A program made the position numbers and the translations under genes. 52,782 nucleotides of DNA from Haloplanus sp. (GTDB lineage Archaea; Halobacteriota; Halobacteria; Halobacteriales; Haloferacaceae): NCBI RefSeq assembly GCF_028275055.1, contig NZ_JAQCNJ010000010.1:1-52782 (forward strand), in the 5' to 3' direction. Each line of letters starts with the position of its first letter. The first letter of the stretch is position 1. Positions 1 to 52,782 of the stretch are shown one piece after another. Below the pieces are notes generated by a model. That model was given only the letters and a program-made list of their open reading frames with translations. It was not told the DNA's origin and did no database searches.

Positions 1-2
1 CA

Positions 3-602
3 CACCTCTATCGGGGTGAGATCCACCGGATGACGCTGTGGCGCGAACGGTTGGACCGGACCACGAACTGGGCGGTGCTCCTGCTCGCGGCCATCCTGAC
101 GTGGGCGTTCACGAACGCCTCGAACCCACACTACGTCTTGCTCATCGGCAACCTCGCCGTTGGGCTCTTTTTGATCATCGAGGCGCGCCGGTATCGTGCG
201 TACGATATGTGGCGTTCGCGGGTGCGGACCCTCCAGCGGAACGTCTTCGCCATTGGACTCGATCCAACCCGGGAGCCGGCTGACGACTGGCGCCGCCGCC
301 TCGCGTCGGACTACCACCAGCCGGCGTTGAAAATCTCCACCGAGGAGGCGGTCGCCCACCGGTTGCGGCGTGTGTATCTGCCGCTGCTTGCCATCCTCAA
401 CGCCGCGTGGGTGCTGCGGGTGACGTCGTTTGGCCCGGCCCGGTGGCCGGCGAGCGCGGCAGTGGGGATGATTCCTGGACTCGTCGTCACGGGAGTGGTC
501 GCCATGATGTTCGCTGGAACGGTGTTTGTTACTGTACAGTCTCGGACGTGGCGGGCACACGATGAACTTCGGACGGAGGACCTCAGGCCTCCCTACGAAT
601 AA
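3..602 (+). CDS. DUF2270 family integral membrane protein (5' end outside window)
   Basis: The reading frame is open to the left edge of the window, and the residues before the first ATG (position 30) read LYRGEIHR, which fits the conserved N-terminal part of haloarchaeal DUF2270 proteins. The true start is therefore probably upstream of base 1 and the ATG at 30 is internal. Four hydrophobic segments are visible, counted from that ATG: about residues 13-27, 35-52, 111-130 and 142-168. A basic, Arg-rich loop (EARRYRAYDMWRSRVR) follows the second. The family is a predicted multi-pass membrane protein with no known biochemical function. The gene ends in TAA at 600-602 and converges on tRNA-Asp, which is on the other strand. 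The family call is from remembered sequence pattern. Confidence 0.8.
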   Translation, partial: HLYRGEIHRMTLWRERLDRTTNWAVLLLAAILTWAFTNASNPHYVLLIGNLAVGLFLIIEARRYRAYDMWRSRVRTLQRNVFAIGLDPTREPADDWRRRLASDYHQPALKISTEEAVAHRLRRVYLPLLAILNAAWVLRVTSFGPARWPASAAVGMIPGLVVTGVVAMMFAGTVFVTVQSRTWRAHDELRTEDLRPPYE

Positions 603-631
603 CGACTCAAAAAAAGCGCGAAGCGTCGATA

Positions 632-704
632 CGCCCGGAGCGGGATTTGAACCCGCGTCACGACCGTGACAGGGTCGTATGATGGGCCACTACACCATCC
701 GGGC
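632..704 (-). tRNA. tRNA-Asp (anticodon GTC)
   Basis: On the minus strand a full cloverleaf can be drawn. The acceptor stem GCCCGGA pairs with TCCGGGC, the anticodon arm has the loop CTGTCAC with anticodon GTC, and the T-arm carries GGTTCAAATCC. The discriminator base is G, as expected for Asp tRNA. The 3' CCA is not encoded. No intron is seen. Confidence 0.96.
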
Positions 705-730
705 TACCACACCTACATCAATCCGGGACT

Positions 731-740
731 GGAAAATAAG
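731..740 (-). promoter_or_regulatory. TATA box of tRNA-Asp
   Basis: CTTATTTTCC on the minus strand lies 27-36 bases upstream of the first base of tRNA-Asp, the usual distance for an archaeal TATA element. Confidence 0.5.
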
Positions 741-891
741 ACTTGCCATCTCGAGACGCCGTGGGGACCCGTGTCGTGGGGCGTGCCGAAACCGATTTGT
801 ACCGGCGGAGCCTGTGTCATATCGTAACGTGCCCGTTGGCGTCAACCCCGTCGGCGGGTCGGTTAGCGTCGCTTCACTCGTTCAGCAAGTG

Positions 892-897
892 TTAAAT
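892..897 (+). promoter_or_regulatory. Candidate TATA box of the RNA polymerase operon
   Basis: TTAAAT lies about 55-60 bases before the rpoH ATG, which would give a 5' leader of about 30 bases. The stretch from 743 to 951 holds no gene that I can see. Other AT-rich points nearby (for example around 921-935) could also serve, so the exact promoter is uncertain. Confidence 0.35.
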
Positions 898-951
898 GTC
901 TGTGTCTACAATAACGCCGTAGTATCTCGTGATAACTTCTCCACTCCACAC

Positions 952-1182
952 ATGGTAGACGTAAGCCAACACAAACTGGTCCCGGAGCATACGGTCCTCG
1001 ACGACCCGGACCGGGTCGATGAGGTCCTGTCAGAGTATAACGTCAGCAAGACCAATCTGCCGAAGATCACGGTGAGTGACCCGGCGCTCCCCGACAAAGC
1101 CGAACCGGGCGACGTGATAGAGATCACCCGAGACTCGCGAACGACGGACCGAGCAACCGTGTACCGACTGGTGGTCGAATGA
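952..1182 (+). CDS. rpoH: DNA-directed RNA polymerase subunit H (Rpo5)
   Basis: This 76-residue protein is the small archaeal subunit H, homologous to the C-terminal domain of eukaryotic Rpb5, which sits in the lower jaw of the polymerase near downstream DNA. The family hallmarks are visible: [10 protein letters not shown] near the N-terminus, [11 protein letters not shown] in the middle and [12 protein letters not shown] at the end. The start at 952 was chosen because the longer upstream reading frame runs through the tRNA-Asp gene. The stop overlaps the ATG of rpoB2 by four bases (ATGA), so the two are translationally coupled. It is the first gene of the rpoH-rpoB2-rpoB1-rpoA1-rpoA2-nusA operon. 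Confidence 0.97.
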
Positions 1183-2738
1183 ACCGAGAAAGCCGACGCA
1201 CCATCTCGCGGGAGTACTTCTCGCAGGAACGACTGGCCGAGCACCACTTCCGATCGTTCAACGCCTTTCTGGATCGGGGGATGCAGGAAGTCGTCGACGA
1301 GAAAGAACGCATCGAGACGGATATCGGCGACAAGGAGGGCCAGGAACCGGTGTTCGTCGAACTCGGCGACGTGCGTGTCGAGACGCCGCGGGTCCGGGAG
1401 GCCGATGGGAGCGAGGAACTCCTCTACCCCCAGGAGGCCCGCCTGCGCAACATCACGTACGCCGCGCCGGTGTTCATGGAGATGGAGATCGTCCGCGGCG
1501 GCGAGGAGGAAGAGGAGGTCGCTGTCGACTCCACCGAGACAAAGGTCGGCCGGATGCCGATCATGGTCGGCTCCCGGAAATGTAACATCGAGGGGTTGAC
1601 CCGCGAGGAACTCATCGACATCGGCGAGGACCCCGTCGACCCCGGCGGCTACTTCATCGTCAACGGCTCCGAGCGGGTGCTGATGACGAGCGAGGACCTC
1701 GCGCCGAACAAGATCCTCGCGGAGTACGACACGAAGTACGGCGACGAGATCCAGGTCGCAAAGACGTTCAGCCAGCGCCGCGGCTACCGGGCCTTGGTGC
1801 TCTGTGAGCGCAACCGAGAGGGAATCCTCGAAGTCTCGTTCCCCTCGGTGTCTGGCAGCATCAACTTCGTAACGCTGGTGCGGGCGCTCGGTCTCGAATC
1901 CGACGAGGAGATCGTCCACCGCGTCAGCGACGACCCCGAAATCGTGAAGTTCATGCTGGAGAACCTGGAGATGGCCGAGGTCCAGAGCGAGGAGGAGGCC
2001 ATCGAGACGCTCGGCAAGCGCGTCGCCGGCGGACAGGGGAAAAACTACCAGCTCAAACGCGCGAACTACGTCATCGACCGCTACCTCCTGCCACACCTCC
2101 ACGAGGAGGGCATCGACGAGGAGGAGGTCCGGATCAACAAGGCGTACTACCTCTGCCGGATGGCCGAAGCGTGTTTCGAACTCGCCCTCGACCGCCGGGA
2201 GGCCGACGACAAGGACCACTACGCGAACAAGCGCCTGAAGGTCAGCGGCGACCTGATGCGTGACCTGTTCCGGACGGCGCTCAACAAACTGGCTCGTGAC
2301 GTGAAGTACCAACTCGAACGTGCGAACATGCGCAACCGACAGTTGACGGTCAACACGGTCGTGCGGTCGGACGTGCTGACCGAGCGGTTGGAACACCCCA
2401 TCGCGACGGGCAACTGGGTCGGCGGCCGGTCGGGTGTCTCCCAGTTGGTCGACCGGACGGACTACATGGGCGTGCTGTCGCACCTGCGACGCCTCCGCAG
2501 TCCGTTGTCCCGTTCTCAGCCCCACTTCGAGGCGCGGGACCTGCACGCGACCCAGTGGGGTCGGATCTGCCCCTCCGAGACGCCGGAGGGGCCGAACTGT
2601 GGTCTGGTGAAAAACTTCGCACAGGCGATGGAGCTCTCCCAGACCGTAGAGGACGAACAGGGGCTCAAGCGCGAACTGGCGTCGATGGGGGTCGAAGGCA
2701 TCCCCGGGATCGAAGGCGTCGACTCGATGGCGGATTAA
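1179..2738 (+). CDS. rpoB2: DNA-directed RNA polymerase subunit B'' (N-terminal half of B)
   Basis: This 519-residue protein is the N-terminal part of the archaeal RNA polymerase B subunit (protrusion, lobe and fork regions), which halophiles encode as a separate polypeptide. Visible landmarks are [15 protein letters not shown] and [14 protein letters not shown] in the protrusion, and [20 protein letters not shown] near the C-terminus, the fork region in which ETPEG and NCGL are nearly invariant. The chain ends soon after this, at the usual split point. It overlaps rpoH by four bases and is followed one base later by the ATG of rpoB1, so the halves are made together and assemble into the core enzyme. 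Confidence 0.98.
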
Positions 2739-2739
2739 C

Positions 2740-4566
2740 ATGGCTCAGGCACGCGAGGCGAAAGTATACGTCAACGGCAGTCTGGTCGGGACGCACCCCG
2801 ACCCCGAACAGCTCGCAGAACAGATCCGCGAGGCGCGCCGACGGGGCGACGTCAGCGACATGGTCAACGTCTCGGTCAAAGAACGCACCCGCGAGGTCAT
2901 CGTCAACGCGGACGCGGGTCGGGCCCGCCGGCCGTTGATCGTCGTCGAGGACGGCGAACCCCTTCTCACCGACGAGGAGATCGAGGCGGTCGAAGGCGGC
3001 GATCTCGAGTTCGAACAGCTCGTCGACCGCGGCTACATCGAGTTCATCGACGCCGAGGAGGAGGAGGACATCTACGTTGCCGTCGACGAGGAGGAGGTCA
3101 ACGAGCGCCACACACACCTCGAGATCGACCCACAGCTTATCTTCGGCATCGGTGCTGGGATGATCCCCTACCCGGAACACAACGCGTCGCCACGGATCAC
3201 GATGGGCGCGGGGATGATGAAGCAGTCGCTCGGCCTACCGGCGGCCAACTACCGGATCCGTCCGGACACGCGCCAGCATCTGATGCATTACCCACAGCTG
3301 GCGATGGTCAAAACCCAGACCACCGAGCAGATCGGCTTCGACGAGCGCCCGGCGGCCCAGAACTTCGTCGTCGCGGTCATGTCCTACGAGGGGTTCAACA
3401 TCGAGGACGCCCTCGTCATGAACAAGGGATCGGTCGACCGCGCGCTTGCACGCTCTCACTTCTTCCGGACCTACGAGGGCGAAGAGCGGCGCTATCCGGG
3501 CGGACAGGAGGACCGCTTCGAGATGCCGAGTCAGGACGTCCGCGGCGCCCGCGGCGAGGACGCCTACACGCACCTCGACGAGGACGGCCTCGTCAACCCC
3601 GAAACAAAGGTCGACGAGAACTCGGTCCTGCTCGGTAAGACCAGCCCGCCCCGGTTTCTCGAGGAGCCGGACGACATGGGCGGTCTCAGCCCGCAGAAAC
3701 GCCGCGAGACCAGCGTCACGATGCGATCCGGAGAGGACGGCGTCGTCGACACGGTCACGCTGATGGAAGGCGAGGACGGCTCGAAGCTCTCGAAGGTTTC
3801 GGTGCGGGACGAGCGCATCCCCGAACTCGGGGACAAGTTCGCCTCCCGACACGGTCAGAAAGGCGTCGTTGGCCACCTCGCACCACAGGAGGACATGCCG
3901 TTCACCCAGGAGGGGTTGGTTCCGGACCTCGTACTCAACCCGCACGCGCTCCCCTCGCGGATGACGGTCGGCCACGTCCTAGAGATGCTGGGCGGAAAGG
4001 TCGGCTCGTTGGAGGGGCGGCGCGTCGACGGCACCGCCTTCCAAGGCGAGGACGAGGACGACCTCCGCGACGCGCTCGTCGACCGCGGGTTCGACTCTTC
4101 GGGCAAGGAGGTCATGTACTCAGGGGTGACCGGCGAGAAGATCGAGGCCGAAATCTTCGTCGGCACCATCTTCTATCACAAGCTGTACCACATGGTGAGC
4201 AACAAACTGCACGCCCGTTCGCGCGGGCCGGTGCAGGTGCTCACGCGTCAGCCCACGGAGGGTCGAGCCCGCGAGGGTGGCCTCCGTGTCGGCGAGATGG
4301 AACGCGAGGTGCTGATCGGTCACGGGGCGGCGATGGCGCTCAAAGAACGCCTGCTCGACTCCTCGGACCGAGAGAACGTCTACATTAGCGCCGAGACGGG
4401 TATGGTCGCGGTCGAAGACGTCGACCAGCGGCGGGTGTACGACCCGGTGTCCGGCGACGAAGACGATATCCACGAACTCGAGGTGAGCTACGCGTTCAAG
4501 CTCCTTCTCGATGAGATGACCGCGTTGGGCATCCGCCCACGGTTGGAACTCGAGGACGCAGTCTAA
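2740..4566 (+). CDS. rpoB1: DNA-directed RNA polymerase subunit B' (C-terminal half of B)
   Basis: This 608-residue protein carries the hybrid-binding, wall and anchor regions of archaeal subunit B. GKTSP and the catalytic-centre segment [14 protein letters not shown], with its conserved Lys and RHGQKG, are present, as is the C-terminal [18 protein letters not shown] block. In many archaeal and eukaryotic homologues a zinc site of four cysteines lies near the C-terminus. Here the aligned segment reads [12 protein letters not shown] then [11 protein letters not shown] and contains no cysteine, so that zinc site appears to be absent. It is followed by rpoA1 after two bases. Confidence 0.98.
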
Positions 4567-4568
4567 CA

Positions 4569-7508
4569 ATGTCAATGCAAACACCGAAAGAGATCGGCGG
4601 GATTCAGTTCGGGCTGATGGACCCCGAGACGTACCGCGATATGTCCGCGACAAAGGTGATCACCGCGGACACCTACGACGACGACGGCTACCCCATCGAC
4701 ATGGGGTTGATGGACCCCCGGCTGGGCGTTATCGATCCCGGACTGGAGTGTCGGACCTGCGGGCAACACTCCGGGTCGTGCAACGGCCACTTCGGCCATA
4801 TCGAACTCGCGGCCCCGGTCATCCACGTCGGCTTCACGAAGCTCATCCGGCGGCTTCTCCGCTCGACCTGCCGGGAGTGTGGGCGACTGGCCCTCACCGA
4901 GGAGGAGCGCGACGAGTACCGCGACAACCTGGTTCGCGCCGAGGAACTCGGCAACGACCCAAACGACGTGTTGAAGTCGGCGGTTCGGCAGGCGCGCAAG
5001 CAGAGCTACTGTCCGCACCCGGATTGTGGCGGCGTGATGCACGAGATCAAACACGAGAAGCCGACCACCTACTACGAGGTTCAGGACGTTCTCGCGGGGG
5101 ACTACTCCGAGCGTATCGCCGAGGCGATGCAACCCGACCCCGACGACGAGGACGACGAGGGGACCGGTCCCGCGGAACTCGCCGAGGAGGTCGGCGTCAA
5201 CGTGGGCCGGATCCAAGAGATCATGTCGGGCGAGTTCCGCCCGAAAAGCGAGACACGAAAAAAGTTGGAGAAGGTTCTCGGCGTGGATCTGACCGAGGAG
5301 GACATGAACAAGCTGATGCCCTCCGACATCCGCGACTGGTTCGAGGACATCCCCGACGAGGACATCGAGGTCATCGGCGTCGACCCCGAGCGCTCCCGGC
5401 CGGAGTGGATGATCCTGACCGTTCTGCCGGTGCCGCCGGTGACGGCCCGGCCCTCGATCACGCTGGACAACGGCCAGCGCTCCGAGGACGACCTCACGCA
5501 CAAACTGGTCGACATCATCCGCATCAACCAGCGGTTCATGGAGAACCGCGAGGCGGGCGCCCCCCAACTGATCATCGAGGACCTCTGGGAACTGCTCCAG
5601 TACCACGTCACCACCTTCATCGACAACGAGATTTCGGGGACGCCCCCGGCCCGACACCGTTCGGGCCGGCCGTTGAAGACCCTCAGCCAGCGGCTGAAAG
5701 GCAAGGAGGGTCGCTTCCGTGGGTCGTTGTCCGGCAAGCGTGTCAACTTCTCCGCTCGGACCGTCATCAGTCCGGACCCTACCCTCAGCCTCAACGAGGT
5801 CGGTGTTCCGGACCGGGTCGCAAAGGAGATGACACAGACCCTGAACGTCACGGAGCGCAACGTCGACGAGGCGAGACAGTACGTCGCCAACGGGCCGGAG
5901 GCCCACCCGGGCGCGAACTACGTTCGCCGCCCCGACGGCCGCCGACTGAAGGTGACCGAGAAGAACTGCGAGGAACTGGCGACGAAAGTCGAGGAGGGGT
6001 GGGAGGTCAACCGCCACCTCGTCGACGGTGACATCGTCGTGTTCAACCGCCAGCCCTCGCTCCACCGGATGTCGATCATGGCTCACGAGGTGGTCGTGAT
6101 GCCGTACAAGACGTTCCGGCTGAACACCACCGTCTGCCCGCCGTACAACGCCGACTTCGACGGCGACGAGATGAACATGCACGCCCTCCAGAACGAGGAG
6201 GCCCGCGCCGAGGCACGCGTTCTGATGCGCGTTCAAGAACAGATGCTCAGCCCGCGATTCGGCGAGAACATCATCGGGGCGATTCAAGACCACATCAGCG
6301 GAACGTACCTGCTGACCCACGAGAACCCCCACTTCTCGGAGACGCAGGCGCTTGACCTGTTGCGCGCGACGAGCGTCGACGAACTCCCTGCCGCCGACGG
6401 CGAGGAGAACGGCGGCCCGTACTGGACCGGCCGGACGGTGTTCTCCGAACTCCTTCCGGACGACCTCAATCTCGAGTTCACGAGTTCGGCCGGCGATACG
6501 GTCGAAATCGTCGACGGCCAACTCGTCACCGGCACCATCGACGAGGACGCCGTCGGGGCCTTCGGCGGCGAAATCGTCGACACGCTCACCAAGGTGTACT
6601 CCGAGACGCGTGCCCGCGTGTTCGTCAACGAGGTTGCGGCGCTCGCGATGCGGGCGATCATGCACTTTGGCTTCTCGCTCGGCATCGACGACGAGTCCAT
6701 TCCCCAAGCGGCAGACGAGATGGTCGACGAGGCAATCGGCAACGCATACGAGCGCATCGAGGAACTCATCGACACCTACGAGACGGGCGAACTCGAGTCG
6801 CTGCCGGGGCGGACCGTCGACGAGACCCTCGAGATGAAGATCATGCAGACGCTGGGCAAGGCCCGCGACAGCGCGGGCGAAATCGCCGAGGATCATTTCC
6901 AGGAGGACAATCCGGCGGTGATCATGGCCCGGTCGGGTGCTCGTGGATCGATGCTCAACCTGACACAGATGGCCGGCTGTGTCGGTCAGCAGGCGGTTCG
7001 GGGCGAGCGGATCAACCGCGGGTACGAGGACCGCACCCTCAGCCACTACGAACCGAACGACCTCTCGGCGGAGGCCCACGGCTTCGTGGAGAACTCCTAC
7101 CGCGGTGGGCTCACCCCGCGGGAGTTCTTTTTCCACGCGATGGGCGGCCGCGAGGGACTCGTCGACACGGCGGTCCGGACGTCGAAGTCCGGCTACCTCC
7201 AGCGCCGGCTGATCAACGCGCTGTCGGAACTCGAGGCGCAGTACGACGGCACCGTTCGCGACACCTCCGACACCATTGTCCAGTTCGAGTACGGCGAGGA
7301 CGGCACCAGCCCGGTGAAGGTATCCTCGAACGACGACAACCCCATCGATGTCGAGGGGATCGCGGACCGCGTTCTCGACGCCGAGTTCGGCTCCGAGGAG
7401 GAGAAAGAACGCTTCCTCGGCAGTCGCGAACCCCCGACGAACCTCTCGGAGTACGCCGGTCCCGGCCTGAACAAGGCCCAGGGCATGGAGGTGGAGTCGG
7501 ATGACTGA
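4569..7508 (+). CDS. rpoA1: DNA-directed RNA polymerase subunit A' (Rpo1N)
   Basis: This 979-residue protein is the N-terminal part of the largest subunit, including the clamp, active centre and bridge-helix regions. The clamp-head zinc site is visible as CRTCG, then CNGHFGH, and a second Cys cluster is CRECG with CPHPDCGG. The catalytic magnesium loop [10 protein letters not shown] is intact. About residues 197-250 (5158-5320) contain a segment that reads like an XRE-type helix-turn-helix ([20 protein letters not shown], then a second helix and LGVDL). It seems to be an insertion relative to non-halophile homologues and would explain the length. The 3' end overlaps rpoA2 by eight bases. Confidence 0.98.
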
Positions 7509-8727
7509 GACCGACGCGTACGAACACGTCACCGACGACATCGAGGCGGTCGTCGAGGACACCGAACTCCCGCGGCGGCTGAAAGACCGCGTCTACGAGG
7601 TGGTCGAGGAACGGGGGCCGATCTCGACCGAACGCGCCGACGAGATCGCGCGCGCGACCGAGTCGAAGTATATCGACACGCGGGTCGATCCGCTCGATCC
7701 CGTCGGGACGGTGTCGGCCCAGTCCATCGGCGAACCGGGGACCCAGATGACGATGAACACGTTCCACTACGCGGGCGTCGCCGAGATCGACGTGACACAG
7801 GGCCTTCCGCGCCTCATCGAACTGGTGGACGCCCGAAAGACGCCGGACACGCCGATGATGACTGTGTATCTCGACGAGGAGTACGCGAGCGACCGCGACC
7901 GCGCCCACGAGGTGGTGTGGTCGATCGAGTCGACAAAGATCCTCTCGCTTGGCGACGTGTCGACGAACGTCGCGGATATGCTGGTCCAGATCGACCTGAA
8001 CGACGAGACGCTGTTGGAGCGGTGGCCGACCGTCGGCGATGTCGACGAGATTGCGGCGGCGATCGCGGAGACCATCGAGGACGCGCTTGGCGTTTCGACC
8101 CACCGCGAGGGAACGCTCATCGAGTTCGGTCCCTCCGAGCCGAGTTATCGCCAACTGCTCCAACTGGTCGAGGAACTCCGCGACGTGGTGTTCAAAGGGA
8201 TCGAGGAGGTCTCGCGTGTCGTTATCCGCAAGGAGAGTCTCGACGACGGCGAGGAGTTCGTTCTCTACACCGAGGGGTCGGCCTTCGGCGATGTGATCGA
8301 AATCGAGGGCGTCGACGCCTCCCGCACCACCTGTAACAACATCCACGAGATCTACCGCAATCTCGGCGTCGAGGCGGCCCGCGAGGCCATCATCAACGAG
8401 ACGATGGACACCCTCGAAGAACAGGGTCTCGACGACGTGAACGTCCGTCACCTGATGCTGGTCGCGGACATCATGACCAACCGTGGCACGATCGAATCGA
8501 TCGGTCGCCACGGCATCTCGGGGTCGAAGGAGTCGGTGCTCGCCCGCGCCGCGTTCGAGGTGACGGTCAATCACCTGCTGGACGCGGCGATCCACGGCGA
8601 GCGTGACAAGCTCGACGGTGTGATCGAGAACGTCATCGTCGGCAAGCCCGTCGCCATCGGCACCGGGGACGTGGACCTCCGGATGGGGTCGTTCAGCCCT
8701 GACATGGGCCAACCCTCGGACGACTAG
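7501..8727 (+). CDS. rpoA2: DNA-directed RNA polymerase subunit A'' (Rpo1C)
   Basis: This 408-residue protein is the C-terminal part of the largest subunit, containing the trigger loop, jaw and cleft. The trigger-loop region is plain: [20 protein letters not shown], followed by [20 protein letters not shown]. The C-terminal block [18 protein letters not shown], then SVLARAAFE, is also conserved. An acidic, poorly conserved N-terminus precedes it. The start at 7501 overlaps the end of rpoA1, so translation is coupled, and nusA follows after three bases. Confidence 0.98.
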
Positions 8728-8730
8728 CCG

Positions 8731-9162
8731 ATGCGAATCACCCTGTCGGACCGTGACCGTCGATTCATCGCCTGCTTCGAGGACGAGACGGGAGCGACCG
8801 CCCGCGACTGTCTGGTTTTCGAGGAGGAGGGGGGCGACCGCGTCGTCTTTCTCGTCGCGGCCGGTGAGATGGGGCAGGCGGTCGGTCCGAACGGCCGACG
8901 GGTCGAGGCCGTCGAAGAAACGCTCGGCCGGTCGGTCGAACTCGTCGAGAACGCCGACCGGCCGGAGGCGTTCGTCGCGAACACGCTCGCACCGGCGGCG
9001 GTCAAACACGTCACGATCAGCGAACAGGGTGACCGGATCGCTTACGCGGAGGTTCCCGAACAGGATCGCGGGGCGGCAATCGGCCGTGACGGCCGCAACA
9101 TCGAGACGGCGCGTCGTCTTGCCGCCCGCCACCACGACATCGACGACGTGCAGTTGGCCTGA
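8731..9162 (+). CDS. nusA: NusA-like KH-domain transcription factor
   Basis: This 143-residue archaeal NusA homologue consists of two KH RNA-binding domains and lacks the N-terminal and S1 domains of bacterial NusA. The GxxG loops of the two KH folds are visible as GPNG near residue 52 and GRDG near residue 114. It is thought to take part in elongation or termination together with the polymerase encoded just upstream. It is the last gene of the polymerase operon. Its TGA is immediately followed by the stop codon of a convergent gene. In related genomes nusA is commonly followed directly by rps12; here another gene intervenes. Confidence 0.95.
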   Translation: MRITLSDRDRRFIACFEDETGATARDCLVFEEEGGDRVVFLVAAGEMGQAVGPNGRRVEAVEETLGRSVELVENADRPEAFVANTLAPAAVKHVTISEQGDRIAYAEVPEQDRGAAIGRDGRNIETARRLAARHHDIDDVQLA

Positions 9163-10374
9163 TCACCCGTCGTTGAGCGCGTACACGTCGCCGGCCTGCG
9201 TCGAGAGGAGGACGGTCCCACCGACGGCGACCGGCGACCCGGTTACCCCACCCAGAGCCACGTCCCCGTAGTTCCGGTCGCGGGTTTCGACCCGCCAGCG
9301 CTCGACCCCGTCCTCACCGGAGAGCGCGATCAACTCCCGACCCACACCGACGAGAGCCGTTCCGTCGATCACCGTGGGCGGGGTCAGGGTCGTGATGCGG
9401 TCGACGTTTGGCCCCCACCGTCGTTCACCGCCGGAGCGTGATAGTGCCGTCACGCCGTCATCGTGTGCGACGACGACGGTATCGCCGTCGACCCCGACGG
9501 AGTGTTACACGCGGCCGTCGACGGCCGTCTGCCACCGGATCTCACCCGTCGGGGCGTCGAGCGCCCGGACACTCCCCGACTCGTCGGCGACGAGGACCGT
9601 CTCGTCCGCGACGGTCGGGGCGGCCACGGCCCGGTCGTCGAGTGACCGTTCCCACACCGTCTCGCCGGTGTCTGCGGCGAGAGCGACCGCCGATCCGGCC
9701 TCGCCGGTGGTGTAGACGACCACGTTGAGGTCGTCGACGACGGCCGGCGTTGCGGCGTACTCCCCGAGGTCGCGTCGCAACCTGACGGTTCCGCCGTTCT
9801 CAACCGCGGCAATCTCGCCGTTCTCGTAGCCGCCGCCGACGAAGATGGCGTCGTCGGTCGGTGTCGGAGCCGCGCCGATGTCGTTGTCGGTCAGGGCGCG
9901 CCACCGCACCGTACCGTCCGCGGGGTCGACGGCGGCAAGCCCACGCGGGACCGACTCCCCGCCGTTCCAGACGGTCGCGTAGACGACGCCACCGTGGACT
10001 GCCGGCGCGGATTCGGAGGCGTGGCCAACGTCGGCCGTCCACGCCACCGCGCCGTTATCGAGGGCGAGGTTCACCGGGGTACCGTCGAAGGCGAGGTAAA
10101 CATCGGTTCCGTCGACGACGGGCTGGGAGCCGTCGCGGTGGGCGGGTGTGCGTCGCCACGCAACCGACGGCGACGAGGGCACCGGGTCGTCGAGACGGCC
10201 GGCGTTGCCGGCGTTGACCTGGTACTGTGGGATCGATCCCGTATCGCCGACGGCCCGTTCGGTGACGGGGGTGATGGCGTCGTCGTCACCACCGCCGTTG
10301 CCGGTCAGACACCCCGACAGAGCGGCGGTCGCTGTGCTTCCGAGGAGGGTGAGGGCGACGCGGCGGGAGTGCAT
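9163..10374 (-). pseudogene. PQQ-like beta-propeller lipoprotein, interrupted by an in-frame stop codon
   Basis: The 5' part starts best at 10374 (MHSRRVALTLLG) with a twin-arginine signal and the lipobox LSGC, so the product would be exported by Tat and lipid-anchored. The body has repeats of the PQQ/BamB-type propeller, with phrases such as VDPADGTVRWRA, ALAADTGETVWER and ALDAPTGEIRWQT. At 9505-9507 a TAA on the minus strand ends the frame after TAVDGRV. The same frame then continues as HSVGVDGDTVVVAHDDG and further repeats to 9163, ending in STQAGDVYALNDG. The full frame would encode about 403 residues, and one base change (TAC or TAT to TAA) explains the break. Either this is a recent pseudogene, an error in the sequence, or a truncated propeller is made. 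It lies in opposite orientation between nusA and rps12. Confidence 0.8.
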
Positions 10375-10571
10375 ACTCCGGCGTCGCTCGGACACCGTCA
10401 TAAACCGTTCCGGGTCGGCTCGCCGACACCTCGCTTACGGGTTCTCGGCGCTTCTTCGGGGCTCAACGCCGTTTTCCGGGACGTACCACACGGACGAAGA
10501 TCCTCTCAGAGCGGAGTAACGGCGGCCCTAACGTGTTTTGAGCCGGTTTCGGTGCGCCCGAAAAGGGAGGC

Positions 10572-10578
10572 TTAAGTA
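10572..10578 (+). promoter_or_regulatory. TATA box of rps12
   Basis: TTAAGTA, preceded by a purine-rich BRE-like stretch (AAAAGGGAGG), lies 26-32 bases before the rps12 ATG. This predicts a leaderless or nearly leaderless mRNA and gives the ribosomal genes their own promoter, separate from the polymerase operon. Confidence 0.65.
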
Positions 10579-10603
10579 GCTCCACCGGGAATCTGGTGCC
10601 ACT

Positions 10604-11032
10604 ATGGCGAACGGCAAATATGCGGCCCGCAAACTCAAGAAGGACCGCCAGACGCGGCGGTGGTCCGACTCGGAGTACGCGCGACGCGAGCGCGGCCTCC
10701 GGAAGAAGTCGGACCCACTCGAGGGTGCGCCACAGGCGCGGGGCATCGTTCTCGAGAAGGTCGGCATCGAGGCGAAACAGCCCAACTCCGCGATCCGGAA
10801 GTGTGTCCGGGTCCAACTCATCAAGAACGGCAAACAGGTGACGGCGTTCTGTCCCGGCGACGGCGCTATTTCCTTTATCGACGAACACGACGAGGTCACC
10901 ATCGCCGGCATCGGCGGCGCGAAGGGTCGTGCGATGGGCGACCTCTCCGGCGTAAACTACAAAGTCGAGAAGGTGAACGGTGTCTCGCTCATCGAACTCG
11001 TCCGCGGTAACGCGGAGAAACCGGTTCGATAA
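10604..11032 (+). CDS. rps12: Small ribosomal subunit protein uS12
   Basis: This 142-residue protein is archaeal S12, part of the decoding centre of the 30S subunit. The conserved segment [14 protein letters not shown] and the loop around [14 protein letters not shown] are present. Length and sequence are normal for the archaeal family. The TAA stop overlaps the ATG of rps7 by one base (TAATG), so the two genes form a coupled pair driven by the TATA box at 10572-10578. Confidence 0.97.
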
Positions 11033-11655
11033 TGTCCGAAAGCGAGACGCCCGACGAGGACGCCGACGTGGAGGCGGCCGACGAACCCGGCGACGACCCC
11101 GACGCGTTGCTCTTTAGGGTCTGGGAGACCACGGATATCGCGTACGAGGACCCCAGCACCCAGCGGTATATCAACGTCACGCCCATCGCCCACACGATGG
11201 GGCGACACGCCTCAAAACAGTTCCAGAAAAGCGAGATATCCGTTGTCGAACGCCTCATCAACCGGCTGATGCAGACCGAGGAGAACACGGGGAAGAAACA
11301 ACAGGCGATGGGAATCGTGCGCGACGCGTTCGAACTCGTCCACGAACAGACCGACGAGAACCCGGTGCAGGTGCTCGTCACCGCCGTCGAAAACGCGGCC
11401 CCCCGCGAGGAGACGGTCCGTCTGAAATACGGCGGTATCTCCGTTCCGCAGGCCGTCGACGTCGCCCCACAACGCCGCGTCGATCAGGCGCTGAAGTTTC
11501 TCGCGGAGGGTACCCAGCGCGGATCGTACAAGACGCCGACCAGCGCCGCCGAGGCGCTGGCGAATCAACTCGTCGGTGCCGCCGACTACGACGTCGGCAC
11601 CTACGCGGTCAACCAGAAGGAAGAAGCGGAGCGGGTCGCCGCCGCCGCGCGCTGA
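11032..11655 (+). CDS. rps7: Small ribosomal subunit protein uS7
   Basis: This 207-residue protein is archaeal S7, which organises the head of the 30S subunit. It has an acidic extension of about 25 residues at the N-terminus, typical of halophiles. Then come the family segments VVERLINRLMQTEENTGKK, NPVQVLVTAVENAAPREET and RRVDQALKFLAEGTQRG. The C-terminal YAVNQKEEAERVAAAAR block contacts tRNA and mRNA near the exit site in known structures. It is the second gene of the rps12-rps7 pair. Confidence 0.97.
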   Translation: MSESETPDEDADVEAADEPGDDPDALLFRVWETTDIAYEDPSTQRYINVTPIAHTMGRHASKQFQKSEISVVERLINRLMQTEENTGKKQQAMGIVRDAFELVHEQTDENPVQVLVTAVENAAPREETVRLKYGGISVPQAVDVAPQRRVDQALKFLAEGTQRGSYKTPTSAAEALANQLVGAADYDVGTYAVNQKEEAERVAAAAR

Positions 11656-11812
11656 TCGCCACGCTCCGTTCTGCTCGGGGGACCACACCACCCCACGGTG
11701 ACGGTACGACCTCGGACCGTCTGCGACCCACACGCCGCGTGGAACCCTCCACGCCGCGTACGGGTCGGGTATCGATCCGACCTCCGGCGCTGTGCCGGCG
11801 TCGGCGGGCGTG

Positions 11813-12580
11813 TCAGTCGGCCGCCCGCCCGTTCTCGCCGTCGAGTGCGTACGCTCTCGTCGCCGTCACGAGTTCCCGCCGGAAGTCGCTCTCGGTGGGG
11901 TCGTCGGCAAGCGTGCGGAACAATCGCTTGAACGTCTCCATCCCGACCCCCGGTGCGTCGGCGGCCGCGGCTCGGGCGAGGTCGTACAGCCGGTGGTCGC
12001 CGTCGATCAGGCCGTGGCGCTCGACGAGTCCAAGGGCGAACGCGGCGTTGACGGCGGTGATGTCTGGATCGGCGGCGACGGAGACCCGGCGCCCATCCGG
12101 ATGTCGCGTGGCCTCCGGGCCGGGAGCGGCGGCGACGGCAGTCGCGAGTTGTGACTCGAGAAACTGGACGAGTTTCGCCGCCGGCGCGACCGAGAGGGTG
12201 ATGTCGTCGGCGTAGATGTCGCGCATGTGGTTGGCGATCTGATAGCAGTGGGTGAGCTTCCGCCGTTCGACGTCCCGCCCGGAGAGTGCGAGAAACAACG
12301 CCTCGTCGGTCGACTGGGTGTGGGAAGCGTGACCTTGTTCGTACCGCGCCATGTGCGCGAGTTCGTGGAGCGCGAGTTCGCGAGCCATCGCGCTCGTCGC
12401 GGCCTGTTCGGAGATGTTGAGGACGTGCCGGTCGTCGTAGTGGGCCGCCCAGGTTCGCTCGTCGGGGTCGTCTCGGACCTGCACCTCGACCGTCCGGTCG
12501 AGGTTGTGTTCGGTCGAGAGGAGGTCGGCGGCACCGAGAAACGGATCGGGTCGCGTGCCGCCCCGTATTCGAAGGTCCAT
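11813..12580 (-). CDS. DUF5781 family protein with an HExxH-like motif
   Basis: This predicted soluble protein of 255 residues starts at MDLRIRGG (12580). The longer upstream reading frame is low-quality and not preferred. The segment LALHELAHMARYEQGH contains HELAH, a zincin-type HExxH motif, which suggests a zinc-dependent peptidase-like fold. No proven activity is known to me. The name DUF5781 rests on recollection that a protein of this kind sits between rps7 and EF-2 in haloarchaea. It is convergent with rps7 and divergent from the EF-2 gene. Confidence 0.7.
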   Translation of the reverse strand: MDLRIRGGTRPDPFLGAADLLSTEHNLDRTVEVQVRDDPDERTWAAHYDDRHVLNISEQAATSAMARELALHELAHMARYEQGHASHTQSTDEALFLALSGRDVERRKLTHCYQIANHMRDIYADDITLSVAPAAKLVQFLESQLATAVAAAPGPEATRHPDGRRVSVAADPDITAVNAAFALGLVERHGLIDGDHRLYDLARAAAADAPGVGMETFKRLFRTLADDPTESDFRRELVTATRAYALDGENGRAAD

Positions 12581-12744
12581 GGTTACCCGTACCACGCGGC
12601 AGATGCCTAAGACGGTTGCGGTCGGCCGAGCGCCGGCGTCCGGTCGTGGTATCCGGTGACACGGGAGAGTAGACGGCGGAACGCGGGCGTTTCGCCTCCG
12701 GCAAAGCACTACCCTTTTGACCCTCCTGACGGTATACATCTGTA

Positions 12745-14934
<2,190 letters not shown>

Positions 14935-15114
14935 CGTCGCTCCCGTCCGTTTCTCACCCTGGCGGCGACACCGTCGCTCCCGGCCGGACGCTCGTCCGGC
15001 CCCGACGCTCCGACGACCGTCGACGCGAACCGGCCGTCCGTGTCGGTCCCGCCCGGTCCGGCCATCACGTCTCCTCCCGTCGCATCACAGCCGCCGAGGG
15101 CCGACCGATGCAGT

Positions 15115-15120
15115 CTTATA
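15115..15120 (+). promoter_or_regulatory. TATA box of the ACT-hom operon
   Basis: CTTATA at 15115-15120 is 23-28 bases upstream of the ATG at 15143, so transcription would begin at or within a few bases of that codon and the first ORF would be leaderless. The 180 bases before the box show no gene. Confidence 0.6.
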
Positions 15121-15142
15121 CCCCCTTGGCACAGTATGTACC

Positions 15143-15262
15143 ATGCCTAGCGGCACGACCACCGGCAGTCGATGTGTCGGCACGGAGCTATCCCGCGGTC
15201 CGTTTCCGTCGCCGATCACAATTATTCGGCTGGCGGGTCGTGCCGCGGGGGTGACGGCCTGA
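15143..15262 (+). CDS. Candidate leader peptide (39 codons) before the ACT-hom operon
   Basis: The frame runs from ATG 15143 to TGA 15260-15262, and the next ATG (ACT protein) begins at 15263 with no gap. Six of 39 codons are Thr, including three in a row at codons 5-7, and codons 25-28 read Ile-Thr-Ile-Ile. The downstream operon makes homoserine dehydrogenase, the branch-point enzyme toward Thr and, through Thr, Ile, so this composition recalls the bacterial thr leader. Third-position GC is lower than in the neighbours, and I do not know the peptide as a family. It could be untranslated leader RNA or an unrelated small protein. The TATA box position supports a leaderless start. Confidence 0.45.
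   Translation: MPSGTTTGSRCVGTELSRGPFPSPITIIRLAGRAAGVTA
15206..15257 (+). promoter_or_regulatory. Possible SD-sequestering helix before the ACT gene
   Basis: A Shine-Dalgarno-like GGGGGTGA lies at 15247-15254, eight bases before the ATG at 15263. Bases 15206-15213 (CCGTCGCC) can pair with 15250-15257 (GGTGACGG) over eight pairs, one of them G-U, which would cover this site. A second, mutually exclusive pairing joins 15192-15198 (CCCGCGG) with 15243-15249 (CCGCGGG). The Ile-Thr-Ile-Ile codons (15215-15226) sit just after the 5' arm. Pairing was worked out by eye and no energy was computed. Confidence 0.35.
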
Positions 15263-15835
15263 ATGCCCGACGAGGCGGTCACCGCCGACGAGGAAAACGA
15301 CGAACGCACCGACGGCGGCGAGCGGTCGCAGACACACACGATACGGCTGGAACTCGTCGACAAGCCGGGCGAACTGTTGTCGGCGCTCCGGCCCATCGCG
15401 GACAACGGCGGCAACCTGTTGTCGATCTTTCACGAGCGTGGTAACCTTACGCCCCGGGGACACATTCCCGTGGAGGTGGCTGTGGAGTGCCCGCCCGACC
15501 GCTTCGAGATCATCGTCGAGGCGCTCCGGGAGGAGGGTGTCAACGTCATCCAAGCCGGCGCGGAGCGGTACGGCGAGCAGTTGACGCTCCTGTTGGTCGG
15601 CGACATCGTCGATACCGACCTCTCCGATACGCTCCGTTGTATCGAATCGAGTACGGATGCGACACTCTCCGACCTCTCGTTGTCGGCTCATCAAGGTCGT
15701 GATGGGGCATCGAGCGCTCGGCTGCGGTTGGCGACTCGCACCGGTCGCACCGACGAGGTGTTCGCCCACGTCCGCGACATCGCCGACCGGAAGGATCTCG
15801 ACGTGATCGAACCGCTCCTGGAGGTGTCGGAATGA
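15263..15835 (+). CDS. ACT-domain amino-acid-binding regulatory protein
   Basis: This 190-residue protein has an acidic N-terminal tail of about 27 residues, then an ACT domain beginning THTIRLELVDKPGELLSALR and continuing through GGNLLSIFHERG. A second, weaker ACT-like unit (LTLLLVGDIVDTDLSDTLR) fills the C-terminal half. ACT domains bind amino acids and confer feedback control. The four-base overlap of its stop with the start of homoserine dehydrogenase (ATGA at 15832) suggests it acts on that enzyme, probably as a separate regulatory subunit sensing an end product such as Thr. That role is inferred from context. Confidence 0.8.
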   Translation: MPDEAVTADEENDERTDGGERSQTHTIRLELVDKPGELLSALRPIADNGGNLLSIFHERGNLTPRGHIPVEVAVECPPDRFEIIVEALREEGVNVIQAGAERYGEQLTLLLVGDIVDTDLSDTLRCIESSTDATLSDLSLSAHQGRDGASSARLRLATRTGRTDEVFAHVRDIADRKDLDVIEPLLEVSE

Positions 15836-16791
15836 GCCTCGACATCGCGGTGATCGGAGTCGGTGCGGTCGGTCGGTCGGTCGTCGATCTCGCGCCGGAC
15901 TACGGTCACGCCGTGACCGCGGTGGCCGACTCGGGGTCGGCCGCAATCGATCCGAACGGGATCGACACCGACGCGGTCCTCGACCGCAAGGACCGTGAGG
16001 GTGCGGTCGGATCGGCCGCCCCCGAGGACGCACTGTCGGCCGACTACGACGTTTTGATCGAGGCGACGCCGACGACGCTCGGCGACGCCGAACCCGGGTT
16101 CTCCCACGTGGAGGCGGCGCTGGCGCGAGACCGCCACGCGGTGCTTGCGAACAAAGGCCCTGTTGCCGAACGGTACGGCGATCTGATGACGCTCGAAGCC
16201 GAAAGCGAGGGGACGGTGCAGTTCGAGGCGGCCGTCGGTGGCGCGATCCCGATCCTCTCGACCATCGCCGACTTCGGTCCCGCACAGATCTCGGCCACCC
16301 GGGGCGTTCTCAACGGAACGGCTAATTTCGTCCTTTCGCGGATGGCCGCCGAGGGTCTGGGGTACGAACACGTTCTCGCGGAGGCTCAGGATCTCGGCGT
16401 CGCCGAGGCCGACCCGGCCTTCGACGTGGAGGGAACCGACGCCGCGCTGAAGTTCGTCATTCTGGCGAACGTGCTCGGTGGCGACGACCGGGAACAGGTG
16501 TACAGCCTCGATGACGCGGCCGTCGAGGGGATCCGCGACATTCCGGCAAGCGCCCTTGAACTGGCGCGGGAGGACGGTCGGACGGTCCGGTTGATCGGCG
16601 AGGCGACCGCCGAGGGTGTCCGCGTCGGCCCGCGTCTCGTCCCACAACACGACGCACTGGCGGTCACGGGGACGCGAAACATCGTCCAGTTCGAGACGGT
16701 CAACGCAGGCCAGTTGCACCTCAGCGGTCGGGGCGCCGGCGGGCCGGAGACGGCGACGGCCATTCTCTCGGACGTGGGTCGACTGGAGTAA
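15832..16791 (+). CDS. hom: Homoserine dehydrogenase
   Basis: This 319-residue enzyme reduces aspartate semialdehyde to homoserine with NAD(P)H, the step shared by Thr and Met synthesis. The N-terminal Rossmann motif is IAVIGVGAVGRS. The catalytic domain has VLANKGPVA, EAAVGGAIPI and GVLNGTANFVLSRM, followed by EAQDLGVAEADPAFDVEGTDAA. The C-terminal ACT domain found in longer bacterial enzymes is missing. Its place is taken by the separate ACT protein encoded just upstream with overlapping codons. Translation is therefore coupled and expression should follow the leader region at 15115-15262. Confidence 0.95.
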   Translation: MSLDIAVIGVGAVGRSVVDLAPDYGHAVTAVADSGSAAIDPNGIDTDAVLDRKDREGAVGSAAPEDALSADYDVLIEATPTTLGDAEPGFSHVEAALARDRHAVLANKGPVAERYGDLMTLEAESEGTVQFEAAVGGAIPILSTIADFGPAQISATRGVLNGTANFVLSRMAAEGLGYEHVLAEAQDLGVAEADPAFDVEGTDAALKFVILANVLGGDDREQVYSLDDAAVEGIRDIPASALELAREDGRTVRLIGEATAEGVRVGPRLVPQHDALAVTGTRNIVQFETVNAGQLHLSGRGAGGPETATAILSDVGRLE

Positions 16792-16906
16792 CGTCGTTTC
16801 CGGCCCGCCCCCGACCGTGCGGGAGACTCTCACAAATCGCACGACGGCGTTTCGAGCGTCCGTGACGTGTATCGAAATGGTTTTAGGTGAATCGGGCGAA
16901 ATGTCC

Positions 16907-16923
16907 TTTACTAAGCGCCTTAG
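16907..16923 (+). promoter_or_regulatory. TATA box of EF-1alpha gene with overlapping inverted repeat
   Basis: TTTACTAA at 16907-16914 lies 25-32 bases before the ATG at 16939. It overlaps the inverted repeat CTAAG-CGC-CTTAG at 16911-16923. An alternative TATA-like TTTTAGGT lies about 25 bases further upstream. The inverted repeat could bind a regulator or be fortuitous. Confidence 0.5.
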
Positions 16924-16938
16924 CGCGTGATTCCCACC

Positions 16939-18204
16939 ATGAGTGACAAACCGCACCAGAACTTGGCCATCATCGGCCACGTCGACCACGGTAAGAGCAC
17001 GCTCGTCGGCCGCCTCCTGTTCGAGACAGGGTCGGTCCCCGAGCACGTAATTGAGCAGTACCGAGAGGAAGCCGAAGAAAAGGGCAAGGGCGGCTTCGAG
17101 TTCGCCTACGTGATGGACAACCTCGCCGAGGAGCGCGAACGCGGGGTCACCATCGACATCGCTCACCAGGAGTTCGACACCGACAAGTACTTTTTCACCA
17201 TCGTCGACTGTCCGGGCCACCGTGACTTCGTGAAAAACATGATCACGGGAGCCTCACAGGCCGACAACGCGGTGCTCGTCGTCGCGGCCGACGACGGCGT
17301 CGCGCCCCAGACCCGTGAACACGTCTTTCTCGCGCGGACGCTCGGCATCAACGAACTGATCATCGGCGTCAACAAGATGGACCTCGTCGACTACGGCAAG
17401 AACTCCTACGACGAGGTCGTCGAGGAGGTCAAGGAACTCCTCAAGCAGGTCCGGTTCGGCACCGAGGACGCCTCGTTCATCCCCATCTCGGCGTTCGAGG
17501 GCGACAACGTCGCCGAGCAGTCCGACAACATGGACTGGTTCGACGGGCCGACGCTTCTCGAGGCGTTGAACGACCTGCCCGAGACGGAGCCGCCGACGGA
17601 TGCGCCGCTCCGACTCCCAATTCAGGACGTCTACACCATCTCCGGCATCGGAACGGTCCCGGTCGGTCGTGTCGAGACCGGTATCATGAACGTGGGCGAC
17701 AACGTGAGCTTCCAGCCCTCGGACGTCGGTGGCGAGGTCAAGACCATCGAGATGCACCACGAGGAGGTCCCCGAGGCTGGCCCCGGCGACAACGTCGGGT
17801 TCAACGTCCGTGGCATCGGCAAGGACGACATCCGCCGTGGCGACGTCTGTGGCCCGGCCGACAACGCCCCGTCGGTCGCCGAGACGTTCCAGGCGCAGGT
17901 CGTCGTCATGCAACACCCATCGGTCATCACCGCCGGCTACACGCCGGTCTTCCACGCCCACACGGCACAGGTCGCGTGTACCATCGAGTCCATCGACCAG
18001 AAGCTCGACCCCGCAAGCGGCGAGGTCGCCGAGGAGAACCCGGACTTCATCAAGTCCGGCGACGCCGCGGTCGTCACGGTGCGACCCCAGAAGCCCCTCA
18101 GCATCGAGCCGTCGTCCGAAATCCCCGAGCTCGGTAGCTTCGCTATCCGCGACATGGGTCAGACCATCGCGGCCGGCAAAGTGCTCTCCGTGGACGAACG
18201 ATAG
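16939..18204 (+). CDS. tuf: Translation elongation factor 1-alpha (aEF-1A)
   Basis: This 421-residue GTPase delivers aminoacyl-tRNA to the ribosome. The G motifs [26 protein letters not shown] and NKMDL are all intact. Domains 2 and 3 follow, with [11 protein letters not shown] and [13 protein letters not shown]. The start at 16939 ([13 protein letters not shown]) matches the family. An in-frame codon four residues earlier is unlikely. The gene is followed without a gap by rps10, so the two form an operon, an arrangement common in archaea. Confidence 0.97.
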
Positions 18205-18513
18205 ATGCAACAGGCACGCGTTCGTCTGGCCGGTACGAGCCCAGAGGATCTCGACGGGATCTGTGATGAGGTCCGCGACATCGCAAGCAAAACGGGTGTC
18301 AGCCTCAGCGGCCCGATCCCGTTGCCCACGAAGACGCTCGAAGTCCCGTCCCGGAAGTCCCCCGACGGCGAAGGGACCGCCACCTGGGAACACTGGGAGA
18401 TGCGCGTCCACAAACGGCTGATCGACATCGACGCGGACGAACGCGCACTGCGCCAGCTCATGCGTATTCAGGTGCCCAACGACGTCAGTATCGAGATCGT
18501 TCTCGAGGACTGA
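18205..18513 (+). CDS. rps10: Small ribosomal subunit protein uS10
   Basis: This 102-residue archaeal S10 lies in the head of the 30S subunit. Conserved parts are [19 protein letters not shown] at the N-terminus, [20 protein letters not shown] in the middle, where the loop reaches into the subunit, and [20 protein letters not shown]. Its ATG directly follows the stop of the EF-1alpha gene. A short hairpin with a T tract follows the stop. Confidence 0.97.
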
Positions 18514-18525
18514 CGTGGGACCACG

Positions 18526-18541
18526 GCGCTAAGGCGCTTTT
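18526..18541 (+). terminator. Possible terminator after rps10
   Basis: GCGC-TAAG-GCGC followed by TTTT lies about 12 bases after the rps10 stop. The stem is only four pairs, so the T tract may be the relevant part, as archaeal termination relies mostly on T-rich DNA. Confidence 0.3.
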
Positions 18542-18557
18542 CAGTTCGGAACAGAAG

Positions 18558-18565
18558 CTTACAAG
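18558..18565 (+). promoter_or_regulatory. TATA box of tRNA-Ala
   Basis: CTTACAAG lies 27-34 bases before the first base of the tRNA, the usual position for an archaeal TATA box. Confidence 0.5.
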
Positions 18566-18591
18566 TGCGCCCGACGGCTGAGTTCGATTGT

Positions 18592-18663
18592 GGGCTCGTA
18601 GATCAGTGGTAGATCGCTTCCTTCGCAAGGAAGAGGCCCCGGGTTCGAATCCCGGCGAGTCCA
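18592..18663 (+). tRNA. tRNA-Ala (anticodon CGC)
   Basis: A full cloverleaf of 72 bases is present. The acceptor stem is GGGCTCG with CGAGTCC and contains the G3-U70 pair, the identity element for alanyl-tRNA synthetase. The anticodon stem CTTCC/GGAAG encloses TTCGCAA with anticodon CGC. The T-arm is CCGGG-TTCGAAT-CCCGG and the discriminator is A. CCA is not encoded. The 3' end is duplicated downstream (18761-18783), as at a site used by a tRNA-targeting integrase. Confidence 0.96.
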
Positions 18664-18664
18664 T
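18642..18664 (+). repeat. tRNA-Ala 3' end, first copy of a 23-bp direct repeat (candidate att site)
   Basis: The last 22 bases of tRNA-Ala plus one flanking T are repeated exactly at 18761-18783. Archaeal integrases commonly recombine in tRNA 3' halves and leave such repeats at both ends of the element. Confidence 0.6.
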
Positions 18665-18760
18665 CGGAACGACCGAGCCGTGGCGAGTGAGAATGGTCAA
18701 GGCGGGATTTTAATCAGGGAAGTCGCAGCGCCGAGCGAAGCGAGGCGACCGTCCTCCCGT

Positions 18761-18783
18761 GGTTCGAATCCCGGCGAGTCCAT
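18761..18783 (+). repeat. Second copy of the tRNA-Ala 3' end (candidate att remnant)
   Basis: This is an exact 23-base copy of 18642-18664, without any 5' tRNA part. The bases just before it differ from the tRNA. Only 96 bases lie between the copies, too few for an element, so this looks like the residue of an element that left or of a nested insertion. No integrase gene is seen in the window. Confidence 0.6.
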
Positions 18784-19326
18784 GCGCGCTTCGTGCGTTC
18801 GGTAACTGCACTACTGCGGCGCTTCTTTAAGTACCCACCACCCGTCGGAGCCGTGTATCCGCCCCGTCCTGTGGCACGTCCTGCCGGTGGGGGTTTCATG
18901 AGTTCATCGAGCGATGCTCAAATTGTCCTGCGGTTTCCGAGACCAGATGCCCACCCGAAAGACATCAACTAACCCTTGTCCTCAACACTGGCCCGTATGA
19001 CTGTAGACCACCGAACGCGCCCTGCCGTCTCGTTTCGAACGTCACCCTCTTCGACCGGTTTTTGAATTAAAACCTCGCGGCGGTGTAGAACTCGATCGAT
19101 GTGTCTCCGAGCGTCAGGCCGGTGGGACAGGCCCGGCAGAGAGACGAGCCATAGTGCCGAACACATTCTCTGCATTCATTACTGGCTACCTCACAGGGGG
19201 TCGATGGGCTATCGGAGCGCACGAGAGATGCGATACGAACACGACGTATCGCTTCCCCGACCCGGCATCATCCGAGATAATCGCCACGGAACGCTCACGA
19301 CCCACTCGGTGTGAGAGATAACGCGG
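18784..19326. other. Intergenic stretch after the candidate att site
   Basis: About 540 bases with no convincing gene. Short open frames exist on both strands (for example 18969-19175 minus), but none has a recognisable domain, good codon usage or a matching promoter. It could hold decayed remains of an inserted element. Confidence 0.4.
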
Positions 19327-19692
19327 TCAGTCGGGCCGGTCGGATTCCTCGGTGGTCGCCTGATCGACGGGAATGATCTCCGTGTCGGGTGCGTTGACCG
19401 GGGTATCCGGTCCGGTAATCCATGCGGACAAATAAACGACGCAAGCGGCGATAATAGCCAGCGGAAGCTGAAGCGTAAAGACTCCGTAGACGACCGTGAC
19501 AGCGATCGTCGCGCGGGTCAGTGTCCGGCGGGTGATACCGTAGTAGTACACGAGCGTTGCAACGACAAACGCCGAAGCCGCGACTCCGGCGCCGACCGCG
19601 AGTCGTTGGAGCACGACCACCGAGTACGCCAGCGCACCGACGCCAGCAAACGCCAACGCTACCACGACGTAGCCACGATTAGGGGAGGGCAC
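19327..19692 (-). CDS. Small multi-pass membrane protein, unknown function
   Basis: This 121-residue protein starts at GTG 19692 (VPSPNRGYVVV). The frame stays open to an ATG at 19818, but a TATA-like GTTAGGTATC (about 19721-19730) lies about 30 bases before the GTG and favours the short form as a leaderless transcript. Three or four hydrophobic segments follow one another: YVVVALAFAGVGALAYSVVV, GAGVAASAFVVATLVYYYGI, TIAVTVVYGVFT and LPLAIIAACVVYLSAWI. The tail is acidic and hydrophilic. I do not recognise a family. The gene is divergent from the flavoprotein gene at 19920. Confidence 0.6.
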   Translation of the reverse strand: MPSPNRGYVVVALAFAGVGALAYSVVVLQRLAVGAGVAASAFVVATLVYYYGITRRTLTRATIAVTVVYGVFTLQLPLAIIAACVVYLSAWITGPDTPVNAPDTEIIPVDQATTEESDRPD

Positions 19693-19919
19693 GACACTAC
19701 TGCGCCGTTCAGTGTACAGATACCTAACTGTTCTGCCGAGACCTGGCTCCGGTGACCGGCTGGTTTGTATCCTCAACCGAAACGACGGCGACGCGCTCAC
19801 CCCGTTTGTCTCCGTCACGGGCTTTGTGGGAGCATCGATCGTTCACCTCAGTTGTAGAAACGGGGCGCGAATACAGCACCGGCCGAAACGTAATGATCGC
19901 TGACACCCTGTATGGTGGT

Positions 19920-20495
19920 ATGCGAGAGGTACTCGTGATTGGCGGTGGGGTGGCCGGACTCCAAGCGGCCGTGTTCACGGCAAAAGCGGGGGTAGACACG
20001 CTCGTTCTGAGTGGCGATGAGCCGTTGGTGTGTCGCACCGACCAGATCCAAAACCTGATTACCAGAGAACGGATCACCGGTGACGAGATTATCGAGACCG
20101 GCGGAGAACGGGTTCGGTCGCTGGGTGGCGAAATCAGAGACACGACAGTGACCACCCTCGAACGGGAGGATACACCGGGACCGTTCACCGCCACGACCGA
20201 CACTGGTGAGACACACACCGGGGAGTACGCCGTCGTTGCGACGGCCAACGAATTCGATTTCCTAGAGCCACTGCGTGACGAACTCGAATTTGTGAGCGGA
20301 CGGGACGGGGAGTTCACGATGGACCGACACATCGAGACGGACGAAGCGAACCGGGCAACCGACAACGTGTTTGTCGCCGGACTGGCCAACACGTGGGAGT
20401 ATCAGACCTCGGTCGCCATCGGTGATGGCGCAAAGGCGGCTGTCAACCTCATCAGCGACAAGCGCGATGAGGCGTACATCGACCACGACTGGTGA
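19920..20495 (+). CDS. Short TrxR-like FAD/NAD(P)-dependent oxidoreductase
   Basis: This 191-residue protein begins MREVLVIGGGVAGLQAA, a classical dinucleotide-binding GxGxxG motif. Near the end it has NVFVAGLANTWEYQTSVAIGDGAKAA, the second FAD contact of the thioredoxin-reductase family. At 191 residues it is much shorter than thioredoxin reductase (about 310). It lacks a CxxC motif and seems to lack the NAD(P)H domain, so it is probably a one-domain flavoprotein with an unknown substrate. The start at 19920 is supported by a TATA-like ACGTAATGATC about 28 bases upstream. An upstream in-frame ATG at about 19893 is possible but falls within that element. Confidence 0.75.
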   Translation: MREVLVIGGGVAGLQAAVFTAKAGVDTLVLSGDEPLVCRTDQIQNLITRERITGDEIIETGGERVRSLGGEIRDTTVTTLEREDTPGPFTATTDTGETHTGEYAVVATANEFDFLEPLRDELEFVSGRDGEFTMDRHIETDEANRATDNVFVAGLANTWEYQTSVAIGDGAKAAVNLISDKRDEAYIDHDW

Positions 20496-20808
20496 CCGGC
20501 ACACCACTCCGCTCGCCGCTTGAATAACGGGCGGTCGGTTTCGAACCGCGGCCACACCGGAGCCACCCATCGTCCGTGGCCGACTGCTACGTGCAGCCTC
20601 GTCGGGACGGACACACTACCACCGACCCGGTACCTCGCTCGGACGCCACCGAGTACAGGCTGTTTCTCTCACACGGCGGTACGTCTCGTTTTCAGGCGGG
20701 TGAGCCGCCCGGTGCGGTCGGCGTACATATGATCGCATGCTTTTCCCACCGTGACCGCCACCCGTCCGGCGCGGAACGCGACTTGGCAACCGGAACCTGT
20801 TTCAGAAC

Positions 20809-20816
20809 TTATAAAT
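20809..20816 (+). promoter_or_regulatory. TATA box of the PiT phosphate transporter gene
   Basis: TTATAAAT lies 30-37 bases before the ATG at 20846 and is a strong match to the haloarchaeal consensus. Transcription would start a few bases before the ATG. Confidence 0.65.
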
Positions 20817-20845
20817 CCGGGTCTGTCAATGGTGAGGCAACTACG

Positions 20846-22090
20846 ATGGTGGCACTCCTGACCGTCGTCGGTATCGCCGTCGCCGTATTCGTCGGGTTCA
20901 ACATCGGGGGATCCTCAACGGGCGTGGCGTTCGGCCCCGCAGTCGGGTCACGTCTCATCCGAAAGCCGACGGCAGGTGTGTTGTTTGTTGGCTTTGGCTT
21001 TCTCGGGGCGTGGACCGTCGGCCGGGAGGTCATCGCAACGATGAGCAGTAGTATCGTGCCCACAGCCCAGTTCACGCCGATCGCCAGCGTTACGGTTCTG
21101 TTTTTTACTGGGGCATCACTACTAATATCAAATCTTTACGGCGTCCCAGCCTCGACGTCGATGACTGCCGTGGGTGCGATCGTCGGACTGGGCCTCGCAT
21201 CCGGCACTCTCAATCGGGCCCTGATGTTCGTTATCGTCTCGGCTTGGATCGTCGCTCCACTGATCTGTCTCTGTATCGGGGTGATTGTCGGCCGGTATAT
21301 CTACCCGTATCTCGATCGGTACATCGCCTTCACGACATTTGATCTCTACTTCATCCAACTCGACCGATCGGGAGCGGTTCCACGGCCGTATATCAATCCG
21401 AACGCATCAGTACAGGACACCGTCGGATCCCTCTCCGTCGTGATTATCGGCTGTTATATGGCGTTCTCGGCCGGGGCGTCGAACGCCGCAAACGCCATTG
21501 CCCCCCTCGTCGGTCCGGGCGGATCGCTCACGGTCAATCAGGGCGTCCTGCTTGCGGTGGGGGCGTTCGGGCTAGGGAGTTTCACCATCGCCCGGCGCAC
21601 GCTAGAAACGGTCGGGGACGATATCACGGAACTACCGATTCTCGCGTCACTGATCGTTTCGCTGGTCGGTGGGACGGTTATCACGATTCTCTCGTCGGCT
21701 GGGATCCCGGCGAGTCTCGCCGTCAGTACGACCTCAACGATCATTGGACTCGGATGGGGACGAGCGAGTCGGGTAGCGACCCTGACGGAGTTGGTAACGC
21801 CGTCGCCTGACCGTCCGGATGTAGCGGTTTCGACCGGCGCGTTGGTCACCTCCCGCGCTGAGGATGCGCCTGCCGGACCGACCATCGGAGACATCGCACG
21901 AGAGGAGAAACCGGCCGAGAAGCCGGACGAGACTCCGGACGTCCCGGACATCGGCGCCGAGGGACCGGCGGACATCGACGAGCGAAGCCTCTTCGACCCG
22001 GCGGCGGCCAAGCGTATCGTGACGATGTGGGTGCTGACGCCGTCGCTGGCGATTGTCGCCTCATATCCGGTGTTCGTGTTCCTGTTGTGA
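20846..22090 (+). CDS. Inorganic phosphate transporter, PiT (Pho4) family
   Basis: This 414-residue membrane protein, with about ten hydrophobic segments, is predicted to import phosphate with a cation. The two PiT signature repeats are present in haloarchaeal form: NIGGSSTGVAFGPAVGS near residue 15 and SAGASNAANAIAPLVG in the second half. NLYGVPASTSMTAVGAIVG matches the family. A hydrophilic acidic loop of about 75 residues precedes the last transmembrane segment. The start at 20846 is preferred because of the TATA box. The longer frame upstream has poor composition. A second phosphate-associated family (PsiE) occurs 10 kb downstream. Confidence 0.9.
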   Translation: MVALLTVVGIAVAVFVGFNIGGSSTGVAFGPAVGSRLIRKPTAGVLFVGFGFLGAWTVGREVIATMSSSIVPTAQFTPIASVTVLFFTGASLLISNLYGVPASTSMTAVGAIVGLGLASGTLNRALMFVIVSAWIVAPLICLCIGVIVGRYIYPYLDRYIAFTTFDLYFIQLDRSGAVPRPYINPNASVQDTVGSLSVVIIGCYMAFSAGASNAANAIAPLVGPGGSLTVNQGVLLAVGAFGLGSFTIARRTLETVGDDITELPILASLIVSLVGGTVITILSSAGIPASLAVSTTSTIIGLGWGRASRVATLTELVTPSPDRPDVAVSTGALVTSRAEDAPAGPTIGDIAREEKPAEKPDETPDVPDIGAEGPADIDERSLFDPAAAKRIVTMWVLTPSLAIVASYPVFVFLL

Positions 22091-22366
22091 CCCGACCACG
22101 TGTCGGGTTCGAAGCCATGAGACACCCACACCCTGAAAACGGCCGGGTAACACTCAACGCGCCACCCGGCGAGATTAGGGGCGATTGGGTCAGCCTTGGT
22201 GAATGAAACAAACGCGATCACCACGTTGCACGGCCCCGCTATCCCCCGTACACCCGTTCTAACTGGTGCCAATCGACCCGGCTCGGACTGTGTATGATAC
22301 GGGACGGATTCCACTCGCTCGGTGTCTCTGATAAACTACTCACACCTACCGAGCCTCACCCGGCCT
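22091..22366. other. Intergenic stretch
   Basis: About 275 bases between the PiT gene and a decayed lipoprotein gene. I see no coding region. No strong promoter is obvious. Confidence 0.4.
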
Positions 22367-23126
22367 ATGCGCCGCCGTGAAGCCCTCCTCTGTGCAGCCA
22401 CCATTACTGGCATCGCCGGCTGTCTCGGCTCCGCCCCCTCGACCGTCGAACGGTGGCGCTTCCGAACCGATCAGAAGGTGGACTCGCCGCCGGCGATTGC
22501 GGCTGGGACGGTGTGCATCGGGAGCATGGATTTCAACCTGTATGCGATCGATGCCGGCGACGGCACCGAACGATGGCGGTTCGAAACGCATCAAGGAGCG
22601 CAGTCGTACCCGGCCGTTGCCGGTGCGACCATACAGTTGCAGTCAAGATGAGCGGGTGTACGCACTGGATACGAGCGACGGGAGTGAGCGATGGCGGCTT
22701 CGGACGGTCGAACGGGAACTCCGGTCCTCCCCCGCAGTCACGGACGACACGGTCTACCTCGGAAGTTCGGACGACTCCGTTTATTTGCTGGACGCAGACG
22801 ATGGTACCAATCAATAGGCGTTTCGAACCAACGGTGCGGTCCGCGCATCTCCGGCCGTGGCGGACGGGACCGTCGTGATCGGTAGCTTCGACAACACGGT
22901 CTACGGTCTCACCGCTAGCGGGGGGAGCGTCAGGTGGCAGTACGATGCGGGCGCAGGCGTGTGGTCATCGCCGGTCGTTGCCGACGGACTGTTCTACTGT
23001 GCTAACACGGACGGCACTCTCCGTGCAGTGGAGCCTGTGGATGCGGAATTGCGTGGAGACTGGCCGATGTTCGGGTCGAACGCGCCCAACACCGCCCATC
23101 GGAGTGTGCACATCGAACGCGGATAA
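22367..23126 (+). pseudogene. PQQ-like beta-propeller lipoprotein, broken by a frameshift and a stop codon
   Basis: The frame starts MRRREALLCAATITGIAGC at 22367, a basic n-region with an AGC lipobox. It then shows propeller repeats such as TVERWRFRTD, LYAIDAGDGTERWRFET, VYALDTSDGSERWRLRT, VYLLDADDGTNQ and VYGLTASGGSVRWQYD. The frame changes at about 22631-22645, where a net loss of one base would reconcile the halves. A TAG at 22815-22817 interrupts the second part where a Trp (TGG) is expected in DGTNxW-AFRTNG. The last part runs to TAA at 23124-23126. Two independent lesions argue for a real pseudogene. Family and layout resemble the broken gene at 9163-10374. Confidence 0.8.
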
Positions 23127-23599
23127 TCCCCACACGACCCCGACCACCCGTTCACGTGGACTCAAACGGTTCGCCTCGTCGCCGGCACGTTTCCGGCAGG
23201 AGGAATACGCGGTCCCCCGCCGGTCACGAGAACGCCGCTTTGTGTCGTGGGGTCGGGGGACGGCGTTTCCCGGTGACCGAGACAGTCTCGCTTACTCCGC
23301 TGAAACGGCGGCTGGCCGAGTGGCGTAGACGGTTGTGGCGGCGTGTTCGTCCCGTCGCCTGCGACCGACCGTTTGTGGAGGGTCGTCGTAACCACGGAGC
23401 CGACGGCCGTTCTCACACCCGTGCTAACTGGACCGCGCCCATCTTGCCGCCGAGCGTGTCAGCACCGCACACAGCTTCCCGCATCCACACACGCATACAC
23501 TGGTCGGTTCATCGACCACCGGACACGCGGTTCGCGACCGCGATCTTACGATGTCCCGTCACCCACACCGCCTTATTTCTGCTGAAAATGGGGCCACAG
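23127..23599. other. Intergenic stretch before the sensor kinase
   Basis: About 470 bases with no supported gene. The open frame at 23156-23608 is very Arg-rich with no recognisable motif and I regard it as chance. Confidence 0.4.
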
Positions 23600-23609
23600 T
23601 ATATTTAAA
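23600..23609 (+). promoter_or_regulatory. TATA box of the sensor kinase gene
   Basis: TATATTTAAA lies 25-34 bases before the ATG at 23634 in a locally AT-rich stretch, which predicts a leaderless transcript. Confidence 0.7.
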
Positions 23610-23633
23610 CAGCTGTTAAGAATCCACTAGCAA

Positions 23634-25759
23634 ATGGGTAGCAAGAGGGACATCCGCGTACTGCACGTTGATGACGACCCGGAACTTGCTAGTGTGACCG
23701 CCGATATGCTGGAACGCGAGGAGAACCGACTCGGAGTCGAGACGGTCACAAGTGCCAGCGACGGACTGGCCCGTCTCTCCGCGGCCGAGTTCGATTGTAT
23801 CGTCTCCGACTACGATATGCCGGATCAGAACGGACTCGAATTTCTCCGAGCCGTTCGCGACGAGTATCCCGATCTGCCGTTCATTCTGTACACCGGGAAG
23901 GGTTCCGAGGCGGTTGCCGGGGACGCAATCTCGGCGGGTGTGACCGACTACTTACAAAAGAGCATCGGGTCCGATCAGTACGCCGTTCTCGCCAACCGAA
24001 TCCGGAACGCTGTCGAGCGACGGGACGCCGAACGGGAGCGGGCCCGACAGCTTGAAGCGATCGAAACGGCCCGAGAGGGTATCAGCATTCTCGATGCCGA
24101 CGGACAGTACATCTATGCGAATCAACAGTTCGCCGACCTCCACGGGTACGACCCGGAGGAGTTGATCGGCAAACACTGGGAACTCGTGTACCCCGAGGAG
24201 GACGTTCCCGAGGTCAGAGAAGAGATTCTGCCAGCGGTCGAGCAGGCGGGGTACTGGCACGGGGAAACCGTCAGCCCCGAGCGGACGGGGGTACGGTACC
24301 CGTGGATCACACGTTGGCGACAACCGAACGCGGCGAACTCGTCTGTACAGTACGGGACATCTCCGACCGGAAAGAACGTGAACGGAAGCTTCAACAGAAA
24401 ACAGCCAGACTGGAGGCGCTGTTTGAAAACTCACCGGATATGATCAACGTCCACGATACGAACGGTGAGATTCTGGACCCGAACCCCCGGCTCTGCGGGA
24501 AAACCGGCTACGACGCCTCGGAGCTCACCGACATGAAGATCTGGGAGTTGGATCGAGAGATCGACCCCGATGCTACACACACACTGTGGCAGGAAATGGG
24601 GATCGGCGAGAACCGTCGCATAGAAGGCAGGTATGAACGGGCTGATGGGTCGACGTTCCCGGTCGAGGTCCACATCAGCCGGTTCCGTTTCGAGGGACAG
24701 GACCGGTCTGTCGCCATCGCTCGGGATATCACCGAACGAAAGGAGCGCGACCGGACTCTCGAAAAACAGCAAACGATCGTCGAAACGGCGCCCGACCCGA
24801 TCGCTGTCGTCGATGTCGACGGTCGGTTCCGGTACGTCAACCCGGCGCTGTGTGACCTGACAGGCTACACTGAGACGTCGCTTCTGGGGCGCCACTTCTC
24901 GCTGATCAAGCCCGACGAGGAGACGAGCCGTATGGAAGAGACGTTCGAGAGGGTGATGTCAGGAGCAAAAACGGAAACTAAACGTTCCGAGGCGCTCCTA
25001 CAGACGGCAAGCGGGGAGTCGCGGATCTGCGAGGACCACGTGGCGGCGTTACCTGACGGTGATACCGGACGGTCCGACGAGGTTGTCGTTATTCACCGCG
25101 ATGTCACGGAGCGTGTAAACCGGGAACGGGAGTTGGCACAACGGAAAGACCGGCTTGATGAGGTCGCCAGCATCGTCTCACACGACCTTCGCAATCCGCT
25201 GAAAACAGCCAACGGGCGCTTGGAACTTGCCATGGAAGACTGTGACAGCGAGCATTTAGCACACGTCGACCGGGCCTTAGACCGGATGGGCGCACTGACC
25301 GAGGACCTCCTGACGCTGGCTCGCAGCGGCGACACCGTCGCCGACCACGAACCGGTCGATTTCGAGGCGGTCGCCAAAGACTGCTGGAGAACCGTCGGGA
25401 CGGCACATTCGACGTTGACCGCTCGCGCTGATCGTATGATGTATGCCGACAGGAGCCGGCTGAAACAGGTGTTCGAGAATCTGATTCGAAATGCGGTCGA
25501 ACACGGTGGTGACGACGTGACCGTGACCGTCGGCGAGTTAGACAACGGGTTCTACGTCGAGGACGACGGCCCGGGAATCCCCGAGGAGAGGCGTGACGAG
25601 GTGTTCAGTGCCGGCTACTCGACAAGCCAAGAAGGCACGGGCTTTGGGCTGAGCATCGTTAGACAGATTGCCGAGGCCCATGGCTGGGACGTTCGCGTCA
25701 CCGACGGTGCGGACGGAGGCGCTCGGTTCGAATTCGCGAACGTTATGTTTGAGAAGTAA
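23634..25759 (+). pseudogene. Response-regulator/PAS/histidine kinase, split by a one-base frameshift
   Basis: The first frame (23634-24443) has a receiver domain: acidic cluster HVDDDPE, phospho-acceptor Asp in VSDYDMPDQNG and Lys in LQKSI. A PAS domain follows (GISILDADGQYIYANQQFADLHGYD). The second frame, open before 24302, continues that PAS domain and adds two more (GYDASELTDM, DPIAVVDVDGRFRYVN), a HisKA H-box (SIVSHDLRNPLKTANG) and a HATPase domain with N-box NLIRNAVEHGG and G-boxes DDGPGIPEE and GTGFGLSIVRQ. Adding one C to the run CCCC at 24275-24278 joins them as VSPRADGGTVPVDH, giving about 708 residues. The architecture is common in haloarchaeal sensors. The break could be a real mutation or a homopolymer error; all catalytic motifs are intact. 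Confidence 0.85.
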
Positions 25760-25976
25760 TGTGCGCAACCTCGGTGTCAGTCCCGACACGTTCCACGAAC
25801 GCCGGAGACGATTCGGCCTTTTTGATCGCACGAATCACCCGTGCTTTCTGCTTCGAGCGGAGCGTGCCAGCCGTTCTGTGACACCCGGCTCCGATTCCGT
25901 CGCGCGGATCACACATCTCGACGGAGACGGCTGTTCGGTCACAACATTGATTATTGGCTGGTCCTCAGACATCCTG

Positions 25977-26915
25977 ATGATATACAGCCGCCGAGCAGTT
26001 CTGAGAGGCATCGGTGCGTCGGTTGTCGTTGGGTCGGCCGGCGGACAAACCGTCGCGGCCGGGAGCGGCTTCGAGGTCGTCGAATCGCCGACCGAACGGA
26101 CGCTGTACGACGTTGAGCGGACGGCCGAAGGCCTGTACGCCGTTGGCGGAAGCGGCGACGTCATCGAGCGCACGGCGGACGGTTGGACGAAGATCATCGA
26201 CGGCGGCCCGACAGGGAACGGGAACGACCTTTTCAGCTCGGACGTCACCGACGACGGCAAGCGACTGTGGTTCGTCGGGAGTTCCGGCGCAATCGGCGAG
26301 TACGATGTCGAGACGGGGTCGGTGAACGATCTCTCGGCGCCGAACGACGTGACGAACAACTTCAACGACGTGACCGTCACCGGACAGGCCCGCGAGGCGA
26401 ACGTCTACGTGGCCGGCGACTCCGGGAAGATGTACTTCAGTTTCGACAACGGCGAGACGTTCGACTCGACCACCCCTGGAAGCGGGGCGAACCTCAACGC
26501 CGTCGACTTCTCGGACACCCGTCAGGGACACATCGTTGACGGTAACAAATCGGTCTTTGTGACCGACGACGGGTCGACATACGATAAAATCGGTATCGCC
26601 GACGCAAACGAGAATCTATACGGCGTCGACAGCGACGCCGACGATGACGTCTGGATCTGCGTCGGCGGCGGTCGGATCTTCCAGTACGACGGTACCGAGT
26701 TCGTCCCTTTCGACGTCGGGGATGCAACCCTTCGCGACATCGAGGTCGGGAGCGGCGGCGGTGGCCTGACCGTCGGTGGGGGTGGAGCGGTGGTCGAGCG
26801 CACCGACGCCGTATGGACGCAACTCTCGACGCCGACTGGCAAGAACCTCAAAGCCGTCGCCAGGGGAAGCCCTGACGTGGCCGTTGGCGCCAGCGGCGCG
26901 GTTATCGAGCGATAG
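25977..26915 (+). CDS. Tat-exported seven-repeat beta-propeller protein
   Basis: This 312-residue protein starts at MIYSRRAVLRGIG, a twin-arginine signal with a hydrophobic stretch ending near AAGSG, and no lipobox Cys. A TATA-like TTGATTATTGG about 27 bases upstream supports the start at 25977. The body repeats about seven times a unit resembling VGGSGDVIERTADGWTKI (also VGSSGAIGEYD, VAGDSGKMYFSFDNGETF, VGGGRIFQYDGTEF, VGGGGAVVERTDAVW, VGASGAVIER). This is typical of WD40/YVTN/BNR or Ycf48-like propellers. It is expected to act outside the membrane. No catalytic residues can be assigned. It lies 217 bases after the sensor kinase, on the same strand, with its own promoter. Confidence 0.7.
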   Translation: MIYSRRAVLRGIGASVVVGSAGGQTVAAGSGFEVVESPTERTLYDVERTAEGLYAVGGSGDVIERTADGWTKIIDGGPTGNGNDLFSSDVTDDGKRLWFVGSSGAIGEYDVETGSVNDLSAPNDVTNNFNDVTVTGQAREANVYVAGDSGKMYFSFDNGETFDSTTPGSGANLNAVDFSDTRQGHIVDGNKSVFVTDDGSTYDKIGIADANENLYGVDSDADDDVWICVGGGRIFQYDGTEFVPFDVGDATLRDIEVGSGGGGLTVGGGGAVVERTDAVWTQLSTPTGKNLKAVARGSPDVAVGASGAVIER

Positions 26916-27318
26916 TCCGCCTCCCATCGCCCCGACCGGTATCGGATTCAGGGCCTGGCCACCTCCAACGGGCACCACCACGCACAGACACGTAACATAC
27001 GGGTCCGGTAATCGAGTCGGCCACACGCCTCGGGGTGTCGCGGCAGGGAGCATCCACACAGGAGTTGAAATCCGTTCATCCCGGTTCTATCGAGAACCCC
27101 TGCTATTCCGGGAGGTGCAGTCCGCTGTGTGCGACCTGACGCGGTTCACGACCCGACCGTTGGTGACGTCGACGTTGACTGTGTGGTATGAGTCATCCGG
27201 GGCAACGGGATGTGGCGGTTGATATCGGTCATCCGGTGACGCCGGGACACTCCCCGGAATGAATAGGATTATTGCCTTTGGAGAACGCGGTTCGATCGTA
27301 GCGCACGGCTAGTCGCGT
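26916..27318. other. Intergenic stretch
   Basis: About 400 bases without a gene I can support. A TATA-like GGATTATTG about 50 bases before the next ATG may drive the gene at 27319. Confidence 0.4.
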
Positions 27319-28278
27319 ATGAGTCCTCCACAGCCAGGTGACCGCGCTGACGACGTACAGACCGTCACCGACAGCGACGGTTTGAACGCCCGCCCGAACT
27401 ACCCCGAGCGCGGTGGTATCGACGTTTTCGACTCGGTGCTGGTTCGCCAGCCAATTGTCGAAGACCAGACACGAACCGTCAGGAACCTGCTGACGGACTG
27501 GGCGGACGACAACGTCGACGGTGATGTCCGTACACTGCTACCGGCCGCCGGCGTAACGCTGGTGACGTTGTTTCTCGACGACGGCGAGTTCAGCCGGACC
27601 GACGATGCCAGCCACGACCCACGGCGTGGCGACGCGTTGCTGTGGTACGTCGAGATGGTCGATGCCGACGCCGACGCGTGGGCGACGCCGGATGCGACCA
27701 TCCGGCGCGTGTCGCCGGTGTTCGGGAATGGACTGGCAGACGTACTCACGGACGAGGCGACGGTCCACGCCGGCGGTCGCGCCGACCACCGATACGTCAC
27801 CCACGTGACCAATCCCTATCGGCGGGAGCGGTACGCCGATGCGGTCGGACGATCGCTGGTCGCCCCCGTCGCCGGCGATGAGTTACCGATCCCGGTCGCA
27901 ATCACCTCCCTCGCGGTGAAACCCGGACCCACCAGCACGCTCGTCGCACGCGCCGTTGATCTCATCAACTGGCTCAAGCGGTTCGACCGCGCCCGGTCGT
28001 GGGCGCGTGACGAAACGGACACAGTCGAGGCGGAGGCGATGTACACCGAATCGTTGTTGCTGGAAGCGGTCGGTGATCGTCAGGTGACCCACTACTATAT
28101 GGAGACCGAAGACATGAACCGACTCTACGAAGCCTTCTACGAATCCAACGATTGGGAGGCACGCCTCTCGGAGTGGGTGATGCGGCGGGTGCTAGAGCAC
28201 CCCGAGGCGTTTCTCGATCCGCCATTGGAGACGGACTGTGAGGTCCTGATTCACGCCGTTGACCCCGAGCGGCCCTGA
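27319..28278 (+). CDS. Possible tandem DUF6176-like protein, unknown function
   Basis: This 319-residue acidic soluble protein has no signal or membrane segment. The C-terminal half (about residues 195-310) resembles DUF6176: SLAVKPGPTSTLVARAVDL, then ESLLLEAVGDRQVTHYYMET, EDMNRLYEAFYESND and a HPEAFLD end. The N-terminal half (about 37-170) can be laid over it: DSVLVRQPIVEDQTRTVRNL, then VTLVTLFLDDGE, LLWYVEMVDADADAW and the tail GNGLADVLT. It therefore looks like an internal duplication of a ferredoxin-like fold. I know no function for the family. It stands alone on the plus strand between intergenic stretches of about 400 bases. Confidence 0.55.
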   Translation: MSPPQPGDRADDVQTVTDSDGLNARPNYPERGGIDVFDSVLVRQPIVEDQTRTVRNLLTDWADDNVDGDVRTLLPAAGVTLVTLFLDDGEFSRTDDASHDPRRGDALLWYVEMVDADADAWATPDATIRRVSPVFGNGLADVLTDEATVHAGGRADHRYVTHVTNPYRRERYADAVGRSLVAPVAGDELPIPVAITSLAVKPGPTSTLVARAVDLINWLKRFDRARSWARDETDTVEAEAMYTESLLLEAVGDRQVTHYYMETEDMNRLYEAFYESNDWEARLSEWVMRRVLEHPEAFLDPPLETDCEVLIHAVDPERP

Positions 28279-28650
28279 GTCGCTGTGGTGGGTCAGCCCA
28301 CAGAACCGGTGTATACGCCGTGTGTCTCCCATCAGAACCGCCGGCTGCCATTTTCTCGATACACCAGTTCGTCTGCGAGTCGCCGGCAACCGACCGAGAA
28401 ACAAGACTCGGACGTGACGCCGGTGGCGAAGTGCTGACGCCGTTGCGCCACACGGTGGTGTTCGGCAGTGCTTCGAGCGCTCAGCAGTCGCGTCACATCT
28501 TTCGGAAGTGACCGCGAGCCGAAAGGCATGCGCCGAGACGACCATCGAACTGCTCAAGACGTTCGATTCTCTCCCGGTCAGTTCTCTGTCACAGAACCGA
28601 ATTATACCAAACAAATATAACGAGAAACTATAGGTACAGATAGGAATAGC
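28279..28650. other. Intergenic stretch
   Basis: About 370 bases with no supported gene. The last 60 bases are AT-rich, and AAATATAA at about 28613-28620 could be the TATA box of the lipoprotein that follows. Confidence 0.4.
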
Positions 28651-29025
28651 ACGAAACGCCGTTCAGTTTTAATAGCCGCCGGTCTCGCCGCTATCCCTCT
28701 GGCCGGGTGTTCGACGATGGCAGGTGACGCGGTCGTCAACGCCGCCAAGCGGTCGCCCTCGGAGCGTGCGGACGGAGTTTCATACGGCGACCTGCCACCA
28801 GCCCAGAAACGGATCGCTCGGACGGCAGTCGAACAGGACCTCTACCACGCGTGTCCCGAACTCCCCGACGCGCTTCGGTCGTTCGCGGATCGGTTCCGGA
28901 CGACAACCGACTCGTATCTGCGATACCGGAACACCACATACGGTGTGTGGATCCGAATCGAAGATACGCTCCGAATCACCACTGCTCCCTCCCCGGAACA
29001 GGATCGGTCGTGTGGCCCCCTCTGA
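28651..29025 (+). CDS. Small Tat-type lipoprotein with ACG in place of the start codon
   Basis: The first ATG of the frame is at 28717, but the 22 codons before it encode a perfect export signal: KRRS followed by a hydrophobic stretch (VLIAAGLAAIPLAGC) with lipobox LAGC. The codon directly before KRRS is ACG at 28651, where ATG is expected. No ATG, GTG or TTG occurs between the upstream in-frame stop (TAA at about 28618-28620) and this point. A TATA-like AAATATAA lies about 36 bases before. So the start is either a rare ACG, or the ATG has mutated and the gene is dying. The mature part (about 105 residues) has YGDLPPAQKRIA and RYRNTTYGVWIRI, which recall small haloarchaeal lipoproteins of unknown function. 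Confidence 0.5.
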   Translation, partial: TKRRSVLIAAGLAAIPLAGCSTMAGDAVVNAAKRSPSERADGVSYGDLPPAQKRIARTAVEQDLYHACPELPDALRSFADRFRTTTDSYLRYRNTTYGVWIRIEDTLRITTAPSPEQDRSCGPL

Positions 29026-29212
29026 CTCCGGACCACGCCCCGAGGGTACGCTCGGTCTCCACCGTGCATGACCCTCGTCTCCACCACCGGCCTGTCACGA
29101 TGGCTCCCGTTCGGACGTGAGGTCGTACGGGCACCACCGACATCCCTGTCGAGTACCACCCGCGGAACCGTACCCGGGCTCGTGCGACCGTGGCGTGTGA
29201 TCGGGTGGCGTG

Positions 29213-30616
29213 TCAGCCCGACAGCTCCGCGGCGGCCTCCCGGAACAGACCGTCGAGAATCTCCGGCGTCGTCGGGTGATAGGCGCGGTCGGGCAACTCC
29301 CGGACATCAAGTCCCGTCTCGACGACCACCTGCATCGTCTTGGCCATCGCGTCGGCGTGGTAGTGCAGGCCCTGCCAGCCCAGTACCGTTCCATCCGTTC
29401 CGACAACCAACCGACCCAAGCCATCGGCCACGTTCTTGCTCTTGAACACGCCGTCGCCGGACGCGTTGCGGGTCACAACGATGTGGTCTACCCCTGCATC
29501 GCGGGCGGACTCGGCGGAGTGGCCGACCCGGGCGTACGGAAGCACGCCCACCCCCGAGAACACGACGTGGTGGTGCACGTTTTCGTACGTTTCGAGCGGC
29601 TCACCGTCGCGGTGAGCGCGAACGTTCGCCGCCGCGGTGAATCCTTGCTCCTTGGCGACGTGAAGGATCGGCTCTTTGCCATTGGCGTCGCCGACGACGA
29701 ACACCCGCTCATCGTTACGGGTCTGCATCGTGTCCGTGACCCACCCCGGTCCCGGATTCAAGCCGGTCGCCGCAAACCCGAGACGGTCGAGCGCGGGCCG
29801 ACGACCGGTGAACGCGAACAACTGGTCGGCCTCGACGATCCGATTCTCGCCGTCTTTTTCGACGGTCATCCGGACGCCGCCGTCGTCGGTCGGTTCGACG
29901 CGTCGTTCGTGGGTTTCGGTGAGCACCGTGATGTCGAACGACCCGCGGTAGTAGTCGAGCAGTTCGTCACCAAACGGCGGATCAGCTTCATCGAGTGGGC
30001 GGGCGTCATGTTCGATGACGGTCAGATCCATACCGCCGGCTTCGGCGAGATATGGGACCAGCTCCATCCCAACGTAGCCAAAGCCCATGACGAGGCCGGA
30101 GTCGCCGAACTCGGTCGCGTCGAGAACGTCCGCGCTGGTCTGTACCGTTACGTCGCTGATACCCGGCAGGTCCGGGACGTTCATCGTCGATCCGGTCGCG
30201 ACCACGATGTAGTCCGGTTCGATCGTCCGGTCGCCGACTCTGAGGTGGCGGTCATCGATGAACGTGGCGGTGTCACGGAGCAACTCGACGGTCTCCCGCT
30301 CAGCAAGATCGTCGACGGCAGCGCGGCGGTGCGCGGCGAACTCGGTCGTGTGCTCGTTTTTCCGTTCGACCACCGCTTCGAGGTCGACATCGGGCAACGC
30401 CCCGTCCAAGCGGGGGTCGTGCCGTGCCGCAAAGCGGTGTTCGGCTGCCGAGAGAACCTCCTTTGACGGCATACATCCACGGAGGATGCAAAGGCCGCCG
30501 CCGGGATCCCCATCATCGATAAGCGTCAGTTCGATTCCGTCGACATCGGCGAGTCGCTGTGCGACTGCCGCACCGGCACTGCCGTACGCACCGACGACCG
30601 CAACGTGCGTGCTCAC
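29213..30616 (-). CDS. FAD-dependent pyridine nucleotide-disulfide oxidoreductase (Lpd/MerA-like)
   Basis: This 467-residue protein belongs to the dihydrolipoamide dehydrogenase / mercuric reductase family. It has an N-terminal FAD site (VAVVGAYGSAG), a redox pair CILRGC in GGLCILRGCMPSK (the family's CxxxxC), an ATGS motif, a second nucleotide site (VMGFGYVGME), the FAD contact VFVVGDANG, and a C-terminal dimer segment YHPTTPEIL with the His and Glu of the usual catalytic pair. It should move electrons between NAD(P)H and a disulfide or another acceptor. Other 2-oxoacid dehydrogenase genes are absent nearby, so it is not a classical Lpd. A TATA box and a palindrome precede it. Confidence 0.88.
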   Translation of the reverse strand: MSTHVAVVGAYGSAGAAVAQRLADVDGIELTLIDDGDPGGGLCILRGCMPSKEVLSAAEHRFAARHDPRLDGALPDVDLEAVVERKNEHTTEFAAHRRAAVDDLAERETVELLRDTATFIDDRHLRVGDRTIEPDYIVVATGSTMNVPDLPGISDVTVQTSADVLDATEFGDSGLVMGFGYVGMELVPYLAEAGGMDLTVIEHDARPLDEADPPFGDELLDYYRGSFDITVLTETHERRVEPTDDGGVRMTVEKDGENRIVEADQLFAFTGRRPALDRLGFAATGLNPGPGWVTDTMQTRNDERVFVVGDANGKEPILHVAKEQGFTAAANVRAHRDGEPLETYENVHHHVVFSGVGVLPYARVGHSAESARDAGVDHIVVTRNASGDGVFKSKNVADGLGRLVVGTDGTVLGWQGLHYHADAMAKTMQVVVETGLDVRELPDRAYHPTTPEILDGLFREAAAELSG

Positions 30617-30638
30617 GGCATTGATTTTGGGCCGAGGG

Positions 30639-30646
30639 TATTAATA
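30639..30646 (-). promoter_or_regulatory. TATA box of the disulfide oxidoreductase gene
   Basis: TATTAATA lies 23-30 bases upstream of the ATG at 30616 on the minus strand, which predicts a leaderless transcript. Confidence 0.65.
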
Positions 30647-30652
30647 TCACGG

Positions 30653-30666
30653 TGAGACACGTCTCA
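30653..30666. promoter_or_regulatory. Palindrome next to the TATA box (candidate operator)
   Basis: TGAGAC-AC-GTCTCA is a perfect 6-2-6 inverted repeat six bases upstream of the TATA box, over the BRE position. A bound regulator there would block or recruit the transcription factors TBP and TFB. No matching regulator gene is recognised in the window. Confidence 0.45.
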
Positions 30667-31170
30667 TTCAAACTGTGGACGACGAAACGACGACGTGATC
30701 GTCGGGGTCTATCGGGGCACCCGCCTTCCGGCCACCGTCGCCGGGGGTCCCACCATCGGAGTGGCTGGACACCTAAAGTACGACACCTCGGCCGGTGGCC
30801 GACCATCGGGCGTGTCCTCGAAACTCCACCGCACCGTTCGGTAACCCCCTCGTGTGCGAGTGCCGGTTACGAACTCCGAAGACCCGGAACGTGTACAGAG
30901 CAACACGGCGACTCGGCTTCCGGGTTCACGCGTCGAGACTGGCGGCCACCGAGCGAACGTTCGGTCCCCGGTCAGGTTCCATAACCGAACGGAGGTGGAC
31001 AACCGGACCGTCTCGGACGCTTCTTCTATCTTTAGCCGCCGGTCTCACACGCCGATCCTGGCAACCCGGAAAAACATCGCCCCGACTCATAAGACACGGG
31101 ATGCGAGTTTCTCGTATTGAAACAACAGGGCCGCTGGAACGTGGCGACACCTCGGTTTAACGTGTGACGG
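30667..31170. other. Intergenic stretch
   Basis: About 500 bases between divergent genes. I see no convincing gene on either strand; open frames are Arg-rich and motif-free. Confidence 0.4.
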
Positions 31171-31171
31171 A

Positions 31172-31200
31172 TTTATCATCATATCACATAATACGGTGAT
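31172..31200 (+). promoter_or_regulatory. Promoter region of psiE-like gene with inverted repeat
   Basis: TTTATC at 31172-31177 lies 24-29 bases before the GTG at 31201. Between them is the inverted repeat ATCAC-N8-GTGAT (31183-31187 and 31196-31200), ending right at the start codon, a place where a repressor could act. Confidence 0.4.
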
Positions 31201-31656
31201 GTGACCACGGATACCAACCTGTCGCGAATCACGGAGCCATCGGTAGTCGCGATGCGGTGGCTCGTTCTCGTCACTGCTTATTTTACTCTGTTATTATTTC
31301 TCATCGGCGTGTTTGATCTGCTTCTCGGGCTGTGGGGCCTCATAGTAACCGGCAGATTCACCGACCCGGTCGCTGTGATTGAACTTCTCGATACTGTGTT
31401 GTTGTTGCTGATCATCGTCGAGGTACACCGCACGCTCATCGCGTACGCTCGTAGCGAACCTGTTGTGCGGACCGTGATCGGTGCTGCGATTATCGCAATC
31501 GCCCGTGAGATAATCAGCTTCCGGATCGGTGAGTTCGATACGGTGTCCGACTCCCTGACCGCTGCCGGCGGGTTCGGTATCCTTCTCATCGGACTCGTCA
31601 TCGCGTACTTTGCCATCCGGTACACCGAGACCCAACTGTCGGAACGTACCCGGTGA
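31201..31656 (+). CDS. PsiE-family membrane protein (phosphate-starvation-inducible family)
   Basis: This 151-residue protein has four hydrophobic segments and the family core LLDTVLLLLIIVEVHRTLIAYAR followed by IGAAIIAIAREIISFRIGEF, which is characteristic of PsiE. The function of PsiE is unknown; in Escherichia coli it is induced by phosphate starvation. The GTG at 31201 is preferred because a TATA box sits 24-29 bases upstream. The ATG at 31249 is an alternative that would still keep the first segment. It stands alone. The PiT transporter 10 kb away is the only other phosphate-associated gene nearby. Confidence 0.85.
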   Translation: MTTDTNLSRITEPSVVAMRWLVLVTAYFTLLLFLIGVFDLLLGLWGLIVTGRFTDPVAVIELLDTVLLLLIIVEVHRTLIAYARSEPVVRTVIGAAIIAIAREIISFRIGEFDTVSDSLTAAGGFGILLIGLVIAYFAIRYTETQLSERTR

Positions 31657-32183
31657 TCCCCCCGTGTGCCTCCCAACGGCGAGAGCGCAGCCTCTGGCCG
31701 GGAGCGGCCGTTAGAGCCGGCACAAAACACGTTGCCCTACCGCTGCCCCCCTCGCTCCAGCCGACTCAACGTTGTAGCCCCGAAAAGACGGAGCGCGAGC
31801 GCTCAAGTCTTCAGGGAGCAGGCCTGCGGGAACCGCTCGGGCGGGGTGTGGAACGAGCGACGCGGAAAAACAGCACACTGCATCGGGGGGGAACGGCCTC
31901 CCCGTCTCTCCGAGAGACGGGGCCGCCACCCCGACGCACACGCCGTCACGATCACGGATCGGCCCGGATAGGGGACGGACCCGAACAACGGCAACGATGG
32001 CGGATGAGAGGTCGTGTTCGGCCCGAGTCGATTCTCTCCGGACGGCGAACACATCCGCGACTCCAACCGTTTCAACGGAACGGACAACCAAGGGTGAGAA
32101 CCGTTTCTCACCGACGAGGGCCGTCCGACCGGCGAAGAGACCGCGCCCCGGTCGACGGATCGCGGTGGTAACCGGTCCCGGTT
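31657..32183. other. Intergenic stretch with a strong hairpin
   Basis: About 530 bases without a supported gene. It contains the inverted repeat at 31900-31922. Several overlapping open frames exist but have no recognisable motif. Confidence 0.4.
31900..31922. repeat. Near-perfect inverted repeat, 11-bp arms
   Basis: CCCCGTCTCTC and GAGAGACGGGG are exact complements separated by a single C. As RNA this would give a stem of about ten pairs. It is not followed by a T tract, so it is not a typical terminator. It could be a protein-binding site or the trace of a mobile element end. Confidence 0.6.
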
Positions 32184-32414
32184 CTACTGCGGTGAGACCG
32201 GACAGGTGTCGACCCCGAGCAGCGTGTACAACGGGCAAAAGCCGGTCAGGCTGGTGCCGATCATGACGAGAGACACGACCCCGAGCGCGGGCGATGCGAT
32301 CGCCGGGAACGGGACGACACCCGCGAGGATAGCCAACGACAACAGTCCCGCCGCCGCGCCGATCAGTATGCGAACCGTTCCATCCGTGGAGCCGACGTTT
32401 CGTTTCATCTTCAT
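32184..32414 (-). CDS. DUF2892 (YgaP-like) small membrane protein
   Basis: This 76-residue protein begins MKMKRNVGSTDGTVRILIGA, then has two hydrophobic segments and ends GFCPLYTLLGVDTCPVSP, the conserved Cys-containing end of DUF2892 inner membrane proteins (the membrane part of rhodanese YgaP). No rhodanese domain is attached. GTATAATAA at 32434-32442 (TTATTATAC on the coding strand) is the TATA box. The start at 32408 (MKRNVG) is equally possible. Confidence 0.85.
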   Translation of the reverse strand: MKMKRNVGSTDGTVRILIGAAAGLLSLAILAGVVPFPAIASPALGVVSLVMIGTSLTGFCPLYTLLGVDTCPVSPQ

Positions 32415-32433
32415 CTACATGTACACACGCCAC

Positions 32434-32442
32434 GTATAATAA
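32434..32442 (-). promoter_or_regulatory. TATA box of the DUF2892 gene
   Basis: TTATTATAC on the minus strand is 20-28 bases upstream of the first possible ATG (32414) and 26-34 upstream of the second (32408). Confidence 0.6.
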
Positions 32443-32570
32443 TGTTACTATTCCACAATACAAACATTACTGATCGGACGATCATCGGCACACATATCCG
32501 AACGCATTCTCGAGCGCTCGATCGGTCGGGAGCGATACCGTTCTACGCCGCAATAGAGACACACACCACG

Positions 32571-32587
32571 TACGGATCCGTATAAGA
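32571..32587 (+). promoter_or_regulatory. Palindrome overlapping a TATA-like element
   Basis: TACGGATCCGTA at 32571-32582 is a perfect 12-base palindrome whose right end runs into GTATAAGA (32580-32587). A small ORF begins at ATG 32609, 22-29 bases after the TATA-like element. The layout looks like an operator over a promoter. Confidence 0.35.
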
Positions 32588-32608
32588 CCTACAAACCCCG
32601 CAAGAATA

Positions 32609-32770
32609 ATGCACAATACTAACACACACGAACCGGCGAGCGTACCGTCCGACCGCGCGGACGGAACCCGGCACCCTTACCATCGTGTCGGACTCCCGGC
32701 GGGCACATCCATCGGCCCGTCCCACCGACGGCCGCCGATGGACTCGGCTAGGTCCCTCCCCGCCCCCTGA
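32609..32770 (+). CDS. Hypothetical small ORF (53 codons) with a leaderless-type promoter
   Basis: ATG at 32609 to TGA at 32768-32770. The only support is the position of the TATA-like GTATAAGA relative to the ATG. The predicted peptide is rich in Pro, Arg, His and Ser, has no domain I recognise, and is less acidic than typical halophile proteins, which counts against it. The 150 bases before it hold nothing else. It may instead be the start of a non-coding RNA. Confidence 0.25.
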   Translation: MHNTNTHEPASVPSDRADGTRHPYHRVGLPAGTSIGPSHRRPPMDSARSLPAP

Positions 32771-32801
32771 CGAGGCGTGACGCCACCGCGCGGTCCGACT
32801 C

Positions 32802-32912
32802 CTATCCGATCCCGGGGACGAAACGGGAAACGACGAACCAGAGTAGAACACCCACGACCGCTAGGAACGTGAGCAGGCTGATGAGATCCCCGATCAGCTT
32901 GACCGGATCCAT
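32802..32912 (-). CDS. Single-span small membrane protein (36 residues)
   Basis: The reading frame from ATG 32912 reads MDPVKLIGDLISLLTFLAVV and continues as one hydrophobic segment, ending WFVVSRFVPGIG. The acidic/basic start, single membrane span of about 22 residues and clean stop suggest a real small protein. The upstream in-frame extension is Arg-rich and unlikely. An AT-richer patch (AACGATTAGAT) about 30 bases upstream could be its TATA element. I know no function. Confidence 0.5.
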   Translation of the reverse strand: MDPVKLIGDLISLLTFLAVVGVLLWFVVSRFVPGIG

Positions 32913-33072
32913 AATCGACCGACCCTCGGGCGACCATCTAATCGTTTCGGGTTGACGCGTCTCTCGCCGGACGGGGACACCCCTGGTGCCGGTCACCCGG
33001 CCGCAGGCGTCGCCGTCACGGCGGAGACGGGCCGCCGGTTATCGACTCTCGGCCGTCCAAGCGGTAGCCCGC

Positions 33073-34401
33073 TCAGTGCTCTCCGGGCGGCGCTCCCTCG
33101 GTGTTCACCACGTTGCCGTCGTCGTCGACGGTGACGACCCCACGGTTGTTCACCGCGTACGGGTCGAGGCCGGTCTCCTCCATGAACCCCTTGTAGAGGC
33201 GCTCGACGGTCTCGCCGTCCTTCTGACGGTCGGAAGCGCGATCACAGAGCGCGATCAGGTCCTCCGGCACGTCGTTCTCGTGGACGATCCAGTGGTTGAT
33301 CAGGTCGGAGAGCCGGCGGATCGGCGATGTGAAGTGGCCGTAGATGTCGAAGTTGAGCGCGTGGTGACCGCCGAAGGGGTCGTTCATGTACTTCGCACGG
33401 GGCATCACCTTCAATACGGCACGTTGAATCTTCGAAAGCATCCGATCGGGGGCGGATTCAAGCGCTCCGTTGACCGCTTTCCGGGGATCGTCCCACTTAT
33501 CAGAGGGGATGGAGACGCCGTTCAACTCCTGGATCTCCCGGAGGGCGTCGTTCCACTGGTCCGGCGTCGGCTGTGGGTGGACGCGGTACATCGCCTCGAC
33601 GCCGCGGTTCCACATGAGTTCGTGCGTGACGGCCTTGTTGGCTTTCAGCATACACTCCTCGATGATGGTGTGTGCGCGGTCCCGGCGCGGGTTGAGAACG
33701 AGTGAGCCGTCCTCCTTACGTTGTTCGTGCATCCGATCGGCCAACTCGAACGCGAGGGTGTTCTCGTCGTGGAGTGGGGCATCGGGGTCCTCCAAGCGCG
33801 TCTCGCACTCGCCGTAGGTGAGTCGCTCGTCGCTTCGAATGACGGATTTGTAGATGTCGATCTCCTCGAAGGAGAGCGTCTCGGGGTCGAGTTCCATCTC
33901 GACGGTGTGAGCGAGGCGGTCCTCCTCGGGGACGAGCGAACACACCGTCTCCGCGAGCGTCGGCGGAAGCATGTGGACGGTGTAGGCGGGAAGGTAGACG
34001 GTGTTGCCGCGTTGGACGGCCTCCTCCCACATCGCGGAGTCGGGGTGGACGTAATGTGTCACGTCGGCGATGTGGACCCACAGCCGGTAGGCGTCGTCCT
34101 CCTCACGGACGCTGATCGCGTCGTCGAAGTCCTGGGCGTCGATGGGGTCGGTCGTCCACGCGGTCAGGTCGCGCAGGTCCTGTCGGTCGTCGAGTTCGGC
34201 CTCGATTTCGGCCTGGACGCCGTCGGTGCGTTCCTCGGCCTCGCGGAGCACCTCCCGCGGGAAGGCGTCCGGAATCTCGAACTCCTCGAACAACTCCTCG
34301 CGTTTCTCCTGTAACCGCCGGGCCTCGTCGGGACTGATCTCGACCGGTCCCTGTCCCTCCGCCGTGCCGGCCTCGGCTTGTGCCTGCGAGTCGTTCGTCA
34401 T
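33073..34401 (-). CDS. rnr: RNB-domain exoribonuclease (RNase R/II family, minimal form)
   Basis: This 442-residue protein has the RNB catalytic core. The acidic metal-binding motif TTDPIDAQDFDDAIS is intact at about residues 83-97, followed by YRLWVHIADVTHYV, VYLPAYTVHMLPPTL and, near the end, HFTSPIRRLSDLINHW. Compared with bacterial RNase R (about 800 residues) it lacks the N-terminal cold-shock domains and the C-terminal S1 domain. Instead it has an acidic, helical N-terminal region of about 60 residues. It should degrade RNA 3' to 5'. The gene symbol is by homology only. It lies at the border of the accessory region and is followed downstream by the 36-residue membrane protein. Confidence 0.88.
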   Translation of the reverse strand: MTNDSQAQAEAGTAEGQGPVEISPDEARRLQEKREELFEEFEIPDAFPREVLREAEERTDGVQAEIEAELDDRQDLRDLTAWTTDPIDAQDFDDAISVREEDDAYRLWVHIADVTHYVHPDSAMWEEAVQRGNTVYLPAYTVHMLPPTLAETVCSLVPEEDRLAHTVEMELDPETLSFEEIDIYKSVIRSDERLTYGECETRLEDPDAPLHDENTLAFELADRMHEQRKEDGSLVLNPRRDRAHTIIEECMLKANKAVTHELMWNRGVEAMYRVHPQPTPDQWNDALREIQELNGVSIPSDKWDDPRKAVNGALESAPDRMLSKIQRAVLKVMPRAKYMNDPFGGHHALNFDIYGHFTSPIRRLSDLINHWIVHENDVPEDLIALCDRASDRQKDGETVERLYKGFMEETGLDPYAVNNRGVVTVDDDGNVVNTEGAPPGEH

Positions 34402-34464
34402 ACCCTCGCGTAGAGGTGACGGGTAGTTAGACGTGTCGGGCCGCCCCTGCCCGGGAGCCGTTGG

Positions 34465-34782
34465 CTACGATTCCGGTTCTTCTGGGTCGGCGGAGCCGTA
34501 CCGCTCCTCGACGGCGCCGTAGTATCGCTCCAGAAACGCCCCCTGTGAGAGGCCCTCGTCGCCGGCGACGTCGACGAGCAACGCCTCGAGTTCGTCGCGT
34601 GGCTGGTGACACAGGTTTCGATAACACGACTTACAGAGGTGCTCGAACTCCTTGCCGCGGCGGCTCCATCGGTCGCCTTCCTTGTCGTATTCGCGGGCGT
34701 CGGACCGACAAAGCGACGTTCCACACGCGATACAGACGACCGTTTCCCCGTCACCGTCTCCGTCCGAGCCCGAACGCCACAT
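34465..34782 (-). CDS. Small zinc-finger protein (possible DUF7562)
   Basis: This 105-residue soluble protein carries two Cys pairs, VVCIACGTSLC near residue 16 and LCKSCYRNLC near residue 49, separated by a charged segment (DAREYDKEGDRWSRRGKEFE). The arrangement suggests one zinc site built from two CxxC knuckles. The C-terminal part is acidic and helical. Haloarchaea have many such short zinc-finger proteins and most are uncharacterised. The DUF name is from memory and uncertain. It is 63 bases upstream of the ribonuclease gene on the same strand and may be co-transcribed with it. Confidence 0.7.
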   Translation of the reverse strand: MWRSGSDGDGDGETVVCIACGTSLCRSDAREYDKEGDRWSRRGKEFEHLCKSCYRNLCHQPRDELEALLVDVAGDEGLSQGAFLERYYGAVEERYGSADPEEPES

Positions 34783-34910
34783 GATTGATGACAGGCACCA
34801 CGCCCACTTAGCGTTTGTTGCACGTCGGACGCGTGACGGACAGAGAGAACAAAAACGCGCGGGCCGAACACGGTCGGGCGACTTATGAGCCGAGCGGTCA
34901 CAGAACGGGT

Positions 34911-35390
34911 ATGGAGGTCAAATCGCGCCACCACCTGCGGAGCGACGAGATACGGGAGCTAGAGGCGACGCTTGACGCGGCGCTTGGCGTCGGCCTCGAC
35001 GGCGAGGCCTACGAGCGCGTCGACCTCGTCGGCACCGAGTTCGATCTGGTGCTCGTCGACGGTGAGCCACAGGTGTTCGCCGTCGACGACGAACGCTTCC
35101 TGACCGTCCGCGGGGCGAACGCTCACCCGCCGGAACGACGGGTCGTCACCGTCGACGCCGGTGCCGTCCAGTTCGTCAGCGACGGCGCGGACGTGATGCG
35201 CCCCGGCATCGTCGACGCCGACGAGGTGATCGATCCCGGCGACCTGATCGTCGTCGTCGAGGAAACCCACGGTAAAGCGCTCGCGGTCGGGCGCTCACTT
35301 GAACCCGGCGCCGACCTCCCGGGTGACTCGGGCAAGGTCGTCGAATCCGTCCACCACGTCGGCGACGACCTCTACGAGTTCTCCGTCTGA
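34911..35390 (+). CDS. PUA-domain RNA-binding protein
   Basis: This 159-residue protein starts MEVKSRHHLRSDEIRELEATL at 34911. The upstream extension is basic and unlikely. The C-terminal half (about residues 75-150) is a PUA domain: VVTVDAGAVQFVSDGADVMR, PGIVDADEVIDPGDLIVVVE and GKALAVGRSL. PUA domains bind structured RNA. The N-terminal domain resembles the one paired with PUA in archaeal MCT-1/Tma20-like and related proteins, so a translation-linked role is possible. A TATA-like CTTATGAG lies about 30 bases upstream. Its last 19 bases overlap the end of the convergent DUF1028 gene. Confidence 0.85.
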   Translation: MEVKSRHHLRSDEIRELEATLDAALGVGLDGEAYERVDLVGTEFDLVLVDGEPQVFAVDDERFLTVRGANAHPPERRVVTVDAGAVQFVSDGADVMRPGIVDADEVIDPGDLIVVVEETHGKALAVGRSLEPGADLPGDSGKVVESVHHVGDDLYEFSV

Positions 35391-36037
35391 CTCGTCCCGT
35401 ACCGTTCTACCGCAGTCTCGTACCCCCGCTTTGCGCGCCGGTACGTCTCCCGGAGATCGGCCACCGGCGACTCGCTGGTATCCACCCGGAGGTCGTCGTA
35501 CAGCGTCGTCGGTCCGTCGGCCCGCCCGACGACGACCGCCGCGCTCCCGGTCGACAGATCCCGGCGGTCGCCCCCCGCCCGCTCCCCGGCCGCGAGCGCG
35601 GTGAGAAGGCGACACGCGAGCGGCGCGTCGCGTTCGTTCTCGCGGAACCCCCGCGCCACCGCCGCCACCACCGCCTCGTCCGACAACGATGTGCCGGCGA
35701 CGCTCACCCCGTCGCCGGTGACGTGGCCCGTGACCCCCCGGCAGTCGTCGCCGGTGTGGCCGTCGGCCGCGGCGGCGGCGACGCCGTGAACCTGCCGGCG
35801 CGGCGTCGCCGCGTCATCGAGAACCTCCGGCAGCGAACGGCCGTCCGCGAGGCCGTCGAGACACCGCCGACCCACCTCCGCGTCGGTGATCCCGACGGTG
35901 GCGACGGCCCCGTTGTCGCCCGCGTGTGTGGCGACGCCTCCGACCGCGGGGAGGCGGGATGCCGCGGCGGCGCCGAACCGGAAGCGCCCGTTCGAGTCGG
36001 CTCCCGGTCGCTCCCGAGCACAGATGCTGTAGGTCAC
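35372..36037 (-). CDS. DUF1028 family protein (Ntn-hydrolase-like fold)
   Basis: This 221-residue protein begins MTYSICARE, then FGAAAASRLPAVGGV and NGAVATVGITDAEVGRR, the N-terminal pattern of DUF1028, which is related to Ntn hydrolases. Later segments GHTGDDCRGVTGHVTGDGVS and AGTSLSDEAVVAAVARGF also match the family. The family is sometimes called a peptidoglycan- or gamma-glutamyl-transferase-related protein, but no function is established in archaea. The 3' end overlaps the PUA gene by 19 bases on the opposite strand. Confidence 0.85.
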   Translation of the reverse strand: MTYSICARERPGADSNGRFRFGAAAASRLPAVGGVATHAGDNGAVATVGITDAEVGRRCLDGLADGRSLPEVLDDAATPRRQVHGVAAAAADGHTGDDCRGVTGHVTGDGVSVAGTSLSDEAVVAAVARGFRENERDAPLACRLLTALAAGERAGGDRRDLSTGSAAVVVGRADGPTTLYDDLRVDTSESPVADLRETYRRAKRGYETAVERYGTSQTENS

Positions 36038-36107
36038 GGTCGAGACACGCGGTCCGGGGTAAAAAAGCCGTCCGAGGCCCGACCGTTCGGACCCCGGTGT
36101 CTGACGT

Positions 36108-36116
36108 AAGAACTAA
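36108..36116 (+). promoter_or_regulatory. Candidate TATA box of sepF
   Basis: AACTAATGA lies about 26-34 bases upstream of the sepF ATG at 36142. Confidence 0.4.
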
Positions 36117-36141
36117 TGAGACGGTCGGTCCAGTACAACCC

Positions 36142-36492
36142 ATGGGAATCATGAGCAAAATCCTCGGCGGCGGCGGCAGCCACAGCACCGAGGACTACGT
36201 CGAACTGAACCTCGACGACTTCGATACAGCGCGGGCGGATGCAGGCATGCAGGTCCGTCTCGCGGAGATCAGCGAACAACGCGATGCCATGGCGATCAAA
36301 GACGCCGTCTACGACGGCGACCTCGTTATCGCCGACATCACCCGACTGAGCCCGAGCGACAGCGTCGTCGACCGAGTGCTTGAGGACCTCCGGCAGGTCG
36401 CCCGCGAGGTGGACGGCGACGTGATCGTCAAAAACGACGACCAGATCATCGTGACGCCGACGGGCGTGACGATCGGCCGCGAGAAACTGTAG
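36142..36492 (+). CDS. sepF: Cell division protein SepF
   Basis: This 116-residue protein starts MGIMSKILGGGG, a short amphipathic membrane-binding segment, then an acidic linker (YVELNLDDFD) and the SepF core: RLAEISEQRDAMAIKDAVYD, GDLVIADITRLSPSD, RVLEDLRQVAREVDGDVIVK and QIIVTPTGVTIGRE. In haloarchaea SepF anchors FtsZ1/FtsZ2 rings to the membrane and is essential for division. The start at 36142 is chosen for the conserved N-terminal motif. The gene stands alone with a candidate TATA element. Confidence 0.93.
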   Translation: MGIMSKILGGGGSHSTEDYVELNLDDFDTARADAGMQVRLAEISEQRDAMAIKDAVYDGDLVIADITRLSPSDSVVDRVLEDLRQVAREVDGDVIVKNDDQIIVTPTGVTIGREKL

Positions 36493-36603
36493 CGCTCGAC
36501 CCGTGGTCGCCGGTCTCTGGTCGCCCGTGAGCGGCGGTCCGCGAGCCTTTGCTATGTGGGGAATCGACAGGGTTTCGGCGGTCGCGCTCCCACGTCGGCG
36601 TGA

Positions 36604-39585
36604 ATGAAGGAGTACATCGAGGTTCGCGGGGCCGAGGAACACAACCTCAAGGACCTCGACGTCCGCATCCCCCGCGAGGAGTTCAGTGTCGTCACCGGCC
36701 TGTCCGGATCGGGGAAGTCCTCCCTCGCCTTCGAGACGGTGTACGCCGAGGGGCAACGCCGATACATCGAGTCCCTCTCCGCGTACGCCCGCAACTTTCT
36801 CGGACAGATGGACAAACCGCAGGTCGAGAGCGTCGAAGGCCTCTCGCCGGCCATCTCCATCGACCAGAAAAACGCCGCCAACAACCCCCGGTCGACGGTC
36901 GGCACCGTCACCGAACTGCACGATTATCTCCGCCTGCTGTACGCCCGCGTCGGCACCCCACACTGTCCCGAGTGTGGCCGCGAGGTTGGCGAGCAGAGTC
37001 CGGGTCAGATGGTCGGCCGCCTTCTCGACCTGCCTGCGGGGACGCGGGCGAAACTCTGTGCGCCCATCGTCCGCGACCAGAAAGGTGCCTTCGAGGCGCT
37101 GTTCGACGAGTTGGTGAGCGAGGGGTACAGCCGCGTCGAGGTGGACGGCGAACCGTACGACCTCACCCTCGATCGGCCGGCCCTCGACGAGAACTACGAC
37201 CACACCATCGACGTGGTGGTCGACCGTGTGACGGTCGATCCCGACGCCCGGTCGCGGATCGTCGACTCCGTCGAGACGGCCCTGACCGAGGCCGACGGCG
37301 TGTTGAAGCTGATCCTCCTCGATCCACCCGCAGGGAGCGAACTCGGCGGTGCGACCGCCCGGTCGACGGGCGATCTAGCCGATGTCGACGCCGACACGGA
37401 CGAGGCAACCGACGACGCCCCTGACCGTCTCGTTGTCGAGTTCTCCGAGGCGCTTGCCTGCACCCACTGTGGTATCGACATTCCGGAACTCGAAACGCGA
37501 AGCTTCTCGTTCAACAGTCCCCACGGAGCGTGTCCGGAGTGTGAAGGCATCGGCAACACGAAGGCGGTCGATGCCGGTCTCGTGGTGCAGGATCCGAGCA
37601 AGCCGTTGAAAAACGTCTTCGAGCCGTGGAGCTACAACCGGTCGTACTACCGCCGGCAACTCGACTCGCTGGCCCGCCATTTCGACGTTGCTCTCGACAC
37701 GCCGTTCGAGGAGTTGGACGACGACGTTCAGGCGGCGTTTCTCCACGGCACCGACGAGGAGGTGCTCTTCGAGTGGACGACGAAAAACGGCGTCCGACGC
37801 AAACGTGAACCGTTCGAGGGCGTGATCGGCAACCTCGAACGTCGCCACGTCGAAACCGACTCAGACAACACCCGCGACCACATCGAGGAGTTCATGGCCG
37901 TCACCACCTGCGGTGCGTGTGAGGGGACGCGTCTCAAACCCGCCTCACGGGCCGTTCTCGTCGACGGCGTACCGATCACCGATGTGAACCGCATGAGCAT
38001 CGGCGACGCCCTCGACCACTTCGAGGGGCTTGAGGCGTCGCTCTCGGAACGTGACCGAACCATCGCCGAGGAGATCCTGAAGGAGATCCGCGCCCGCCTC
38101 GGCTTTATGACCGAGGTGGGACTCGATTACCTGACCCTCGACCGGGAGGCGTCGACCCTCTCGGGCGGCGAGTCCCAGCGCATCCGGCTGGCGACACAGG
38201 TCGGCTCCGGGCTGGTCGGCGTGCTGTACGTTCTCGATGAACCCTCGATTGGCCTTCACCAGCGGGACAACGACCGCCTTCTCGACACCCTCGAAGGCCT
38301 GCGGGATCTGGGCAACACGCTACTGGTCGTCGAACACGACGAGGAGACGATGCGCCGCGCCGACAACCTCATCGACATGGGGCCGGGCCCCGGTCGCCGC
38401 GGCGGCGAGGTTGTCGCACAGGGCGATTTCGACGACGTGGTCGGCTGTGACGAGTCGGTTACCGGCGACTATCTCGCCGGTCGGCGGACGATTCCGGTGC
38501 CGGAGGAGCGCCGCGACCCCGGCGACGGCCATCTCACGATCCGCGGGGCGCGCCAGCACAACCTCACGGACCTCGATGTCCCCATTCCAATCGGCGAGTT
38601 CGTCGCCGTCACCGGTGTCTCCGGGTCGGGTAAGTCGACGCTCATCAACGACGTGTTGTACAACGGGCTGGCTCGCCGGATGAACGACAACACCTCGGTC
38701 GACCCCGGCGACCACGACGCCATCGAAGGAACGGATGCCATCGAGACGGTGCGCCTGATCGACCAGTCGCCGATCGGGCGTACGCCCCGGTCGAATCCCG
38801 CGACCTACACCGGCGTCTTCGACCACGTTCGCGAACTGTTCGCGGAGACGGACCTCGCCACCCAGCGCGGCTACAAGAAGGGTCGCTTCTCGTTCAACGT
38901 CAAGGGCGGCCGGTGCGAGGAGTGTGGCGGGCAGGGCACGGTCAAAATCGAGATGAACTTTCTCTCGGACGTACACGTCCCCTGCGAGGAGTGTGACGGC
39001 GCACGCTACAACGACGAGACGCTGGATGTCACCTACAAAGGCAAGACCATCGCCGACGTACTCGGGATGGAGGTCGACGAAGCCCTCGACTTTTTTTCGG
39101 CCAACCCCGGTATCCGCCGCCGCCTCGAACTCCTCCGAGACGTGGGGCTTGGCTACATGCAACTCGGTCAGCCCTCGACGACACTTTCCGGCGGCGAGGC
39201 CCAACGCGTCAAACTCGCCGAGGAACTGGGGAAAAAGGACTCCGGCGAGACGTTGTACCTGCTCGATGAACCGACCACGGGGCTCCATCCAGAGGACGAG
39301 CGCAAGCTGATCGAGGTTCTACACCGTCTCGCCGACGCCGGTAACACCGTGGTAGTGATCGAACACGAACTCGATCTGATAAAAAACGCCGATCACGTGA
39401 TCGACCTCGGTCCGGAGGGCGGCGAGGGGGGTGGCGAGGTGGTGGCGACGGGAACGCCAGAGGAGGTGGCGCAACTCGACGAGTCACACACCGGTCGATA
39501 CCTGCGTGATCTGCTCCCGGCAATCGACCTGACCGGGCCGCGAGCGGATCGGCGCAAGCCGGCCAAGCCCGCGGGCGACGATTGA
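36604..39585 (+). CDS. uvrA: Excinuclease ABC subunit A
   Basis: This 993-residue protein recognises DNA damage and loads UvrB in nucleotide excision repair. Two ABC ATPase modules are complete: Walker A GLSGSGKSSL with signature LSGGESQRIRLA and Walker B VLDEPSIGLH, then GVSGSGKSTL, LSGGEAQRVKLAEEL and LLDEPTTGLH. The zinc modules CPECG with later CTHCG and CPECEG, and CEECGGQG with CEECDGARYND, are present. An acidic insertion of about 15 residues lies near residue 260 (DVDADTDEATDDAPD). uvrB and uvrC are not in the window. Archaea acquired uvrABC from bacteria, but base usage here matches the surroundings. Confidence 0.98.
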   Translation: MKEYIEVRGAEEHNLKDLDVRIPREEFSVVTGLSGSGKSSLAFETVYAEGQRRYIESLSAYARNFLGQMDKPQVESVEGLSPAISIDQKNAANNPRSTVGTVTELHDYLRLLYARVGTPHCPECGREVGEQSPGQMVGRLLDLPAGTRAKLCAPIVRDQKGAFEALFDELVSEGYSRVEVDGEPYDLTLDRPALDENYDHTIDVVVDRVTVDPDARSRIVDSVETALTEADGVLKLILLDPPAGSELGGATARSTGDLADVDADTDEATDDAPDRLVVEFSEALACTHCGIDIPELETRSFSFNSPHGACPECEGIGNTKAVDAGLVVQDPSKPLKNVFEPWSYNRSYYRRQLDSLARHFDVALDTPFEELDDDVQAAFLHGTDEEVLFEWTTKNGVRRKREPFEGVIGNLERRHVETDSDNTRDHIEEFMAVTTCGACEGTRLKPASRAVLVDGVPITDVNRMSIGDALDHFEGLEASLSERDRTIAEEILKEIRARLGFMTEVGLDYLTLDREASTLSGGESQRIRLATQVGSGLVGVLYVLDEPSIGLHQRDNDRLLDTLEGLRDLGNTLLVVEHDEETMRRADNLIDMGPGPGRRGGEVVAQGDFDDVVGCDESVTGDYLAGRRTIPVPEERRDPGDGHLTIRGARQHNLTDLDVPIPIGEFVAVTGVSGSGKSTLINDVLYNGLARRMNDNTSVDPGDHDAIEGTDAIETVRLIDQSPIGRTPRSNPATYTGVFDHVRELFAETDLATQRGYKKGRFSFNVKGGRCEECGGQGTVKIEMNFLSDVHVPCEECDGARYNDETLDVTYKGKTIADVLGMEVDEALDFFSANPGIRRRLELLRDVGLGYMQLGQPSTTLSGGEAQRVKLAEELGKKDSGETLYLLDEPTTGLHPEDERKLIEVLHRLADAGNTVVVIEHELDLIKNADHVIDLGPEGGEGGGEVVATGTPEEVAQLDESHTGRYLRDLLPAIDLTGPRADRRKPAKPAGDD

Positions 39586-39864
39586 GACGGTTCGAGGCAT
39601 ACCGCACGACGCCGGGAACCACGGTCTTTGGGTGGCACAACGGCAGCTTTCATCGGCCGCGTTTTAGCTCTCAGGGTGTTTGAAACTCCACCCATCGACC
39701 GGGATCACCGCCGGGTCGCGACCGTCCCAAACGAAAATATATTATTTCTGTCACCAGATAGCGCTGAAAATCCGACGTACTCAAACACGTCGGGTACGTA
39801 TCAATAGTTGCGGCTTATAATGAGTGTTTTCTCACGCAGAGTTGTCCCGGACGAGCAACCGTAC
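39586..39864. promoter_or_regulatory. Promoter region of the surface glycoprotein operon
   Basis: About 280 bases without a gene up to the small upstream ORF. An AT-rich block (AATATATTATTT) lies around 39736-39748. The inverted repeat CCGACGT-N8-ACGTCGG (39772-39778, 39787-39793) is placed about 20 bases upstream of a good TATA box CTTATAAT at 39814-39821. A transcription start near 39845 would follow. Confidence 0.5.
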
Positions 39865-40047
39865 ATGCGGTGTTACGACACTACATCTCCCGCCTTCCGG
39901 CACCTGCCGGTGTGCGTGGCCGGCGTCTCACCGGGGGTAACCGGCCCCCGGAAACCGGGAATCGGCACCGAACACGGGTCGACGCCGTTCGGGGCCGTCG
40001 ACACCGCTGTCATCACGGCCCACAGAGTAGTGGGAGGTGGACGATGA
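39865..40047 (+). CDS. Candidate coupled upstream ORF (60 codons) before the surface glycoprotein
   Basis: ATG 39865 lies about 20 bases after the expected transcription start. The frame ends with TGA at 40045-40047, which overlaps the ATG of the surface protein (ATGA at 40044-40047). A strong Shine-Dalgarno GGGAGGTGG (40032-40040) lies inside its last codons. The peptide has no recognised domain and composition is unremarkable, so it may serve only to couple translation. It could also be chance in a 5' leader of about 200 bases. Confidence 0.3.
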   Translation: MRCYDTTSPAFRHLPVCVAGVSPGVTGPRKPGIGTEHGSTPFGAVDTAVITAHRVVGGGR

Positions 40048-42785
40048 CCCGGGTCGGACACACTGTGACGGCGACGACAGTCGTCGTCGTCGCTCTCGTT
40101 CTCGTTCTCGTTCTCGCGACGCCGACAGCCGGTGCCGGCGCAGGTGCCGGCCTCGGTGACGCGTCGGTCACGCCGACGGCGGTTTCGACCGGCGAGACGA
40201 CGACGCTCGATATCTCGCTCGAAGCGACGGCTGTAAACACCTCCGACGGAACGACGGGGGCGAACGCGACGGTTCGCGTTCCGGCGGCGGTCGACCTCGG
40301 CAACGCGACGGTGACGACACGGGGGGTGACGCCGAACACGACCGGCGTCAAGGCATCCGTCGACGCGGGCGCAAACACCGTCGTCGTCTCGTGGGACGAC
40401 GCCACCTCCGGTGTCGACTCGGAGACGCTGACGGTCACCGCGACGGTATCGGACGTCGCCGTCGACCGTACGGGCGAACACGAGGTGACGGCAACGATCG
40501 ACGCCAACGGCGACGGGACGACGGACACAGAGGGGACCGTCGGCACCGTTACCGCCGAGACGACAAGCGCCCGGAGCGTCACGACAACCATCTCTCCGCT
40601 GTTTTTGGGCGAGGAGGATGTCGATCTGACCGCTCTCGACGGCGCGGCGACGGCGGGCGAGCAACAACGATTCCACGGTGTCGGCGGCAGAGCGGAGGGT
40701 AAAGTCGCAACCGCCGACGACGCGGCCGCGGCCGAAATCAGCCGTGACAACGGCTTCATTCCCGGTCCGTACGCCCTCCAGTCCGGCACCGATTCCACCG
40801 CCGTCGTGGTTCAGGAACCGGACGTGTTCGACATAGAGGTGTACCCCGGTAGAACGACAAGCGGAACCGACATCGCCGATTCCTCCGTCTCGGGGCAGAC
40901 GGAAACGGTGACCGTCGTTCCGGAGTTCGACTTCGAGGCCGCCGCCGACGCACGGGTCGTCGTCGAGGATGGGGACGGGTTGGAGATCACCGACACCGTG
41001 GTCGGGAATCCGACCGCGTCGACCTCCGGCGCGCCGGTTCGTCTCGATGTCTCCGACCTCTCGCCGGGCGCATACACGATCAGAGTCGAGGGAACCGACG
41101 ACCTCGACAGCGTGAGCGCGTCGGTCACCCTCCGCGTCCGATCGGTGGAGGCGGGCATCTCAGTTGATTCCGACTCGGTCACCCGAGGGGAGACGACCGT
41201 TGTCTCCATCCGTGGCGAGCCAGGGACGACCCGACAGATTCGGGTGCCGGCAAGCGCCCTCCGCGCCGGCGAGGCACCGACGAATGCGACCGCCGACGAC
41301 GTGTTCGGCGGTAGTGACGGGGTCACCGAGGTCGGCGTGGACTCGGACGGGAACGTGCTTTTCGCCACGGCTGACCTCGAATCGGACGGCTCGGCGCGGG
41401 TCGAACTCGACACCGGGCCGCTGGAGACGAGTGGTCACGACATCGCGCTTGCGACGGACGCCACGGCGCCGGCAACCGAAACCACCAGACTCGAGGTCGC
41501 CTCGCCACAGGTGTCGGTTCGGGCCCCCCGCTCGGACGTAACGATCGGCAGAACGGAACGGATAACGGGCAGGGCAGACGGTGCCGACGAGGTGAAACTC
41601 TACGCCCGTGCCGGCAGCCAGTACGTCCCGCTGTACGAGGACGCGAGCGAGAACGAACTCGCCGAGACGAGCGTCACCGGTGGTTCATGGAGCATCGAAC
41701 TCGACACGGAAGCGGTCGTAAACATTCCCGACAGCTATCGGATCGCGGCCGTCACCAATCCGGAGGAGCGGGGATTCGGCCCGAACGAGCGTCTCAACGA
41801 TTCCACGATCCGAGGGATCCAAGGGGCCGCACAGGCCGGTATCACGACCGTCGGTCCGGAACTGTCGGCATCGGTCTCGCGTTCGGAGATATCCACCGCC
41901 CCGAGCGACGAGGTGACGATTTTCGGCCGTGCCCCCGGGCCAAACAAGGCCGTTCGGGCATACGTCGTCCGTCCTCGCGGTAGCGTCGCGGTGTTCAATC
42001 TGACCGCCGCCAGCGACGGGGACTTCGATTTCAGCTACAACGACTTCGAGACGCCAGGCCGGTACCGAATCATCATCGTGACCGCGGGACGCGACGACAG
42101 CTTTGGCTTTGCCGACACCGGTAACGCGTCGTCGATCCGGCGCAAACTCGGGACAGACAACACGGCAAACGAGACCACACGGACGATCCGCGACGCCTAC
42201 AACGGGGCCGGCGTCGACGACAACCGGATCGAACTGAACGTCGACGCGGACAGTCCGCGCGTGGACACCGAGACGGTTCGGCTCCTCCGGATTCAGGGTG
42301 ATGGGCTCATCGTCTCGGGGACGTCGAACCGACAGGGCGGAGCCAGCCTCCGTCTCGAACTCTCGGGGGACGAGGGACCTGTCGCCATCGAGACGGCCGA
42401 GGTCAGCGAGTCGGGTCGCTGGCGAACCACTCTCGATGTGGAGGGTGTCGATGCCGGCAGGTACAGCCTGCAGGTGGAGTCGTCGAACGCGACCAACGTT
42501 GCAACGATTCGACTGGAGTCGGGAAGCGCCAGCATCGTGACGTTCACCTCAACGCCGACGCCCACTCCGACGCCGGAATCAACAACGACCCCGACGCCGG
42601 ACGCCGGGACGGTGGCGGCCGGTTCGGAAGCGGCCCGACCCGAGGCCAACGGGGTACAAACGGGGACGACCGGAGACGGCTTTGGGTATATGACCGCGCT
42701 CATGGCGGTGATGGCGCTTTCGGGGGCCGCGCTCGTGGCGGTGGTGGCGCTTTCGGCCCTGCCCGTTCGCCGTCGGTCGGAGTAG
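40044..42785 (+). CDS. S-layer-like cell-surface glycoprotein with C-terminal membrane anchor
   Basis: This 913-residue exported protein starts MTRVGHTVTATTVVVVALVL, a signal peptide ending near TPTAGAGA. The start at 40044 is backed by the SD GGGAGGTGG. After an N-terminal beta-rich domain comes LFLGEEDVDLT and a segment matching the haloarchaeal surface-glycoprotein domain (about residues 190-290). At least three Ig-like units then open with phrases such as GISVDSDSVTRGETTVVSI, VRAPRSDVTIGRTERITG and SVSRSEISTAPSDEVTIFG. Many NxS/T sites (about nine) suggest N-glycosylation. A Thr/Pro stalk (TPTPTPTPESTTTPTP) precedes a final hydrophobic helix and RRR. The anchor resembles PGF-CTERM but has DGFG instead of PGF. 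It probably coats the cell or is a minor surface protein. Confidence 0.82.
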   Translation: MTRVGHTVTATTVVVVALVLVLVLATPTAGAGAGAGLGDASVTPTAVSTGETTTLDISLEATAVNTSDGTTGANATVRVPAAVDLGNATVTTRGVTPNTTGVKASVDAGANTVVVSWDDATSGVDSETLTVTATVSDVAVDRTGEHEVTATIDANGDGTTDTEGTVGTVTAETTSARSVTTTISPLFLGEEDVDLTALDGAATAGEQQRFHGVGGRAEGKVATADDAAAAEISRDNGFIPGPYALQSGTDSTAVVVQEPDVFDIEVYPGRTTSGTDIADSSVSGQTETVTVVPEFDFEAAADARVVVEDGDGLEITDTVVGNPTASTSGAPVRLDVSDLSPGAYTIRVEGTDDLDSVSASVTLRVRSVEAGISVDSDSVTRGETTVVSIRGEPGTTRQIRVPASALRAGEAPTNATADDVFGGSDGVTEVGVDSDGNVLFATADLESDGSARVELDTGPLETSGHDIALATDATAPATETTRLEVASPQVSVRAPRSDVTIGRTERITGRADGADEVKLYARAGSQYVPLYEDASENELAETSVTGGSWSIELDTEAVVNIPDSYRIAAVTNPEERGFGPNERLNDSTIRGIQGAAQAGITTVGPELSASVSRSEISTAPSDEVTIFGRAPGPNKAVRAYVVRPRGSVAVFNLTAASDGDFDFSYNDFETPGRYRIIIVTAGRDDSFGFADTGNASSIRRKLGTDNTANETTRTIRDAYNGAGVDDNRIELNVDADSPRVDTETVRLLRIQGDGLIVSGTSNRQGGASLRLELSGDEGPVAIETAEVSESGRWRTTLDVEGVDAGRYSLQVESSNATNVATIRLESGSASIVTFTSTPTPTPTPESTTTPTPDAGTVAAGSEAARPEANGVQTGTTGDGFGYMTALMAVMALSGAALVAVVALSALPVRRRSE

Positions 42786-42939
42786 CCGTCTCGACGGCGC
42801 TGACTCCGACTCTGACTCCGACTTCCGGCGCCCGACCGGTTCGTCCTGTCTCCGTCGCAGTCAAAACCCCTGCGCACCAAACAGAGACCGTGATGGACGA
42901 CGAACCTACTCCCTCGCCGGCACCGGCCGGTCGCCCCGC

Positions 42940-44340
42940 ATGAACGTCCGTTGTCGCGGTATCTACACGACCGCACTCACCCGCCGTTTTCTGGACGCGG
43001 GTCACGACGTGGTCGCCGCGTCCGACCCCATCCGCGAACGCTTCGATGCCGACCTCGGGACCGATCCACACGACGTCGCGGTCGAGACGACCGACGACCG
43101 GCAGGGCGTCGGCGTCGCCGGCGACCCGGACGCCGTCGACGAGGCCGTCGACCGACTCCACGTCACCCGCGACACGTTCGCATGGCCCTCCCCGGTTCCG
43201 CGGGACGCCGTCTTCGACGCGCGCGTGACCGAGACGCTCGGCAGCGGTGCTGTCTGTGATCTCGGTACCGCTGACGGCTTTCTGCCGTTTGGCAACGTCG
43301 ACGGACACGTCGCCGAGGGCGACGAACTGCAGGTGCAGGTCGCCGAGTCGGCCGCGCCGTGGACCGACCGCCGGGCCGTTCTCACCGCCGCCGTGCGGGC
43401 GCAGGCCGGGCCGGCGACGCTCGTCCGTGGCGAGTCGGGGATCACCGTCGACGCCCGCGACGACGACGCTGCCCGCGAACTCGCGGGGATGACGGATCTT
43501 CTCGGCATCGACTCCCCCGACGGCTGGGGGCTTCGCTGGGCCGACGCGGCGACCGATGCCGACATCAACGCGTTAAAATCGGCGCTCTCGACGGCGGTCG
43601 ACCGCGCCGAGACCGTCGAATCGGCGCTTGACTCGTCCGTGGCCCCGCCACGCAGCGTGACCGCCCCCGCCGCGACGGCGTGGGTGTGGTTCGGCCGGGA
43701 GTCGCGGTTCGTTCTCGACGCCGACCGCCGCGAGGTGACGACGACGATGCCCGGCCACCACCGGGTGAAGGCAGGGTCCGGCGCGGCGAGTCGCGCCGTC
43801 GACTTCGTCGAGGCGCTACACGCGGTCGACAGCGACACCGAGGACTTCCCCTTCGTGCCGGTGACGGACACCTTCGGTCCCGTCGCGGGCGACCACGTCC
43901 GCCTCGACCACGGCAAGCCCGACGGTCGCCGCATCGTCCTCGGACGGGCCGAGGTGACCGACCGCGACCCCGACGGAACGCTCACCCTTCGCCGGGAGAT
44001 GACCCCCGGCGGGACGTACGACGCCCTCGGTGTCGCCCGGACGGCCGGTGACGTGGCGATCACGAAGGTCCGTGAGGGACGGTGGTGGTACCCCACGGTG
44101 TACCGGGGCGACGACGGCGAGCGCAAGGGAACGTACGTCAACGTTTGTACACCTGTCGAGGCGTTCCCCGACGCCGTCCGCTACGTCGACCTCCACGTCG
44201 ACGTGGTGAAAGGGCCGGACGGCGAGGTGCGCCGCGTCGACGATGACGAACTCGACGCGGCGGTGGCGGCCGGGCGTGTCTCCGAACCGCTTGCGGAGAA
44301 AGCCCGGTCGGTCGCGTCGAGTCTGGTTGAGGCGATTTAG
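42940..44340 (+). CDS. FAU-1-type RNA-binding protein/ribonuclease (S1-like plus DUF402)
   Basis: This 466-residue protein begins MNVRCRGIYTTALTRRFLDAG, typical of the AU-1 family. An S1-like RNA-binding unit follows (PRDAVFDARVTETLGSGAVC, FLPFGNVDG, VAEGDELQVQV). The C-terminal DUF402 domain shows GHHRVKAGSGAASRAVDFVE, YDALGVARTAGDVAITKV and YVDLHVDVVKGPDGEVRRVD. Archaeal FAU-1 proteins bind AU-rich RNA and have been reported to process 5S rRNA precursors. The gene is monocistronic by spacing, 154 bases after the surface protein. Confidence 0.88.
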   Translation: MNVRCRGIYTTALTRRFLDAGHDVVAASDPIRERFDADLGTDPHDVAVETTDDRQGVGVAGDPDAVDEAVDRLHVTRDTFAWPSPVPRDAVFDARVTETLGSGAVCDLGTADGFLPFGNVDGHVAEGDELQVQVAESAAPWTDRRAVLTAAVRAQAGPATLVRGESGITVDARDDDAARELAGMTDLLGIDSPDGWGLRWADAATDADINALKSALSTAVDRAETVESALDSSVAPPRSVTAPAATAWVWFGRESRFVLDADRREVTTTMPGHHRVKAGSGAASRAVDFVEALHAVDSDTEDFPFVPVTDTFGPVAGDHVRLDHGKPDGRRIVLGRAEVTDRDPDGTLTLRREMTPGGTYDALGVARTAGDVAITKVREGRWWYPTVYRGDDGERKGTYVNVCTPVEAFPDAVRYVDLHVDVVKGPDGEVRRVDDDELDAAVAAGRVSEPLAEKARSVASSLVEAI

Positions 44341-44382
44341 CGGATCCCCCACCTCTTTGCCGCCCGGCCTCAACCTCCCGGT

Positions 44383-45120
44383 ATGCTCACGACCGACCTC
44401 TCCGATCGGGTTGCGCTGGTGACCGGAAGCGCGAACGGCGTCGGCCGGGAGTTCGCCCTCTCGATGGCCGACGCCGGCGCGTCGGTCGCCGTCCACTACC
44501 ACACGAGCGCCACCGACGCACGCGCGACGGCGACCATCGCCCGCGAGGCGAGCGGTTCGGCGACGACCGTCCAGGGCGATGTGACCGACCCCGACGAGGT
44601 GGACGCGGTGTTCGACGCCGTGGAGGCCGACCTCGGGACGGTCGACCTGTTGGTGAACAACGTCGGTGACTTCGCCCCTCGACACTGGGAGGAGCTCGAC
44701 TTCGAGACGTGGAACCGAGTGCTGGAGACGAATCTCAACGGGACGTACCTTTGTTCGAAGCGGGCGCTCCCCGCGATGCGCGAGGCGGGGTTTGGCCGCA
44801 TCGTCAACGTCGGCTACGCTGGGACGGAGAAGGCACTCGTCTACCCGAGAAATTTCCCGTATCTCGTCGCGAAGACAGGGGTCATCATGTTTACGCGGAT
44901 GCTCGCGAACGACACGACCGACGACGGCATCACGGTCAACTGCCTCTCGCCGTACGTCGTCGAGAACTCCGACGAGTTCCCCGACGAGGCCCCGCGTGGC
45001 CGGTGGGCCTCGTTTGCGGATCTCCGGCAGGTGCTCTTTTTCTTTCTCGACTCCGACAGCGGCTACGTCAGCGGCGAGAACGTGGAGATAGACGGCGGAT
45101 GGATTCCGGAGGCGCTTTGA
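44383..45120 (+). CDS. Short-chain dehydrogenase/reductase without the usual catalytic serine
   Basis: This 245-residue SDR has the cofactor motif VTGSANGVGREFA, DVTDPDEVD and NNVGDFAP, the active-site pair YLVAK (Tyr and Lys) and a normal C-terminal GYVSGENVEIDGGW. The strand that normally carries the catalytic Ser about 13 residues before Tyr reads RIVNVGYAGTEKALVY, with no Ser. Some related SDRs share this layout, so the protein may reduce its substrate slowly, use another residue or act only as a binding protein. It is FabG-like in sequence; substrate unknown. It is 42 bases after the FAU-1 gene. Confidence 0.88.
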   Translation: MLTTDLSDRVALVTGSANGVGREFALSMADAGASVAVHYHTSATDARATATIAREASGSATTVQGDVTDPDEVDAVFDAVEADLGTVDLLVNNVGDFAPRHWEELDFETWNRVLETNLNGTYLCSKRALPAMREAGFGRIVNVGYAGTEKALVYPRNFPYLVAKTGVIMFTRMLANDTTDDGITVNCLSPYVVENSDEFPDEAPRGRWASFADLRQVLFFFLDSDSGYVSGENVEIDGGWIPEAL

Positions 45121-45181
45121 TCCCGGGTTCGTCCCGGGCGGCGGCGGTCCGCCACTGCCCGGCACCAAGGGCGGGACCGGG

Positions 45182-45574
45182 TCAGGCGTTCGGTACGTCG
45201 TCCGGGTCGTCCTCGACGGAGCGTTTCATCGAGTCGCGGCGGGACTTGGCGTCCCGGCCCGTCACCTCGAGGAGAAAGTCGTTCTTGTCGCTGACGGCGT
45301 CCTCGGCGGCGTCGGCGTTGCCTTCGGCGATCACGTCCGCGGCGTCTCGTTCCTCGAAGTGAACCGCGAGTTTGTCCTTTTTCCCGCTGTACTCCGCGGC
45401 TCCGGCGACGATGCGCTCGAAGACGGGATTGTCCGGGTCCTCGACGACGTAGAGTTCGTGGCCGTCGACCTCCTCGGTCCCGGACACCGCCCCGAAGTAG
45501 CCTTCGATGGTTGCTTTCAGATCCGGCGCGTTCTCGTCCAGCGTCTCCCCACGACGCATTTTGTACTTCTTCAT
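45182..45574 (-). CDS. DUF5611 family protein
   Basis: This 130-residue acidic soluble protein starts MKKYKMRRGETLDENAPDLK and contains GYFGAVSGTEEVDGHELYVV, then LAVHFEERDAADVIAEGNAD and DAKSRRDSMKRSVEDDPDDV. I recognise the pattern as DUF5611, a short protein found across haloarchaea with no known function. It has no signal, membrane or metal motif. It is convergent with the SDR gene and on the same strand as the DUF7093 gene 45 bases upstream, so the two may be co-transcribed. Confidence 0.8.
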   Translation of the reverse strand: MKKYKMRRGETLDENAPDLKATIEGYFGAVSGTEEVDGHELYVVEDPDNPVFERIVAGAAEYSGKKDKLAVHFEERDAADVIAEGNADAAEDAVSDKNDFLLEVTGRDAKSRRDSMKRSVEDDPDDVPNA

Positions 45575-45619
45575 GGGGCCTGATTCGAACAGCGCCGGTT
45601 TACCAGTTTCGTCCTCCCG

Positions 45620-46579
45620 TCACCGCTCGTCAATGTAGCCTTTATGACACTCCGGGCAGATGTCGCCGGCGCGCATCGACGACCCGCCGGTCGCGCGGGT
45701 GTAGCCACAGTTGGGGCAGACGAACTCCGTCACCGCCCCGTCGTCATCGTCGCCGATCCGTTCCACCCCGTCGGCGGCGACGAACCGTTTGTCGGTGGTC
45801 GCCGTCGGCGAGGCCGCCCCGTTTGTCGCCACACCTCCGTGTCCGTCGCCACCGTGTGCCGTTGCGCTTCCGACGGACGCGGCGGACGGATCGGCGTCGC
45901 TCGCTCGGGCGTTGAACCCTTCGTCCGTTCTCTCCGGGTCCGGCCAGTCGTCGCTGCCGTCGACGACCGTCGCCCCGTCTGTCGCGTCCGATCCCGACGG
46001 ACCACCCGGTGCCGGTTCCGCCTCCGCTTCCGTCTCTGCTTCCTCCCCGACCGGGTCGTCCGCGTCGGGCCACTCGCCGTGTCCGCGATTCTCGTTCGGG
46101 CCGTCGTTGTCGAGGATGATCCCGTCGTCGATGTTCTCGGCGGGACCGTTGGCTCCGTCGTTGCCGGAACCGATGGGTTCCGGTTCCGGTTCTCGCTCCG
46201 GCTCCGACGGGTCGCTCCGTGCCAGGTCGGACTCCGGTTCCGGTTCCGGTTCCGGCTCCGGGGCGACCCCCGGCTCCCCCCCGACCGGGCCGTCGCCGGT
46301 GACCTCGTCGGTGTCCGTGTCGGCCGGCACGCCGCCGCCTCCGGGGTCGGGGTCGGGGTCGGGTGTCACACCGTTGCCCAGTCCGGTCGCCATCGTCTCG
46401 TCGCCGGGTCTCTGCACCGACCGAACCTCCTTGTTTTCGCTGACGATCCGGCGCTCCCCACACCGGTCACACGTCTCGACGGTTCGGTATGTGACCACCA
46501 CCTCGTCGCCACGCTCCTCACGGTCACGCTCCACCTCGCGGTTCGCGTACTCGTGTCCCAGCAGGCACCTAAGTCCCAT
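45620..46579 (-). CDS. DUF7093 family protein with zinc ribbons joined by a long acidic linker
   Basis: This 319-residue protein starts MGLRCLLGHEYANREVERD and soon has TCDRCGERRIVSENKEV, one zinc knuckle. The C-terminal 45 residues (FVCPNCGYTRATGGSSMRAG, DICPECHKGY) form a TFIIS/RPA12-type zinc ribbon. Between them lie about 200 disordered acidic residues with runs such as EPEPEPEPES and EPEREPEPEP. The C-terminal ribbon suggests nucleic-acid or polymerase contact, but no function is known. The linker is very low in complexity and its DNA is repetitive (46180-46265). It is 45 bases upstream of the DUF5611 gene. Confidence 0.78.
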   Translation of the reverse strand: MGLRCLLGHEYANREVERDREERGDEVVVTYRTVETCDRCGERRIVSENKEVRSVQRPGDETMATGLGNGVTPDPDPDPGGGGVPADTDTDEVTGDGPVGGEPGVAPEPEPEPEPESDLARSDPSEPEREPEPEPIGSGNDGANGPAENIDDGIILDNDGPNENRGHGEWPDADDPVGEEAETEAEAEPAPGGPSGSDATDGATVVDGSDDWPDPERTDEGFNARASDADPSAASVGSATAHGGDGHGGVATNGAASPTATTDKRFVAADGVERIGDDDDGAVTEFVCPNCGYTRATGGSSMRAGDICPECHKGYIDER

Positions 46580-46681
46580 TGAACCCGGATAGCAGACACT
46601 ACATCAAAAGCGTCCGTCAGACACGCGTCGGACGCACTGTTGTCGGTACAGGTAAGCCGTCCGCGGTCTTTAGGCCCGCGT

Positions 46682-46981
46682 ATGAAGGCTAAGCGGGAGT
46701 TCCGGGACCGACCGGACGTGCAAGTGGTCGTGCTTGATGCGTTGGTCGACCGCGGCGAGGAAGGAATGACCGTGTTCGAACTCCGTGCGGCCGCCGACGT
46801 CAACATCGACACGCTCGAAGGGGCACTCGCCGAATTAAAGGACGACTCGCTCATCGAGGTCGAGGCCACCGACGGTCAGGCGATCGTTCTCCCGGACGAT
46901 CGTGTCGTTCCCGATCCGGCCGACCCGCCGGACGACGACGACAGTTTGTTTGACATCGTCCGCGACCGCCTCGGGCTCTGA
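46682..46981 (+). CDS. DUF6432 family winged-helix-like protein
   Basis: This 99-residue protein starts MKAKREFRDRPDVQVVVLDAL at 46682, where the short leader favours this ATG. The segment EEGMTVFELRAAADVNIDTLEGALAELKDDSLIEVE has the helix-turn-helix and wing pattern of a winged-helix domain, followed by an acidic tail. I place it in DUF6432, a small haloarchaeal family. It could bind DNA or act in protein-protein contacts; targets are unknown. A TTTAGG element about 15 bases upstream is too close for a TATA box, so the promoter is unclear. Confidence 0.75.
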   Translation: MKAKREFRDRPDVQVVVLDALVDRGEEGMTVFELRAAADVNIDTLEGALAELKDDSLIEVEATDGQAIVLPDDRVVPDPADPPDDDDSLFDIVRDRLGL

Positions 46982-47025
46982 CCCGACCGCGTTGCTTTTT
47001 CCCCCCGACCGCCTACCCACACGCG

Positions 47026-48114
47026 ATGACACGCGGCCTCCACGCCGACTACGGTGCCGAGTTCGAGACGCGCGGCGGACACAGCGTCGTCGCGCACTAC
47101 GGTCGTCCCGAGCGGGCCCACCTCGCGGTCCGCAACGGCGTTGGCATCATCGAGATGGGGTACGGCGTCGTCGCCGTCGAGGGTGGAGACGCCGTCGACT
47201 ACGTCGACAACGCCGTCTCCAACCGTGTCCCCGATGCCGACGGGGAGGGGTGTTACGCGCTTTTGCTCGATCCACAGGGCGGTATCGAAACGGATCTGTA
47301 CGTTTACAACGCCGGCGAACGCCTGCTTTGTTTCACGCCGCCCGCCCGCGCCGCTCCGCTGGCCGACGAGTGGAGCGACAAGGTGTTTATCGAGGACGTG
47401 TCGATCCGCGACGCCACCGACGACTTCGCCGTCTTCGGCGTTCACGGGCCGACGGCCACCGAGACGCTCTCGACCGTTCTCGCCGGCGCGACGGTCCCGG
47501 AGCACCCGCTCAGGTTCGTGCGCGGGTCGGTCGCCGGCGCCGGTGTCACCGCCATCTCGACGGACGATCCAACCGGCGAGACGGGCTATGAGGTGGTGTG
47601 TGCGGCCGACGACGCCGAGTCCGTTCTCGATTCGCTGCTCACCCGCGGTACGCCGACGACCCCCGCCGGCTACCGGACGTGGGAGACGCTGACGCTTGAA
47701 GCCGGCACGCCGTTGTTCGAGACCGAACTCGACGACCGGATCCCCAACGTCGCAGGCCTGCGAAACGCGCTCGACTTCGACAAGGGGTGTTACGTCGGTC
47801 AGGAGGTCGTCTCCCGTGTCGAGAACCGGGGTCGCCCGAGCAAGCAGTTGGTGGGACTCGCCCCCGAGGCCGTTCCCGACGGCGGGGCGGCCGTCTTTTC
47901 GGGGGATTCGGCGGTCGGCGAGGTGACCCGCGGCATCCACAGCCCGTCGCTCGACCGACCCATCGCCCTCGCCTACGTCGGAAGCGACACGCTGAACGCC
48001 GACGACCCGCCAACACTCACCGTCCGTGTCGACGGCACGGCGGTCGACGCGACGCTCGTCGACCTGCCGTTCGTCGACGGGAGCGGTCGGTCCGCCCGCC
48101 TCCCCGGTTACTGA
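47026..48114 (+). CDS. YgfZ/GcvT-like folate-binding protein
   Basis: This 362-residue protein has the GcvT fold. The block DFDKGCYVGQEVVSRVENRG carries KGCYxGQE, the signature of YgfZ/IBA57 proteins, which help assemble or repair Fe-S clusters with tetrahydrofolate rather than cleave glycine. Earlier family segments are LLLDPQGGIETDLYVY and VFGVHGPTATETL, with GETGYEVV in the middle. Other glycine-cleavage genes are not near, which fits the YgfZ reading. Its last seven bases overlap the end of the convergent reductase gene. Confidence 0.85.
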   Translation: MTRGLHADYGAEFETRGGHSVVAHYGRPERAHLAVRNGVGIIEMGYGVVAVEGGDAVDYVDNAVSNRVPDADGEGCYALLLDPQGGIETDLYVYNAGERLLCFTPPARAAPLADEWSDKVFIEDVSIRDATDDFAVFGVHGPTATETLSTVLAGATVPEHPLRFVRGSVAGAGVTAISTDDPTGETGYEVVCAADDAESVLDSLLTRGTPTTPAGYRTWETLTLEAGTPLFETELDDRIPNVAGLRNALDFDKGCYVGQEVVSRVENRGRPSKQLVGLAPEAVPDGGAAVFSGDSAVGEVTRGIHSPSLDRPIALAYVGSDTLNADDPPTLTVRVDGTAVDATLVDLPFVDGSGRSARLPGY

Positions 48115-49286
48115 CCGTTCTCGCCGTCCGAGGGTGTCGGCTCCTCGGGTTCGATCGGTGACCGACCTTCTGCCCCCGCCCTCGATCCGGACCCACCAGG
48201 GAGGAGTCCCGACACGACGGCCCGGAGGTGACTCGCGGAAAACACCGACGTGGGGCGGTCCATGTGGACGCCGATCTCGCCGTCGAGCGCCCACAAGCCG
48301 AGCCGTTGGACGGGGTCCGGAAGCGAGTACGCCCGCCGGATCAGGCCGCCGAGTCGGATCTCCCGGCGCAGGTCGGCGCGCCACGCTCGTTCGTAGTCCG
48401 CGAGCGTCGCGGGGTCGTCGGGGTCTATCGTCTCCGCGGCGTGGTCGGCGGCGGTCATGCCGTAGAGGATGCCGCCACCGGTGAAGGGCTTTGTCTGGGC
48501 GGCGGCGTCGCCGATGAGAACGGTCCGGTCACCGGTCACCGACTCCGGCGGCCCGATCGGGATCCCGCCGGAACAGCGCCGGTCCGTCTCGGCGCCGTAG
48601 GCGTCGGTCAGGCGGTCGAACGCCTCCGCCACTTCGACACCCGGTGGCGTGGCGAGGCCGTATTCGACGCCCGCCTCGCCTCGTGGGATACGCCACGCGA
48701 AAAACCGCGGCACCGTCAGGTGGACGTCAACGAAGTCCCCGCCGTCGGGGGTGTCGTCGAACGCGAGGACGCCGTGGAGTCGCTCGGCCGGTTCGGGGAG
48801 TCCGACCTCGCGACGCACCCGCGAGACCGGCCCGTCACAGCCCGCAACCAGTCGCGCCTCGAACGTGACGGCCCGGTCCTCGGCTTTCGCGGTCACCGTC
48901 ACACCGTCTGCGTGTTCGTCGACCCCGGTGACGGTGTGGTTCTCGCGCACGTCGGCCCCTGCCGCCCGCGCGGCGTCGGCGAGCGTCCGGTCCAGTCCGA
49001 CCCGGTCGATTACGTTCGACACCGCCTCGGACTTATAAAAAGGGTAGGCCCGTGATCCCGGCCCGCCGAGGTGGAAGTTCGCACCGTACACCCGGTTCTG
49101 TTGCAGGCGATTCTCGGCCTCGTCGGGGACGTACTCCCAGATATCGGTGCTGACGTGGCCCGAACAGGCAAGCGGCGTTCCGATCGTCCCCTTTTCGAGG
49201 GCCAGTACGTCGTATCCGGCCTCGGCCGCCCGCCGGGCGAAACGCGCCCCCGCCGGTCCGACGCCGACCACGACGAAGTCGTACAT
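48108..49286 (-). CDS. Geranylgeranyl reductase family FAD-dependent oxidoreductase
   Basis: This 392-residue protein starts MYDFVVVGVGPAGARFARRA, an FAD-binding motif; the in-frame codons before it are rejected. Then come CSGHVSTDIWEYVP, VAGCDGPVSRVRREVGL and VLIGDAAAQTKPFTGGGILY, the last being the GD motif with the family's TKPxTGGG. This is characteristic of archaeal geranylgeranyl reductases and related enzymes that saturate isoprenoid chains of ether lipids or quinones. The C-terminal tail is Pro/Gly/Glu-rich and disordered. The exact substrate cannot be told from sequence. The gene is divergent from prsW and overlaps the YgfZ-like gene at the stops. Confidence 0.88.
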   Translation of the reverse strand: MYDFVVVGVGPAGARFARRAAEAGYDVLALEKGTIGTPLACSGHVSTDIWEYVPDEAENRLQQNRVYGANFHLGGPGSRAYPFYKSEAVSNVIDRVGLDRTLADAARAAGADVRENHTVTGVDEHADGVTVTAKAEDRAVTFEARLVAGCDGPVSRVRREVGLPEPAERLHGVLAFDDTPDGGDFVDVHLTVPRFFAWRIPRGEAGVEYGLATPPGVEVAEAFDRLTDAYGAETDRRCSGGIPIGPPESVTGDRTVLIGDAAAQTKPFTGGGILYGMTAADHAAETIDPDDPATLADYERAWRADLRREIRLGGLIRRAYSLPDPVQRLGLWALDGEIGVHMDRPTSVFSASHLRAVVSGLLPGGSGSRAGAEGRSPIEPEEPTPSDGENGQ

Positions 49287-49376
49287 ACCGTTTGATGGGC
49301 CGCCCCGGGACAAATAGCCGGCGGTCCGGGACCGAACGGGCGAAGAGATTAACGGCTGGCCACCGACCGTTCATAC

Positions 49377-50387
49377 ATGCCGCGTAGACGGGACCCGGTC
49401 GAGGAACGTGCCGACGACTCCACGGACCTCTACGACATCGCCACCTGGGAGCGCCGTGGACTGCTCGACACCGTCTCCGCCGGGATCTACCGGGGGTCCG
49501 TCGCCTCGGCTCGCCTGTTCGTCGTCGCCATTGCCCTTCTCATCCTCGTCGCGATCGGCGGGTTGAGCGCGCTGACCGACCCGCAGATCGGCGTGTTGAC
49601 CGTTCTCTCGGCGGTCCCTGCGCTCGCGCTCACCGTCTACGTCCGCCAGTCGGACGTGACCACCAACGAACCGCTCCCCTTGCTCGTCGCCACGTTCTTA
49701 CTCGGCGTTCTGACGGCCAACTTCGCCGCGGTTCTCAACTCCTACACCCGCGGGCTGTTCGCCGGACTCGGCTTTGTCGGCACCGTTCTCTTTTTCTTTC
49801 TCGTCGTCGGTCCCGTCGAGGAGACGGTGAAACTGCTGGCCGTGCGGCTTTATGCCTACGGCACCGACAGCTTCGAGGCCGTTGTTGACGGCGCGGTGTA
49901 CGGCGCGGTGGCCGGACTCGGCTTCGCCACCATCGAGAACGCCCTTTACATTACACAGAGCGTCGACGCCGCGCCCGCCGCCGCGGGCCTCGGTCTCATC
50001 GGGGCTGGGGGTGGTATCACCGCCATCCGCGCACTGGCCGGGCCGGGCCACGTCATCTACTCCGCCTTCGCGGGCTACTACCTCGGTCTCGCGAAGTTCA
50101 ACCCACGGCAGCGGGGTCCAATCGTGGTCAAGGGACTGCTCATCGCCGCACTCATCCACGCCACATACAACGCCACCGTCGGTATCGGGTCGGGGGTGGT
50201 CGGCTTCGCGACCGGCCTGCCGGAACTCCCCGCCTTTTTGTTGTACGTTCTTATCTACGACGGTGTCTTCGGACTGATCCTCTTTGGAAAGATTCGACGG
50301 TACAACCGGACCTACCGGACGGTCCATGAGGACGAGGCGGCCGAGGAGTCGGCCTTCGAGTCGGACGTGGCGGAGTTCGACCCCTAA
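49377..50387 (+). CDS. PrsW-family intramembrane metalloprotease
   Basis: This 336-residue membrane protein has about eight hydrophobic segments. The family motifs lie in the membrane: EETVK in GPVEETVKLLAVRLYAYG, IEN in GFATIENALYI, GHVIYS with the first His and HATYN with the second His. In Bacillus PrsW these residues cut an anti-sigma factor. In archaea the substrate is unknown. N- and C-termini are acidic and cytosolic. The stop interlocks with that of riboflavin synthase by four bases. Confidence 0.92.
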   Translation: MPRRRDPVEERADDSTDLYDIATWERRGLLDTVSAGIYRGSVASARLFVVAIALLILVAIGGLSALTDPQIGVLTVLSAVPALALTVYVRQSDVTTNEPLPLLVATFLLGVLTANFAAVLNSYTRGLFAGLGFVGTVLFFFLVVGPVEETVKLLAVRLYAYGTDSFEAVVDGAVYGAVAGLGFATIENALYITQSVDAAPAAAGLGLIGAGGGITAIRALAGPGHVIYSAFAGYYLGLAKFNPRQRGPIVVKGLLIAALIHATYNATVGIGSGVVGFATGLPELPAFLLYVLIYDGVFGLILFGKIRRYNRTYRTVHEDEAAEESAFESDVAEFDP

Positions 50388-50971
50388 ACCAACCGCTCGA
50401 CGTACTTCGCCACCACGTCCACCTCGACGTGGATGGGGTCGCCCGACTCCTTTTCCGATAACGTCGTCAGATCGTACGTCGTCGGGATGATGGCGACGGA
50501 CACCGTCCCGGCGTCGTCGTCGAGGGCGGCGACGGTGAGGCTGATGCCGTCGAGTGCGATAGACCCCTTGGAGACGACGTACCGCCGCAGGTCGTCCGGG
50601 AGGGCGAAGGTGAACTCCCAGTCGTCGCCGACCCGTTCGACCGTCTCGACGGTCGCAACGCCGTCGACGTGGCCTTGAACCACATGGCCGTCAAACCGGC
50701 CGTCGGCGGGCATGGCACGTTCGAGGTTGACCGCGTCGCCGACCGCCACGCGCCCGAGATACGTCTTCTCGACCGTTTCCTCGGCGAGAAACACCTCGAA
50801 CCAGCCGTCGCCGTGACCGTGGCGCTCCACCGTGAGACAGGCCCCGCTCACACTGATCGACTGGCCCTCCTCGACGGCGTCGAAGTCATGACGCAGACGG
50901 AGCCGACGACCCTCCTCGGCGTCGTCGACGCCGACTATCTCTCCTGTCCCCTCGACGATGCCCGTGAACAT
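50384..50971 (-). CDS. ribE: Riboflavin synthase, alpha chain (two lumazine-binding domains)
   Basis: This 195-residue protein starts MFTGIVEGTGEI. An in-frame ATG two codons earlier is a possible start. It joins two molecules of dimethylribityllumazine to make riboflavin. Domain 1 has SISVSGACLTVE and domain 2 has SIALDGISLTVAAL with HVVQGHVDGVATVE between, the conserved residues of the trimeric bacterial-type enzyme. Many archaea use an unrelated riboflavin synthase; haloarchaea carry this bacterial type. The end VAKYVERL is typical. It is convergent with prsW. Confidence 0.95.
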   Translation of the reverse strand: MFTGIVEGTGEIVGVDDAEEGRRLRLRHDFDAVEEGQSISVSGACLTVERHGHGDGWFEVFLAEETVEKTYLGRVAVGDAVNLERAMPADGRFDGHVVQGHVDGVATVETVERVGDDWEFTFALPDDLRRYVVSKGSIALDGISLTVAALDDDAGTVSVAIIPTTYDLTTLSEKESGDPIHVEVDVVAKYVERLV

Positions 50972-51062
50972 ACTCATACGTCGGGGTCGACCGGAGTAAG
51001 GGGTTGCGATTCGGCCGACGCGAAGCGGCGACGCTTTGGGGCGGGGCGTCGTAATCACTACC

Positions 51063-51341
51063 ATGCGACTCGGGATCCTCGAAACGGTCGGGCTGGCGGC
51101 GTCGCTGATCTTCGCCGTCCCGCTCGGCCTGTTCGGTGTCGAGACGCTTCTTTCGGGCCAGCCGGTACTCGGGGGCGGTCTCGTCGCCGTCGCGGTCCTG
51201 ATGGTCGTTCTCCCCCGTCGGCTCACGACCCCGGCCGACCTGCCGGGTGCGGTCGTCGAACGGGTCGTCGGGAGCGCGGTCAAGGACCCCGACGCCGACG
51301 CCGGGGACAAAGGCGAGAACGAGAACGAGAACGAGGGCTAG
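51063..51341 (+). CDS. Small membrane protein (DUF7533-like)
   Basis: This 92-residue protein starts MRLGILETVGLAASLIFAVP at 51063. Two hydrophobic segments follow each other (ETVGLAASLIFAVPLGLFG and GGGLVAVAVLMVVLP), then RRLTTPADLPGAVVERVVG and an acidic, Glu/Asn-rich tail. I believe this is DUF7533, a haloarchaeal family of unknown function. Its TAG stop shares the four-base CTAG with the stop of the convergent M24-like gene. Confidence 0.72.
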   Translation: MRLGILETVGLAASLIFAVPLGLFGVETLLSGQPVLGGGLVAVAVLMVVLPRRLTTPADLPGAVVERVVGSAVKDPDADAGDKGENENENEG

Positions 51342-52021
51342 TACGCCCCCGGCGACAGCGATGTCGGCGTCGCCCCGAGCGGCCGACAGCCCGATTCGGT
51401 GACCGCATAACACGTTCCGACCCGGACGCGACCCCGGCCGGTCCCGGGGTCCGGATCGGTCGCGGCCGGATCGAGCACGAAGACATCACCGGCGACGAGA
51501 GCGTCATCCGTCGAGAAGTCGACATCGGTTCCGCCGATCGACCGCGCCACCACCCCGTCGGTCGCGAGGCCGTACGCGCCGAGTTCGGCGACCGCCTCGT
51601 CGACGACCCGCCGCGCCGGCAGGCCGGGTTCGGCGACCCGCCGGACGGCGTCGTGTGCCATGCCGACCGCGACGGCAGCCCGGCGTTCCCACCCACCGTC
51701 CCCGTCGACGACGAACGTCCGCGAGAGCGGGCCGCCAACGCCACCGACCCGGGGTTCGAGGGCGACGATCACCGGTTGCCCCGCCCGCAGTTCACCCGAC
51801 GGTTCGACGGCCGTCGTGCCGGACGGGTCACCCCCGGCCCGGCACACGCCGTCGGCGGCGACGGCTTCGAGTCGGGTGGCCGTGAGTGGGGTGTCGTCGA
51901 CACACAGGCGGCCGTCGACCGGCGTCGCCATCGCGAGGGCGGCCGCGGCGGCGACAACGCCGGCGCCGGCCGGATCGAGTGCGCGTTCGACCGCGGTTGC
52001 GGCGTCGCCCCCGTCCGTCAC
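51338..52021 (-). CDS. Degenerate M24 (Xaa-Pro dipeptidase)-like protein
   Basis: This 227-residue protein starts with GTG at 52021, overlapping the stop of the helicase gene by four bases (GTGA). The layout recalls the pita-bread fold of M24 peptidases: GELRAGQPVIVALEPRVGG, then PLSRTFVVDG where active enzymes have SDxTRTF, then VAVGMAHDAVRRVAEPGLPA and AELGAYGLA, ending in DALVAGDVFVLDP. The metal-binding Asp before TRTF is lost, and the His and two Glu positions are not evident, so it is unlikely to be an active metallopeptidase. The family call is tentative. Confidence 0.5.
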   Translation of the reverse strand: MTDGGDAATAVERALDPAGAGVVAAAAALAMATPVDGRLCVDDTPLTATRLEAVAADGVCRAGGDPSGTTAVEPSGELRAGQPVIVALEPRVGGVGGPLSRTFVVDGDGGWERRAAVAVGMAHDAVRRVAEPGLPARRVVDEAVAELGAYGLATDGVVARSIGGTDVDFSTDDALVAGDVFVLDPAATDPDPGTGRGRVRVGTCYAVTESGCRPLGATPTSLSPGAY

Positions 52022-52782
52022 GCCTCGGGTTCCGGGACCGGCGTGGACTGTGCCTCCTCGAGCATCCCCTCGACGTCCTCGTCGCGGAGTTCGTTGTGCA
52101 GGAGGACGCCGATCGGAAGGGTCGGCGCACCGCCAATCAGGTTCTCGAGGAGAACGAGTCGCTCCCGCGCACGGCTCATCCCGACGTAGAACACCCGCCG
52201 CTCGTTGTCGGTCAGCAGGGGGACCGGGCTCGTGTGGGCGGTAAACTCCTCGACGCCGGCCACGCCGGTCGGATCGTCGATACTCGCCGCCATCTGTTCG
52301 ACCACCTTCTCCGTGAGGTCGGTACAGACGAACACGTGGTCCGCTTCCCGACCCTTCGCGGAGTGGATGGTGCCGACGCGGACCCGACTGGGGTCCATCC
52401 CGTCGTAGTCGCCGTCGAAGTAGGCGTCGACGGCGTCGCGTTGGAAACTCGTCACCTTCCGGAGCATGTCACCCGCGGCGGTCCGTCCGGGCATGAAGGG
52501 GATGTGGTCCTCGACAACGTCTGCGGGCACCTCCAGTTCGGTGATGTCGTCGGTGTCCGCCGCCTCCTCGCGGTCGTCCAGATACTCGTAAAAGTCGTCT
52601 CGCTCGTTTGTCCCGAACGCCGAGTCCTGTAGCATGTCGGCCAGACGGCGTGCCTCCAGTCCGGTGGTCGACTCTCCGGCCTCGACCTTCTCGACGGCGC
52701 GGACGTACTGTGTGAGGCGGTCGGTCCACATCCGCTGATCGGTCATCATCGAGAAGGGAATCCCCTTCGGGAGGAAGTCGTC
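52018..52782 (-). CDS. UvrD/PcrA-type superfamily 1 DNA helicase, C-terminal part (cut by window edge)
   Basis: The frame is open to the right edge; the residues before the first ATG in the window (52749) read DDFLPKGIPFS, so the start is outside. Helicase motifs V and VI are present: VRVGTIHSAKGREADHVFV and NERRVFYVGMSRARERLVLL. These belong to the 3'-5' UvrD/Rep/PcrA group involved in repair and restart. The last 25 residues are acidic and disordered. About 255 residues are within the window. It overlaps the M24-like gene by four bases and may be translated with it. Confidence 0.88.
   Translation of the reverse strand, partial: DDFLPKGIPFSMMTDQRMWTDRLTQYVRAVEKVEAGESTTGLEARRLADMLQDSAFGTNERDDFYEYLDDREEAADTDDITELEVPADVVEDHIPFMPGRTAAGDMLRKVTSFQRDAVDAYFDGDYDGMDPSRVRVGTIHSAKGREADHVFVCTDLTEKVVEQMAASIDDPTGVAGVEEFTAHTSPVPLLTDNERRVFYVGMSRARERLVLLENLIGGAPTLPIGVLLHNELRDEDVEGMLEEAQSTPVPEPEA

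Follow-up and report, generated by a model that had tools for sequence, protein, structure and literature searches.

A conserved threonine/isoleucine leader reading frame ahead of the ACT-hom gene pair of haloarchaea looks like amino-acid sensing during translation

The stretch of DNA analyzed here (the window; 52,782 nucleotides) is one contig of a Haloplanus genome of 2.3 Mb that is 79% complete, and it carries a gene for an ACT-domain protein that overlaps hom, the gene for homoserine dehydrogenase (Table 1). Threonine and isoleucine are end products of the pathway that runs via homoserine. The ACT gene product scores 24.6 bits against Pfam ACT, slightly below the cut-off of 27. An initial annotation, made from the letters alone, had noted a TATA box, an ATG at 15143 and a 39-codon open reading frame (ORF) upstream of this pair, with six Thr codons (three in a row at codons 5-7) and the series Ile-Thr-Ile-Ile at codons 25-28; the other Thr codons are 14, 26 and 38. 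It had also noted that the TGA of this ORF (15260-15262) directly adjoins the ACT start codon at 15263 and that a Shine-Dalgarno-like (SD) sequence lies within its last codons, and all of these features were confirmed in the sequence. As the TATA box begins 28 nt 5' of the ATG, a leaderless start is predicted. The leader peptide of the window matched neither Pfam nor NCBIfam entries at E 0.001. Elsewhere in the window, Rfam marks two tRNA genes, at 18592-18663 (+) and 632-704 (-), and no others.

Table 1 Features of the ACT-hom locus, with positions numbered along the window
Feature	Position	Strand	Remark
TATA box CTTATA	15115..15120	+	first base 28 nt 5' of leader ATG (15143)
Leader ORF, 39 codons, MPSGTTTGSRCVGTELSRGPFPSPITIIRLAGRAAGVTA	15143..15262	+	same ORF type in 89/93 family loci (script)
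P1 5' strand GCGGCACGACC	15150..15160	+	from nt 8 of the ORF; pairs with 15236-15246
P2 5' arm TCGGCACGG	15177..15185	+	pairs with 15206-15215; P2 lies inside P1
CCCGCGG	15192..15198	+	can pair with 15243-15249, covering part of the SD; competes with P1
P2 3' arm CCGTCGCCGA	15206..15215	+	contains the initially proposed anti-SD arm 15206-15213; ends at the Thr/Ile codons
Thr/Ile codons ATC ACA ATT ATT (codons 25-28), proposed sensing site	15215..15226	+	
P1 3' strand GGTCGTGCCGC	15236..15246	+	ends against the SD
SD-like GGGGGTGA	15247..15254	+	within last leader codons
ACT-domain gene, 190 aa	15263..15835	+	start adjoins leader stop
hom, homoserine dehydrogenase, 319 aa	15832..16791	+	ATGA overlap with ACT gene

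The ACT protein was matched in 170 of the 170 genomes of the window's own family (f1) and in 287 of the 293 genomes of an order sample. Loci were chosen by score and by hand to spread over genera (numbered with g, loci with L); an ACT match was present in 167 of the fetched loci, and in 165 of these it was accompanied by a hom match on the same strand. Six were dropped, namely the second fetches L092, L095 and L102 and the second ACT copies L087, L088 and L160. The loci kept were 93 from f1, in 25 of its 28 genera (g8, g13 and g23 left out), and 68 from eight other families; f12 denotes the second family used in the comparisons below. The scan for leaders took a TATA-like box (five of six letters) whose first base lies 23-36 nt 5' of an ATG, together with a stop close to the start of ACT. 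The distance from box to ATG in the f1 and f12 leaders so identified is 27 to 33 nt, mostly 31. Of the second ACT copies, L087 and L160 carry an ORF of 11 codons where the long leader would be, while L088 has no leader ORF by script. The ACT gene matches of three genomes from other families (G243, G271 and G320) contain one in-frame TGA.

The script found the leader ORF in 89 of the 93 f1 loci (25 genera sampled), in 6/6 f12 loci and in 9/9 Haloferax-type loci. Outside f1 and f12 it was found in 19/20 loci of f7, 8/14 of f4, 3/5 of f5 and 4/8 of f6, and in smaller samples in 1/1 (f14), 1/12 (f17) and 0/2 (f10); these ORFs span 12-18 codons in f7 and f5 and 9-32 codons in f4. Comparison of the loci brings out not only the ORF, but also the place of its stop. 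Relative to the ACT start, the stops of the 89 f1 leaders lie at +4 in 65 cases and at 0 in 18, with rarer offsets of +8 (three), -1 (two) and +1 (one), and dinucleotide-shuffled versions of the same upstream sequences yielded such an ORF in 24 of 4450 (0.5%). In the Halorubrum-type genus g21, 11 leaders have nine different ORF lengths (19-55 codons) and every one of them ends at offset +4. The leader/ACT pair thereby shows the overlapping or abutting stop and start that characterize termination-reinitiation. An SD-like stretch is marked in the leaders displayed.

The four f1 loci missed by the scan were inspected by eye. In L053 and L069 the ORF is present behind a weaker TTTTAC box, and in L040 no leader is visible. 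In L071 (Halorubrum-type, G125) the start is present and the frame is shifted; the length of a C-run in this leader differs from that of its kin, which is either a real break or a sequencing error. The f7 (Natrialbaceae-type) loci have a leaderless-type ORF of 14-18 codons, often MTTCGRP-like with Thr at codons 2-3, and the overlap of its stop with the ACT start measures 8 or 11 nt (e.g., L112, L135, L137, L151, L156 and L164). At the DNA level, the leader gave one strong match per genome in 12/12 Haloplanus genomes, the next best match having an E of 0.006. No such leader was found directly 5' of thrC-type or ilvB-type genes (14 loci each, including two second copies each) or of asd, trpE or thrB genes (12 loci each, Haloplanus genomes), in a scan confined to the sequence immediately 5' of each gene; trpE and ilvB need not be the first genes of their operons.

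The leader peptide does not evolve as a selected protein, since changes in the f1 leaders are spread equally over codon positions 1, 2 and 3 (202, 208 and 218). Codon differences between nearest pairs of f1 leaders comprise 223 synonymous and 707 other differences. With no conservation of the protein type, the case for translation of the leader rests on its frame and its codons. In one leader from each of 28 genera, Thr and Ile together make up 18.4% of codons in frame vs 7.2% and 9.0% in the other two frames, and they make up 11.6% of the ACT proteins. A run of at least two Thr/Ile codons occurs in 22 of these 28 leaders, compared to 18.5 (sd 2.1) in codon shuffles, so that runs as such are only mildly above chance. 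The place and kind of the codons stand out by comparison. Thr or Ile is found at codons 23, 24 and 25 in 15, 17 and 17 of 29 leaders; over 2000 codon shuffles, the per-codon count had a 99.9% level of 14 and a maximum of 15. The two residues are also frequent at codons 5 (19 of the 29 leaders), 13 (16), 11 (13) and 3 (12); for codons 5 and 13 pairing can be the explanation, as they fall within the 5' strands of the helices P1 and P2 described below (GGCACG).

The Thr codon used at the later place is mostly ACA. Within codons 20-28, 45 ACA triplets stand in frame compared to a single one in each of the other two frames, and among leaders of at least 30 codons ACA occurs there in frame in 25 of 26 genera. 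No ACA precedes codon 23 in the 29 leaders. Past codon 12, 38 of the 42 Thr codons within Thr/Ile runs are ACA, a codon that is rare elsewhere: it makes up 6% of the Thr codons in the ACT genes that follow (23 of 363), and four long genes of the window use it for 6 of their 94 Thr codons. In several genera (Haloplanus, g27, g6, g20 and g2) ACA is followed by ATT or ATC. Some runs are interrupted by another residue, which is Met in L010 and L011, Ala in L053, Gly in L054 and Val in L083. Neither a run nor ACA at codons 21-30 is present in 10 of 96 leaders (g3, g17, four of g19, one of g21 and one of g22), and with the exception of these, codons for the pathway products are grouped in the leader as in attenuators. 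Comparison bears out the leader frame with Thr/Ile codons that the initial annotation had described. The ACA signal stands at codons 23-25; the three Thr codons at 5-7 of the window leader overlap a P1 strand and are not ACA.

The RNA from 15143 to 15290 has a predicted folding energy of -83.3 kcal/mol, whereas its shuffles average -64.2 (sd 4.0) and none of 200 folded as well (z -4.8); the parameters used are not meant for molar KCl. This fold is carried mainly by P1, an 11-pair helix that had been absent from the initial annotation. Co-variation was measured on 73 leaders from 23 genera out of the 95 found in f1 and f12, the other 22 having no anchor codon or being too long or too short; using the first leader of each genus, the pairing energy of a leader's own segments was compared with that of segments permuted between genera. 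P1 (segments 1:4) had a z of -5.9 and P2 (2:3) a z of -4.5 over the 23 genera, with 0 of 5000 permutations as good in either case, while the other eight segment pairs lay between -1.6 and +1.1. Twenty redraws gave median z values of -6.8 for P1 and -4.5 for P2, and with any one genus left out z stayed at least at -5.1 and -3.9, respectively. Of 118 window pairs mapped without selection, nine were below -3 and every one of these belonged to P1 or P2. Co-variation is seen in P1 and P2, and not in the helix that the initial annotation had drawn.

Counts of pairs in aligned leaders were less uniform. Across 25 aligned leaders, 78% of cells were paired vs 33-47% when the strands were slid, and shuffles gave 76.1%, with 8 of 500 as high as the real value. 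Both sides had changed in 19 cells (1 of 500 shuffles as high), and the covariation score was reached by 9 of 500; in the same count, two measures did not exceed shuffles, namely the number of pairs with changes on both sides (131 of 500) and that of further pair types (423 of 500). RNAalifold on a MAFFT alignment of the 25 leaders returned a weak consensus only, perhaps owing to a difference in register of the leaders from Haloferax and f12. An early count for P2 on 40 distinct sequences gave 66% of cells paired vs 34-41% slid, with two genera out of register. At least eight of ten P2 pairs could be formed in 50 of 86 leaders, a figure that we do not count as evidence since the best of 13 registers was picked for each leader.

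The 3' strand of P1 ends 9-12 nt 5' of the ACT ATG in 14 of 23 genera and up to 52 nt in the others. The best 5' strand starts at nt 4-9 in 21 of 23 genera, in a search window that began at nt 4. When the 12 Haloplanus leaders were folded singly, P1 had a probability of at least 0.83 in nine and P2 of at least 0.66 in seven and about zero in five, which makes P2 less certain than P1 in this genus. The 5' arm of P2 (15177-15188 and its counterparts in relatives) keeps the sequence TCGGCACGGAGC in many genera, even if the 3' arm has changed, and one pairing partner alone would not require such conservation. Pairing of this arm with the P1 3' strand (2:4) is energetically possible and was rejected at a z of -0.5, in a swap test of little power as both strands are conserved. 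P1 and P2 are compatible with each other. Rfam gave no match at gathering threshold in 20 loci, its sole sub-threshold match within 14935-15400 of the window being sX5 at E 0.17. No intrinsic terminator was found before the first gene, and TTTT occurs in 1 of 73 leaders.

The initial annotation had proposed that CCGTCGCC (15206-15213) pairs with GGTGACGG (15250-15257) and so hides the SD. These bases can indeed pair, with one G-U, but the probability of this helix is 0.00 in 12/12 Haloplanus leaders, its co-variation z is +1.1 (segment 3 with the SD; median +0.9 in 20 redraws), and no pair involving an SD window fell below -2 in the 118-pair map. The helix masking the SD that would be expected of a translational attenuator was therefore not found, except that the helix of CCCGCGG with 15243-15249 beats P1 in 3 of 12 Haloplanus species. 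This competing helix was noticed in Haloplanus and g27 only, so control at the SD may have been added there. As for the use of such SDs, the authors of a Haloferax study report, in the parts of it available, no de novo start at the downstream SD of the first four gene pairs and a reinitiation that was lowered to varying degrees by SD removal (PMC6728339), and the SD in the Haloferax sod 5'-UTR was not used for initiation according to the available part of PMC3986360. These data argue against a release of the SD that permits a de novo ACT start, as initially proposed. By analogy with the Haloferax pairs (PMC6728339, in the same parts), the SD-like sequence of the leader is probably an aid to reinitiation.

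A ribosome was then modelled with its A-site on the Thr/Ile codons, a position in which it would occupy the 3' arm of P2 together with some of the 3' strand of P1. The mean opening energy of the SD region was 11.6 without the ribosome vs 11.8 (pairs allowed to span the ribosome) or 11.5 (none allowed) with it stalled, and the SD region became easier to open in 5 or 7 of 23 genera and harder in 5 or 8, so that a modelled stall does not systematically free the SD as the initial annotation had supposed. The 5' end behaved differently in the model. The first 18 nt became easier to open with the ribosome on the codons in 14 of 23 genera, the mean falling from 9.1 to 6.9, and in the Haloplanus window their opening energy fell from 16.3 to 5.5 kcal/mol. 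In 9 of 23 genera the gain at the 5' end was below 1 kcal/mol or none, and a scan of ribosome positions gave this gain at many other places in the leader as well.

From these comparisons, the 5' end of the ACT-hom mRNA is probably a translated Thr/Ile-sensing leader, with a leaderless ORF that is predicted to be translated, and its best reading is that it acts on ribosome loading and on termination-reinitiation. We infer its translation in vivo, the sensing of charged tRNA, the sign of the response and a gate at the 5' end. Ribosomes would initiate at the leaderless AUG and translate about 22 codons, passing through P2, before they meet usually two to four Thr/Ile codons, the Thr codons being mostly the rare ACA. 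They would stop at the ACT start, reinitiate on ACT and then reinitiate on hom via the ATGA overlap. In Haloferax, hom is strictly coupled to an upstream ACT-type (amino acid binding protein) gene, as stated in the available parts of PMC6728339, and that pair is presumably the orthologue of the ACT-hom pair of the window; given these coupling data, the leader would most likely feed ribosomes to ACT and then to hom.

When charged tRNA-Thr (or tRNA-Ile) is scarce, the ribosome would dwell on these codons with the P2 3' arm in its channel, and P2 and P1 would remain open. As P1 ties up approximately bases 8-18 of the mRNA, an open P1 may keep the leaderless 5' end free, which would allow more loading and hence more homoserine dehydrogenase, while with ample Thr/Ile the helices would close behind each ribosome. 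The sign calls for caution, since a ribosome that stalls completely would, if coupling is strict, bring ACT-hom output down. On the strength of the modelling, the gate at the 5' end taken alone is a tentative proposal, with the chances leaning against it. The whole chain, in which slow decoding of rare Thr/Ile codons holds open the helix joining the 5' end to the SD and a ribosome thereby gates the loading of further ribosomes at the first codon, followed by two reinitiations and with neither a terminator nor SD unmasking, would be somewhat unlikely to hold in every link.

Several other explanations were weighed against a Thr/Ile-sensing leader. The mini-ORF might only deliver ribosomes to ACT, with Thr/Ile codons that carry no information. 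Coupling of this kind is documented in Haloferax (PMC6728339, available parts), short ORFs, many of them without a Thr/Ile run (e.g., MSERTEVRR), are found in f4 (8/14) and f5 (3/5), and the runs exceed codon shuffles only mildly. However, ACA stands at a fixed codon number in f1 and f12 and in frame at 45:1:1, and two co-varying helices surround these codons, which makes an uninformative uORF unlikely. The helices could instead belong to a structured RNA sensed by a ligand or a protein, such as the ACT protein acting on its own mRNA, to which the ORF would be secondary. This account can draw on the co-variation of both helices and on the P2 5' arm, whose sequence is kept in many genera, and with no Rfam match in 20 loci a new RNA would be possible. 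The frame, the stop position and the in-frame ACA would then be left without a reason, and we regard this account as distinctly improbable.

The initially proposed model, in which a stalled ribosome takes the P2 3' arm off the SD for a de novo ACT start, can point to pairing sequences that are kept in 11 of 12 Haloplanus species (by eye; L005 loses one pair) and to the other SD-covering helix that wins in 3 of 12. Set against it are the lack of SD co-variation, the zero probability of its helix in all 12 Haloplanus species, the unchanged mean opening of the SD and the Haloferax findings on de novo starts, and we consider it very unlikely. What survives of that attenuator idea is a Thr/Ile leader before ACT-hom in many genera, and not its release of the SD. 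That the ORF encodes a small functional protein is in line with its conservation, but is hardly credible in view of the equal change at the three codon positions, the small share of synonymous differences in f1 and the absence of a Pfam or NCBIfam match for the window's peptide.

As far as our searches went, a Thr/Ile leader before ACT-hom is undescribed. The initial annotation knew of no haloarchaeal case, and we found no amino-acid leader-peptide attenuator for archaea in a literature search that covered few subscription papers. In its available part, one article mentions uORF attenuation as a general occurrence in archaea and names no case there (PMC10219788). No mention of a leader before ACT-hom was found in the available parts of PMC6728339, nor anything on attenuation or a leader peptide in those of PMC7531240; a term search had no match in PMC12482152 and one match only, an insertion-sequence gene, in PMC10134880. 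In the available part of PMC4983044, none of 16 uORF entries is named as ACT or homoserine dehydrogenase, four being without a name. Table 2 of that paper, as far as available, includes Haloferax uORFs before tryptophan--tRNA ligase and pheS.

The conserved Thr/Ile leader before ACT-hom looks like the amino-acid sensing during translation that is known from bacteria, a resemblance read from sequence. Leader-peptide control of biosynthetic operons is a textbook bacterial mechanism. The thr operon of E. coli has a transcription attenuator of the thrL type, with a leader of Thr/Ile codons before a homoserine dehydrogenase gene, and the haloarchaeal locus shares with it the Thr/Ile leader ORF before such a gene and a hairpin beside the codons. 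Unlike thrL, the haloarchaeal leader has no T-run terminator, its mRNA is predicted to be leaderless, its stop overlaps or abuts the next start, and its 5' end is tied by P1 to the bases just 5' of the SD. Translational attenuators of the erm type depend on a leader peptide and drug-dependent arrest. In common with these, a ribosome slowed on the leader ORF would alter pairing around a start, whereas the proposed haloarchaeal signal is the decoding of codons, and SD release is unsupported here.

Among haloarchaeal systems, the coupled gene pairs of Haloferax are alike in their ATGA-type overlap and in the dependence of hom on an ACT-type gene, and differ from the present case in that the upstream ORF here is a Thr/Ile leader with co-varying helices (PMC6728339, available parts). 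The uORFs reported in Haloferax 5'-UTRs of 150-250 nt are likewise small ORFs in haloarchaeal leaders, and the Haloferax-type ACT-hom leaders, at about 104 nt, fall below that range (PMC4983044, available part). If the reading as a Thr/Ile-sensing leader is true, its occurrence in Haloferax, Halorubrum, Halogranum, Haloplanus and their kin would mean that a bacterial solution is also used in archaea, and that the same solution arose where most mRNAs are leaderless and SDs seemingly do not serve de novo starts.
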